Positions 1 through 64,000 of a stretch of 64,000 nt of DNA are shown here, piece by piece (within the stretch, counting starts at the first letter, position 1; every line of letters starts with the position of its first letter). The DNA comes from Styela clava (taxonomy: Eukaryota; Chordata; Ascidiacea; Stolidobranchia; Styelidae), in assembly GCF_964204865.1 (NCBI RefSeq), contig NC_135262.1:17165650-17229649 (forward strand). Reading direction: 5' to 3'. Made by a program: the position numbers and the translations under genes. The notes beneath the pieces were generated by a model that was not told the origin of the DNA, ran no database searches, and worked only from the letters and a program-made list of their open reading frames with translations.

Positions 1-3000
1 CGCCATGGAGGCTGGTATGACATACCAACAGTACCAATGCGGTAATTCAGTAATATTTTGATCTAGCCAGACTGTACAGCTGTAAGAGAACTAGCAAATC
101 GCAAGCAATACAGCAATGACCGACTGACGTCTCCACCGTCAGTCGTAGTCTACCGATAAGGTGCTGAAATAACTCTGTATCGTATACCGTAATAGTATAA
201 TGAAAATCAGATAGAACTACATCCTATCCCTGGATACGTTACACACAAGGTGGTACGCCACTTACATTATTCAACACCCTCGCATAAAATACGATAATAC
301 GACTAAATCAAAACGAAACAAAGATTTGGCCAGGCCGGCACAAACGCCCCGATGTCTCAGATTGAAACGCTTGCGCGATTAATGTGACGTCATAAATAAC
401 GACGATTTCAGGAAAATATGAGCTCACGTGACGGAAGTTGACAGGAGGAGGATGGGGTCGCGATCGGGTTTGCCGGTCGTGCATTAACTTTTGTGGTGTT
501 TTCCCGCAGTGGGATTAAATATTTTGAAAACGAATTATTTTTATATCGAACTCACTAATAACAGCTTCTCTCATTTCAGAAAATATATATGTCACTGAGT
601 TCTACCGTAAATATGGTTCTACCGGTACTCCTATCCTAATGATCTTGCTGTCCTGGATAAGGATTACGGAGAAGGTTCGTGTCGGCTCCGTGGAGGGAGA
701 GAAAGGAGAAAAAGAGTAAATAGCCATTGTGGTTCTATGCTATTAAAAGTTAAATGAATCAAATACATAACTTTTGTAACTTATTTCCTGCAGTCGTGTA
801 ACGGATAAATCCAAAACGGGTTCGCTTATTATTAAGACATTTCAGGAACGGGTTCGAGCCAGTATGTTCCCCAGCTTTTCCATTTAGGGGGGGTGTTTCG
901 AAATTTAGGGGGTGGTAAATAATTTGCTATTTGAGATAAAACTAGGCTATTTGTATTCTTAAAAAAATGGTATGTATTTAAGAAACGATGTACAAGAGGG
1001 GCCCCCCAAGTTGATTGACGGCGAGCCAAAATCCACAGCAGAATAAAATTGTAGGGCCAGAAAAGGGCAGCGAGGAAAAGTGCGGGACGGCACGGCTGGG
1101 GTTCAGGGCGCTTAGAAAATTTTGAGAAATAGGCACCAAAATAGGCTCTAAGCTTGATTTTAGATACACCTAGCATCGCAGTTTGTTATGTAATGAAATC
1201 AATAATTATAATATTTAGCTGATAGAACTCCCGGGAAATAGATAATAAAGCAAGGCTTTCAACCGTAACTATATACTACTAGGTTTCAACAAGTAATTTG
1301 CAATTGATAGTGACTAATGAAGTTACTAGCTCATCTGGTATTGTATGAATGGCTACTTATGGCTTGTTTTGTTACACATTTCACATTGTTTTTAACATGT
1401 TTGTTTGAACTTTGTATGAATTATGCAATGAATTAAATTTTGAAATACGCGCGTCAACTGATCATAATGGCGCATAATGTTGTATTCCTTCAGAACTGAA
1501 ATATTTTGTTGGTAAGAAGACAAATCGCTGAAATTTGATTCTTTTCAATAAAAAAATAAAAACGCTGTCATTCATCTAAAAAACGTCTGTTTTCGGTGCC
1601 TAGTTTTCGTTTTGTGACATTATTGAGCTTTCCTAATATACGGCTGATATCTAAAATACTGCAGTGTGTAATCCTAATACCCATACGTATACATAAGATA
1701 CCGATATAATTCAATTGTTACGAAATAAACGTCCTTAAACTATGATAATGATGTAACAATAGACGGTATCTAAAACTCAAAAGGTACCATATGAAGGGTT
1801 AAACTATTTCACTCAAGTTCGGCGGGCCATTTTAAATCGCCACGCGAGCCGTAATTGGCCCGCAGACTGCGGTTTGGAACCCCTCATCTACACTGATGAA
1901 TATGCCATAGGCGTTATATTTGAATACAATTATACTAGAGTTAGGAATTACAGTGTGGAATCTCACCCTATAGGGGGGGTGTAGGGAAATCACTGGTTCG
2001 AGCGAATCCCCGAACTGCCTACCACTGGTGAGTGGTGATATCCAATCGCGAAAAGTTATGAATTATTTTATTCGAGGCATGTGAATGACCAAAAGGATTA
2101 GGTAGGTGCAAATGATTTATTAATTTCGTCCAATGCATAAGTGGTTTCCGAAAGTTTCAAATATTAGACCAGAGCCGGTATATAATGGATCTGATTAAGG
2201 ATTCATAATAGAGGTAAGATCGGGCCGAAAAATTCCAGCTCGGCCTGACCCAGTCCCGAAATTACCTATTTTATTTAGGAGTTTTGTGAATTGTCATTGC
2301 AAGAGTTTAGTACAGTATGCAGACCGCGGTCTCTCGCGGCCGAAACGCCCCAACGCACTGTGATGGGGAGGGAGAGAGCGCAAGCAAGCAGCGGGCACTG
2401 CACTGCTGGATTATCGACTGACGTGATTTAAAATTAGTTAGCGGTTCAAACCCCGAGATCCTTCTTTGATTTATGAGGTGACAACCTCGCTCACAGGCTA
2501 TCGCCACGGTGACAGCCAACTGTGAACCATGCATAACACCATATGTTGCAGGTGTTTATTTTTTGGTGAAGCTCATATCATAATCTTAATCAAGCAATAT
2601 TATTAACGGACAGTCACCAGAGAAAGAGAGAGGACGGAACTGTAGTCCGTATGAGTGATTTTTGTTCTGAAGAGACTATTTTTAGCATCTGGTGATCTGA
2701 TTTGGGCACGGTGTTTCTGGCTCAACATGGGCCATGCTATTACCGTAGCTCTGACGCTGACAGGCCATTACGCACTCATATGCGCACTTGCTTAATAACG
2801 GGAGAAATGCTGCAGCCCACTAGGCTTACAATAGAAAAAATGCGAATCAAATAGGAAAAGGTATATGAAATTCAGCTTTAATTTTCTCTATCTTTAATTT
2901 GGTCCAAAAATGGAAAATCTAATGAAATGATCAAAAACCAAGAAAACAGAAATAGCCTAGGCTTACAATAAATCTACATAAACTAGATCAGCGAAGCCAA

Positions 3001-3637
3001 CGCAAGTTTTTGCAGCATTTTCAACAATCAGTTTGAAGGTTTTCCACACCTTACTCTTACCAGTGTTTGTTTTCCTTTTCAGTTCCCCTGTCTTTAGTTT
3101 ATCCTTAATTTATTGCTTCTCCATATCGGGCATACCCCGCCAAAATTATGCGGACTTGCGGAGGGGAAGATTATCAAGAGAGCAGTGTCCAAATGCACAG
3201 AGCATGCCCTGGCCTGCGGCTCGTGTTTAGTAGTTAAATTGCAATTACGGCTCCTTCCCCGTTTTATCCATGTTAGCGTAGGTATTTTATATCAAGTATC
3301 TTAATTTAGTATCCACACATAGTTTTAGTATATATATATTATTTATAAACATATATATACATTTATTTAAAGAAAAAAAAGTCAGCGATAAGGAAGCCCG
3401 GCCCGAGAAAGCTGCGCTAAAATTAGCTATTGGTAAGTGAGAGGCAGAGCTAGTTTGGTAGATACTGCCCTTCTCCCGACCATACAATACACTTCAAGAA
3501 ATTGATTGATGCGCTGGTGTTCGGACAGGATATTATCTTATCTTCTGTCAGTTGTCTTACGATGTTGGCTGCAGGATGCTTGGCGGCTTGACATTTTGTT
3601 GAAGATGCTTGAATGTCTTCAAACGACCTAACTCTGG
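1..3637. other. Gene-free stretch
   Basis: No exon chain or convincing coding frame. GCCCGCAGACTGCGGTTTGGAACCCCTC at about 1857 resembles the right end of a hAT element, without a partner. The open frames at 832-1176 and 2307-2534 have no recognisable content. Confidence 0.5.
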
Positions 3638-3645
3638 GTCGCGAC

Positions 3646-4041
3646 TAGGGCTGGGCATTTCGAATCGAATAGTAAATTATTCGAATCGGTTCAGAGCGAA
3701 ATTCTGAATCGCCGCCATCTTGTTTTTTTTCCGCCAATTGTCGAGTTAAATTTCTCAATTTTTTTTATTGAAGCCATACTTTTTCAACGCAATTGTGACA
3801 TATGACTCTTTTTCTGTAGTGAGTTATTGACGAAAACGTGTTTTTTATTGTGTGCAAACGCTCAGCAATCTGTCTGAGGGATGTATATTACGTTCCCAGT
3901 GATTTATATATATGTCTGGAGAACCAAATACAGAAAGAAAGTTACATACAATTCTTATCTCCCAAATATTCGGGATTCGATTCGAAAAAAATATTCGATT
4001 CGATTCTGAAATCATCAGGTATTTGAAAATGCCCAGCCCTA
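3646..4041. mobile_element. Short hAT-type MITE, 396 bp
   Basis: Ends TAGGGCTGGGCATTTCGAA and AAAATGCCCAGCCCTA. Flanks GTCGCGAC (3638-3645) and CTCGCGAC (4042-4049) match at 7 of 8. It has the same terminal family as 6333-7162 and 21373-22578. Confidence 0.8.
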
Positions 4042-4049
4042 CTCGCGAC

Positions 4050-6208
4050 CCACAGGTTGGGAAACAATCCATCAGCACCCCTGAAAATGTACTTCCACCT
4101 ATGTTTATATTACTACGCGTAAACTTTCACAACCACTTCGTCATATGGGGATCACCGGACTGACAAGCAACAAAATCTGGCTGGAATGATGAAGAACGTA
4201 TTCTTGTGTAGGATATCGGAACATCTCCTACGCCAGGCATTGTATAGCAAATTCAAATGACAGCTATGACATTGAGAAATATTTTATCTGGATTCCAATC
4301 ACTGGAATATGCCCTTACAATCGCGATATTTTTATCGATGTAGATTTTGGCTCTTCCTGTTAGCGTGAATCATATAATAACGCGTTTATAATTTGGTGAC
4401 ATTTTACGTTGTTACGCAGACGTTGCAAACGTCCTGTTTCTAGATTAATCCCAGGAACTCTAAATTATCGCCGCGCTGCTCCGATGAGTTGGCACCTTCT
4501 GTCTTGTATCCAGTGTAGGGTTACCATATTTGAAAAAGCAAAATTCCGGACAGTGCATGAGTATTTTCAGCGCTCCCAAAGTATGTGCACCAAGATGGCA
4601 CACAATCTATACTATGTTCAGGCTCTTATGTGTAATATAATTATAAAAACAAGAGAGCTATGCTCAAATATATGGACACGTAGAGTCACATAATTTTGAT
4701 GACGTCATAGCGAAAAAAAAAGTAATAGCCTTCTGGAGAAAATTTTTATCTTTAACCACTAAAAATTTCAAAGCAATTGGTCCAGTATTCGAAGAGAAAA
4801 GCGACTTTTTAAAAACGTGTCAAAGAACAACAAGAACAACAACAACATAATATTGAAACGATCGTTATGTCCACTACGTGTCCAACAATAAACCACATTA
4901 GTGTATTATCCATTAAAAATAATCACAACCAACAGTAAAAAAAACAATTTTTACGAACATTTTTAGATTTTTCAACTGTTATATATAGCCGATATATATA
5001 TCGACCGTTTACTGCCGATAGAGATATCGGTAAACACACAACATTTGGCCGATGTAACGGTTGAGCTCTAATCATGAAGGATTGTGACAATAAAGATTCA
5101 TGCCTCCAGTCTCAACGTGAATCGAAATACCAATAGATACAAGTCACAACTGTAGTTTGAAATTTTACCGGTACCTAGTAGTCTACCTCAGGGTGGTTCA
5201 AGGTTGCTAGGTTGAAGGACCGCAAAAACTTTTGAGGAGGTCTCGCGGGCCGCAAGTCGGAGAAACCCAAAAGTGATCGAATTATTGCGAGTTTACTTAC
5301 TTTTAATTTGATAAACAACGAGAGTTTACCGTTCTAATCAGACTATTATTATGTTGTTTCTAATAAGTTTCAGTGTTTGTTTTTGATAAAGAAGGATAAT
5401 ATTATGATACTTGAAGACGAAAAATAAGCGAATATGGTGAAGTTTGAGTCGCATGGTGAACTCGTAATATTTTAAATAAACACCGATAAACTATATAAAA
5501 TTCTGCTATAAAAACTTCTGTGGGGCCCCTTTTTGCTTGGTGCCATAAGCACGTGCTTATAATGTTCAATGGTTAATCCCGCGCTTCGTATATATTCAGG
5601 CCTGACTTATGGCTAAACCAAATCATTTATATCAAAGTTTAACATGAGATTTCAATTGCATCACAGATTGTTTTATATAATGACCTGCACTTGAACCAAA
5701 CTCAACGGAATTCTGGATCATCAAATATTTCATTTTTATAAAATGAGTTTCATTTCGTATGACAAAAGCCCAATTTTTAGAATAAATCATCAAAACTATA
5801 CTGTACATCAGCAATGCAGTTATTGCAAATTTGCAACTCAGAATTGAAGCAAGAAAAAATGAAGTTACGTCTTTTAACGTATTGAACATGGATACTGCAC
5901 ACAAACTACAGATTGAGCATAGTATCAAGAGTTATTGCACACACGAGAGTCTTGCTTCGCCACTGCATATGCAGTATATGTATCGGCTAATTCGGCCAAT
6001 AAGCTGGTATTCGTTCTCCTGGAAGTGGGAATTATAACGCCAGAAAGCGATGGGAATGCAACAAGAAACGGAGCAAGTGTCACCGACAAGTGGAAACCAC
6101 TCGGCCACGCATGAATGTCGTCAATGGTAGCACAGTTCCAGTACTACTAGCCTTTTAACTACAGTAGCCAATCGCAATCGCCCCAATCTTGGTGAGCATT
6201 TTCGCATT
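4050..6208. other. Gene-free stretch
   Basis: Nothing coding seen. AGGGTTACCATATTTGAAAA at about 4516 and CAGGGTGGTTCAAGG at about 5191 look like transposon ends. 4700-4870 shares sequence with the ACTTATCGAT repeat tail. Confidence 0.5.
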
Positions 6209-6690
6209 GCACTCAGGTGAAACTGAGTCGTGAATATTACGAATTGGAAACTTCAGTTTCATCTATCACACTTATGAGATAATGACTGCTTTCTATAATA
6301 AATCCTTGTTTCAGAGTATTGTGTGCTATTACTAGGGCTGGGAATGGTTATCTGATTAATCGATTTTAGTTGGTTAACGGTTACGATTTATTTCAACCGT
6401 TAACTGACACCTCAGGTACAAATCATCTTTATAATGTATATGTATAATGTATAATGCACTCAGGTGAAACTGAGTCGTGCATTGAAAATATTACGAATGG
6501 GAAACTTCAGTTTCATCTATCACACTAATGAGATAATGACTGCTTTCTATAATAAATCCTTGTTTCAGAGTATTGTGTGCTATTACTAGGGCTGGGAATG
6601 GTTATCTGATTAATCGATTTTAGTTGGTTAACGGTTACGATTTATTTCAACCGTTAACTGACACCTCAGGTACAAATCATCTTTATAATG
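6209..6690. repeat. Tandem duplication covering host flank and left end of a hAT element
   Basis: 6209-6447 and 6456-6690 are direct copies with about a 250-bp period. Both contain GCACTCAGGTGAAACTGAG, then the element's TAGGGCTGGGAATGG end, then the same interior. The second copy has a small insertion. Confidence 0.85.
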
Positions 6691-7162
6691 TACAATTTCC
6701 ACAAAAATGATTACGTCATCGCTAATTTATCTCCTGTGGCGTTTAATTGAGAATATATTGTCAAAATATATTGTTCACGATTTTATTGCAAAATCGTATA
6801 TTCAATGTCATCCAAAAAGTGCGCAGTTGATTCTTTTTTTTTATGATATCTCAAAGTAGAATTTGCAAGTAAAGCACTAAATATTTCGCACATAAATTAC
6901 ATTTAATACTGGAATCTGGTTGTACTTATATGCTTCAATATATCCGGAGCACGCTGCAGCAGAGCTCTCTTGGATCAGAGCGATCACGAAACTATCTCTT
7001 AATTAGGCAATGCCGGGATAAGATCACGCGAAATTGCTTTGTAACCATTGTGACGTAACAAAATAAAATCATAAATCACTACGTCAAACGTCACGCTGCG
7101 GTTAACCGGTTAATTTTACCCGATTTACGGTTAAAGTGTTTTCCCTGAAATTTCCAGCCCTA
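6333..7162. mobile_element. hAT element with TAGGGCTGGG ends
   Basis: Starts TAGGGCTGGGAATGG and ends AATTTCCAGCCCTA. Flanks GCTATTAC (6325-6332) and GCTATAAC (7163-7170) match at 7 of 8. The left end has been duplicated with its flank, so a second start lies at 6587. No coding capacity is seen. Confidence 0.8.
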
Positions 7163-7381
7163 GCTATAACTCGTATGTGCCATGAATATATCACACATAT
7201 CTGAAAAATTAGCGGAGTTCTAATATCAATACATTTGCAAGAGGTTCATAAAACTCAAATTTGAGTCGTGCTTAGAAAAGTTAAAGAACCACTGGCTTAA
7301 TATACTTCACACGTCGTGTCGACCGAAACCTGCGGACTTTTGCTATATAAAAATTAGAATATTATTTGGGGTATTTTAGAT

Positions 7382-9413
7382 CAGTGGTTCCCAAACTTTT
7401 TGTACCATCGCCCCCCTAAAGTAGTTTATACAACTTCATCGCCCCCCGGCACTGCGAAAAAAAAGGTTGAAACGAATATATTACAGACCAAATAAGAAGA
7501 CAAATCATAGTTCATAGTGTTTTTTAATGAGATGGATGAGCTTGGTGTTCTTCAGCGAGTTTTTCATTATATCTAAAATTACCCCGTTTACTGAGGGAAA
7601 GGCGATTTAGTTGTTTTGATAGCAATAGCAGCACGGCTGAAAACCCTTCTTTCACCATATCAGAGGTCGGAAATGAATTTCACATTGAAATCACCGCATT
7701 TCACATTGAAATAATGAAAACAAAATTAATTTTTCAAAACTTATAATGATGATTTTCGTACATCTCATTCATCCCTACAGCCTGATGATGAGCTTTACCA
7801 AAATACATGATATACAACGGTCTCCGGTAAAATTCATCCCCTATTCCACGTCCTCCAGTCCGATTACCAGTCCATAGATTTAATCAGCCATTTGTTTTGG
7901 ATTCGTGGACTCGGATGGCCCAAGGGGCGGCAAATTTTACGTCGCTCGCGGGACAAAATTTAGGGTTGCTATTCTTTCGCGGATCGCATATATTTTTTGA
8001 AAGTTAAAAACGGAACATCGTGCAAAAACTGCGACAATTCGTGAATTCAACTGAGTCGTCTTATTAAAAAATTATTACAATGACATTTAATGTGACACTG
8101 TCTTGTTGCTGCATCACGCTTGATAGGACGCCAAGATTGGAAGATTTTCTAAATGGGCATCACTAATCTTAGTTTTTTGCTTGTTCTTTGTAATGATCAT
8201 TTTTGAAAATAATTGTTCGCACAAATATGTACTTCCAAACATCGAAGTGAATATTTTCGCATGGTTTGTGAAATTTTGATAAAGATTTTCTTTAAGAAGA
8301 TACATTCTTACAAAAATTGAGCAGTGATGAATCTTTGGAATAGAATATGAATTTTTTTTTCCTTATTGCATTGCAATATATTCGAATATTTACTGCGCTA
8401 TTGAACTCCTGCATAAACTTTTCTGCGTGTTTCCATTTGTCTAATTATAATTAAATTGTAGGCTCATTAAACGAGTAGCTGTTATATATAATAGCTGTTA
8501 TATAAAGGATATAATAAAATTTAGTCTAAACGTGTCTCACGATAAATTCTGTTACGTAAAAAAATGTAATTTACTCCTCGAGCGTAGATGATAAATAAAA
8601 TCAATTCATCATTAAAACCGCCGTTTGGACGTTTCTCCTGGCATAGACTTCCTTGTTTACTTCTTGACATAGGCCAATCAGCAAGATGCAAAAATAAACG
8701 TAACAATGCCCCCTTTTGCATCCACTCAGACACATTCCTCACTCAGACAGACTCACTTTCAGGCGTGGTCGTAAACATTACCTCACCTCATTTTCGCGAC
8801 TTTGAATTATATTCGTTAGTTTTTAGTTTTTCGGAAATTTAAATATAATAGGTCAATAATCACTTTGTCCCCCTAGGAGTTTCAGTCCAATTACAGTGAT
8901 CAAAAATTAGTGTAGAAATAGCTGTGATAGACTAGGCTAAAATTATTTACCGGTACTCCCTAAAAAACAGATTGTTGAATAGTATGAATTAGAAAGATAG
9001 TTTGAAACAAATACCTTATTTTATAGGCCACGGGAAACCACTCTTAAAAATAAGCACCGAAAATTTTAGAATGATAAAGTATAGGAAGAATTTTCCGGGG
9101 TCAAAGGTCGGGGAAAGGTCCATTAAGTGAAGCGTCCCGGGCCAGATTACTACAGATTTTCCGACCTCTGGGATACGCAAACTACCGTACCTCACTGCGA
9201 AGACGAGTCCAGCTATCATTTCGCGTGCAATCACATCGCCCACGTGATTCAAACCTACGAAAGCACGCAGAGTACAGTAATCAAGTGCACGAGGCGCCGA
9301 GCAAAAACAGGTTTCGCGAAATCGCCCCCCTATCGCCCACTCCGACTTTTTCGCCCCCCTCTGTATCGTTTTCGCCCACCGGGGGGCGATATCGCCCACT
9401 TTGGGAATCACTG
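7382..9413. mobile_element. hAT element, 2032 bp, perfect 8-bp target duplication
   Basis: Starts CAGTGGTTCCCAAACTTTTTG and ends CACTTTGGGAATCACTG. Flanks are TTTTAGAT at 7374-7381 and 9414-9421. Subterminal CGCCCCCC-type blocks occur at both ends. No transposase is readable in any frame, so it is non-autonomous. Confidence 0.88.
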
Positions 9414-9578
9414 TTTTAGATTACTCCCACATCCTTCGTGTGTGCTAACATTAATTGATCCGTATTTGATTTTGAAAGTAGAATAGTATAAATCGTTTCA
9501 TTCCATCACATAGCTGTAGATCACAAGCTCTCGCCAGGTCCTCCTATATGATTAAATATATAAATATATTTATATATT

Positions 9579-9786
9579 CAGGGTGTCCAATAATTCGCCC
9601 GATTTTATAGTAATAACAATTAAAAGTTTCGCCTGGTTTTAAAGAAATAACAATTGTAAGTTTAATTAAATTTTATTGTATGATAGATGAGAAATACGAT
9701 CACAAAAGAACTATTAATAAACAAAGACAAGGAAATTTTTTAAATGATATTACTATAAAATCGGGCAAAACTTTATGGACACCCCG
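9579..9786. mobile_element. Tc1/mariner-like MITE, about 208 bp
   Basis: Inverted ends CAGGGTGTCCA and TGGACACCCCG are followed by a longer inverted block containing CGCCCGATTTTATAGTAAT on both sides. TA lies at the right flank; the left TA is not intact. Confidence 0.65.
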
Positions 9787-9936
9787 TATATAGGAATAAA
9801 ACAAAGTAGAATTTCCAATCAAAAAAATCTAAAGATTCTTGGATAATAAAAATGAATGTTTTTTTTTTCAATTTTATTTTTCAATCAAAATACTGTTGTT
9901 TGTTTTAAACGTAAAATAAACATGTAATTGAACAAT

Positions 9937-9942
9937 TTTATT
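9937..9942 (-). terminator. Polyadenylation signal of the ceramide synthase gene
   Basis: AATAAA on the minus strand, 72 nt beyond the stop codon at 10014. It is the first such hexamer downstream and sits at a plausible distance for a short 3' UTR. Confidence 0.55.
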
Positions 9943-10013
9943 TACGTGTATTGAACAAAATTTAAAATCTCAGAATCTCTCTCGAGAAGGACAATCAGAT
10001 TGTATTGTATTTT

Positions 10014-13000
10014 TTACGTGATTTTCTTTTCATTTTCTGACAACTCTTCCTCATCACTTCGGTGGTCGCTGAGTTTCTGAAAACAACTGCAGTTGGGTAT
10101 TTTCTCTCTTTGCACTTCTGATGGTACTCATGTAGTATGCGAACCAGAAGGCGGGCACCGGAACGAACGTAGTATGTGTATCAGATTAGGCCATAATCCC
10201 CGAACACGTAATAGAACTAGGATAGGGAAAATTAAAATAAAATTATGGCCTAACCCTAACCTGGTACACATACTACGTTCCGGTGTCCGCCATCTTGGTT
10301 CGCATACTACGGGAATACCCTTCTGATAGCACATGATCCAACTTACATTACTATTTACAAACAGTAACCAGGATATAATTATACGCATTACGATAATATT
10401 CTTTAAACCAAAACTGCACTGAAACAATCGCATGGTTTTCGCATAAAATATGTGTCATGGTCCAAACGATATTACGATATATATATATATATTGAGTTGT
10501 TGAAGCAACAGTTTAATTGTAGTTTAAAAAATACCTCTCCAGGTTTACGGAACATCATTTCCTTCGCCATTTTAAGTATAATCAAAGACCAGTATACATG
10601 TAAACACTGGAGAATGCATAGAAGTCCAGTAAAGAGGTAATTTGCTGTGTATGGTCCTATTATCGAAACGCTCGTGACGGCGTTATGAATTATCCTGTGA
10701 AATAAATAAAAAAGGAAAAAAAAATTTGTGATTTACAAACACATATTGTATCTAAAGGCGAATCTAATCAGACATAAATAAGCTGTAATTTGTGACTAAC
10801 TAACTTATTCGTAGGGGGGAATTCAAAATGACGAGAAAGAGGAAAAAATTGAAATTAAAATCGAATATTGTCCTTGTTAAATTAAATTAAGTGAATTTGG
10901 ATATTTTGTTAAATCATACTTTATTAAAAAAGCAATTTTTTCTATACGACCCTAGTCCACTCGAGATTTAGAAAAATACAAATCGAAAAAACTTAAAAAA
11001 GAATGTGAAACTTCTCATTCTCACCACCTATTGTGTTGTTAAATAGGCATGTATCAATCGTCTATTTATGAATATTCTTACCAAAATGGAAATATGACAA
11101 GTCTCGTCACTAAGAAAGTGATTGCAAAACATAGAAAGGTAAAATCCGCCATTTTTGATTTTTGAATATATGCTAGGCATTTTGCCCCTTGTAACAACAA
11201 GTCTGCGGCATCATGGAGAACCATAGTCAGTGCCCCTATTCTGACAAAGTTCAAGGCGTATGAGAATATTATGAGTATCAATGTTGCAATATGATGTATC
11301 ATCTGTTCCCAAAAGTCCTAAAAAAGAAAATAGGAATTCAATAAACCAATTACATGGATTCGACAACTATATTCAATACAAAATTCAAAGTAAAATTCCG
11401 TGCTAATAATCATTCGAAATGTCAAATTTCAAGTATTAAAGGTGCCATAAACATTGAATGTGGCGAGTATTGCTTACAACAGTGGTTCCCAGCCGCTGAT
11501 CCAGTGCCGTTCCGCGAAACTTTTTTGCCGGTCAGCGAAAAATTTCGTTGTTTTCCTCTGACTCAATCGCTTTACCGAAGCCGAAGTTGCGATGGTTTAT
11601 TACGCAATTTCTCTTCCGCCGCGATATTGCTGTTTGATAAGTGCGGTATTAATGACCCGGTGACGTCTTGGCTCCGAGTAATCACGCTTTTCCGGTTCCG
11701 ATTCATCGCGAAAGCGCTCCGTCAAATCTCGCAAGATTCAGAAACCTAAAGATCGGCGTGATTTTTCAATTCTGCATGCTATTCCTGCTTAATATGACCA
11801 TCCAAATAAAAGGTTTTAAGCCTGGTGCCAAATTGCCGACGACTTTGTTACTATGTTATTATTTTCCGTTCCACTCATTTCAATTTTTTGCCGGTCCGGG
11901 AGTATATTTTATTTAATTTTACCGGTCCCCCAGGGTAGAAAGGTTGGGAACCACTGGCTTACAACGTAAACAGACTAGAGATGTACCGATGTATCGGGTA
12001 TCGGTATCGGCAATATCGGCCATGTATCGGTATCGGTGAGATTAAGGCCGATATTTCCGATATATTTACCTTTTTGAGAATGTTTTAAAGATAAGTTGGA
12101 ATACTACTTTTTAATTTATTTTTTGTCTGGAGAGATCGTGAGCTATGAGCCATACATGTCCCCACCCCCGCGAGAGAATAGGATTCACGTGTTTTTAGCT
12201 ATTTATCAGCTCAACTAATTTGGCTATTTTCGCTGTCAAATTTTTATATTGACATTTTTATTATTACATAGTAATCATGAAGAAATATATCAACACGGCA
12301 CATAACAAAAAGCAATTAGACGCCCAGTTTTAAATCATACATGGGGTCCTTATTAACGGCACATGGACTTTTGGCACGGGTATAAATTCTGACTGTTTGT
12401 CGTCAAGTACGAGTGTCATTTAGTCCGTCGACATCAATAAACTAAATTCCGACACAATTATCTCTCTACGCAGGTATTAATTTTGTTTAACTACACAATT
12501 TCTTTATAGATATATTGACATGACCGCCTAGCCCTAGACTGTCACAAAATATATGATAGCAATTGTATAATAATATAAAATAGTAAAGTAAAAAAACGTC
12601 CTCGACGGTTATAGGTAGGCCTTCTTTTGGTCGGTGCTGATTGATATTCTTTCATGTGGGCTTTGACTTACTTATTGCGTCGACGATTACGATCAGCCAC
12701 GAAATGAAATATTTGAAAAATGCTTTTAATTTGATCGTAGGACGGCGGCTCTAGAATGTGTGGGTGATATTCGATATTCTTTTAAACACGAATAACGATT
12801 TTTGAAGGTCGCGATATTAACATTAAATTCATATTGGACATTCCGGCTTATGAGTTTCAATTGAACACCGAGATTACTAGCGTTACTGTACAATGTATCT
12901 TAATCAGTTAAAGCATATGGATACCAAACATTAGTTTCATATTATGCGACATATATATCTTTTTTTTTCGATCTGAAATATTTTGTACTATGAACAACGC

Positions 13001-15163
13001 TCAAAGACCATTGTTTTAACCCGTCTGCCCTACACAACACATCTAATTAAGTAATATTTACATAGTATCGGAATATCGGTAATATCGGCCTTTTTGTAGT
13101 ATCGGCGTATCGGTATCGGCGTTTTTAGCTGGTATCGAATCGGTATCGGCGACAAAAGTGGTATCGGTACATCTCTAAAACAGACTAGTGTTTTGTATAC
13201 CACAGCTATGAAATCGATGTGAAATAAACGTAGTAACACTTAGAATGAGGTGTATGATTCCCTACCTTTCTTATAATATCATTCGGTGCTGAAATCACGA
13301 GTGATGCATAATATCCTGATTCAATAACGAAATGAATGTAAATAGCAGCATCGAGATTCTGATGTGGGAAATTATCCCAGCATTTAGCGTGATCCCAAAA
13401 CCAAGGTTCCTGTAGGAGGAACAAACATTGTCAATCCAGTGGCAAATTATTATTACATGCATCGATCAATGGCAGATATATACAAAATTTGTAACAAAAA
13501 TTGGAATTAATTTAAACAACAGTTTACCTTCCAAAGATATGACATCCCATAAATAAATATTGCGGTGTAATATGTGAATTTCCAGCTGTAAGAAATTGTA
13601 AAACCGTTGATTTGTCACCATATTTATTGATCATCAAAACTTAAAAAATGCTTCGAATTTATTTTATTAGGTCTTACTTACTTGTAATATGGCATATACA
13701 GGATGGGTCAAATATAGTGTAATATTTAAAAGCAATCAATAAATAAAAGTATGGGTGCTCCCGAAGTATGCGAACCAAGATGGCGGACATCGGAACGTAA
13801 CACCGGTAACAGGTTAGGGTTAGGCGATAATTTTTTTCCAATTTTCCTTATTTTAGTCCTATTATCAGTTCGAAGACTAGCCAAGAGCCTCCCGTAGTAT
13901 TTATACCTAAAATTGTGGCCTAACCCTAACCTAGTACACATATTACATTCCGATGTCCGCCATCTTGGTTCGCATACTTCGGGAGCCCCAAAGTATGTAA
14001 TGATAACTGTTACCTATGCTTTAGGCCCACGCTGTATATTGACTCGATATTGCTTTGATAACAAGCACTACTGTTATACATAGGTAATAGTAGTAACAAA
14101 ATGGTTAGTGTGACAAATATACAGTCAAACGATTCACACTTTTCAATACTTTGTTCTGATAATATGTTTTACAGTCTTTATGAATAACCTCGTTTCGATG
14201 AACTTCGTTTGTACGCTCGGTTTGTCATTATTTCTTCTGCGCCGGAACCAATTACGTATGTCCGATTGATGCATGTTTAATCGTTTTGATAATTCTTCGA
14301 TATTCGACTAAAATGAAACAAAATTGGGTTTCCAGTTTTCACAAGACTGTAAATTTGACTGAATTTTCGTTACCAATGCTTCAAAGATAAATTCGGATTA
14401 CCATGCTGAAATTTCAATCAAGATTAAGGACATATATGCCCGTGATCGTCCTAATTAGGAATAATGCAATATAGTCAAAATCACAATAAGCAAGCTCATT
14501 TAAAATGGCAAACTGTTCAGGGCACGTGGAAATCTAAAGTCTGATTTCGGACCGCAGTTTACATTCAAAAAGGTGTCAATAATAATATACGGTTTCTGTT
14601 ATTCCCTAGGAATTCTTGTCAAACAAATCCAGTACAAGTATTTTAGACTAATCTAACTAATCAAAAATACATTTGTCTTTATACCTTCGTAGGATGTACT
14701 GATTTTTTCCTATAAAAAGTTTCCAACGTCCTATTGGGTATTTGAGATTTCATCTTTTTTTCATCAGAAAGCTCATTGTACTTTGCAAACGGGAGGGCAA
14801 CGAATCTGCAATATTATATTTAACGTTTAGAATATAGAAATGGTGATCGATAAGCTCTCTGCTAATCCCACAGCCACAACTAACTTTTAGAACAACCCAT
14901 CACCCATTATAGTCGCCATAAAGTAAATAAATATTTTATGTACATGATTTTTTGCGTCTTCCCGCCAGTCTCTACATTCACCATAACATTTACCTTTCGA
15001 ATAAATATCTTATTAACAGCATTGCGAGTGCAAAACATGGCACAAACAACATATCTCTTGGTTTTGGGTATGATGTACCTTCATTATCTTCAAAATCATC
15101 GAAAGATATACCATCTGGAAGCCAGAATGAACTTTTCCAAAACCATTCTGAAAATTTCCACAT
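10014..15163 (-). CDS. Ceramide synthase (homeobox-like plus TLC domain), complete, 8 exons
   Basis: This ER membrane enzyme N-acylates sphingoid bases to make (dihydro)ceramide. Exons on the minus strand: 15163-14994, 14805-14685, 14307-14189, 13585-13528, 13409-13266, 11317-11082, 10694-10535 and 10076-10014. They join in phase to 1071 nt (356 residues). The start ATG at 15163 opens MWKFSEWFWKSSFWLPDG, like the family N-terminus. A homeobox-like region lies around residues 60-137 with WFRRRR at 117-122. The TLC/Lag1 domain carries the His pair at about 212-213 (MIHHIAT) and LHDAAD with His-Asp at about 239-240. The last exon keeps the acidic RSDEEE tail typical of CerS proteins. Length matches the family. 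Introns carry mobile elements at 10123, 11480, 11976 and 13754, none touching an exon. The paralogue class (CerS2/5/6-like) is not resolved. Confidence 0.95.
10123..10319. mobile_element. Palindromic MITE, 197 bp, same family
   Basis: Inverted ends share GTAGTATGCGAACCA, with perfect 8-bp duplications CTTCTGAT at 10115-10122 and 10320-10327. The internal TAACCCTAACCTGGTACACA matches the 13754 copy. It lies in the last ceramide synthase intron. Confidence 0.85.
11480..11956. mobile_element. hAT-type MITE, 477 bp, in a ceramide synthase intron
   Basis: Ends CAGTGGTTCCCAGCC and GGTTGGGAACCACTG, with perfect 8-bp duplications GCTTACAA at 11472-11479 and 11957-11964. Confidence 0.9.
11976..13177. 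mobile_element. hAT element, 1202 bp, TAGAGATGTACCGAT ends, same intron
   Basis: Ends TAGAGATGTACCGATG and TATCGGTACATCTCTA, with perfect 8-bp duplications AAACAGAC at 11968-11975 and 13178-13185. Many TATCGG repeats lie near both ends. It begins 19 bp after the previous element. Confidence 0.9.
13754..13989. mobile_element. Palindromic MITE, 236 bp (GCTCCCGAAGTATGCGAACC family)
   Basis: Inverted repeats of roughly 45 bp read CTCCCGAAGTATGCGAACC and continue through AAGATGGCGGACATCGGAA. Perfect 8-bp duplications AAAGTATG lie at 13746-13753 and 13990-13997. The centre contains TTAGGGTTAGG. It lies in a ceramide synthase intron. Confidence 0.88.
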
Positions 15164-18100
15164 TTGTTCTTTTTTGTGCAAAGCGACAAAAGATATATTT
15201 TATACGCCTAACTGTAAAATAAATTTGGTAAGAATTGTCTACGTTATTGCACAAACAAATTATTTCCTAGAAATAAAATAATGTATTTTCCGTTTAGGCT
15301 TTGGAAATAAATGAAAAATAGTAGTCAATATTTAATTGTTGCTTGAAGAAGTTTACCCTGTAGCGTAGATGGTCTCAACCGGCCCTCCTAATTTGTAGAA
15401 TTACAATCGGTCTTTCACCGGCTGCGGCCATCGAACCGGTAAACTTGCAACAAACTGTTGAGTGAACAGACGTTTCAAAACATAAATATTGTGACGAACT
15501 TTAACATGACTTTTGTTCAAATCAATTTCCTGTGCAAGACAAATCAATACTTGTATAGTTCATATTGTATATATCCTTCAAAATTTCTACGAATTTCGCC
15601 ATATTAAACTAAGGCCCAGTAGTGGAATTTTGGTACAAATATATCTCTACGCAGACGACAGCGTGTTATATAGAGGATTGGATGTCCCTATCTGCGTGTC
15701 CTTACTCGCGTATTATTATACACGCGTTAGCGGAGTAAAACCCCAACTGACTTCTCAGAGGTCAATAAGCCCACAATATATTGTAATGCGAGATGTTCGT
15801 ATATTGTAAAGTTGCAAGATCGAATTGAATCCAAACAGATATATTCAGTGGTGATATTCGATTTTTTTTGTCAGCCGGTTCCATCACAAAAGTCATATTT
15901 TTCACCCGGTTCTGTTACAAAAAGTCATTGACAGTAGCCAGTAATGCTAACCGGTTCGCTAATCTCATGAAACTCGGTAAGACGGTTCTATAGAACCGGT
16001 GTGAACCGGCTGAATCCCACCGCTGCATATATTGAAATATACACTTACATCTTAATACCAGCTGTCCGATTGAAATCCAAATCAGCAAGCAACAAAAAAC
16101 ATGAAAAACACTGAATCCTTAACTCTTGAATGGGGGCCGGAAACACGTCACAAACTGATCGATATATAGAACGGTCGATAACAAAGAAGCATTGCTAGGA
16201 CTTTTTGCGATAAATCATAGTCAGGGGAATAGGGCACTGACCATCGCATACTATTAACACAAAGGGGTTAAATAACATTAAAATCCATAGTTACATTTCA
16301 CATTCGCTATAGTGTTAGTACACTATGTACAATTCTCACAGAACATTTGCATTACCAGTAAGCATTATAACCCGGGAAATATTCCGACGTGAATATTTTC
16401 AGTGGAACATATATAATTTACTATGAGCATGTATGAATCAGAGCTTGTTTTTTAATAATGAAAAATAAGATATAAAAACGAAAAAGCATTGTCAATCTAT
16501 GGCGAGCAACTAAACTATCTTTCAGCACTCTAGAACCGATATGCCCAGTATGTAGTTGTTTGATTTAAGATATAAAGCAAGGTTATAAAGCAACGACACC
16601 CAAGTCTTGGGGCCAGTGGTTCTCAACCTTTTTTCTCCCGTGACCCACTTCCGTTGCACAAAAAATTCTGTGGCTCATTAACTTTCTCGTGCAAAGGATA
16701 AACTACGAGGAAAGCAAAAAAAATCTTTATACAAAATTAGACTGTTCTATATTCATAATTAATATAATAATTACCATGTAGTAGCTTAGTACAGTATTAT
16801 CATCCATTGCTACTACAATCAAAGTTTAACTATAGTTAACTCTTGTAAATTTTTATTATGTTTTTGGCCCAGCAATAGGCTAGACAATTTTGCATTTTTC
16901 TTAAAAGGGTTCCACTTTAGCGTACGCTCAACCATAGTCCGATTAATATTAGCACATCTGGACGTTATTATAAGAAATGTATCTATTGGAGTTTCCAAGT
17001 GTGTCTCAAACCATCTGAGAATAACATATTTGCTTTAGACTGCAATACTCTTCAATCTAACCAAAGTAACGAAAAAATAGGAATCATATCCTGATTATAT
17101 ATACACATACACTACATAATTTCACTCTGTCATTTACACATTTTATACTTTCAATTTAAATAATTACACTGTCGATAAGTCATTACAGTCGTTAGTTAAT
17201 TTTTGTCGCAGTTCATTCTGTTATATCTACCTACTACCACACACGAGTTGACGCGTTGAATGCAAGTAAGAATGGATAAAATCAATCTTTTTACAAGTAG
17301 GGAAATTGCACAAGACGCCGCCAGTATCCGCTCGTCTCGTTTTTTTTTCTAGTTTCTTTACAACTTCACGGAAATGCTAGACGCGAAGCTCAATACAGTC
17401 AATGGTGTATGAACGTACAACCAACACAATACGCTATTACTTGAATTAAAAAGTGCCCCCTTTAATTAAAATAAAAGAGCAATATTTTGGGTTATTTAAC
17501 GCGTCCATAGTCTCGAAAAAAATGGCCATCTAGCGGCTTCAAGTCTAAGCATCTCCATACACTGAGAACTTGTAATCGATTTTCTCAACAAAAAAACAAG
17601 AAATCAGCGTAACGTTCCATATGTACGAGTACACTTCTTGTCATAACATTTAAAAATAGGATGTTTAGATACCTACCTACCTACTGACATACAGTATTCA
17701 TAAAGTTACGTAGTTTTAAACAGACCTGAAGTACGTGTACCGATAATGAATAAAACAAATTCTCCATCATTTTTGTTATGGCAAGATTATTCTGATGAAT
17801 CAATATTTCGACTCACAATCGGGTTTTTAGTAATTATTACAGTGTTTGCATGCGGTTGTCTGGTTATAGTGCAGTGGTTCCCAAACTTTTATGGCTCGGG
17901 GTCCCCCTCCAGAAGCTTTCTGCACCCTATTCACCAATCCAAAAATATTATGTATAATACTACTTTTATGGTATATATAAACCAAAGGCTAAAAAGTCAA
18001 AGGTGTTTAATTTACAATCAATAACAAAGGTTAAAATTAGAGAATTCGCGAAGCACATAGGCTACCACTATATATATTGTTATTTTGTATAATCAACTGT

Positions 18101-20195
18101 ATAATATATTTCATGTTGTTGTGATACAGTTATGTCATTTCTGGTTTACACACTGTGTGGCTTTGAGACGACATCTTAGTTCTGATGTTTGTGCCTGATT
18201 ACAAGTGAGGGTCATGCAATATTTTCATGGATGCGACCTGGCGGTTTGAATTAGTTCTACGTCACTAATCAATTCATAATTACCATGTATTAGAGTGGCA
18301 TCTTCGACTGTATGTTGCCCCTGAAAAAGTTTTAATCCCCCTTTCCCATATCATTTAAAGAATCGTGATTTCTAATTACATCCAACATGATATAGCACGA
18401 AAAATACTACTGTATCTGCAAAATAACTCTTATACTAAGAGACTTGTTCTTCTTTACCCAAATATTTAATAGCTTCTTTATAGCGAAAAATACACACTGT
18501 TGAGAAATTGTGGATTTTTGGATAATGCATGTCGTTTCTGACTTGAGAATCAAATCACAGTGAGAATCAAAGTGTTAATTGGCTGGTAAGACCACGGATA
18601 TTGCTACAATTATCGGTAGCCACCGTCGAAAGCCCGCGAAGTTAATATTAAGTCGCCACACACTTTTTGTTATCGTATGGCGAATTAATTCTAATCGAAG
18701 TTATGCAAATACGTCGAAACACAGCGAAATAAAATAATAGCGACAACCCCCAGAGCGCCACGGGGAAGGTGCGAAAAGAGAATGCATCTACAAAACGCGG
18801 TTTAATTTATCTCTTTGTGGGGGATAGGCTATAGCCTATTAAATACGAATAATTTTGTAACATTGGTTTGTGTACTAGCATTACACTTACAGGTTTATAT
18901 GTCCTACAATTGGTCATCCAGGTATTACCGTCAGAATTATATTAACTTGTTTTCCGCCTTAACTGTTCACGTCCTTAAAACTTGAAAAAAAAAAAATTTT
19001 CGTGTCGCGAGTGTTTCATTATCAGAGGTCTTTAACAGGCTTCCCGCGTAAAAAAAAATTTGCATTTTATTGCTAGCTGAGAACTTCTGCACATTTGAGG
19101 TGAATTTCAAGTTTGTAGGACCAATTTGGAAAAATAATAATAATAAATAAATAATAATAAAACACAGGAATACAATAGGTTCCCTGCTGACAAGCAGCGG
19201 GAAGCCTAATTAAATATAGCTCATAAAGGGCGATCTATCTTATTGGCGGCCGCAGTGCTTTTACAAAAACGTAATGCGGCCGTCTGTATAATGATGTACA
19301 GTTCACCCATGGTCTGATGTTTAGAGAAAAAAAGACTAGATTGACTGCGTTTACGACATTCCAAGAACGAACCTCGTCAGGGTGGGGGACATTTTAAAGC
19401 TGCACGCAGCTCTAGTTATAGAATTGGTTTTTATTGATATATCTCATAGACTTGCGCCTAAAACTGTGTTCATGAATAGTCAAAATTTGAACGAGTTTAC
19501 TGAGTAAAAGTTTCCAAAAGATGTTGAATATTTTATCGAATGGATCAATTTTCAACGAATGCTGTCAAGATTTATTGCTGTCAGGTTTAGACCGAGGTTC
19601 TATGCACACAATAAACTTGATCCAAATATTCATCAGCCGGACGAACGGCCTTTATTAAACAGTATACACTAAGATTCAGCACGATATAATTACACAGTTA
19701 TAAATAGACAGCAGTCCCAGACAAAGAAGACAGTGACAAGCGTATTCACGCTGCACGTCACTTCTCGATTATTACGTCACAATCCCTTTAATGGAAGTCA
19801 ACGTAAACAAGTCTGTAAAATCATAATACTACAACAAATACTATATATTCGTATACTTTTAATCTACAGTCGGAGGGGAGACCAATGCACTAAGGGCCGA
19901 TACTACCTATAAATTATTATAAGGACGGAAAAGTTGTTAAAAACGCGACGTATTTTTCGTCGTAACTGCAGATATTGTTTTCCAGCGTTCATTTATCCCT
20001 GAGCAAGTACTCGAATGAGTTATATTTTCAACGTTTCTGCCTACCTCACGACTTGAGCTAATTCTTGCGCTAAAACAGGCGACGCGAAAGTCGTTGGGCT
20101 ATCATAGATATTGAAGAATTTGGATTTCCGTGGAGACGATGATCACTTTCATCTACTTCACGACTTTTTGAATTATCATGATCATGAAATAAACT
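15164..20195. other. Intergenic stretch between the ceramide synthase and MCT-like genes
   Basis: No gene found on either strand. Apart from the MITE at 15846-16025 there are two single hAT ends: CAGTGGTTCTCAACC at 16614 and CAGTGGTTCCCAAAC at 17872. Neither has a matching right end. GCTTCCCGC and GCGGGAAGC blocks near 19040 and 19200 suggest another small element. Confidence 0.5.
15846..16025. mobile_element. hAT-type MITE, 180 bp
   Basis: Ends CAGTGGTGATATTCG and TGAATCCCACCGCTG, each followed inward by AGCCGGTT-type sequence. Flanks GATATATT and CATATATT match at 7 of 8. Confidence 0.7.
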
Positions 20196-23100
20196 TTAAA
20201 AGTTCAGTTTCTTTATTTGACCTGTTATACCGAGGCCAATAGGAAGTATACTAACTGCAAATAAAATTGAAATTCCTGCAAATGCGAATGAATATACACA
20301 TGATCCACTCATATCAAAAAGCAGGCCGCCGATGATAGGCCCAGATGCAATTCCAACTCCATGCATAAATTCGAGATATCCAAATGCTGTGTTGAAAAGT
20401 TGTCGATCTGAAAGAAAAAATTGTAATATTTGAACGTACATTTTGCTCTCTCCTTTACCCAAACGACATTTCCTTTAATCAAGGCGTATGTTCGAAACGT
20501 TGAAGGCGAAAACCTATTTATTCTGCAAATAAATTTCAGTTATTTGCAACTTGACAAATCTCGCATATACTAAATTTCTTGAGTTGTTTAAATAGCGTTA
20601 TATATTCAACTTAGACATTGAAGTCTTGTTATCTTGTTAAAATGGGACTATGAAATGCCGTTATCTTGCTGCATAGGATATGCACAATAAAAAATGATAC
20701 AAAACTTTTTCAAGCAACATTATATTGACAACATTTTCAGCAGAATTGCTCATCCAATAGATATTGAAGAAATTGATAGGCATTTTATATCCATATGTAT
20801 AGAGTCATATTTACCAAGTTTTGTAACGAAAAATGCGTGTAATGCAACCATTTATTTAAAAATCCATTTGAGTTTTTGGTAAATATAAAAACTTACCGTA
20901 TACTTCATACACAAGTAGATGGTAATGTGAAAGCGATGCAAACAAAGATGCACTAAGCAAGCAATAGATTAGTTGAAGAGTAAAGGTTTTGGCAAGAAGC
21001 GAAAATAATGCCAATGCACCGGCTGTTGCAAAACACGACAGGTACACCACAGAACATTTGATAAGTTTCATTTCCGCAATAATACCAATGAATATTCGAG
21101 AAAGTGAATTTATTCCAAATGCTGCGACCAATTGGGATGCTGAAAAGGATGATTTGTAAAATGATTAATAATCAAGAATAGGGTTGCCAAACGTTTATCG
21201 TAATACGTCATATCAATGGCGCATGCGCGGCGTTGAAGATAATTAAAGGAGTGAATCCGTCACACAAATTTTGACAGCCGATGTACAAATACAGAGGGTA
21301 GGATGGTATTGTGTGCTGAAATGTAACTCCTTATTTAGTGCCTACTTCGGATCCGTATGTGTCAGTTGCCACTAGGGCTGGGCATTTTCGAAACACTGGT
21401 GTTTCGAAATCGAAACGAAACACACGTTTGTCACAAACAGTAAAACATGTCCAATATTACCAATCGAATTTAATGTATAATGGACAATTGCACATATTTT
21501 CTAGAATTAAAACCACAAAAAGGAAGCACTGGGGGATAATTCGAGAGCATGAAACGATAATGATAATTCCACGAAGGTTTCTGCTTAATGACAAAGCAGA
21601 GACCAAATGGCAACATAATAATACGGATTACGTCATTGTTTGAGATGGGGCTCACAAGCAGTATAGCATATGGGGCCTCTCAACGTATCAATGCTCCTTT
21701 TCTAGTTTATCCGTTGCCACAGATCCTCGTGATCCAGTACATTCTAAAAAATATTTTTGATCATTGATTGAAATTAGTTCTTTTGGCTCTAGGAAAATAA
21801 ATACTTGATAAACATTACAGTAGGTACGAACTGTGGTGTATATTGACAAGCTCAGAAAAAAAAAACTAGGCGCCCAGAGAAATGTTTTAAATTATACAGT
21901 AAAATTAACATTAACTCAGATTTTTGACACGGCTAATTTCTGACTGTTTATCGTCAGCGTGACATCGTTAAGCTAAATTCCGCCACGATTCCCACCCACA
22001 GATATTGACTGTTGTGCTACTGGGGGGACATAATTTTTATTTTGCTTTTAACGCGATCATCATCATAATCAAAGGAGTGAACCCGATTCACAAATTTTCA
22101 TCCGCCAATGACGGAGAATTAGGACTAAAAATCGTATTTTATTTTTCTTCAAGTCAGCTCTGATTTAAATATTCCATGTCGACTGTTATGCTTTTATTAT
22201 TGTTTTTGAATTAATACCGCACATGTCGGCAGTAATTTATTGCGCGTCGCAAAGAGTGTCTTCGATTACGATAAAACATAAAAATGAAATAAATATGAAA
22301 TGATTTCAATCGAAACGTGGACCGCGGCGCTAGGACTTGTGCGCGATATGCAATATTCCTATTAACACTAAAAACGATATTTGAGAGTCGCAATATTCGA
22401 TTAAATTAAGATATTAAATTCGAATTGGACATCGCTGAATGATACCTTCGTCCTTCACAAATTTCAGATTGCATTCGCTATGACGTCATAATATCTGTTT
22501 CGGAAGTCGAAACAGCGTCGTTCGACATATCAGTGTTTCGAAACGAATCGAAACATTGTCTCGAAACGCCCAGCCCTAGTTGCCACACGGGTGATTTACA
22601 TGGAAGTGTTATTGTAACTTACTATTAATATGAATAGTATCATAGTAATAGTATCATTCATATTAATAGTAAGTTACATTCTCTGAAAATAGGTCACTTT
22701 ATGATTCATAGTTACAATCCACATTCGCTACAAGTTGCCACAAGGACGCTTGACATGTACGAATAATAGTCTTATAAAGAAAAGATAAATAAGAATAGCA
22801 TAATCTCTTTCCACAAAACAGCAATCCTGGAGGATTACTAATATTAAAAACAGTGGTTTAACGTCGTCAATTTTTCTGATCTTATGTCTTGTGTCGACTG
22901 ATCGACTTATCTCTGATCATAAAGTTAATTTAAAGTGAACCACTCATAAACGACTGGAGGATTTTGATTTTTGCAATTGACGAAAAAAGTGTTATTTTAA
23001 AACGGGTTACCTTGTTCTATCGACATATCCAGATCATATGATGCTCTCAGTGGAGTCAATCCAAGTACTAGGTAGTAGCCCATGTATAAAGTTACGTTGT

Positions 23101-24819
23101 GGAGAACCATAATATAGAAACTCCACAAACTTAGCAACGTTTTAGAAATTTGTAGAAATGACATCTTTGTTGAAAAATCTGCTTCATATTTTTCTGCTAC
23201 AATGTTAACCAAAGTTGAAATCTCAGTGGTATCAGAATGAATATGTTCTACATTTTTGTCAAAATAGGCAACATTATTTGATAGTTTTGCATTGTCATTA
23301 TCGCCCGTTTCTTCACACATACTTTCTTTTATTTGTTCATCTTGTTGAGATTCAGCATTTGTAGGATGTGATACATGTTCTTGTATTATGTTGTGAGTAT
23401 TTGATTCTACTTCTATTGATGGATTTGCATTCGGCATCTCAGAACAACTCGATTCTTCTTTGCACGCAGTTGAATACTCGATGGAAGTATTACTTGCATC
23501 CGAAATTTTATCTTTTTTGTCAAAAAAATATGACTTTGGAAACGGAGGAGTAGCAGATGCCGGATACAGCAAAAGACCGCAAACTAATAAATTTCCAAAA
23601 ATCCCAGCCACTACTATCATAGCACCTCTCCATGTGTATTTAACAATTAGTACTTCAAACAAAAGGGGGAAAATTAACCCGCCAACACCGTATCCGCTAG
23701 TGACAATTGCGAAAGCAAGACCTTGGTGATCGGTAAAGTGTTCACTCACAGCGTTTACATATGAAACATGGCACAACGATGACCCAAAACCTGTAAAACA
23801 AACTTTTTTATTACCCAGGCAATGACATGGCCCATCTTGATCAATTATCTGATATAAGTCAGCAACGAAGAGGCTTTTAAAAATGAAAAGGACTTATGTA
23901 ACAGACGCTATTGTTGGAAAATTATTCAATATATTCTATATTCACTATGATGTTCACAAAAAGAAACAAACCTCCCAAGATACTGTAAGCGAAAAACATC
24001 TGAAGCAGGGTAGTTACGTGTGCTGAGCAAATAAATGAAATCATCATCATTACTCCTCCGATAACATGAGTCCATCTATATCCACTTTTTTCCACAAAGA
24101 AACTTCCTAGTGGACCTGGAAACAAATGATGCTTAGATTAAGATAATTTTTTTTTACAGATCAGTCTTCAAGAATAATTAGGTTAGGATTTACATATTTA
24201 TTCCGGGAGGAAAGCCGATAAGACGGCTTAATCATATGTCGAACCACGACCTCTTGTCCGGTTAACAGTCCAGGAGGGTATGGGGTTAGTTAACCAGTTA
24301 CTTTCCGGAAGCATGGACGTAACCGACCAGCGGTTACGTGAACCCCTCCCCCCCCCTCGACGGCGAGGAGTTCAGCAGTCTTCTCGCACATAATCATCCC
24401 CGCATGAGATTCTTATGTGCGAGAGCATTGCTGGACTCTTGGCCTTAAGAACGATATTGATAAATCTCATCCACAAGTATGACTAAAATCAATATTGCAA
24501 TAAATTTGCCAATTTGTAGCGATCGCCGCTCCATTTTTGTCAATTTATACTTCAAATTAATATAATTAATTAATATTTATGTATTTATTATAACGATTTC
24601 GAAATTTTGTGAGATTCGATATTGCTACATACATCCAATGGAAGAAAGTGCAGCCCCACAACTGGTCACGGTCGCAATGGCAGCTCCAGATGCAGAGAAT
24701 TCATCTTTCCAGGGTAAAACGAAAGTTCCAAATGCAAAGAAAACGGTTGAATTGGCCATCGTGGAGAAAAAGCAAGCGATAAGCACAACCCATCGCCACT
24801 TCCGCTGATCTCTGTTCAT
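20196..24819 (-). CDS. Monocarboxylate-transporter-like MFS protein (SLC16-like), complete, 5 exons
   Basis: A major-facilitator membrane transporter resembling the SLC16 monocarboxylate porters; its substrate cannot be read from sequence. Exons on the minus strand: 24819-24633, 24115-23972, 23790-23011, 21139-20897 and 20407-20196. All four introns are phase 1, with clean GT-AG ends, and total 1566 nt (521 residues). Six N-terminal helices start with KWRWVVLIACFFSTMANS; SLC16 proteins usually have DGGWGW here, which is altered. GPLGSFFVEKSGYRWTHVIG and GYGVGGLIFPLLFEVL match family helices 3-6. A long acidic hydrophilic loop (about residues 195-320) separates the halves. The C-terminal half has FGINSLSRIFIGIIAE and GVGIASGPIIGGLLFD. 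An AG sits 1 nt before the ATG. The long intron between 21139 and 23011 holds a hAT element. Confidence 0.93.
21373..22578. mobile_element. hAT element, 1206 bp, in an intron of the MCT-like gene
   Basis: Ends TAGGGCTGGGCATTTTCG and CGAAACGCCCAGCCCTA, with perfect 8-bp duplications GTTGCCAC at 21365-21372 and 22579-22586. It lies in the intron between exons 21139-20897 and 23790-23011. No transposase is seen. Confidence 0.88.
22613..22678. repeat. Perfect 23-bp inverted repeat (hairpin)
   Basis: Arms 22613-22635 and 22656-22678 are exact reverse complements, starting TGTAACTTACTATTAATATG, with a 20-nt loop. It lies 27 bp from the right flank of the hAT element at 21373-22578, inside the same intron. 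Confidence 0.85.
24368..24438. ncRNA. Candidate miRNA-like hairpin in an MCT-like gene intron
   Basis: Two 26-nt arms (24368-24393 and 24413-24438) pair with four mismatches, clustered near the middle, around a 19-nt loop. The 12-bp block TCTCGCACATAA is perfect. Size and shape fit a pre-miRNA, but the surroundings look repeat-like and no known mature sequence is recognised. Confidence 0.35.
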
Positions 24820-25163
24820 TCTACCAATGACTCTAATAATCTATGTTCTTCAAAATAATTCAGTTTAAAAGAAAGTAGAGTCCGCTATAACGAAGGACCA
24901 TAAAGAAGTAGTGATCTTTTATGAGCTAAGCGGAAATCACGTATGCATGACGGAATATATTTGATATCAACTGAAACAAATTACAATCATTTCCATTGCC
25001 AAGCGTACATGGTAGTGAATTATAGCATAATTTGTGAATCGGTCGATTAGTGAATGTCAATTACCCTTACGGAATTACTCACAAATGAGAATATCAAATT
25101 TCATCCGAAAGGCTTAGCTATCCTCCGTCATCGAGTCATAATAGATTACTAATACGTACCGTT

Positions 25164-25365
25164 GGTTCCATTACATTTGAACCCACGTACATTTGAACCC
25201 ATGACAATTGCACCTGTATGCTATTGCACCTATGGAATTTTTTTTGTTTCACGGATAGTTAAACCCATACTCACCCTAACCCATGGGTTTTAGCACCCGC
25301 ATATAGATTGAACCCGTGGATATACGCATGGGTTCAAATGTACATGGGTTCAAATGTACGGTCAC
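25164..25365. mobile_element. Short palindromic element with ACATTTGAACCC repeats and 9-bp duplication
   Basis: Both ends carry two copies of ACATTTGAACCC in opposite orientation. Flanks CGTACCGTT at 25155-25163 and 25366-25374 are identical 9-mers. There is no coding capacity. Confidence 0.7.
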
Positions 25366-27033
25366 CGTACCGTTCAACACTTTCGTTTGGGGTAAAAACG
25401 AAGATCGTACACAGGGCATAAACATTGCGAAGACGGTGAAAAATAACACTGTACGAACTGGAATAAAGTGGGGGTGATACAACTCTATGCAACTGCCTTA
25501 CGCTTGCTATTCCTCGTCCAATTCCAAATAACATACATCTACACAGATTTGACTATCAATACATGCGTTTATAGTTTATTTAGATGGCGATTCGCTGTAA
25601 AAGGCCGTTAAAACGTATACGTAGCCCCTAACGAATAACTCCTGTGCCTGTTAATTCATTTGAATCGCGCTCTTTCACTACAACAATGGGTAACTCGAGC
25701 TCAATTTCAGAATTCAGAGACGATTACACACGCACGCGGCGACTAAACTAAATGGGCGCAGTAATTGAGCATTTTGTGATAATGTAACGATATAGAAATA
25801 CGCGATTGTGAAGCCAGCTATCATTAGGGAGGACGGTGTAGCCTAGTATAGGTATAGTATATCCAGTGCAGTTAATAAACTACAAATATCAACGTCTTGT
25901 TAATAAAACACGAGTATATAATACAATAATATATATATCAAAATGATTAAGAGTCCAACGCAAATACTGAGTTACAAGAACGTGATAAAAGCAATAAACC
26001 GCCTTAAGCATTTATTATTTTGCCAACAGAAACAAACATGTATGGAATCGAGAGTAACTCGCTTCCACTAAAACTAAATTAAGGTACGTTTAACTCAGGT
26101 AGTTTTTGCAGGCCAAATGAACACTAACCATGCGTAACGAAATCCATTTGTCGCCTGACTGAGAGCAGATAGTTTCATATAAAACAGCCTTGCGCATGTT
26201 AGTATGAGACCGCGGATTCTGCCTGTCTTTCAAATGTAATCGTATTTTGGAGAATTGAAAAAATTGTCCAAGCCGGAAGCCTACACTGCATGATTACTCA
26301 TGGTAATGTTGGCAAGCTAGACTAAGCTAGGTAATTGATAAACAGCTGTCATTTTAGCGCAGGGATCACCAAACTTCTTTGGCCGCGGGCCAGGCATGAC
26401 TCAAACAGAGTTGAAACAGGCCGGACAAATATTTTTGTCAATGCAATACAATAAATGTCCAAAATTTGGGAAATCCATTCAATTTATTCAACTATATAAA
26501 TTCTACATTTTTGATGTCTTGAATATTAAATTCTATATATCGCAGAATATAGATCAAGAAGATCATAGCAAAATAAATATACAAGATTTTTAGACAACTA
26601 TCCCTAGGTTAGCTGTTAGCAAAAAAAATTGCTGTCATGAATATACGCATGTAAGCAGTACATAAGTTAACTTGTACTATAAGCGCAAAATGCACGTTTG
26701 ATGTTCATTTTAGCACGAAAAACGAACACAGCAACAGTTTCGCCGAAAGTATGCGCCACGAGTGCAAACTTCGCAGAAAACGTTGCGTACCGGTAAAGAA
26801 TTTTAGCCTATTTTATCACAGCTATTTCTAGACAATTTTTGATTACTGCAATTGAACTACAACTCTTCGTAAAGCAAAATGATGATTGACATACTAAAAA
26901 TTCGGAATCACCACCAAAAACTGACGAATAGCATTCAAAAATCGCATATCGCAAATGAGGTATTGTTTAAAACCACGACTGAAAATCTGTCCCAGTGACA
27001 AAAGTGTCCGAGCGGATGCGAAAGGGTCTATTG

Positions 27034-27901
27034 CAGGGGTGAGCAATCTTTTTCGGCTCGCGTGCCATAATCGACTAAATTTAACGACAAAATTCTTCCG
27101 CGTGCCGACCAAAATTAAAAACAATGCTTTGCTACTTTCAAAGCAAAAATACATAATAATAAATCTTTTAAACATGTACAGACATGTTCACTATTCAGGT
27201 AAATACGAGTCTGATTAATAGATTTGATTAATTTTATATCATTTTCTATCAGTGAGACTTCTGCTGCTGCATTACCGCTGATAGAGATTTCACGCTGGGT
27301 TTATATTTTGTATCTTTCAAAGAAATACGCGAACTACTGGTTTCATCTTTCGGCTACTCCTGTTACGAGACTTAATAAATTACATAACTGAGAACAGAGA
27401 TTCACAAATATATTTATATGAAAACATAGTTCCTCACGCAATAGTTAGTTTTCTGCACTTGTATTCCCTTCCCTAATCGCTTGTATTTCTTCCGAAATCA
27501 GTTTATAACAGTAAGTTAGCAAGCATTTCTAACCAACACGATGCACAACCTCATAAATCAAGCAAAGAAGAATACAAAGGGTGGCACAGAAGAACTATAT
27601 GTAAGAATATAGCCAAAGGGATGCTGCCCACTTCTCGACGAGAGCACACCCAGTTGTTAGGTCATAATATATTTCTTTGTGGCCATATGTCATGAAAGGA
27701 CAAAACGTTCAAATAAATAACGGATTGTTAACAAACGATATTGAATAAACGAACACCTAGTTTCATCAGATACTTCAGTCATGAAAGTTTTTATCTGTAG
27801 AAGTCAGAAGAATGATATCGTTTCCGAGGCCTCGCTCGCGTGCCGAATAAATGAGCTCGCGTGCCAAATGTGGCACGCGTGCCAGGGGTTGCCCACCCCT
27901 G
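27034..27901. mobile_element. hAT element, 868 bp, perfect 8-bp target duplication
   Basis: Starts CAGGGGTGAGCAATC and ends GGGTTGCCCACCCCTG. GTCTATTG flanks it at 27026-27033 and 27902-27909. Subterminal GCTCGCGTGCC blocks occur at both ends. No transposase is visible. Confidence 0.88.
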
Positions 27902-28831
27902 GTCTATTGTTACGTCAGTTTTTGCATCTAGCTGATTGGCCAATGTTACGAAATGAACAAGAAAATCGATGCTTGGAGAGGAAATACTAGACTCTAGAGC
28001 AGGGGTACGTACACAACTTGCGCCGTCGAAAATGAACTTTGTGACTCTGTCGTTGTGTATTTTAGCCGCAAAGCAAGCACAAGATAAAAATATATACAAC
28101 GCCATTATTAATAATTATATTAATTATAATTAATTAACCAGAATTTAGATGAACTACATGTGGTGTCGTTGACGTGTTGGCTTCTTTGTACATCAAAAAC
28201 TTATCCTTGAGTTAAAAATAACTCATAAAAAGACATTGACCTCACTGACAGCCGCACTGTTTATACCAAAAACTCAAGCTTATTGTAATAATTACGCATC
28301 GCTAAATATTACTTATCAAGCTACTGTTCTTTGCACTGCGTCTGCTACATTACATATCCGTACGAGACAAAGGCAAGTAATACTCAATGGGACAAAACGC
28401 GTAGTTAGTCGTTCACCAGGGAGTTGTGAATACCACCAACAAGTTTGAACTTGCTATACTTTAATTACTCAATTGTGAGAATTTATGCTGTGGGGACCTG
28501 TAGCAATGGTTGCTGAAGCCAACAAAGAAAATGTGATTCGGAGGATGTGGACAGACGCAACACGGAAAGCTACAAATCAAGTAGTGAATAATAAAGCAAT
28601 CTTAAGGTAAATGAACTGACTGGTGTTACTGGGAGAGCTGATTACTTGCTGATAAAAATGAAGTTGCAAATCAATTTAGTGCATTTTTCTGATATTGAAA
28701 GCAAATTGGTCCCTACAATTAAACCCACATCAGGAGCCTCCACGCTCACCTCTTCAACACTCGCTCATCGCACCATCAACAGATATGGAAGATTATAATG
28801 TGATAAAACCTGAAAAATGGAATGGCTGTTG

Positions 28832-31800
28832 CAGTGGCGGCGCGTGGTCATTTTGACAACCGGGGCAAGCTACTGCGGGACCAAGTCACCCCCATCTACG
28901 GGGACAGGATGAGCGCTGTAAGTTCTCCCATCATTTTATGAGTATAAAAACCATTCCATCGGTAACAACCAATCGGCAAAAACAACAATTTTTAACGATA
29001 AGAAAGTGTTTTTAAAACCGGTCCAAGTCAAGGGATTAATAAATATAGACATAGTTTATTTTGAAACCTCTTTCAAAAGGAAAGGCAATATTTACCCAGA
29101 TAAATACAATGACATATTAACAGAAACTTCGGGAAAGCAGACAAAACCTAAAATAAGGTTTAAAACGTTACTATGAAGAAAGGAAAGCTAATGCAAAGAT
29201 AAGGACATGCGTCGCTCACTCATAGATATATATGCTGCTAGACTTCTACTGCTTGAACATATGTGCAACACGCCGCGGTTTCTTGGAAGCAAAATGCTCA
29301 ATAACGCGCTGATTAAAGTCATGCATCCCAGAAATAACGTCTCTGTGAATGGATAAAACAGCCAAGGAATTTTATCTATCTTGCTTCATTGTGTTTCTGG
29401 GATACGTTTTAATACGCTTCAGCGTGCTGAATGTTCGCTCTGCGTCGGCGGAAGAAATAGGCGTCGTCAAAATGATGTCCAGAAATTTTGCAGACGCCGC
29501 AAAGGTAGTTACTAGAGTGTTATCTATGAGGAACCCATAGAGCGCGCAAGTTGATGTGATGTTCAAAAAAGTTTGATTGGTGTATATACATCGCAAATCA
29601 TTTTCCAATTTACCCACGCTTATCATGGGATAAAATTTGGAGACAGTAGCCGACAAATGGATGGGAAATTGACGTGCAAATTTTGAAAAATTTTTGGGGT
29701 TCATCAAAGAGAACGCGGCAAGGTGTTCAGTGCGCAGACGATCGCCTATTTAATTCACCAGAATGTCACAGCATTCCTTTGCAGACAAAATCAAACGCTG
29801 CGTTGTTTGCCCGCGGCATAAAGAAGCACTCCATGTGTCGTCGTATTTTATTGTTTCCCGGATACGAGATACAGCATCGCAGAAGTCTGAAATACACGAC
29901 TGCACAGACGCTCCATCCATTAGCCTTGACTGCAATGCGCCGTATAATACATCCACGTGATAGAATATTGTGGAGAAAAAAGCGAGAAAAAATGAAAACT
30001 CACCATCTTCTAGCAGACGCTTTAGACCTGCCGCCTCCCTCACAGAGCGTTCGTCCCAAACCGGAGAGCTCTGAATGCCATTGAAACACTCAATGAGCTC
30101 AGACCTAATTTCGGACACGCCCTGCACCACGCGTGATTGGAAGTTCCAACGTGTTGGTGCACAAGCTGGGAGACGGCGGCTACATATCTGGCGAAGGAGG
30201 TCAGAGCGCTTCGGCGAAACGGAAAAAAATGAAGAAAACCCCGAAACATTTGCAAAAAATATGCGGACGAGAGGTGTATCAAGACACATATTTTTAATAA
30301 CGAGGTTAAATTGGTGTGCATAACAATGTAAAGAATGCGCATGAGGAAAATCTTCTTTTATATAAACTTGAACACCATGTTTCGACCCACTCATGACTGT
30401 CGCGCCGTCATAAGTTTGAGCTATCAATTTTGACTTCGCGTTGTAAGGCTGTAACACTTCTTTCAGTACAGCCGATATCCCGCAAGCTGTGCGATCAACG
30501 ATTGGTACAAAGCTGTGAAATCTCTAGGTAGGTTTACCATCTTTCACAAACCGAAAAATCACAGCCAGTTGGGAAACGCACGTGATGTCAGTTGTCTCGT
30601 CAGACTGAATCGAAAGGGACTGGCAATTCTCAATTTCCAGAGCCAAATGTTGTAAATAACTTTTATACATTGAGTCGAGCAAATCATTTTGGATATCCTT
30701 TGATGTCCCTTTCGAAACAGTTGCGGCATCAAGATGATCTCCACCATATCCAAAAATACCCCTCTATTAGAAGAGCCAGCCCGTTCATCGTGCCCACGGA
30801 GGGACAGCTCGTGACAACCAATGAACTTCAAAACATCTATCAATCGACCGAGAACATGGCGGTTTTTTTCGACGTTTTGGTTGTGCCGACGAATAGAAAC
30901 CGCGCGTCCTTCATCCAACTGTGCTGCAATATTAACATTTCCGAATGTTCGGTATTTTACTGCATTGTCCAAATGCTCCATAGAAGATTGATGATCCCTG
31001 GCACGCTCGGAAAGATGTTTAAGATCTCTAAAACCAAATTTACACCAACGTGAGTCACGGGCGGTAGCAAAAAGTAGGCAATAAAAACAAAAAAGTGCAT
31101 TTTTGTCCTCGCTGTAACACAACCATTCGTGTTTTTTATACCAAGTTTCTGCGCAGAATGTACGCCGACGCTTTCCTCCGTCATGGGATTGTTCCAGTGA
31201 ACAATTTTTTGGTTGATAAGGCCCAAGACGTTGTACCTCTAATTTTTGTTCCAGCGGCAGCTGCGAAAACGGAGTGCGAAGTAGTGCATCAACCTTATTC
31301 ATTATGAGGTCTAAGGCTAAGAAATGCGAAGCCGGAAAGAAGTGAGGAGCTCAAAAGGAATGTGGAAAATCGAAAGCAAATGGACTAAAGGTCTCTAACT
31401 GATTTAAATATCGAAACAAGCGACAAAAACGAAGGCGAGGAAACTATCAACTCTTCAAGCAACCAACGAACGAGAAGGAATGCGTGAATATGTCAACACG
31501 TTGTTGTAAGAAACGTCGGCATTGTGTCGTCATAATTTCGGGGCTAGCCCCAATCGGCCCCGATGATTTCGTAAAAGAAACAGAAAACAAACGAGACAAA
31601 CGCGGCGAGTGGAAGTTAAAGAAAGAATACGATATACAATGAGCAACCGGGGCAAAATCGGCGTCGCCCCGTCGACGTTCGGCGAAGGCTTTGCGAGCGA
31701 AAAATGAACCATGTCGGGAGAATATGGCTAGTGTAGACAGTCTGTGCAACCGATATTGAGGTATTTTTCGAATATTTTTCATTATACCGAAAAAACAACC

Positions 31801-31832
31801 GGGGCATTGCCCCTATTGACGCGCCGCCACTG
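28832..31832 (-). mobile_element. hAT transposon of about 3.0 kb with a degenerate transposase
   Basis: Ends CAGTGGCGGCGCGT and ACGCGCCGCCACTG are 14-bp perfect inverted repeats, followed by shared subterminal CAACCGGGGCA blocks. The flanking 8-mers (GGCTGTTG and GCATTACC) do not match, so no target duplication is preserved. It contains the transposase pseudogene and lies between the MCT-like and eIF2-beta genes. Confidence 0.85.
29246..31302 (-). pseudogene. hAT transposase pseudogene (TTF zinc finger / ZMYM1-like type)
   Basis: The N-terminal part has a TTF-type zinc-finger segment (TWYKKHEWLCYSEDKNALFC). The middle part has QTYDGATVMSG and HCYAHQFNLVIKN, typical of the RNase-H-like core. 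The C-terminal part has TTPISSADAERTFSTLKRIK, the hAT dimerisation signature. Reading is interrupted by in-frame stops near 29374, 29750 and 30528 and a frameshift near 30760 in a G/T run, so it cannot encode an active enzyme. Similar protein tails are common in invertebrate hAT copies. The 31184-31266 stretch of this gene recurs at 33619-33701. Confidence 0.9.
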
Positions 31833-32374
31833 GCATTACCACTGCATTCGGCGCGTCTCGAGGAAAAACTAATACTGTTTTAGTGAAATGTTGTGACCAA
31901 TTCTACCAAGAAATATTTCAATTTTTTCTTCACTACGGTTAAAACTCCGTACATCGAAATGCATCATGTCCATTGCAATTATCTGCCTGAGCTCGCCCTG
32001 AACGCCAGCCGGACCGCACGCACCCCTCTCCCGGCCCGTGGATATGCTTCCGCTTCTAATTCTGGCTCTCGGTCAATCAACTTTGGAAACCGCTGTATTA
32101 AAGTGTTGGTATATTTTCTAAAGTTAAAAAATGTAGCTAGACCCGATATTTCAGGAAAATTGCATATTTCTAATATGAAACTATCGAATTTTTACTACAT
32201 CATCAGAAAAAGATGTTTTCAAAGAGGCTTTCATCGTAACGGTTTCAGTAGTCAAGATGAAAATACTTTTTTGGAGAAGAAAGTCAGGCATAGATATACG
32301 CTACAGCTATGCAAGGCCGAATTGTCAGGTGAACGGTTATCTGTAGGCGCTGCAGTAGTATGTGTACCATTATG

Positions 32375-33620
32375 GAGATAACTAATTTTGTTCGCCTACT
32401 TTACATCAAGTTGTGTAAAGGGACTGAAACCCACGGGCATTGAGTATATTCACTTGGCTAACACAAACAGTCCAAAAATTCGTAATAGAACTAATATAAG
32501 GAAAATTGGAATAAAATTATGGCCTAACCCTAACCTGATACACATACCACTGGAGTACCTATCTGTAATGGATACCAATAATGTTGATTCTGTTGAACCA
32601 GGACCAGCTCTAGAAGCACAAATCTTCTTGGTATGGAAAATCTTTCGTCACCAAAGATCGCGCAGTTTACGAAATTTCTCTCATAACCTTCCAGAACAAT
32701 TGGCTTATTATTATGCCTAAAATGAGCTTCATTTATTTTTACGATTTTACCCCTTGTTCGCGAGTGGACTTGCAGGAGACACTGATAGAATCTGATATGA
32801 TCAAAGTTTATCAAAAACAGAATGCCAAAAGTGCGGTGGTGAACAAGAGAAAGCCAATGTAGTGGTATCTCATCACTCAAGAAAACTTGCACGAGTGTGA
32901 CCAATACTATTCAAAAGAAAAATCTACAGTCAAGAAAATTATAAGAAATTCTGGTCATTCTATTTTACAACTATTGATTAGATTTTAAGATCAACCGCAA
33001 GAAAAATCCTGAAAACCATCTAATATCCAAACACATATAACACAAGCTGAATCCAGGACTGCAACCAGTACTATATTTATTCATATTCACAATGTCCTTT
33101 CCCAAAAGTACATTATCAGATAGCAGAGTTCCAAACAGTAATACTGAATTTGATTGAAATTGATTTCACCACATATAGAACACCTTTATACATATGACAC
33201 AATAGTGGCACACGCTATTCAAATAGTATGATATATCTTAGTACAATCCATCTGTTAAAGATAGGGGGTACTCCCCTGACTCTCATATCTATGTCCTTAA
33301 ATCTCCCACACAAACGAGCCATTCAGCTGATGATTAGCATGAAACTAAATATACTGGCTTAAAATTACATTATGCACTGCCCAATTAAGCAAAACGCTAT
33401 TTTGCTCTCGGCCAGTTTGTACACAGCAGTTGACCCAATAATGGCAGCACTTATTGACTGATAACTGTAAAAGATTGAGAGATAATTTTTTGAAAATATA
33501 AATACAATTCTGTGTGATGCGAGTGCCAACGAACATGATAAAAATAACTGCTTTCTGAATTTTGTGACAAAGTCTTCGAAAAAGTTTACATTACTCATGT
33601 AGCCCTTGCTCTCATCCTTG
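32375..33620. repeat. Tandem duplication, copy 1 (duplicated eIF2-beta 3' end)
   Basis: 1246 bp almost identical to 33700-34945 at a constant offset of 1325 bp; I counted only three substitutions. It carries the last roughly 9 codons plus stop of eIF2-beta and its 3' flank in minus orientation, without the rest of the exon, so it is a non-functional gene tail. It also contains a short element with TAACCCTAACCTGATACACA. Confidence 0.9.
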
Positions 33621-33701
33621 GGATTGTTCCAGTGAACAATTTTTTGGTTGATAAGGCCCAAGACGTTGTACCTCTAATTTTTGTTCCAGCGGCAGCTGCG
33701 A
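33619..33701. repeat. Filler: 83-bp copy of the nearby hAT transposase gene at the duplication junction
   Basis: Matches 31184-31266 over its whole length, from TGGGATTGTTCC to GCAGCTGCGA. It sits exactly between the two 1246-bp copies, with a few bases of overlap at both edges. Confidence 0.85.
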
Positions 33702-34945
33702 GATAACTAATTTTGTTCGCCTACTTTACATCAAGTTGTGTAAAGGGACTGAAACCCACGGGCATTGAGTATATTCACTTGGCTAACACAAACAGTCCAA
33801 AAATTCGTAATAGAACTAAAATAAGGAAAATTGGAATAAAATTATGGCCTAACCCTAACCTGATACACATACCACTGGAGTACCTATCTGTAATGGATAC
33901 CAATAATGTTGATTCTGTTGAACCAGGACCAGCTCTAGAAGCACAAATCTTCTTGGTAGGGAAAATCTTTCGTCACCAAAGATCGCGCAGTTTACGAAAT
34001 TTCTCTCATAACCTTCCAGAACAATTGGCTTATTATTATGCCTAAAATGAGCTTCATTTATTTTTACGATTTTACCCCTTGTTCGCGAGTGGACTTGCAG
34101 GAGACACTGATAGAATCTGATATGATCAAAGTTTATCAAAAACAGAATGCCAAAAGTGCGGTGGTGAACAAGAGAAAGCCAATGTAGTGGTATCTCATCA
34201 CTCAAGAAAACTTGCACGAGTGTGACCAATACTATTCAAAAGAAAAATCTACAGTCAAGAAAATTATAAGAAATTCTGGTCATTCTATTTTACAACTATT
34301 GATTAGATTTTAAGATCAACCGCAAGAAAAATCCTGAAAACCATCTAATATCCAAACACATATAACACAAGCTGAATCCAGGACTGCAACCAGTACTATA
34401 TTTATTCATATTCACAATGTCCTTTCCCAAAAGTACATTATCAGATAGCAGAGTTCCAAACAGTAATACTGAATTTGATTGAAATTGATTTCACCACATA
34501 TAGAACACCTTTATACATATGACACAATAGTGGCACACGCTATTCAAATAGTATGATATATCTTAGTACAATCCATCTGTTAAAGATAGGGGGTACTCCC
34601 CTGACTCTCATATCTATGTCCTTAAATCTCCCACACAAACGAGCCATTCAGCTGATGATTAGCATGAAACTAAATATACTGGCTTAAAATTACATTATGC
34701 ACTGCCCAATTAAGCAAAACGCTATTTTGCTCTCGGCCAGTTTGTACACAGCAGTTGTCCCAATAATGGCAGCACTTATTGACTGATAACTGTAAAAGAT
34801 TGAGAGATAATTTTTTGAAAATATAAATACAATTCTGTGTGATGCGAGTGCCAACGAACATGATAAAAATAACTGCTTTCTGAATTTTGTGACAAAGTCT
34901 TCGAAAAAGTTTACATTACTCATGTAGCCCTTGCTCTCATCCTTG
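33700..34945. repeat. Tandem duplication, copy 2 (contains the genuine eIF2-beta 3' end)
   Basis: The copy in place: its right edge runs into the real last exon of eIF2-beta, and the stop codon is at 34920. The rest is the gene's 3' UTR and flank. TTTATT (minus AATAAA) motifs occur near 34400 and 34060, so the UTR could be about 520-860 nt. Confidence 0.85.
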
Positions 34946-37900
34946 CTCTTCTGCCTGTGACAGCTTGGAAACCTGATTTGATGCTTACGACGGAGCAGCG
35001 TGATTGACATACATTACATCGAAGAAAATATAATCTATCCTTTCTCTCAAGAACTGTGTCAGGTGAGCGGCAGGTATGACAAGTCACATATTCCTCTGAA
35101 AAAACGAGAGTAAGAATGTCATGTACTATTCGGATATTAATTTAAAAAAAGTCAACAACATTGGCTTAATCCAGGGGTGTGCAAGGGCGGCCTGCTGGCC
35201 ACAACCCGGCCCGCCAAACCATTTCGTGTGGCCCTTTCCAACATTCAGATTTTTCCCCATCAAGCATAAAATCTTTATCACTACTTTTCTTTGAAGCCAT
35301 GATCAACGGCAAAAAAGCAAGAAAAAGCACACAATCACAAAAATTTATTCACACATGTTATTCTGCTAACATCTTGATTCGTCGAATGGTTGAGAGGCAG
35401 ACAAAATGCACGGTTTGAGTGGTGTCATCTCACTAGGTCGTGCGCTAGTCTCAGCTCAGTTGCAGAGCTCCCAATTTCCATTTGAAGATTCCAACAAAGA
35501 TTACAAATTAAAACATACTTATGTAACTTCTCAGGACACTTTCAAGTTGTTTTTGTTGGAATCTTCCTTTTATAATGAGTTGATTGTTTCCGTCAACAGA
35601 ACCACTAAAATAAAGAGTATATTTATATAAACTTGAAAACATATCCACTCAGACTTTGAATTGATTATAGTGAAAATTGCGTCACCAAGAAGCAAGAGGA
35701 ACAGTTAGTCTGGTTGATTTATCCTGTTGCTTTGATTTATTTAACTCATTTCAAGAAATCGGAAACCCGACAGAAAATTATTTGAAAAATATCATTTGAA
35801 AGTACACTCAATGCAGTGGCATATACAATCAATAACAAATTAAACCTTTTTTCGTTCTTCAAATAATTCAGTTTTGAATGGAGTATGAATTCCAACGACA
35901 AGAAGCAAACACACTCACGACTAACAAATGGAAATAAATGCTACGAACCTCGTTCCAAGCTCAGCGAGAATAAAAGAAAGGCAATGTTTTGGTTGTCTTC
36001 GAAGGCTGTAAAAAGAAGAAAAATAGTAAAAAAATAAGCTCGAAAAATCATGAGAATACTAGAAATAATTCAAACCCGAAAATTTTATTTTTTAGAACTG
36101 CAACATTGCTCTTAGGTATACAGCGTATGAAATCGCTAAACACAGACCAACTACACATGGGCTCAAAATTTAGTAGTATGGAACACATTGATGAACAATT
36201 GCATTTCATGTGAGCATATGACTAGTTTAACTTACACTGCGCATATTTCTGTGAAGTTAATAAAAGAGGTTTTTCTTGTTCCAACACGAGCACATTGTGG
36301 GGGTCTCATTATAAATCTCTTCTTTTCACCGGCGACCATTTCTGGATTTTTTTTTCTCATGATGTCAAATACCCTTGCCAATAACTGAAATGAATAAATT
36401 AGACATTTTACACGGGATTTACAGTTAAATGAGCAAACAGATAGCCAAGTGTGCCAACTAAGTACATTTATCCATCAAATATTCATTTTTATTTACAATT
36501 CTTCTCCTGATAGAGGGACCAAGTAAGAAGATAACAGTTGACACAAGGGTACTCATATCATATATGAACAAACTTGGCTCAGACAAAAACATCAAATGAA
36601 ACCACATTTTGTGTACCACGTGTTAATTACATTAACATATTCATAATAATAAAATAACACTTTAGCATATCAATAAAGGTGTTGAAGAAAAATCTGTTAT
36701 TAACATTACTATAGATATCATGACATTTTAAATAAATTAACTGCCGCCCTCTCATCGTTATTCGGAATAGAAATACGAGTCTGCAGAAGTATTTACTCAA
36801 ACCCAACTAATTCAGCCAACGATATACATGCAATGACATAACCAGGCCAAAATGAAGATACCAGGTTAGAGTTAGCCCATGATTTTATTCGATTTTTTCT
36901 TATTTTAGTTCTATTACGAGTTCGGGGACTGTCTGTGTTAGCCAGTGAATATACCCCCTGTCCATAAGATTCAGTCCCCTTACACATCTTGATGTAAAGT
37001 AAGCGAACAAAATTAGTTACATCTATATTGCTATACACACTCCTGGAGCGCCAAAATGGAAATATAGAATGTGTGAATTAACAAACCTCTTCATATGTAT
37101 AGTCTCTATCTGTTCCTGCCCATGTTGATTCTCCTGGAGTTACATGAATTTCTTCTTGTTCTGAAATAAACAAATGAAACCCATGAAAATGTGTTAAATT
37201 ATGCATAGAACAAATTTCGACAAAAAATTGACAAAACAAATACCATTTTGTTCCTCAACTTGGTCTGCGAAAGCAACTTCTTTGCCCTTTTTCTTTTTCT
37301 TCTTATGAGTTAAATCGAGTTCTTCTTCTTCTCCGTCTTCTTTCTATGGAACAAAACGTATTATCCAATAAGAATTGAGAACAGGAATAATACTTAGAAC
37401 GGTGGACTATAAAAAGTATTCAGATATAAACTTTGTAGATAACTGATAAAAATGACATTCTATATAAATAACATTAAATTTAACTACCATACTGATGAGA
37501 TAAAAACAACCAACACATAAAGTAACTCACAATACAATTTCAATAAAGAAAATATTAAAATAATTTACTTTTTCTTGAGCTGTGCCCTCATCCCCAGCAT
37601 CACCTGCAAAATATGAATAAACAAGATATTTTAGATTTATTTATGCAGAGAGATGATAAAAATATTAAAAAAAACTTTTTCCTATAGGCACCCAAAGTTT
37701 TCACCGTAAGTTTCTACAGGTCACATAATGAAATGTATTGTTTTAATTCTGTTGGACCAAAAGTATTACATTGATGCAACATAATTTATTCATTTTTATT
37801 TACACCATTTTTATTTCACCTTTTCATCCTCGGAATAAGAGCAAACCACGAAAACAGTTTTATCGTCAATTAAAACACAATTTAAAGCACAAAATTAGTA

Positions 37901-39487
37901 CCACTGCAAAAATTATATCCTACATTTTTAGGTCAAACAAAGCCAACAAAAATATTTTAGGCGAAAGGAATTTGTGCATCACTGTTTACACTATGACAAA
38001 AACTTGGTTATCACTTATCGATCTCGATCGGTAAGTATGTTGATAGGTATTTGTCTGTTAGACACTTTCGTATGTTACGCAATATCTCACGAAAGCGAAG
38101 TTGAATCTGCTCCAAATTTTGCATGTGCATACATCATATCTAGAAGCCTATTGATTTTGGATGAATTATGTCGTATAATTAGAGTTATTAATTAATTACT
38201 GATAGGACACGCAGTGTCTCTATTAAGTCAGAGCAAAGGAATCGAAACCGCAGATCGATAAGTCGGCGGTCTCCGATCGCAATCTAGTTGATCCTTTTAC
38301 AACTTTGCTTTGCACAAGCTTGTGTTTGGGGCACTGTAACGTCATAGACATAGATAATTATTGGACTAGGCCTTGCAATGCAAAGGGTCGCAAGTAACAG
38401 ATAAAACTGAATTAAAAAAACTTGTTTCACGGGCAGCACACTATTCAAAATTAGCACTTCTCCACAGGCCGCACTATTTTTGTGGGCCGCAGTTCGCACA
38501 CCCCTGCACTAAATAACCCCACAATACCTGTTTCGTTTTTATCTTTGTCACCTTCACCATCTTCGTCATCCAGGACAAACTTCTTTTTCTTCTTCTTTTT
38601 TTTCAGATTTGTGAGTGATAATTCATCTTCAACTATAAAAAGAACATTTAAAATAATTTCTACCTATATTCCATCTCAAGAATTTTTCCTGCCAAAAAAA
38701 TTCAAAGAGCAATCATAGTAAAAATGACTCAAAACTTGAGTCAAAAATGGAGCTGGACAGCAATTTTCAAATTTTATCAGATATCACATATTCCCGCCAC
38801 GCTAATATTCTGTGGCTTATTATCTTATTTTTGAGAAAGTAACTGAGTGAAAATATTAAAAGATTATTTATCTTGTCACCGGATCGTATCATCATGTAAT
38901 CACACATGGGGAAAATTTGCTAGAAATAGTAATTGTATTAACAAAGGTAGTCTTTTAACAGTTTTTATCATACTCTTAGTGGTAATACCTTCTGGAGCCG
39001 GAGTTTCTCCATTTTCTTGTTTTAGTACTTCGGTCGACTCTGTATTACCAATGAGTTCATCTAAATTTGCAGTCTTCTTTTTCTTCTTCTTCTTTGTTAA
39101 TTCAAGATTCTGTGATTCAATAGTCAAAAAAAAAGTTCGAAGTTACACTCAACTAGTATACAGGGCTTTTTGGTTAGAAGGATGAAATATTACTATTTAT
39201 CCTTAAAGAGGAAAGTAATCACGGATGTGGTGGCGAGCATATTCCAGTTCCTTATGACTGTATGCTTTGAGTGATGCCCCACACTGCATAGCTGATTAAT
39301 ATGAAATATGGGAAATTTATTTTAAGATCGGTACTCGGTATCCACATACCGTAGGTACAACTGTACAAAGCAAATTTCAGAACACAATGCACAGAATATA
39401 GAACATAACTCTGTAACTTCATGTTGCACCTGACAAATCTGAAATGCCAAAACTTACCATATCGTCATTGTCCTCTGCCGCGGCCAT
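34920..39487 (-). CDS. EIF2S2: Eukaryotic translation initiation factor 2 subunit beta, complete, 10 exons
   Basis: The beta subunit of eIF2 contacts eIF5 and eIF2B and helps deliver initiator tRNA. Exons on the minus strand: 39487-39458, 39109-38989, 38632-38528, 37603-37569, 37337-37244, 37160-37087, 36384-36236, 36005-35949, 35604-35519 and 35095-34920. They join in phase to 927 nt (308 residues; the vertebrate protein is about 333). Three lysine blocks lie in exons 2, 3 and 5. The conserved core includes [58 protein letters not shown] and [16 protein letters not shown]. The C-terminal zinc site is CHTC plus CNVC. The exon 5 start is the one weak join: the obvious AG at 37342 puts a stop in frame, whereas the AG ending at 37338 keeps frame. 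The last exon overlaps a tandem duplication. Confidence 0.96.
38011..38285 (+). repeat. Dispersed repeat (ACTTATCGAT family), copy 1, in an eIF2-beta intron
   Basis: Begins ACTTATCGATCTCGATCGG and ends ATCGATAAGTCGGCGG, so the edges are short inverted repeats. It shares GGTATTTGTCTGTTAGA, AATATCTCACGAAAGCGA and TATTAATTAATTA blocks with the copies at 56744-57031 (reversed) and 59365-59690. Confidence 0.75.
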
Positions 39488-42400
39488 TGCTGATTTATTA
39501 ATCAATTCGTGTATTTATGAAAAAAACTAATATAAATAAGGAACTTGTTAGCTGAACAAAAGAACTGAGAGCATACGGTCCAAACAGCTCCACTGCAATT
39601 TCTGCGTTAAAACGTGAGCAAGACCTCGTCAACGAATGACGATTTCGCAATTTTTCATAACAGAACAGATGGTGTTCGGTGTTGCGTGAAGGGTGGATCT
39701 CATTAAAATTTCTTAAAATTGCATCATTTTTACATTGAATCAGTCGTACATTCAATTACTTCATGATCAATCAATTTTTGACAAACTTTTTACTTGATAT
39801 TTGTTGTCGAAATATTGCCAATAATGACATCCATAATACGGTGCTCACTCAGCCGTTAAAAAAGAAATCATTGCATCAGCCATATAGAAAAGGGAACGCA
39901 GTTGGCGTAGTGATACCAGAGCCATTATATAACGGCTTTGGTGATAGTGACCACGGCACTTGCCACGCTGCCCTTTGCGATTTTCTCAAAATTATGGTGA
40001 CTATGGATGTTTCTCCGAGCGTCGATTCCCTTGTTTATTTTGTACCAATGAACAATCAGCAATAAGTCAACAATGGAACTTTGTGCAGTCGCTCGTACAC
40101 TTTATTTCGGCCTCACTTTCATTATTAAATTTAGAATATTAAATTGTCGACTCGTACATATACATTTTATCTCTATTTTTTATCCATATTTCATCGCCAA
40201 TGCTTTATCTGACTGATTTTTATATACAGCATGGATCAGGAACCTCGGTGACTGAAACGGCGCGGATTTGACAAGCCAACCTTTCATTCCAGGGGCATAG
40301 TAATAGTTTAATTTAAACGTTTTCCATACCATTGTGGGTAGATTACGGGCCTAAAAATTAGCTGTAAATACTTTTAAAAAATATCCTCTATGACTATAAG
40401 TCTTTGCTTCAAATAATTGAAATCGTTCAACTCATTAGAAAACTTGCACTTTGTTTCCGGCACTTTGATAATTCAACGACATTCGGGTGTTAAATTAACG
40501 CATGGTTCATACTGTCATATCCTAACCATGACGCAAATATTTTTCTCTATATCTGAACTAGTCAAGTGAGACGCGAATCAGTGGTGAATCGGATGCCTCC
40601 GTTAAAAACATTTAGTAGTTTCAAATAGAAAAACTATTTATGACTGTCATACTGCAAAACCGTAAACCACATTCAAGTCTTTCGGCGGGACGGCGGAAAA
40701 CATGCTAAAACCGGGACGTATGGTAAGCCTAGAAATTAGTCCCGAAAAATCTGCGACAGAATAGGCTAAAACTGACGTGTTATGACCTATGGAAATTTAT
40801 TCGGTCAATCACTTTTACATCGTACATTTTAGTTTACAAATATATCTACTGCTGTACAAAGTTAAATTAACAGTAACTGTCTCATATTCCAATGTCAGAG
40901 CAGATTATGGAGGAGGATAATGCGTAATTTAATTGACTCGACATGAAATGAATGCAATAAAATTTCTCTCCCAGTTTTTCGATATCTTTCTGTTATTAGT
41001 ATAACGAAGTTGTACCCATGTCTGTCAGAAATAATACAAACAAAAAAAGCAAAATTGGCATTTCTGTACTGGTATGTATATATACCCCAGCATCGTCCTA
41101 AAAAAAGGTTAATGTAAATGATGAAAACAAAATGTATAAAACTGATCACAGAATCGGGAGAGCAAACAAAACTTAATAGTGAGTGGTACGTGTTCGCTCA
41201 CACAAAAGTCCAAGAAAAACTGCTTTAAACACTCCAAAAAGAGGAAAAACTTCAGATGTAATAATAATATAGTAAGTTTATTTCGACTCCATAATAAGCA
41301 TAACAATACATTTGACAGATAAAAACAAATAAATAAAAACTGATTATGAAATCAGGGGAGCAAACGAAACCTTAGATAAGGTTTATAACGTACAAAATAT
41401 AAGATGGGAGGTTTTGCCAAGAGGAAGTGGTACGTGTTTACTCACCTAAAATGATTAAGTTATTTCACACACGCTGACATGCACACACACTCAACCACTG
41501 AGAAGTTATTTTAAGTCAGAATAAAACGCGATAAATTTAGGGTAGACTATAGGGCAGTAAACAAAAAAAATAAAAATAAATACTAGAGAAAGAAAAAAAA
41601 AATTATTTGCCACTACATATGGATAATTTTGTAATGGTTGCCATTGCCAAATTGATCGATCTTCTAATCGTTAATTAAAATATAAAAGGAAGATTCTATT
41701 GAAAACATATTGCCAAGCTGATTATAGTTGGAGTCAAATGCCAAGTTGCCCAATCAAAGTTACCAGAATTGGGTGCATGAAGAGGTGGGCGAGACCATTT
41801 CATTCCCCAAGTTAGAGCCTATTATTGCCAAATTATAGTCCAGATTGTAATAAGTAATTAAAGTTACCGGTAACAGTAAAATTACTATAATTAAGTAAAG
41901 TAGGATATGGAAATAAATTGGTTACAAAGGGTGTAAGTGAGGTTTTTCATTTTTGGGTATTGATTTCAGACAAGGATATAGGAATAAGATTGTTATTTCA
42001 CAGGATATCAGAGTCTTTGTTTGATTTTTTTCTTATGTGTTTTACTTCATTTAATCACTTTGAAGAAACCTGAAAAACAAAAAATAAAACTGCGAGTAGA
42101 TGTTTCAATGATTTGGTGAAGGGGAACAAGCTGAACTATTTATTACAGGCAAAAAATAAGTGTTTAATTAAATGGGATGTATTGTCATTATATAGCGATG
42201 GATAGATGATCTATGATGACATTCTGCCTGGGACAGAGAAAAATTTATCACACCATGCAAAAAACACACAAAATTTTACTATCTATACCTTGGCCAACAT
42301 GTCAACTCAAACACCAATACCCTGCCTTAACATAAAATGCATGCATACATAAATGATATAAAAACCACATCCAATTAAAATGACCCACCGCAAATTAAAA

Positions 42401-42817
42401 TCTGAAGGGGAGAATCCAACATAGCTCTACTACTCGCCTTGTTGCAATGATTAGTAACCTTGCAGGAACTATATTATACATCTACAACCCTTACACCACC
42501 ACTCAAACATAAGACCATGCATGTATGATAAGGACATCACAGCTAGAAAAAGGTAAAAACACGAGCGTGAAGTGATAGAATGTGTGCAGTTATTTAAAGA
42601 TAATATTATCCAGGTATGACAGCTACCTATATATTTAAAAAAAATATACTCATGCATGTCACAATACCATTTTTTGATGCTGGACTAGGTCTGGCCAAGT
42701 CATGGCAAGATATAACCATATTATTATAGCTGTTCAACATTTTCATTAAAACAATAATGTGCAAGGGTGGAGTGGAGTGTCCCAAGTTTTTGTCATCGAA
42801 TACCGCCATTAGTAATT
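39488..42817. other. Intergenic stretch upstream of eIF2-beta
   Basis: No gene seen. Two degenerate related blocks near 41130-41200 and 41340-41450 share GGTACGTGTT and GGGAGCAAACRAAAC. Sequence near 41460-42800 may include the LINE 3' region. Confidence 0.45.
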
Positions 42818-44430
42818 TTAATATTTGCAAACTAAATGAGACTTGACTTGTTTTTGAAAAGATTTTTTGGACTTTAACGTCTTCAAATTTAGGGGAAGAG
42901 AATTCCAAAGTTTGGGTCCAGTAAAAGACAAGGAATGCTGACTCACAGATTTACTCATGAAAGGTACGAATAAATCAGAACTACTTCTTCGGTTGGAGGT
43001 ATTTTTGACAAGTATGTCGTTAAAGCAATTGGGCAGCGCATTATTAAGGAAATTGTAATCTAGGGATAATATTTCAAATTTCATCATATCTTCAACCTTA
43101 AATATATTTAGTGATTTGAAGTAAGGGTCTACACTTTCACGTTTTCTTTTACCAAAAACTATTCTTAAAAAATTATTACAAATACTCTGCAGTTTTGAGA
43201 CAAGTGTTTTATTACCATGAAGCCAGACTGAACAACAATATCGAATATGGCTAAGTAGTAATGATTGAAACATTGCTAGTAGAGCTGATTGATCAACACA
43301 CTTGGATACTTTGGCAGAAACTGCTAGGTTTCTTTTAGTTTTACGAATAACATGCATTATTTGTGATTTCCATGACAGATTTTCATCAAAGATAACTCCT
43401 AGAAATTTTATTTCTTTCCCTCTTTCAATTTCATTGCCATTGAGCAGTAGTTTTTTTGAACAACTCACACTTTTATGCTTGCTTGGATGGAATAATACAA
43501 ATTTAGTTTTGTTAGCATTAAGAGATAATTTATTAACTAACATCCAGCTATGAATGTCGGTTAGTTCTTGGTTTGCAACTGTGAATAGATCTTCAAGGTT
43601 TTTCCCATGAAGAATCAAATCAGTGTCATCAGCAAACATGATCGACTCAGAGGATTTCAGACACCTGGACATGTCATTAATGTAAGCTAGAAAAAATAAT
43701 GGGCCAAGTAAAGATCCTTGTGGAACTCCGTGCTTCATGACACAAATATTTGTAGACAATGAGTTGTCATATTGCACAATTTGCTTCCTGTCTTGAAGGT
43801 CCTGATCCAATTGAATGGGACGCCTCTAATTCCATAGTGATAGAGCTTAGTTTTGAAGATTTTAATGAATAATCCACTAGATAGTGAGTGGTTGAGTATA
43901 TATGCCTTGATATCAATGATATCTTCTGGAACATATTACTGCAATATTTTGAATGGAGTACAATCGATTCCAAAACTTGAGTTGGACTTTGGCAGTTCGC
44001 ATAATTATGATGCAGTTGGCTATTGATTGCAATGATGTAGTTGACCTCAATAACATAGATGGGAATACCTGCTTTCCAAGATATGAGAGGTGTTTTTTTG
44101 TCATAGCTAGCTGGTTGAGCCATATTGTCAAGCAATCTTTGTGTCACTTGGGTAAAGTACTAAATTTATTTGCAATTTGTGTACTACCGCAGTCGAGTTC
44201 AACAGATGGACAGAAATTGCTTTTATTTTCACCAATTAGTTCATTAATTGTTTTTCACACTGCCTCGATTTGATTTCTTTTTTGGAGTAGTCGAGCTTGA
44301 AGATTCCTGCATTCATTATATATTGTGATTTGTGTCATCTATCTTTTTATTATTAATTAGTTTCTTATACAGTTTTTGTTGATTTTGCGTAGCTCAGTAT
44401 CGTACCAAGGTTTGGATATTTGGTTTGTCT
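42818..44430 (-). mobile_element. 5'-decayed non-LTR retrotransposon (LINE) with reverse transcriptase
   Basis: An open frame from 43810 to 42818 (330 codons, no true start) covers the reverse transcriptase from GVPQGSLLGPLFFLAYIND through FADDTDL, KFLGVIFDENLSWK and SHIRYCCSVWLHG to the C-terminal FTGPKLWNSLP. These motifs place it with Jockey/CR1-like LINEs. Upstream, 43811-44430 still reads as fragments (YHYGIRGVPFNWI, PWYDTELRKIN) in other frames, with many stops. No endonuclease domain is seen. It is an inactive 5'-truncated copy between eIF2-beta and the micro-exon gene. Confidence 0.9.
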
Positions 44431-45067
44431 GTTTTGCTGTGTAGAAACAAATCAAAACATTATATTATTTATGGTGCGACAAAACTAAACAAACAACAAA
44501 ATAAACCAGACTAAAATATGACATGAGGCATAGCCTACTGCTGATTTTAACAGTGGTGTCATTGGCTAAGTCACAAGTTTGACAGAAAGTGAGTGGGAAT
44601 CCTGGGAAACCAACAAAGAGGGCCACTTTCGTGTTTCACAATAGCAGTGAAAGAGATATAAAAGTAGCTGTTTCCTAATGGCGTTGTGGCAAACAAAGTG
44701 CGAACACTCAAAAAAATGATTTGTTAGCCTGAAAAATTTCTTTATTGAAGATTAGGTAGCAGATTGGCAAACAGTAATCACAAAACCTGGACCAGTCGAA
44801 AATTACAATGCGTCAATTTTCGCATGCACCCCTGACTGACGATTCAAACGATCTGGGACTAGTGACGCATGATCTAGCTCACGCATAAATCAAGTTCTAC
44901 CGGTCAAGTATATCACCCCTGAAGCCAACAAGTCTATATACACTTGACATGTTATTTTTTAAGTATAATATTCTTCTAACCAGCATTACCAACTACTTTA
45001 AAAGTTATGTAGCTCGCCAATCTCATGAATTGAATATATATACAGAGAAGAATATTGCCACCATACC

Positions 45068-45073
45068 TTTATT
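45068..45073 (-). terminator. Polyadenylation signal of the micro-exon gene
   Basis: AATAAA on the minus strand, 188 nt beyond the TAA at 45261-45263, within the context TTCAATAAAGG. It gives the terminal exon a 3' UTR of roughly 200 nt. Confidence 0.55.
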
Positions 45074-45260
45074 GAACAATGGAATAAAGAAACATGATAA
45101 TAACGTTTTGGTTTCCACATGATATTATTTTTCACAATACAGACAGAATATTATTATGATGAATTGTAGTTAACTATAGTCTAAATATATATATTTTCCC
45201 ATGCACTTTTCTTTTGATTTGTAATGTTTTGAATGTTTCCTCGAGCAACGGCTTCCTTGT

Positions 45261-48200
45261 TTAGTTCTTCTGCAATAATGACAAATTAGCACATCGACGG
45301 TGTGGTGAAAATGGAAGTTTGTGAAGCAATCCAGACATTTTTCCCAGCATATTTGTAAGCCGTTTTTATGACTATTACGGGTGTTTGACAGTTTTTAGGT
45401 ATTTTGGGGGAATTTAGGATCGACCAAAATAATTCGAGGGATAAGTATTTTTCCGACGAAGTTTAGTCTAGTTCATTCGATCAAAAATTAGTCCTGAAAA
45501 GGCTGCGAAAGAACGATTAAATTAGGTATCAGAACTGAATAACACGTAGTTAAATGCTATTGAGTGAGGATTTTGGTTATGAATAAATACATAACACAGT
45601 TTGTAATCGGTAGCTCACAAAAACACTTTGGGGAAAGATATTAACCAGAATTTTTTTTTTAAACAACAAATAAAATGGGTAGCTTAGTGCTAAATTTGTC
45701 TTGTGTGATAACTGCATTAGCTCGAAATTACCAAAATTTCGCAACATTTTGGCACTTCAGAATCAATAATCATCATTAAATCACACATCAAACTAAATAT
45801 CAGCATTAAAATTTGTTTATCAGTGTCAGTCCTCGTTTTATATATGTAAAAAAATAAAGTAACCATTCGGTCATCTAATATTTAAATACGATGGAACGCT
45901 TCTTGTTACTTTCAAAAGATAATATCGTCACGCTAATAACCGAATTGCGTAAGTCATTTTTGGCGATTTTGAGTTTTTTATAAAATAGGTATTTATGTAA
46001 TGCTGCGCACCTGTCTGTTACCTCAGATTTTATTTTAAGAGTTCTGAAACCCATAAAAATGGAGATTTAGTATGACATGCACATTTGTGCAATTGTTTCG
46101 TCATAATGATTTATCATTGTTACCGCAGTACTATTGTGACGTCACAAAGGCAAAATAACCTCGGCTATGTATTTTTGAGTTTTTGCATCTCGGATTCTAG
46201 CTAAGTGCGTATTAATTTGAATTTATACTACAGTATAGGAAGACGTGCACTTGTGATATTTACTGTCCGAGTCCAATTCACCTTGGTTGGCTTTTATATT
46301 GGGTGCATTGCTGTTCTTAGTCTTATTTCGGTGGGTGTGCAGAACGTGTTATATTGATGAAATATATATTTTTAAACATAAAAAATAATGTAATTGAAAC
46401 TGATTAGCTATTTTGGGGATTAGACATTGTAGATAATGAGAATTACATTCGTTTTTGGAATGTTTAGTTTTCAGGACTGGTAAAGTAAAGTTGCAAAATT
46501 GCGTATGTACCCAAGTCATAGACACATTTCTGCCTAAGCCACAGTGTGCCATTATGACGTCACTTAGCTGCGTCATACAAATTAACTTAAATCCGGCTAC
46601 GATCAAAAAATTGACCATGGTAAATTATTGACTCCCAATGGTATAACAATATCATTAGGAAGTTTTTTACGTTTTTCTCAAAACTGCTAAAATAGACTTA
46701 CGCAATTCAGTTATTAGCGTGACGATATATATATGCTATCTATGGATCTAACGCATTGGTTACAAGACATTTTTCAACCAAACTTTTCTTTGATTATTGT
46801 TTTAATCTGGAGAACTTCATTGGAGTAAATCAGTGTATTGACAAAACCGTTAAATATGGATTCATACCGATAAAAACATAAATTCAGATCACAATTCCAC
46901 TTACCTTCTCGTTAGAACGTATTATATCTGCGACATTCTAAGATAAAAATTTTGCAATGAATTCTTATTAGAAAATGATACATATTATATATATAGCGGT
47001 AGAATTCGCTTTGTTATAATACTATTCATTTATCCTTAGCTGAATTGAAAAACAATAACTTCATTTAATTTGTAATCACAAAATAGTTGACGTTAGAAAA
47101 GAATTCATATTTTTGGAAACCATATTGGCCTATATATATAAAATTGGTATTATTACGTATAATAATGTTTTTTCATGTGTGATTTCGTACTAGAAATTTG
47201 CGCTCTTTGAAGTGAGTATTTTTGATTGGAGTCAATTTCAGGGAAAAATGACTGAATTATTGAAGTCAACAACAGTTATTACTTACTTGTGCGGTGTTCA
47301 AAATCGGACTGTCTTTCTGTAATGTACAATATTTATTTACTACTAATAACAACGAACAAAAAGTTAATATTTTTCTCCATAATTTTACTTTAGTTCTATT
47401 TTACCACTGATTCAAGCTCTATTGGTATCGTTCTATGAATTTGCATTCATAATAATAATACTTACTATTTTTTGCAGAAGTCCAGTTCCAACGCTTCCGC
47501 CCTTAAAAATTTGAATGATTCATTATCTTATCTAAAATCATGTACTAGTTCTTTAAATAGAATCATTTTCTGTTACTCGCTGAAAAAAGTTGACAAGAGG
47601 ACATTTGGAGAGAATTATAGTTTCAAAGTTATCCATGATGCTTACCATTATTATTTTATAATATCGATTCTGGCTTTTTGTGTCTTCTTAAATATAATTG
47701 GTTTTCAGACATTTTGCAGATATATTCATTTTAAACACAGGGACAACGAAATGGGTTCAGAAATATATATATACAGTCCATTGTCACAGACCCACCGCAT
47801 GTCGATAAATTACTTACTCTGGTAGCATCGGTAGCATCACTCGACGGAGTCAATATGTCACTCCCTACCTATAATATATAATTTTAGTTTTAGTATATAT
47901 TTCAAACCAATTGGAATCTCAAAGTGATGAAATATGTTGTAATTTTATATTTTACACAGTAATTTTACTTTCTCGGGGATGTCATGCTTCTAAATTTTCT
48001 GTTATAGATGGAACATATAGTTTGAATCATATTTATTAATCGCTACCAACATTCTAATTTATTGTATTCAAGTTGTGAATAAATCGGGATTATCTTAACT
48101 TATACAAACGGATTTCAAAATAAAATTTCAACAAACTTACAGTAATCCCCTTTTTCCACGTCTCCGTGCTCTATAAAATAATAAAAAGACGCATATATAT

Positions 48201-51200
48201 ATATAAGATACATAAATGCATGAATATCACATCCAAATGCTCAAATACTATAGTAATTACAGATGTGAAAACTTTAGTAACACATCGGAAGAAATTATCG
48301 AAGAAGATATTCAATATTTGTCTGAAAAAAGAACAGAATAAAGAACATACTTGGTATTTTAGACTGGCAAAAATATGAAGCAAAATTTATCTACTTTATC
48401 ACAAAATGTTATTTATCAATCAGTATATATACACGAGTTTCCATGTATGATTACAGAAATGTAGCGATTTTTTGCCACATTCAACGGTTAGCAGTCAATA
48501 TTCAATGTTTTTCTTCTTCTCGGTATTATAAACAAAAGCAATTTCAAAACTCGTATACTGGATGTTTATTAAGCAGTTTTGTTGAACAGATTAATCATTG
48601 AAGTATAGTGTTTTTCGAAGTTTGCTCCAAAATTACTCACTGTTGTCGGTGTAACATCGCTAGACAAAAGAGGGGTTTTCTGAAATTCACGAAAAAGTAG
48701 ATATTACTTAAGTTTACCAATAACGACAATAATATAACATACTGCTCAAATTTTTGCCCAAGGAGATTTGCTGCTTCTATGTATAAATTCATATGTTGGT
48801 TAGGAGCTGCGGAACTGGCCATAACGCAATCTAGTCGAAACTTGGCCGCACAAGTATCACAAGTCAGTTGTTGTTTCTATCAAAATGACACAAGACTATT
48901 ACTAGATTGATTGTAATAATCAATGATTCGATTCATTGGTGGATGATACAGCGAAAATTCCAAAAAAAAAACAAGCTGTCCTAGTTCTCAAGTGGTAAGG
49001 CGCCTTTGAAAAGTGAGGCATTATGTTATTTCTAAGTGTTTTATATTTATTAAATGTAATGCAAATAATATAGTTTTATTTAGGCTCACCGAATTCGTGC
49101 TGATTTGCAAAGTTGGTTCGTTCGTCTCTCGCTTGGAAGGGAATCAAAGAATAGTTTATTTTAAAACAACATGCATTCAAAATAGACTAACAACACTAGT
49201 CATAAAATTATTTTTTGGTTACTCGCTTTTCGAGTGGGTAGTCAATGTTGGCACTTGTCATACTGCTTGGATATCAGAATGCATTACAGTCTTGAAGCCT
49301 GCGTTATAATTGAATAAATTTAAAAAAAAATGGTTCTTACCGCTTCAGGACGTTGTATTTTTATCTAATAAAAAAAAATTGTAGATTATCAAAAATGTGA
49401 CTACACCTTATCTGCCCGTCGCGCAGAATCATAGATAAATTTATTTTTATGAATTGATGTTATAATCATTGTAGTCGGAAATAGGAATGAAGTATATTCA
49501 AACTTTTTGAAGTAGGTGAGGAAACAAGCGTCGAAATTTTATACGTTCTATAAGTCGTGTCTTAATATCTCATTAAAAGTTGAGCAATCTATTGTTTTAG
49601 TAAGAAAAATCGTGAAGTAAACACTACTGTTTTGAGAATACACATGTACGCACCGTAAATTTTGGATTTTGTTGGTTCGCTCCTTGACTCTAAAATATAA
49701 TTAAAATAAGTTTTGTTGTGTGTAGCATACAATCTTTCAAGGCTTCTATATGTTTTGTATGAAATGACCTACCTGCTTCACGTTTTGTTCTGGATTGGTA
49801 TTTCCCTTATAAAAAAAATTATCCAGTATTAGTAAGAATCAGTAACCGAGTAACGAAAAAACATTATTGTATACATCGAAAAAATGTATTGGTATTATAA
49901 AAAAAATAACTCTGCAAATTGCAGAAAAGTAGAAATATTCCACTTTTCTCCATTTTCTAGAACTTATACGCATCAGAGCTTGAGGAAAAAACGATTGTAA
50001 ACTGTTATCAAAAGGAAAAATCTAGTTTTTATATAGAATCGACCACTCTAAATTTACTACAAAAACTATTATTATAAAATACTTAGATAATATTCGATAC
50101 TTGAATCTAATTCAATTCTTCTATTTTGATTATTGAGCATTTATTTGAAAAAGGGTCGAGTTTATTATATTCAAATCACTATAGTGCTGATTTTTCCATG
50201 GTGTCAAATCGATATTGAGATGGACGAAATAAAAATATCGTTATTTAAAAACTTCTTAAAATTTACCATGATTTATTGAACGCATGTGAAAACGCTGCCA
50301 TCGTTTGGAATTGTATTCTCTGGAACTGTTCAGACCTTTAATAAACTATTTTGTTCGATACAAATACCACGTTACCACTAACTATATAATAACGAAGAGC
50401 ATGCTTACCGAACGACCTAGAGCTATCTCCGATGAGCCTACTCTGATATCGACCTAAATAAACCACAATGATGTCAACCAAATTTGGTAATGAATATCAA
50501 CCACGTTTTGCTGAAAAACAGAATAGTATACTTACACCAGGATTATTATTCGCGTTCTTCTGGCGTGGAGTCAATTTGTCGTTGCGTCCCTGTAAAATAC
50601 AGTGTGGATTTTTACGTACTGTTTTAAACTCCAATGCAGTGGGAAGAACGAATTAAATGGTTTCTCTGTTGATATATAAAACAATGAAAATGGCAAGAAT
50701 GACTGAGCTAAAATGTAAACATTTCTTGAAATCAAGTCTTTAAGCTGACGGGATAACATTTTCTTATAGTGTTTCAAGTGTCAAGACTGTGTTTAGTAGT
50801 TTTCCTGTCTCGAATCAAAAATATTCCAATAAAATGAAAAAGATAGTTGAATAGCTTGCGGCAAATCTTACCACAACAAGTTCAGGTGATGTATTCTAAA
50901 AACAAACAAAATAAACATTGAATATATTGAAAATAATAAACACTTTCATTAGTATTAATTGTGGGTGACCTGTAATAATAGTCAATAATGAAAATAAAAC
51001 AACTCTTCAAAACGAGTGGAAATATGCAACCAAATGACCAACTTTGTTAGTGATGTATATAATAGGAAAAAGAATGTAAACTTACAGATTGGCTGTTCGG
51101 CATCTGATCTCCCCGTTTTTCTGTCTAAAATAGGTGACAGTTTTTAAAAAGATATTATATAAAACTATTGTGTAAATGCAGACCAGAATTGAACAATTCG

Positions 51201-54200
51201 TCTCTGAAAATCGAAATAAAAGCCAGAAATATTCCTGTAACTTCCTAACGCGCAACGGATAGAAATTGTGACAAGGATGCTATGTATAGATAGAATATAA
51301 GGCTACAAAAATTTTATGGCAACTCATTGGGTTGTCAATACTTGACTTTCGCTGAGCGTTTCTATTTATGACGCGAAGAGGTAAATATCTCGGTATCTCC
51401 AACAATATTGTAACTCAAACTCAATATAGTAAATAAGTAAAAATAAAAAAGATGTTGTTTATTTACCACTATTTGCAGAGGACGCACTCGATTTGTTGGA
51501 TCGGTTGTTACCTGTGAAACCATGCAGTTGGTTGAACTATAAATTGGCAGCTTGACAACATAGTTGTTAAAATAAGTTTAACCCTCGCAACAAATGACAA
51601 GGCTGACACTAGCTATACTGTAAGTGTATTTCATGAACAAGATTTGTTAATTGTATGTTATATTTTAAAAATGTAATGTAACTTCTAATTTAAATAGCTT
51701 ATCGATATTAGATACAAAACACCACAATCGCCATATTTATTGTTGGCTCAATATTTCATGGTTTTTCATGATATCAGTAACTTACCCCAGTCTGTATAGT
51801 GGGCTGAATATATAAAACATAAATAATGCAATAATATTTCAAATTGAACATATTGAACTATATACATATCGTCTTATGGCTTTTCCACCGACAAAAAATT
51901 TAAAGATTAACCTAGTACTGCTTTAATGGAAAATGTTAGAAATGCATTCTTATGAATATTTTCATTCCTTTGCTTTTTTAGAAGTTAATCTGATTATCTT
52001 CAAAATCTTCAATATTAAAAATCAGCCATGAAATTACCGTTTGAACCATTACTTGCATATTGTATCAGACTTATATTTTCAATTAGATGTTAAAATAAAT
52101 TACTGTATTTTTATTTTACTCACCGCAGATTTGACCTGTAAATATGAGAACGGTTGTTAACATTACATACATTGTACGGGCCTATTTCAGATTAGTAATT
52201 CAGCTCTTGGTCGGTAATAAACATTTCTATTATCTAAGTAATTTACTCGTCGTGGAAGACTGCTGATAGAATAACTGTGCAGATTCTATGTATATATATG
52301 TAAATACCGTAGATTTGAATCTGATTTGCATGATCGCTCAGAGTGCGTGAGGTGCCGTTGCGTTTTAGCAACAACTCAGGGTTAAGATTCCAGGTTTTGG
52401 GAAACGTGTTCTAAGTGTTAAGACGCTGCGATATCGAGTCAATAGATCAAATGTATTAGGAAGGTTCGCGAAACCGACTACCTCCACTATCAAATCCATT
52501 TGTTTGTTGTGAATCATTTTCGTCCAGATATGGGTTGGTTATCGCCAAGAAGAAATGATTCGCCATATGTCCGAACCGCTTTATTGGTATGCCTATCCCT
52601 CGAGAATACCAAAAACATTGCAAAATTGTCTATGAACTGATACTCCCGAGGTGGGAAATCCTTATAATTTATAACATACATACATATAAAAAACATACCC
52701 CTTTGTTAAATGAAAACAATCTCGTACGGCCAGATGATGAACTTGATCCAGTATTCTTAATTCAATATATAGATAAATATAACAAATATTATATAACCAA
52801 TATATATACAAATTATTATGTATTCGGTTGAAGTTTTTTTCAACTGATTTTACGTGATTAATATAAAAAAACATACCCCTTTGTTGAATGAAAAGAATCT
52901 TATACGGCCAGATGATGAACTTGATCCAGTATTCTTAATTCAATATGTAGATAAATATAACAAATATTATTATAACCAATATATATACAAATTATTATGT
53001 ATTCGGTTGAAGTTTTTTTCAACTGATTTTACGTGATTGATGTTATGACTTAACTCTCAGTGCTTGTGCTACCTTTTCACCGAATGGTGTATATGTTGAC
53101 CTTTGACTCCGATATTTGGAAAATACTATTATTAGGTTTTCCAATTTTTTGGAAAAAAAATAAAATTTTGGTTCCAACATACCTTATTAGAGGCAGACAG
53201 TGTAGTTCCCTGTATAATGAAAATTAGTAATATTCACATCATAAACAAGCCAGATATGTGTAGGAATATTATTTTTCAATCTAACCACAAATACTCGTAA
53301 AATATCACTCATTTTTCAATTCAAGTAAAGTTAAAATTAACTCTAATTACAATTAACCTCAGTATCTTTGATTTCAGTTTGTTGATTTTTTTCTTGGGCT
53401 CAGTAAACTACTGACTAAGTGAAAAGAATTGAAGTAGATTCACAAGAAAGGAACTCAGAATGCGAAATATATTTACATAAAAGCAAAAGTAAAACGAATT
53501 TTGTTTTATACATACTTGGTTTGAGTTTTGGTTTTGTGGTAAAAGAGGTTGCTTTTTATTCTGCAATAATATAAATAATTATTATATGTCAAAGCTATAG
53601 TTGGCACCTGCAACGTTTTCGATTAGGTGAGCGCAAACTCTAATTTCCTTGTAGATTGCAATTGTGTGATTTTTTGTCGGCTATAACAAATCACTTTTCA
53701 GTCGTAATTTGCATGCTGCTTTACCAAAAGCAGTTTTTAAACCGATTATATATATTGTTGGTACAAGAGTTAAAAACTATTCAATGTATCAAACAGGAAA
53801 TGTATTTGCTTGAATCTACTTTGAAATTTAAAATATAATAAAATGTTTTGCAAACTATTGCATGTCTGATAGCTCTAAAGTTTTTCAAAACTGGTGGAAA
53901 GGGACGGATGGACATTAAAGTTCTTTTGGAACGCTAAGCCTTAGACTTAGCTATGTTAGCATCGCAAATCACGCATTCGGGTTCAATCCCATGTTCACTA
54001 CCGCACCTAGGGTGTGATAAATAAATTGCGTAGGCAATGGCGGACAGGAAATATTCCAGTTCTACGAAATCCTATTTGATACCAGTGGATGTTGGCTTGG
54101 AGAGCGAGACAAAATCGACGACTTACCCCACTGTTTGAAGTTCTGAAAATAAAATATTTTGCAATCATAATAGATCAAATTGAGTCAAATAAAAGAATGA

Positions 54201-54405
54201 TGTAATTTATGACGTTTTTTTTTAAAAAAGAGGAAATTTTCACAATCAATCAAATCATATAATTCATGTCTAATTCAACTGTTGTCTCAAAATATACTCA
54301 CCCCGTGTTATCACCATTTTCACTCTCACTTCCACACAACCCAAAGCATCCTAGTACTGACTCAATGCTGAGACATATTATCATAATTACAAAAATTTTA
54401 TTCAT
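45261..54405 (-). CDS. Micro-exon gene: predicted secreted low-complexity protein built from about 25 tiny exons
   Basis: I recognise no domain. Exons on the minus strand (length): 54405-54302 (104), 54142 (16), 53560 (45), 53209 (27), 52933 (57), 52755 (57), 52135 (12), 51803 (18), 51511 (45), 51124 (39), 50895 (24), 50589 (54), 50453 (45), 49805 (33), 49689 (36), 49364 (24), 48776 (34), 48659 (19), 48363 (13), 48170 (30), 47868 (51), 47501 (36), 47316 (30), 46937 (33), 45269-45261 (9, TAA). Single numbers give the exon start; the exon runs downward. The sum is 891 nt (296 residues) with no internal stop. Exon 1 encodes a signal peptide (MNKIFVIMIICLSIESVLG) followed by CFGLC. The rest is rich in Asn, Ser, Thr, Gln, Gly and Lys. 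Nearly every exon has a GTAAG, GTATG or GTGAG donor and a YAG acceptor. Nineteen internal exons are phase 0/0. The 48776 start could instead be 48773 or 48770. Individual weak exons may be wrong; the overall architecture is firm. Confidence 0.8.
45924..46726. mobile_element. DNA transposon of about 803 bp in the last intron of the micro-exon gene
   Basis: Near-identical inverted ends of at least 32 bp begin ATCGTCACGCTAATAAC and continue GAATTGCGTAAGTC; weaker symmetry extends further in. The target duplication is unclear, as the flanks are TA-rich. No transposase is seen. Both ends contain the splice-donor-like GTAAGT. Confidence 0.75.
52684..53039 (-). repeat. 178-bp tandem duplication that doubles one micro-exon
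   Basis: Two adjacent copies, 52684-52861 and 52862-53039, each hold one 57-nt exon (52755-52699 and 52933-52877) plus flanking intron. The encoded peptides are NTGSSSSSGRTRLFSFNKG and the same with Thr-to-Ile and Leu-to-Phe changes. Both keep acceptor (GAATTAAG), donor (GTATGT), length and phase 0, so the duplication added 19 residues without breaking frame. Confidence 0.8.
53925..54118. repeat. Possible tRNA-derived SINE
   Basis: A GGTTCAATCCC pol III B-box-like motif is preceded by a loosely A-box-like TTAGCTATGTTAGC at a tRNA-like distance. It lies in an intron of the micro-exon gene. The folded acceptor stem is poor, so this is not a functional tRNA. Confidence 0.4.
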
Positions 54406-55784
54406 TGTGATAAATTATTTTTCGACAAATTTCCTCAAAAAATAACCTGTGACGTGGTGGAAAAAAATTATCATCTAGTAATCTAGTTGATTAATTCATT
54501 TGACGAAATCTTTCGATGCAGTGTGAGAACATGCGAAATTATTAAATATTTCAAATAGAAAAAGAATTATTAAATTAGTATTTTCTTTTTTATTTATTTA
54601 ATAAGTGCTAGGTTTCAGTTACCACCCAATTGTACCATACCATCTTAGGTGCAATGAATTAGGCATAGCATCTAGGCAACACGTTGACTGAACTTTCTGC
54701 GAAACTCAACTGCGGAACATGTAGTGGTTCACGCAGCAGTGGGTCAGTTGTCTTTCTTTACGACCTAGGTATATGGATAAGCATGAACAAATCAAACCTA
54801 GCTTCTTATTATTATTGATAAATATTGCAAAATGTAGTTTCTATTTAAATAGATTTCAAAACTCATTTTAATGTTAATTTCACTGAGCAAAAGAGAGGGC
54901 GTAGATATTAGCAATGCCAATCATATACATAAGATAAAATATTTTCACTGATTATACAAACTCGGAAAATTTTGAGTTCCAGATATATAAAATATGGTCA
55001 GAGGCATATTTTCAGGCTCTTTTATACCTATTGGGTAGCATTTTTTTTATACAACAAAAGACATCAGCGTATGGATACAGACTTCTAATCAATATCAGTA
55101 GATTTATGGCCATAGATAAGTAATTGTTTTTATTCTTTCCTATTCCTTCCATCTATCCCTGATACTTGTCTTGAATATCCAATGGACTATACATCGCTGG
55201 TCCATGTCTTTAAACAATGTTTGAGGAATTTATATTGATATTCAAAGTTTTGCATATGGTTGTGATGAGCCCAAAACAATAGAAACATTATCCCAAGAAT
55301 GAATACATGCAAATAACGCATGGCAAAGAATTCAATGTGTTGCATGCATATGTATTTGAGAACCATTGTGCATTCTCATAAAGAAGTTGAATAAATAAAA
55401 ATCAGTACACGAAGTCTCGAACGTCACAACAATTCCGGCCTCAATATGAATCGTATTCACGGTTATACATTGCATTCTTGTCCAAATTACTGGTCGCAGA
55501 TTGTGTTTTTTAATTGTTTTGCATGCTGGTGGATTAACAGGCACTTGCAAAACAATATTCATTTTAATTTTTACCGTGAAAGGTTTTATATTTTATTTTA
55601 GGATGAGACCTAGATTCGTTAATAATCTATGGTTGAGCTACAAGTAAAATTAAAAATCTAATGATAGCCGTGTATACAACGTTCGATTCTGGTTTATCAA
55701 AGCTTCGAAACCATTGTACAGCGACTATATTTTAACTTTACAGCGTTGAAAATTCTGCAACATTCATTCTGGCAATGTGGTAAT
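54406..55784. other. Stretch upstream of the micro-exon gene
   Basis: No coding exon found. It should contain the micro-exon gene's promoter, but no TATA box or other element stands out. Confidence 0.4.
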
Positions 55785-56743
55785 ATATTTGAATGACAAT
55801 ATAAGAAGCTAAAACGGTACCGGTATATTCCAAAAGGGTTTTCAATAATTTCTATCGAACATAAAAATTGAGATGGAGGAGTATCGTGAAATTATCTCGT
55901 TACAACGTAGTACTAGCACTACGTATTTTCCAATCAATTTCAATGTTTTTGTAACTTATTTCAGTATTAAAAACAAATGTGTGATAAATTAACAAGGTGC
56001 GTTTTAAGGAATGACAAATAACAGTATATATGTATGCCTTTAGGCGAACAGTACCCTATAATTTGGATACAAATGAAAAATAGATCTAGTATATTGGCGA
56101 TGGGTCTGACCCGGTACAATAGTATCGTTTATCTAAATATTTCTGTACAGAAGAATAACTGAATCAAAGCACTAAATGATTTTTAAATATGTTTTTCTCA
56201 ACGTACAAGAATGATTTTTTTAGATTCGATTCGTTCATTGCAGTGTTTCCCAACCCGAGTCCGCGGTCTCAAATGAGTCCGCAGAGTGTTTAAATGAGTC
56301 CGCAACAAGTCAGAAATTCACTGCGGGTCGCAAACGTTTTTGCGAAACTTCACCATCAGCCAAGTTACGATTTACGTTAGAATTCACATAAAACATAAAA
56401 AGCAATTTTATTCACATAACATTAATCGATCCAATAATTACTGGATACTGAGTAGGGCTGGGCATATATTCAGCTATTAGAATAGCAATTTACTATTCGA
56501 AAATTTGGTAACAGGTGACGCGACAGGTCACTCTCGCGTCGCTTAATCAAACGATTCGAGTTCACAACTCACTTGCGGATTTCCGACGAAATCACGAGTC
56601 GGCAAACGCGTGGATAGATACCTAAATTGTGTTTCTCGCGCGCTCGAACAACTAGAAAGAATGTTTTTTTTTTCTGGTAGGTATCAATGGTGGCAACCTG
56701 AATTTTGTAAATCGAAAAGCGGCAATACTAAAAACGAGGATAT

Positions 56744-57031
56744 CGGTCGGAGACCGAAGACTTATCGATCGGAGGTTAGGGATCCCCCAAAACAACGCTC
56801 TTACTCCATAGTGACACCGTGTGTCCCATCACTAATTAATTAATAACTAGCTAATTATACGACATAATACATCGAAAATCAATAGGCTCCTGATCACAGC
56901 TATGATGAATACACATGCAAAATTTGGAGCAGATTCAGCCTCGTGAAATATCGCGTGCATCTAACAGACAAACAAAAAAACAGACAAATACCTATCAACA
57001 TACTTACCGATCTTAAGATCGATAATTAATA
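56744..57031 (-). repeat. Dispersed repeat (ACTTATCGAT family), copy 2, nested in the hAT-like element
   Basis: Reverse orientation relative to the other copies. It contains GACCGAAGACTTATCGATCG at one edge and ACTTACCGATCTTAAG at the other. Confidence 0.75.
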
Positions 57032-57081
57032 AAATGGAGAACACCATAAATTTTGTTTTATGATGGTCCACGACAGATTAA

Positions 57082-57400
57082 AAACGCTTTTTTATACATT
57101 GCAAATCGCGAAATTTCGGGCGCTACTGTAGTATACTGTGGTAAGGGCTTTTTCTCTTAAGATTATTTGCTTTACTATCTCCACACTGGTACGTACAGTA
57201 CTAGAGCGCTGTAAGTGTTGTACAAACAGCTCAGATATGTCGAATTTGAACGCTTTTTTATACATTGCAAATCGCAAAATTTCGGGTGCTACTGTAGTAA
57301 GGGCTTTTCCCCTTCGGATTATTTGCTTTACTGTCTCCACGCTGGTACGTACAGTACTGCAGCGCCGTAAGTGTTGTACAAACAGCTAAGATTTGTTGAA
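57082..57400. repeat. Two-copy tandem repeat of about 160 bp inside the hAT-like element
   Basis: Two adjacent copies begin AACGCTTTTTTATACATTGC and continue with the same order of blocks, ending near TGTTGTACAAACAGCT. They differ by scattered substitutions and a small deletion. The open frames here are products of the repeat, not genes. Confidence 0.7.
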
Positions 57401-58721
57401 TTTATAAAAATACAAATCAAAACAAAATATAAACAGGCACTTCACCACGCATTTTTGTGTCCACGGATTGTCGTGGTATTTCCTGAGTAGTATTGCTTTT
57501 GCTCAACACAACCGCAGATTAACCGTACTTTCTGGGAATTTATAGCAGGTAGTAGAAATTTTGTAACGGCGGTAACAAATTCGCAAGATCGCAAAAAAAT
57601 ATGTATCAAAACTAAATATAATCGGGCAATATATTCTCATATTATTATGTTCGCGGAGAGCGGTTGCATTTTAAAAAAGTAATGCTTTCATCTTGTCACA
57701 AGTCGACGCGACCGCGAGTGACTATGAACACAATTAAATTAAAATCGAAAGAAATTTTAAATTCTCGTCGTTGTCATGGATTGAATATTGTGCGACAGAA
57801 AAGGCCATTTATACACTAAAAATTCGACTCTTTTAACAAATGCGCAATTGCGACGAATTTCCGATTTTGGAAATTGTTAAAATTTTGTTGTGTTTGGTTT
57901 TATTACTTTTTCACACCGAGTACATTGGCAATAAACGCACGTTGAGTCCGCAAAGGTTTTCGCTGGTGAGAAAATAGTCCGCGACCAAAAAAGATTGGGA
58001 AACGCTGGTTTATTGGGTCGATGTGATTTTTGTCTAGGGCTTGAAGCGTCTTAAGTATTAATTATTACTTAAGCAAGATACTAATATGACTCCAAAATGT
58101 AAAGGAATAAAAAAATAAAATGTAAAGGAATAATAAAATATTGCCTTGTAACTGTTCGGATGCAAAGATGGGCCTCGACACTTTTCTCAAATAAAAATTG
58201 GAGGTTCCGCGGATATTTTTTGTGCACAGGCGCTGGCGATAGCGGTGAAAATCTATTGTAATATTTTATTGATATTTCGCTTTGTAATTATATTTACTAT
58301 TCAAAATGTAAATAACACAATTGGTATATATACAATGATAGCGAAAATAGTCAAATTCGAATGATAAATATCTTAAAACTAGTAAGAATTAGGGAAAATC
58401 GATATCATAAATTTGGTGTACAAAGTTAAAACTCATAGAAAACGTCATAATCCGTATTTTGCACATCGCTGTGGCCACGTGTTAGTTTTTAAATGCATTA
58501 TGCCGCCATAATCAATAACGCCTATATTCTACTTAATCTGCGTAAATTATAAACTTTACTTATAAGTAAATATTTTTGATTTTGGATTTTAAAAAACATT
58601 TTAAGAAGTTATGAATTGTAATGAAAGACCATGGTTCCAGATACCACGAAGACATAATTAATACCCGTTTCTAGTCGCGAGAGTGGGCCGCGTACATGTT
58701 TCCTCTACAGCAAAAAATGTC

Positions 58722-59101
58722 ATATAAGCATACTGCCAATGTCATATGCATTTGCAGTCAATGCTATATGCATATAGGACCAACCAATTATGCATATAGA
58801 GCCAGCCAAATATGCATATTATATCGCCAATTCCATATGCATAAAAGCCAACCCATATACATATACTCATATACATATAACCAATGTCATATGCATAAAA
58901 AGTCAACTTATATACATATGCAGTCAACTCACATACATCCGGCGCCAATGTCTAGTGCACATACTGTACAGCTAATGCTATATGCGTATACAGCCAACTC
59001 ATATGTACATGCAGCCGACTCATATCGTGTGCATATACAGATAACTATTATGAATATACAGCCAATGCCATATGTATATACAGCTAAATCACATCGTATA
59101 A
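58722..59101. repeat. Minisatellite array, roughly 21-22-bp unit
   Basis: Degenerate tandem units close to CATATGCATATACAGCCAA. The repeat leaves a 180-codon open frame rich in Tyr, His, Ile and Met, which is a by-product and not a gene. Confidence 0.75.
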
Positions 59102-59364
59102 AACAGTGGTTCTCAACCACCGGTCCGCGTCAGCCTTCCTGTCGGTTTGCCAAATATATAACAATATTATATCGCAATTGCAAAATGCGAGGCATTGATG
59201 GCCGACTCATTTATTTTGTAAGTTTTTACTTCTATTGATGTGTAAACCAAACTTGTTCGGAGGTCATACGCCCATTTCAAACCTTGAACGGCTGAATGTT
59301 TCGGCTGGAGTTCGAGAGCACATAGTACTTTTCTTCTTAAACACGTAGTGGACCTAGGTATCGT

Positions 59365-59690
59365 TTTGTCATTACTTATCGATTTTAATCAGTAAGTATG
59401 ATGATGGGTATTTGTCTGTTTATCTGTCTGTTTGTCTGTTAGATGCACGCGATATCTCACGAAAGTGAGATTGAATCTGCTGCAGATTTTGCATGTGCAT
59501 TCATCATATCTCGGATCAGTAGCCTATTGATTTTGGGCGAATTATGTCGTATAATTAGCGAGTTATTAATTAATTAGTGATGGGACACAAGGTGTCACTA
59601 TGGAGTAAGAGCGCTGTTTTGGGAATCCCTTAACTTTCTATCGATAAGTCTTCGGTCTCTGACCGATATTCTCGTTTTGTTGTTATTGAT
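59365..59690 (+). repeat. Dispersed repeat (ACTTATCGAT family), copy 3
   Basis: Contains ATTACTTATCGATTTTAATC, GGTATTTGTCTGTTTATC and CGATAAGTCTTCGGTCTC. The sequence after it (TACTGGACCAATTGCTTTGA) also occurs reversed near 4770, suggesting a longer parent element. Confidence 0.7.
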
Positions 59691-59867
59691 TATCATGTTA
59701 GTATTTCTTTTCTTCTTATTTTTCTTGTTGTGAAAAACCTCTTTTCTCATAACTACTGGACCAATTGCTTTGAAATTTTTAATGATGAAAGATTGTATTT
59801 TATTAGACTATCACTTTTATTTATTTAAAAAAATTTTGTGGCCTTTATGGGAGTTGACTGCCTATAC

Positions 59868-60271
59868 CAGGGGTTCCCAAGCTTTTTTCAGGACGACCCC
59901 AAAGACAACTTTCAAGTGTCCAGTGCGACCCCAGTTCAATATATATATATTTTTTTTTCATGAAACTTTAGAGCTTCTTTCACTGAACTTTTGAGTTTAG
60001 TCATGTGGTGGTATTAAGTAAAATAAGCTAAAACCCAACAGTGATGTCACAATAAACACCTACATTTTCAATAACAAAAGCATAGAGTGATGCCTATGTG
60101 CCTGTTTTACATTAAGCCATGGTACAAACTGCTAAATTTAACATGGTTTTTCAAATCTTAGATGAGTTGTACACCCATCCTCTACCATACCTCAGCAACC
60201 CCACCGACCCCATGACCTATTTATCACTCCGACCCAATTTGGGGTCGCGACCCCTGGTTTGGAAACCCCTG
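59868..60271. mobile_element. hAT-type MITE, 404 bp, inserted in a minisatellite
   Basis: Ends CAGGGGTTCCCAAGC and GGTTTGGAAACCCCTG, with flanks GCCTATAC and GCCTATGC (7 of 8). GACCCC/GGGGTC blocks lie just inside both ends. The flanks are minisatellite units, so the array pre-dates the insertion. Confidence 0.8.
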
Positions 60272-60462
60272 GCCTATGCATATGAGTTGACTGTATATGT
60301 ATATGACATTGGATGTATATGCATATGACATTCGCTGAATATGCATATGAGTTGGCTGTATGTGCATATGGCATTGGCTGTATCTGCATATAGCAATGGC
60401 TGTGTTTGCATATGGCATTGACGCTATAAATATATGAGTTGGCTGTATTTGCATGTAACCTT
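60272..60462. repeat. Minisatellite array, inverted relative to 58722-59101
   Basis: Units close to GCATTGGCTGTATATGCATA, the reverse complement of the first array. The array originally extended left to about 59850 and is split by the MITE at 59868-60271. Confidence 0.75.
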
Positions 60463-61290
60463 ACCAACTCCACTCTCTTTGCAGAAGTCGCGTGTCTCGT
60501 TTAAAGCTGATTTACGATTTAAAACCACGGTGACTACATTTAAACGTTACTACACTATAAATTCCACCACGCTGGTAAGTAATATATTTGAATGGCAACA
60601 TAAAAGAATACTAGCATAGCCAAATAATATTTTCAATCATTTCTATTAAGCATAAAAAATTTACACGAAATGGCGTTGTATGAATACAACTTTTCACTGC
60701 CATTGCTTGATATTCTCGTTTGCTAATGAGTTTTGATGTTTTATCAACTTATTTTAATTACAAAAACAGATTCTCAATACAAATGTGTGATTTATACATA
60801 ACATCATTACCAATGGGCGTTTTCCTAAATACCATAATAACAGGTTTTGCAAAAATGTCACCAGAATACCATAATCTCATGTTACTTATTCACTCTAAAA
60901 AAATGTGTTAAAATTTAGTGTTTTTTTAGTTAATTTCAAAACATTAAAATATGATCCTATTCAGCAAAACTACACGACCGACGCTCACCAAATGTACATT
61001 TTATTACCGGTAAATATAATTTATAAATGTATCCCGTACATGAATATGTATATCACAAAATATTCCAAGATATGCTTTATAACTATGACAAAATACCATG
61101 CGTATTAACTAGATTAGGTTCAGTATTAATACGGTACTTTTTCCGCCTCGTCTAAAAGCGATTATTAAAAACATCACGAAATCCTTGAAATATTTGTAGA
61201 TTGCTTTACGTCGAGGTAGCAGGCTTCCATATAATACCTTTAGTTTTTAGTCTGTTCAAAATAGAAAATTGTTATCATCTTTTTATGCAG

Positions 61291-62529
61291 ATGTTTCTAA
61301 ATATGAAGAGTTTATTACTCGTTCTTCTTCTCATTGGTCAAGTGTTCGCGTAAGTTATCTTTATTAATCGGATTGAGGTAGAAGGAATTTATTGAGGGAA
61401 TTTATAGTTTCCACATGGTTTCCAGATATATATGTCGCTGCCGTCTGGAAAAATATTCATATATAAACATATATCCCAATATTACTATATTGTATAGTGA
61501 CGGAGATAATTGAAAAATGAATTCGATACATTGGTGGTGGGTCTGACCCGCTAACGTAATAGTGTTTACCTGAATATTGCTGTACAGAAAAACGACTAAA
61601 ATTAAAGACTAAATGCCATTCAATGGATATATGTTTTATATTATATTAGGATCTTTTGTACAAAGCCCCCGCCACTAATGCAGGGTAACTAAATAATGAC
61701 TTTCTAAATAATGATTGGGAATGATTTGAAGATTTGAATGTCCAGCGCATTCTGCATCCCCAACTTTAACCCTTAGTGGATACTTGCTAATTTTTTTTTA
61801 TATTTTGAGCCTTGACGGGGGTGTATTTTCGGCGGGGATTTGTACAAAAGATGCTTATACCACATATGGCAGATATCTTTTCTCAACGGTCAAGAACAAT
61901 TTTTTAGATTCGATCCGTTTATTGAGTGTCCTGATGTAGAATGTTCGTCTAGTTCGTATTGCTGCAAAACAGTACAAGATGATGAAACGACCTATCAGTG
62001 CAGTGAGATCGTTGATGTGGTAATGTTTAAATTCAATTGGTCATCGGCAGAAATTTTTTCAAAATTCATCAATTTTTTGTCTTTGCATATAACTAGTTCC
62101 GTACATATGTACATTTCAAACTGGTCTGCCGGTCTGGCTAGTTACTCTTCCGCATAGCTCACCCCATTGGGTATTACATTTCTATCCGACTTGATACGAT
62201 TAGCATTTTATTTGAAGTTATATAGATGGGGAGTCTGGGCTCGCCACGTGGTGGTTGATCCCATCACTTGGTATTTTTCTGTTTTAACAAGATTCCTAAT
62301 AGTCCAAATGACAAGCTAACGGTATAGTACGTTAATAATTAATCAATATTAGTTGCGCAAAAAATTGAAAACTAGATATATTTTATAGTTGGCCGACGAG
62401 TGCATTCAAATGGATCCCTTGGATGAAGGAGAAGAAGAAGATTCTGACGATGATGGTAATGGTGAATCTGAGGAACCAAATTTTGAAGATGAGTTTGAAA
62501 CAGAATCTTGGCCTATGAATATCGGTTAA
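61291..62529 (+). CDS. Small secreted protein: six-cysteine region plus very acidic C-terminal tail
   Basis: Three exons, 61291-61349, 61908-62019 and 62389-62529, join to 312 nt (103 residues). Residues 1-20 form a signal peptide (MFLNMKSLLLVLLLIGQVFA); upstream in-frame ATGs make 61285 an alternative start. Exon 2 and the start of exon 3 hold six cysteines in the order C-x4-C-x5-CC-x11-C-x9-C. The last 40 residues are dominated by Glu and Asp (EGEEEDSDDDG) and end in SWPMNIG. Splice sites are strong (GTAAGT, TTTTTTAG, GTAATG, TTTTATAG). I do not recognise a family. An acidic tail after a compact Cys-rich module occurs in some processed peptides, but that comparison is only analogy. A broken paralogue lies at 55.8-58.0 kb. 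The gene converges on the lectin gene. Confidence 0.78.
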
Positions 62530-62574
62530 TTTTTACCTGCCATAAACGCTAGAAAATTGTTGTCAAGAATGCAA

Positions 62575-62580
62575 AATAAA
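62575..62580 (+). terminator. Polyadenylation signal of the small secreted gene
   Basis: AATAAA 46 nt after the TAA at 62529, with a second AATAAA a few bases further on. The short spacing fits a compact 3' UTR and supports the three-exon model. Confidence 0.65.
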
Positions 62581-63104
62581 AGTCTAAATAAATGCAACTT
62601 CGTCTATTTGAGGCAGAAGCATAATTGATAGCACAAATAACTTATTAGTCGAGTCGCCCAAGGCCATTCACAACTACAGATTATCATGGTTGTTGAAAGA
62701 TCCGTCAAGTTTGATAGCTCATGCCCAGTTCCTTAAACTCTTTACGATAGTCGGTCATGTGTGACAGAATAAAGTATTCCCGTATCTCATAAAAAGTGTT
62801 CACGTGAAAAAAAATGATTATTGGCCCAATCGTACGAGTAAATTAAACTTCGGCCTTCTTCAAGTATATACTGAAAATCTGGAATCGATTGTCTATCTAC
62901 AATTTTTTAACATCGCGATCCTTATGTATATACACTGTCATATCTTAAAAAATATTTGCCTCGTGCAGATGACTATGTACTACGGAACAGTGTGCCAAAA
63001 CAGGTTTTTACTGTTCACTTCCAACTTACACATCTTACTGACAGAAAGATAGAAAAAGCGAAAATCAAGTTATGACAATCTACAAAACACCTTTAATAAT
63101 AAGT

Positions 63105-63110
63105 TTTATT
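63105..63110 (-). terminator. Polyadenylation signal of the C-type lectin gene
   Basis: AATAAA on the minus strand, 137 nt beyond the stop codon at 63247. Confidence 0.5.
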
Positions 63111-63246
63111 AGCAATATACATTCATGTCATATGGGAATCAAATCACAAAATTAAGTAACAACGAACGGTAATAATTCAATAAAGTACAAAATAAAGTTC
63201 AATTTTAATGCAAGTTTTTGCGATCAGCTAAGGTTCCTAACTAAAG

Positions 63247-63937
63247 TCATGTGGTCTCCAAAACCTCGCATAGGTAAGGGTGCGGTGTTGTACATTTTCC
63301 GTCTGCTAATCTCCAGTTTTTCAATCCCCATAATTCTGCACATTTGTGATTTCCAGAATTGTTTGGTTCCCCAGGAGCCCAATTTGTATCATTGAAAGCA
63401 GCGATCACGCCATCAGACCACGCCCATTTGCCATCAAAATACACAAGACCAATCCAAACATTCTTTTCTGGAGAATCCAACAAAACGTCAAAGATTTGTC
63501 TGAAAATATTAACATAATCAGCCGCAAAGAAAATAAAATTATAGTAAAATTTCATGAAAAAAGGCAAATGAGTTTTGTAGAAGAAGATTTAAAATTCATC
63601 ACTTACTTTCTGATATTGGAATCCCTCACTCCAGTTGCAGCAAGTCTTGCGCCAGATTTTTGACACGCTTTAACAGCATCTGTGTAATCTTGCGTTGTGT
63701 TAATTTTTTTGTATAAATACCCATTCGATGCTGAATACCATCCTTGGTGTAACGAAACCTGCGTCTTTATTGAAATCTTTAATATTGTTATTCAACGTTG
63801 AAACTGTGATGTGTTAACTAAAATATATATTTATAAATGTATACTCACATCATTTGATGATTTCACTTTGTTGCCACTAAGTTGGAGGGCTAATGGCGTT
63901 GTAGATTCATTAATCTGTGACAAATCGTCTGATAGTT
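63247..63937 (-). CDS. C-type lectin domain protein, last three exons (5' end beyond the window)
   Basis: Extracellular carbohydrate-recognition protein. Exons on the minus strand: 63937-63849, 63758-63607 and 63499-63247 (stop at 63247), joined in phases 1/0, 0/2 and 2. The fold's landmarks are all present: GWY...NGYLYKK, the first Cys in KACQKSGARLA, VWIGL, WSDG, EPNN, and the Cys set KCAEL, DGKC and YLCE. The EPN motif usually goes with mannose-type sugar binding. The partner WND motif is replaced by NWRLAD, so calcium and sugar binding may be altered. The first known exon encodes a Ser/Asn-rich linker before the domain. The signal peptide and start are not in this window. Confidence 0.9.
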
Positions 63938-64000
63938 CTGAATTATAAAAACAGCGTTGCTTTAATTGTGAACGAGATCAGGATAAGATTTAGGAGCCTC

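Follow-up and report, generated by a model that had tools for sequence, protein, structure and literature searches.

The window analyzed here, a 64,000-nucleotide stretch of Styela clava DNA, carries on its minus strand, from position 54405 to 46905, a chain of very small exons that is a genuine protein-coding gene. In the splice model, a 104-nt first exon (E1) is followed by a 16-nt E2 and then by 21 consecutive micro-exons, E3-E23, all in phase 0/0, with a terminal exon (E24) downstream. The features are listed below by window position and strand, with their basis in parentheses.

54302..54405, minus: E1, 104 nt, start codon and apparent signal peptide, phase 2 at its end (splice model)
54127..54142, minus: E2, 16 nt, brings the frame back to phase 0 (splice model)
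53516..53560, minus: E3, 45 nt, phase 0/0 (splice model, frame-blind scan)
53183..53209, minus: E4, 27 nt, phase 0/0 (splice model, frame-blind scan)
52877..52933, minus: E5, 57 nt, phase 0/0, duplicated-exon copy, weak acceptor (model, site scores, repeat comparison)
52699..52755, minus: E6, 57 nt, phase 0/0, other duplicated-exon copy, weak acceptor (model, site scores, repeat comparison)
52688..53041, minus: tandem duplicate of exon plus intron, E5/E6 (repeat comparison)
52124..52135, minus: E7, 12 nt, phase 0/0 (splice model, frame-blind scan)
51786..51803, minus: E8, 18 nt, phase 0/0 (splice model, frame-blind scan)
51467..51511, minus: E9, 45 nt, phase 0/0 (splice model, frame-blind scan)
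51086..51124, minus: E10, 39 nt, phase 0/0 (splice model; frame-blind scan differs at the acceptor)
50872..50895, minus: E11, 24 nt, phase 0/0 (splice model, frame-blind scan)
50536..50589, minus: E12, 54 nt, phase 0/0 (splice model, frame-blind scan)
50409..50453, minus: E13, 45 nt, phase 0/0 (splice model, frame-blind scan)
49773..49805, minus: E14, 33 nt, phase 0/0 (splice model, chain search)
49654..49689, minus: E15, 36 nt, phase 0/0 (splice model)
49341..49364, minus: E16, 24 nt, phase 0/0 (splice model, frame-blind scan)
49090..49131, minus: E17, 42 nt, phase 0/0 (splice model, frame-blind scan)
48641..48679, minus: E18, 39 nt, phase 0/0 (splice model, frame-blind scan)
48141..48170, minus: E19, 30 nt, phase 0/0 (splice model, frame-blind scan)
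47818..47868, minus: E20, 51 nt, phase 0/0, weak acceptor (splice model, site scores)
47466..47501, minus: E21, 36 nt, phase 0/0 (splice model)
47287..47316, minus: E22, 30 nt, phase 0/0, weak acceptor (splice model, site scores)
46905..46937, minus: E23, 33 nt, phase 0/0, weak acceptor, strong donor (splice model, site scores)
45181..45269, minus: E24, terminal exon, two alternative coding ends (splice model, site scores)
45068..45073, minus: AATAAA, likely polyadenylation signal (sequence)

E1 opens with an ATG and a hydrophobic leader that, judged by eye, resembles a signal peptide, as the first-pass annotation of this DNA had proposed, and an in-frame stop starts 12 nt upstream of the ATG. 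The modeled lengths of E3-E23 range from 12 to 57 nt and are divisible by three in 21 of 21 cases, the 16-nt E2 being the exception; 11 of these 21 exons measure 36 nt or less and 18 measure 51 nt or less, and jointly they make up 87% of the 897 nt upstream of the terminal exon. As a whole, the micro-exon series of that annotation was borne out, with corrections to its counts, sizes and splice-site claim. Its estimate of about 25 exons becomes 23 placed coding exons (E1-E23) plus the terminal one; its 9-57 nt size range becomes 12-57 nt for E3-E23, no 9-nt exon having been found; the uniform phase stands, but for 21 exons rather than 19; and the frame is indeed uninterrupted, with 299 codons ahead of the terminal exon in place of 296 residues. 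Since each of E3-E23 consists of whole codons and lies on codon boundaries, their duplication, gain, loss and skipping are all frame-safe, and 21 phase-0 cassettes would in principle allow 2^21 subsets.

The manual choice of exons made use of the frame, and AT-rich sequence offers many AG/GT pairs, both of which lend some color to the view that the chain is an artefact assembled from chance pairs. A frame-blind splice-site scan, in which micro-exon candidates were called without the frame at thresholds of 6/6 and 5/5, argues against this. At 6/6, lengths were divisible by three in 11 of the 12 gene candidates versus 11 of 38 elsewhere (Fisher p 1.7e-4), and candidates both divisible by three and open in phase 0 amounted to 10/12 in the gene versus 4/38 elsewhere (p 5e-6); at 5/5, divisibility by three was seen in 13/16 versus 36/98 (p 0.0018). 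The 5/5 scan reproduced the exact boundaries of 12 of the 21 phase-0 exons, while four of its 16 candidates fall outside the model; at E10, the frame-blind scan favored an acceptor 4 nt downstream, giving 35 nt, which is not a multiple of three. Shuffles and control segments also favor the exon run: in the phase-0 chain search, the gene scored 19.2 with 11 exons and exceeded all 400 shuffles (maximum 7.2) as well as 62 control segments (maximum 3.1), no shuffle or control chain having more than two exons, and under a harsher penalty it scored 4.5 with two exons versus 3.1 in shuffles and 0.1 in control segments. At penalty 2 in phase 0, it reached 76.8 versus a best of 23.3 among 183 overlapping segments per setting elsewhere in the window. 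GC content, which played no part in exon choice, was 0.438 in E3-E23 versus 0.294 in introns, and every one of the 21 exons exceeds the intron mean. It is to be noted that the scores over the gene at penalty 6 were 20.3, 13.3 and 20.3 in phases 0, 1 and 2, respectively, and the tie between phases 0 and 2 is a further point for chance assembly. Since the scores are high in phases 1 and 2 too, they document a micro-exon run and do not by themselves fix the phase; the assignment of phase 0 rests on exon lengths and stop counts, the latter being 0 in 259 codons in frame versus 13/238 and 12/238 in the other frames, for exons hand-chosen using the frame. Overall, we consider a chance assembly hardly credible.

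Splice sites were scored in bits with a textbook PWM. The claim of a clear donor and acceptor for each exon holds for the donors, which score positively throughout the gene (0.9 to 7.7 bits), and fails for several acceptors: scores range from -1.8 to -3.9 bits at E5, E6, E20, E22 and E23, while the acceptors of E2, E10, E14, E15 and E21 lie at about zero or slightly below. Relative to the neighboring ceramide synthase gene, acceptors were lower (p 0.098) and donors higher (p 0.063), neither significantly, and thus site strength provides no argument for skipping. At the 3' end, a good acceptor at 45269 leads to Lys-Asn-stop, and a low-scoring one (-8.9 bits) at 45255 to 24 further in-frame residues with a stop at 45181. 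When the 1635-nt last intron was inspected for a missed exon of 3n+1 nt, none of 34 candidates had two good sites. This intron also contains an inverted-repeat element. The candidate of best-fitting composition, 46282-46321 (rank 6), was left out of the model because its acceptor scores -6.1 bits and it lies within that element. A decaying gene, in which the exon run would be a relic and expression lost, could account for the weak acceptors of several exons, for the ambiguous 3' end with an inverted repeat in the last intron, and for the lack of a protein match in the databases searched; it is highly improbable in the face of 259 codons free of stops and 21 exons none of which breaks the frame, both duplicate copies included.

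The ceramide synthase gene, an identification of the first-pass annotation confirmed by 251 identical residues out of 253 aligned to an S. clava protein, is built from coding exons that measure 58-236 nt and differ in phase; the micro-exon pattern is thus no general trait of the window. Of the other two neighbors proposed, the SLC16-like gene was supported solely as an MFS_1 match, and eIF2-beta was suggested by look-alike stretches, whereas Pfam (five pieces) and PDB sequence searches found none. For the micro-exon gene itself, the 301-aa spliced protein had no database match at E <=0.01 among 7107 candidates (targets of about 166-527 aa), and a 114-aa artificial join of E1-E4 and E20-E23, built to reach short database proteins, had none at E <=10 among six candidates (targets of about 63-200 aa), short proteins being covered through these outer exons. 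There was likewise no match among the S. clava proteins of the searched collection within these lengths, which suggests that such genes may be missing from protein databases. No relative was found in Pfam or among PDB sequences, Rfam at the gathering threshold over the whole window returned nothing for this gene, and a literature search covering few subscription journals found, among the matches listed, no report of a micro-exon secreted gene in ascidians.

E5 and E6 form a tandem duplicate with a start-to-start distance of 178-179 nt and two ungapped stretches that are 95% and 99% identical, and both copies keep the reading frame. Substitutions between the copies numbered 4/57 in the exon versus 2/119 in the flanks, and quicker change of the duplicated exon was not significant (p 0.087). 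Kinship among the remaining exons was not above shuffles. The duplicate documents growth by exon duplication, as expected of a constitutively spliced micro-exon gene making one secreted disordered protein, in which uniform phase 0 would have been left behind as exons were duplicated or were gained without harm to the frame, rather than by selection for skipping. The mostly good donors agree with this, and so do the aphid bicycle genes, which are phase-uniform and whose description contains in its main text no word that starts with 'alternative splic' (PMC9168663). However, the absence of detectable kinship beyond E5/E6 leaves a duplication-only history unsupported, and genes of similar build do skip exons in schistosomes (PMC4015677) and among caseins (PMC12470106). 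Constitutive splicing is a tentative, if substantial, possibility, at somewhat less than even odds.

The predicted protein is rich in Ser, Thr, Asn and Gly, Ser being the commonest residue, and its mature part has no Tyr and two Cys. Its composition and charge-hydropathy place it on the disordered side, the latter near the boundary (0.400 vs 0.427). The product is probably a secreted, disordered protein of about 300-325 residues. SCPP and casein proteins characteristically carry clustered Ser-x-Glu phosphorylation sites. The Styela protein lacks such clusters and has four sites after the signal peptide, scattered at 143, 173, 240 and 296. Tunicates are not known to have SCPP genes, and the protein, Pfam and PDB sequence searches revealed no relative. 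These observations speak against a tunicate counterpart of the vertebrate SCPPs (caseins, enamel proteins), i.e., a secreted, disordered protein made from small exons that belongs to a matrix or binds mineral. We regard this counterpart as quite improbable even though Ser predominates, Ser-x-Glu sites do occur, and CSN1S1 and CSN1S2 are described as having a leader exon with numerous small exons behind it, duplicated as well as skipped exons, and a secreted product (PMC12470106).

We favor, with a probability of roughly 0.5, a secreted disordered micro-exon protein that grew by exon duplication and some of whose exons are cassettes yielding length variants; the data show the exon run, its uniform lengths and phase, a coding composition, the E5/E6 duplicate and the near-identity of the ceramide synthase gene to that of S. 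clava, and secretion, disorder, exon skipping and tissue are steps that we infer. E1 would provide the signal peptide, and E3-E23 would encode most of the secreted, probably disordered protein; the micro-exon block has been enlarged at least once, through the E5/E6 duplication. At least some micro-exons would most likely be cassette exons, and the gene may secrete products that vary in length, possibly at the surface of an epithelium or gland. Exon skipping is permitted by the gene design and is known in similarly built genes of schistosomes (PMC4015677) and mammals (PMC12470106), although uniform phase need not imply it, since bicycle genes have almost all internal exons in phase 2 with no skipping reported in PMC9168663. 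A bolder version, which appears doubtful, is that combinatorial micro-exon genes for secreted proteins arose independently in styelid ascidians, the 21 cassettes of this one locus giving tissue- or individual-specific variants of a secreted surface protein, e.g., for self/non-self or microbial recognition or for the tunic surface.

Should transcripts confirm the model, the design of a signal peptide followed by frame-neutral micro-exons would have arisen again, in a tunicate, with an exon symmetry more uniform than the figure for schistosome MEGs 26-32 (PMC4671649). This would suggest that the architecture lends itself generally, beyond parasites and gall makers, to making disordered secreted proteins that change fast, and it would offer a free-living chordate for studying exon-number evolution and micro-exon splicing; if the combinatorial reading is true, such a system would exist in the sister group of vertebrates.

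The micro-exon genes (MEGs) of schistosomes have a signal peptide in the 5' exon, small and mostly symmetrical central exons and longer end exons (PMC4671649), and exon skipping in MEG-1 to MEG-3 is reported to produce up to seven variants (PMC4015677). The Styela gene is similarly built, with an apparent signal peptide, judged by eye, in E1 and then central symmetrical small exons, which agrees with the likeness to MEGs drawn in the first-pass annotation; because this build recurs in an animal unrelated to schistosomes, an independent instance, as also proposed there, is likely. Unlike MEGs 26-32, in which 26/33 micro-exons are symmetrical (PMC4671649), the Styela gene has 21/21. The schistosome MEG criterion is mostly micro-exons of <36 nt, compared to 11/21 at <=36 nt here, and the host, unlike a schistosome, is a free-living ascidian. 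Neither protein search (E <=0.01 among 7107; E <=10 among six) revealed sequence kinship to a MEG family.

Bicycle proteins of aphids carry paired Cys-Tyr-Cys (CYC) motifs, in contrast to the mature Styela protein, which has no Tyr, and the protein-database searches found no sequence relative. The likeness lies in numerous short internal exons that share a phase: bicycle genes have about 17 exons on average, the internal ones small and almost all in phase 2, and encode fast-diverging secreted proteins (PMC9168663), whereas the 21 internal exons of the Styela gene are in phase 0. With the alpha-s caseins, the gene shares small exons behind a leader exon as well as exon duplication; unlike theirs, which is non-coding (PMC12470106), its first exon is coding, barring an undetected 5' exon. 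Membership in schistosome MEGs, aphid bicycle genes or alpha-s caseins is not supported for any of the three, and distant kinship to MEGs or SCPPs is conceivable at the sequence level. The Styela micro-exon gene is a fresh example, in a tunicate, of an architecture already known elsewhere.

A gene composed of very small exons runs along the minus strand from position 54405 to about 45 kb, and it is real. Its placed coding exons are designated E1 to E23 in 5'->3' order and its last exon E24, and this hand-built exon set is referred to as the model.

54405-54302, minus strand: E1, with the ATG start; codes a hydrophobic leader and ends in phase 2

An in-frame stop begins 12 nt upstream of this ATG, and the leader is, as judged by eye, an apparent signal peptide. 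E2 (16 nt) brings the gene back to phase 0, and all 21 exons from E3 to E23, 12-57 nt in size, are made of whole codons on codon boundaries (phase 0/0). The introns from E1 to E23 measure 82-603 nt (median 285.5), and the last one 1635 nt. The exon run and open frame recognized in the first-pass annotation were indeed recovered with corrected counts, namely, 21 phase 0/0 exons instead of 19, and 299 codons ahead of the last exon instead of 296 residues in total.

Since the frame was used in the manual choice of exons, phase statistics of the model cannot be read as p-values. Exons of 9-60 nt were therefore also scanned with a textbook metazoan splice matrix that used neither frame nor length class, and the gene region was compared with all other window sequence plus its own plus strand. 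At the 6/6 setting, 11 of 12 candidates in the gene were multiples of three and 10 were also open in phase 0, versus 11 and 4, respectively, of 38 in the comparison set (Fisher, p = 1.7e-4 and 5e-6). At 5/5, multiples of three made up 13/16 in the gene and 36/98 elsewhere (p = 0.0018); 12 of these 16 were model exons, amounting to 12 of the 21 phase-0 exons, while the other four, one of them E10 with a different acceptor, were absent from the model. When micro-exons open in phase 0 were chained, the top-scoring chain over the gene joined 11 exons and reached 19.2. None of 400 dinucleotide shuffles exceeded 7.2, and none of 62 control segments exceeded 3.1 or two exons; a harsher penalty lowered the gene chain to 4.5 (2 exons), the maxima for shuffles and control segments then being 3.1 and 0.1, respectively. 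Under softer penalties of 0, 2 and 4, the automatic exons matched the model in 20/22, 16/16 and 13/13 cases, and at penalty 2 the gene chain reached 76.8 versus a best of 23.3 among 183 overlapping segments elsewhere. Chains in phases 1 and 2 scored well too, reaching 47.0 and 59.6, respectively, at penalty 2, and 13.3 and 20.3 at penalty 6, where phase 0 had 20.3; the chain score thus proves the micro-exon run but cannot by itself choose the phase. Assignment to phase 0 rests on the exon lengths and on the stops, which number 0 in 259 codons in frame and 13/238 and 12/238 in the other frames. GC content, which played no part in exon choice, offered an independent control, being 43.8% in E3-E23 versus 29.4% in introns, with 21 of 21 exons exceeding the intron mean. 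A neighboring gene served as local yardstick.

Between 15163 and 10017, minus strand: ceramide synthase exons

Its coding exons measure 170, 121, 119, 58, 144, 236, 160 and 63 nt, and its introns lie in phases 0 and 2.

At the 3' end, two acceptors could open the last exon. The one at 45269 is fair (2.2 bits) and would add two codons and a stop, and the one at 45255 is poor (-8.9 bits) and would add 24 codons and a stop ending at 45181; an AATAAA begins at 45073 on the minus strand. The last intron contains an inverted-repeat element (45922-46728; 52-nt arms, 88% complementary, 703 nt apart) that looks like a small transposon. Upstream of E1 on the minus strand are TATAAAA motifs at 55026 and 55051, and a strong acceptor-like site (6.0 bits) at 54446, 41 nt 5' of the ATG, which may belong to a 5' untranslated exon or be a spliced-leader acceptor.

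The predicted mature part is rich in Ser (13.6%), Thr (11.4%), Asn (10.7%) and Gly (9.3%), followed by Lys (6.4%), Gln (6.4%) and Pro (6.1%), with two Cys and no Tyr or His; by charge-hydropathy it falls on the disordered side, near the boundary (0.400 vs 0.427). The predicted protein retrieved no Pfam domain and no relative in the PDB sequence search. Two further searches, each over a limited length range, gave none in a set of 5.8 billion proteins in which S. clava is represented. It is either lineage-restricted, too divergent, or unannotated in the length ranges reached.

As to the growth of the exon block, E5 and E6 belong to a unit of exon and intron that was duplicated in tandem, its copies spaced 178-179 nt apart and 95% and 99% identical over two stretches aligned without gaps. 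The 57-nt exons differ at 4 positions and the flank (~119 nt) by 2 substitutions and one single-base indel, with no significant difference in substitution rate (p = 0.087). Since the duplicated unit is phase 0, the frame stayed intact. Duplication is observed for this pair, and we infer it for the remaining exons, among which no kinship rose above shuffles; exonisation of intron sequence is a possible alternative origin.

Among the neighbors, the ceramide synthase was borne out: when its pieces were aligned to the protein 'ceramide synthase 4-like' of S. clava, 251 of 253 residues were identical, and one of the two mismatches falls at a hand-joined junction. This match places the window in Styela clava or a nearly identical ascidian. 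Because a second, diverged ceramide synthase 4-like protein exists (P0002, 244 aa), this enzyme is at least duplicated in S. clava. Other features are as follows.

23.0-23.9 kb: MFS transporter exon (Pfam)
29375-31350, minus strand: transposase-like open frames, presumably of hAT type; Pfam gave only a sub-threshold DUF4371 match
32382-35013: large tandem duplication; near-identical open frames recur at 1325-nt spacing (32382-32717/33707-34042, 32533-32910/33858-34235)
42821-43825, minus strand: LINE-type reverse transcriptase frame (RVT_1, E 8.4e-13)
58766-58819: TATGCATAT stretches related to the following minisatellite
60275-60454: minisatellite, ~8 copies of a 22-nt unit around TATGCATATG
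63250-63588, minus strand: C-type lectin domain exon (Lectin_C, E 6.9e-11)

The MFS exon agrees with the transporter annotated at first pass, whose wording 'SLC16-like' is retained from there. The eIF2-beta also named is only suggested, by a stretch near 37-39.5 kb that we take to be typical of it, alongside lysine runs; Pfam and the PDB sequence search left it unconfirmed.

Under this architecture, splicing together any subset of E3-E23 would preserve the frame. Exon skipping is reported for genes of the same build, namely, the micro-exon genes (MEGs) of schistosomes (PMC4015677) and the alpha-s caseins (PMC12470106); for the aphid bicycle genes, equally uniform in phase, the words 'alternative splicing' are absent from the main text of the paper describing them (PMC9168663). 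Relative to ceramide synthase, a control of only 7 introns, the mean acceptor was 1.1 vs 3.9 bits (p = 0.098) and the mean donor 4.2 vs 2.2 bits (p = 0.063); site strength does not decide between skipping and constitutive splicing. Use of at least some exons as cassettes would be somewhat more probable than constitutive splicing, and a combinatorial reading of the gene appears plausible.

Overall, this is a micro-exon gene in a tunicate, without detected relatives, and the literature matches listed included no description of an ascidian gene of such build. Membership in the MEGs, the bicycle genes or the secretory calcium-binding phosphoproteins (SCPPs, including caseins) is not shown; the searches made gave no sequence support for MEG or SCPP kinship, bicycle membership failed on phase, and 11 of the 21 S. 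clava micro-exons fall within the MEG size limit. The likenesses are in build: uniform phase is common to this gene and the bicycle genes (PMC9168663). MEGs work alike, 26 of 33 micro-exons being symmetrical in MEGs 26-32 (PMC4671649). The alpha-s caseins share the leader exon, the small exons and exon duplication, with skipping as a casein feature (PMC12470106).
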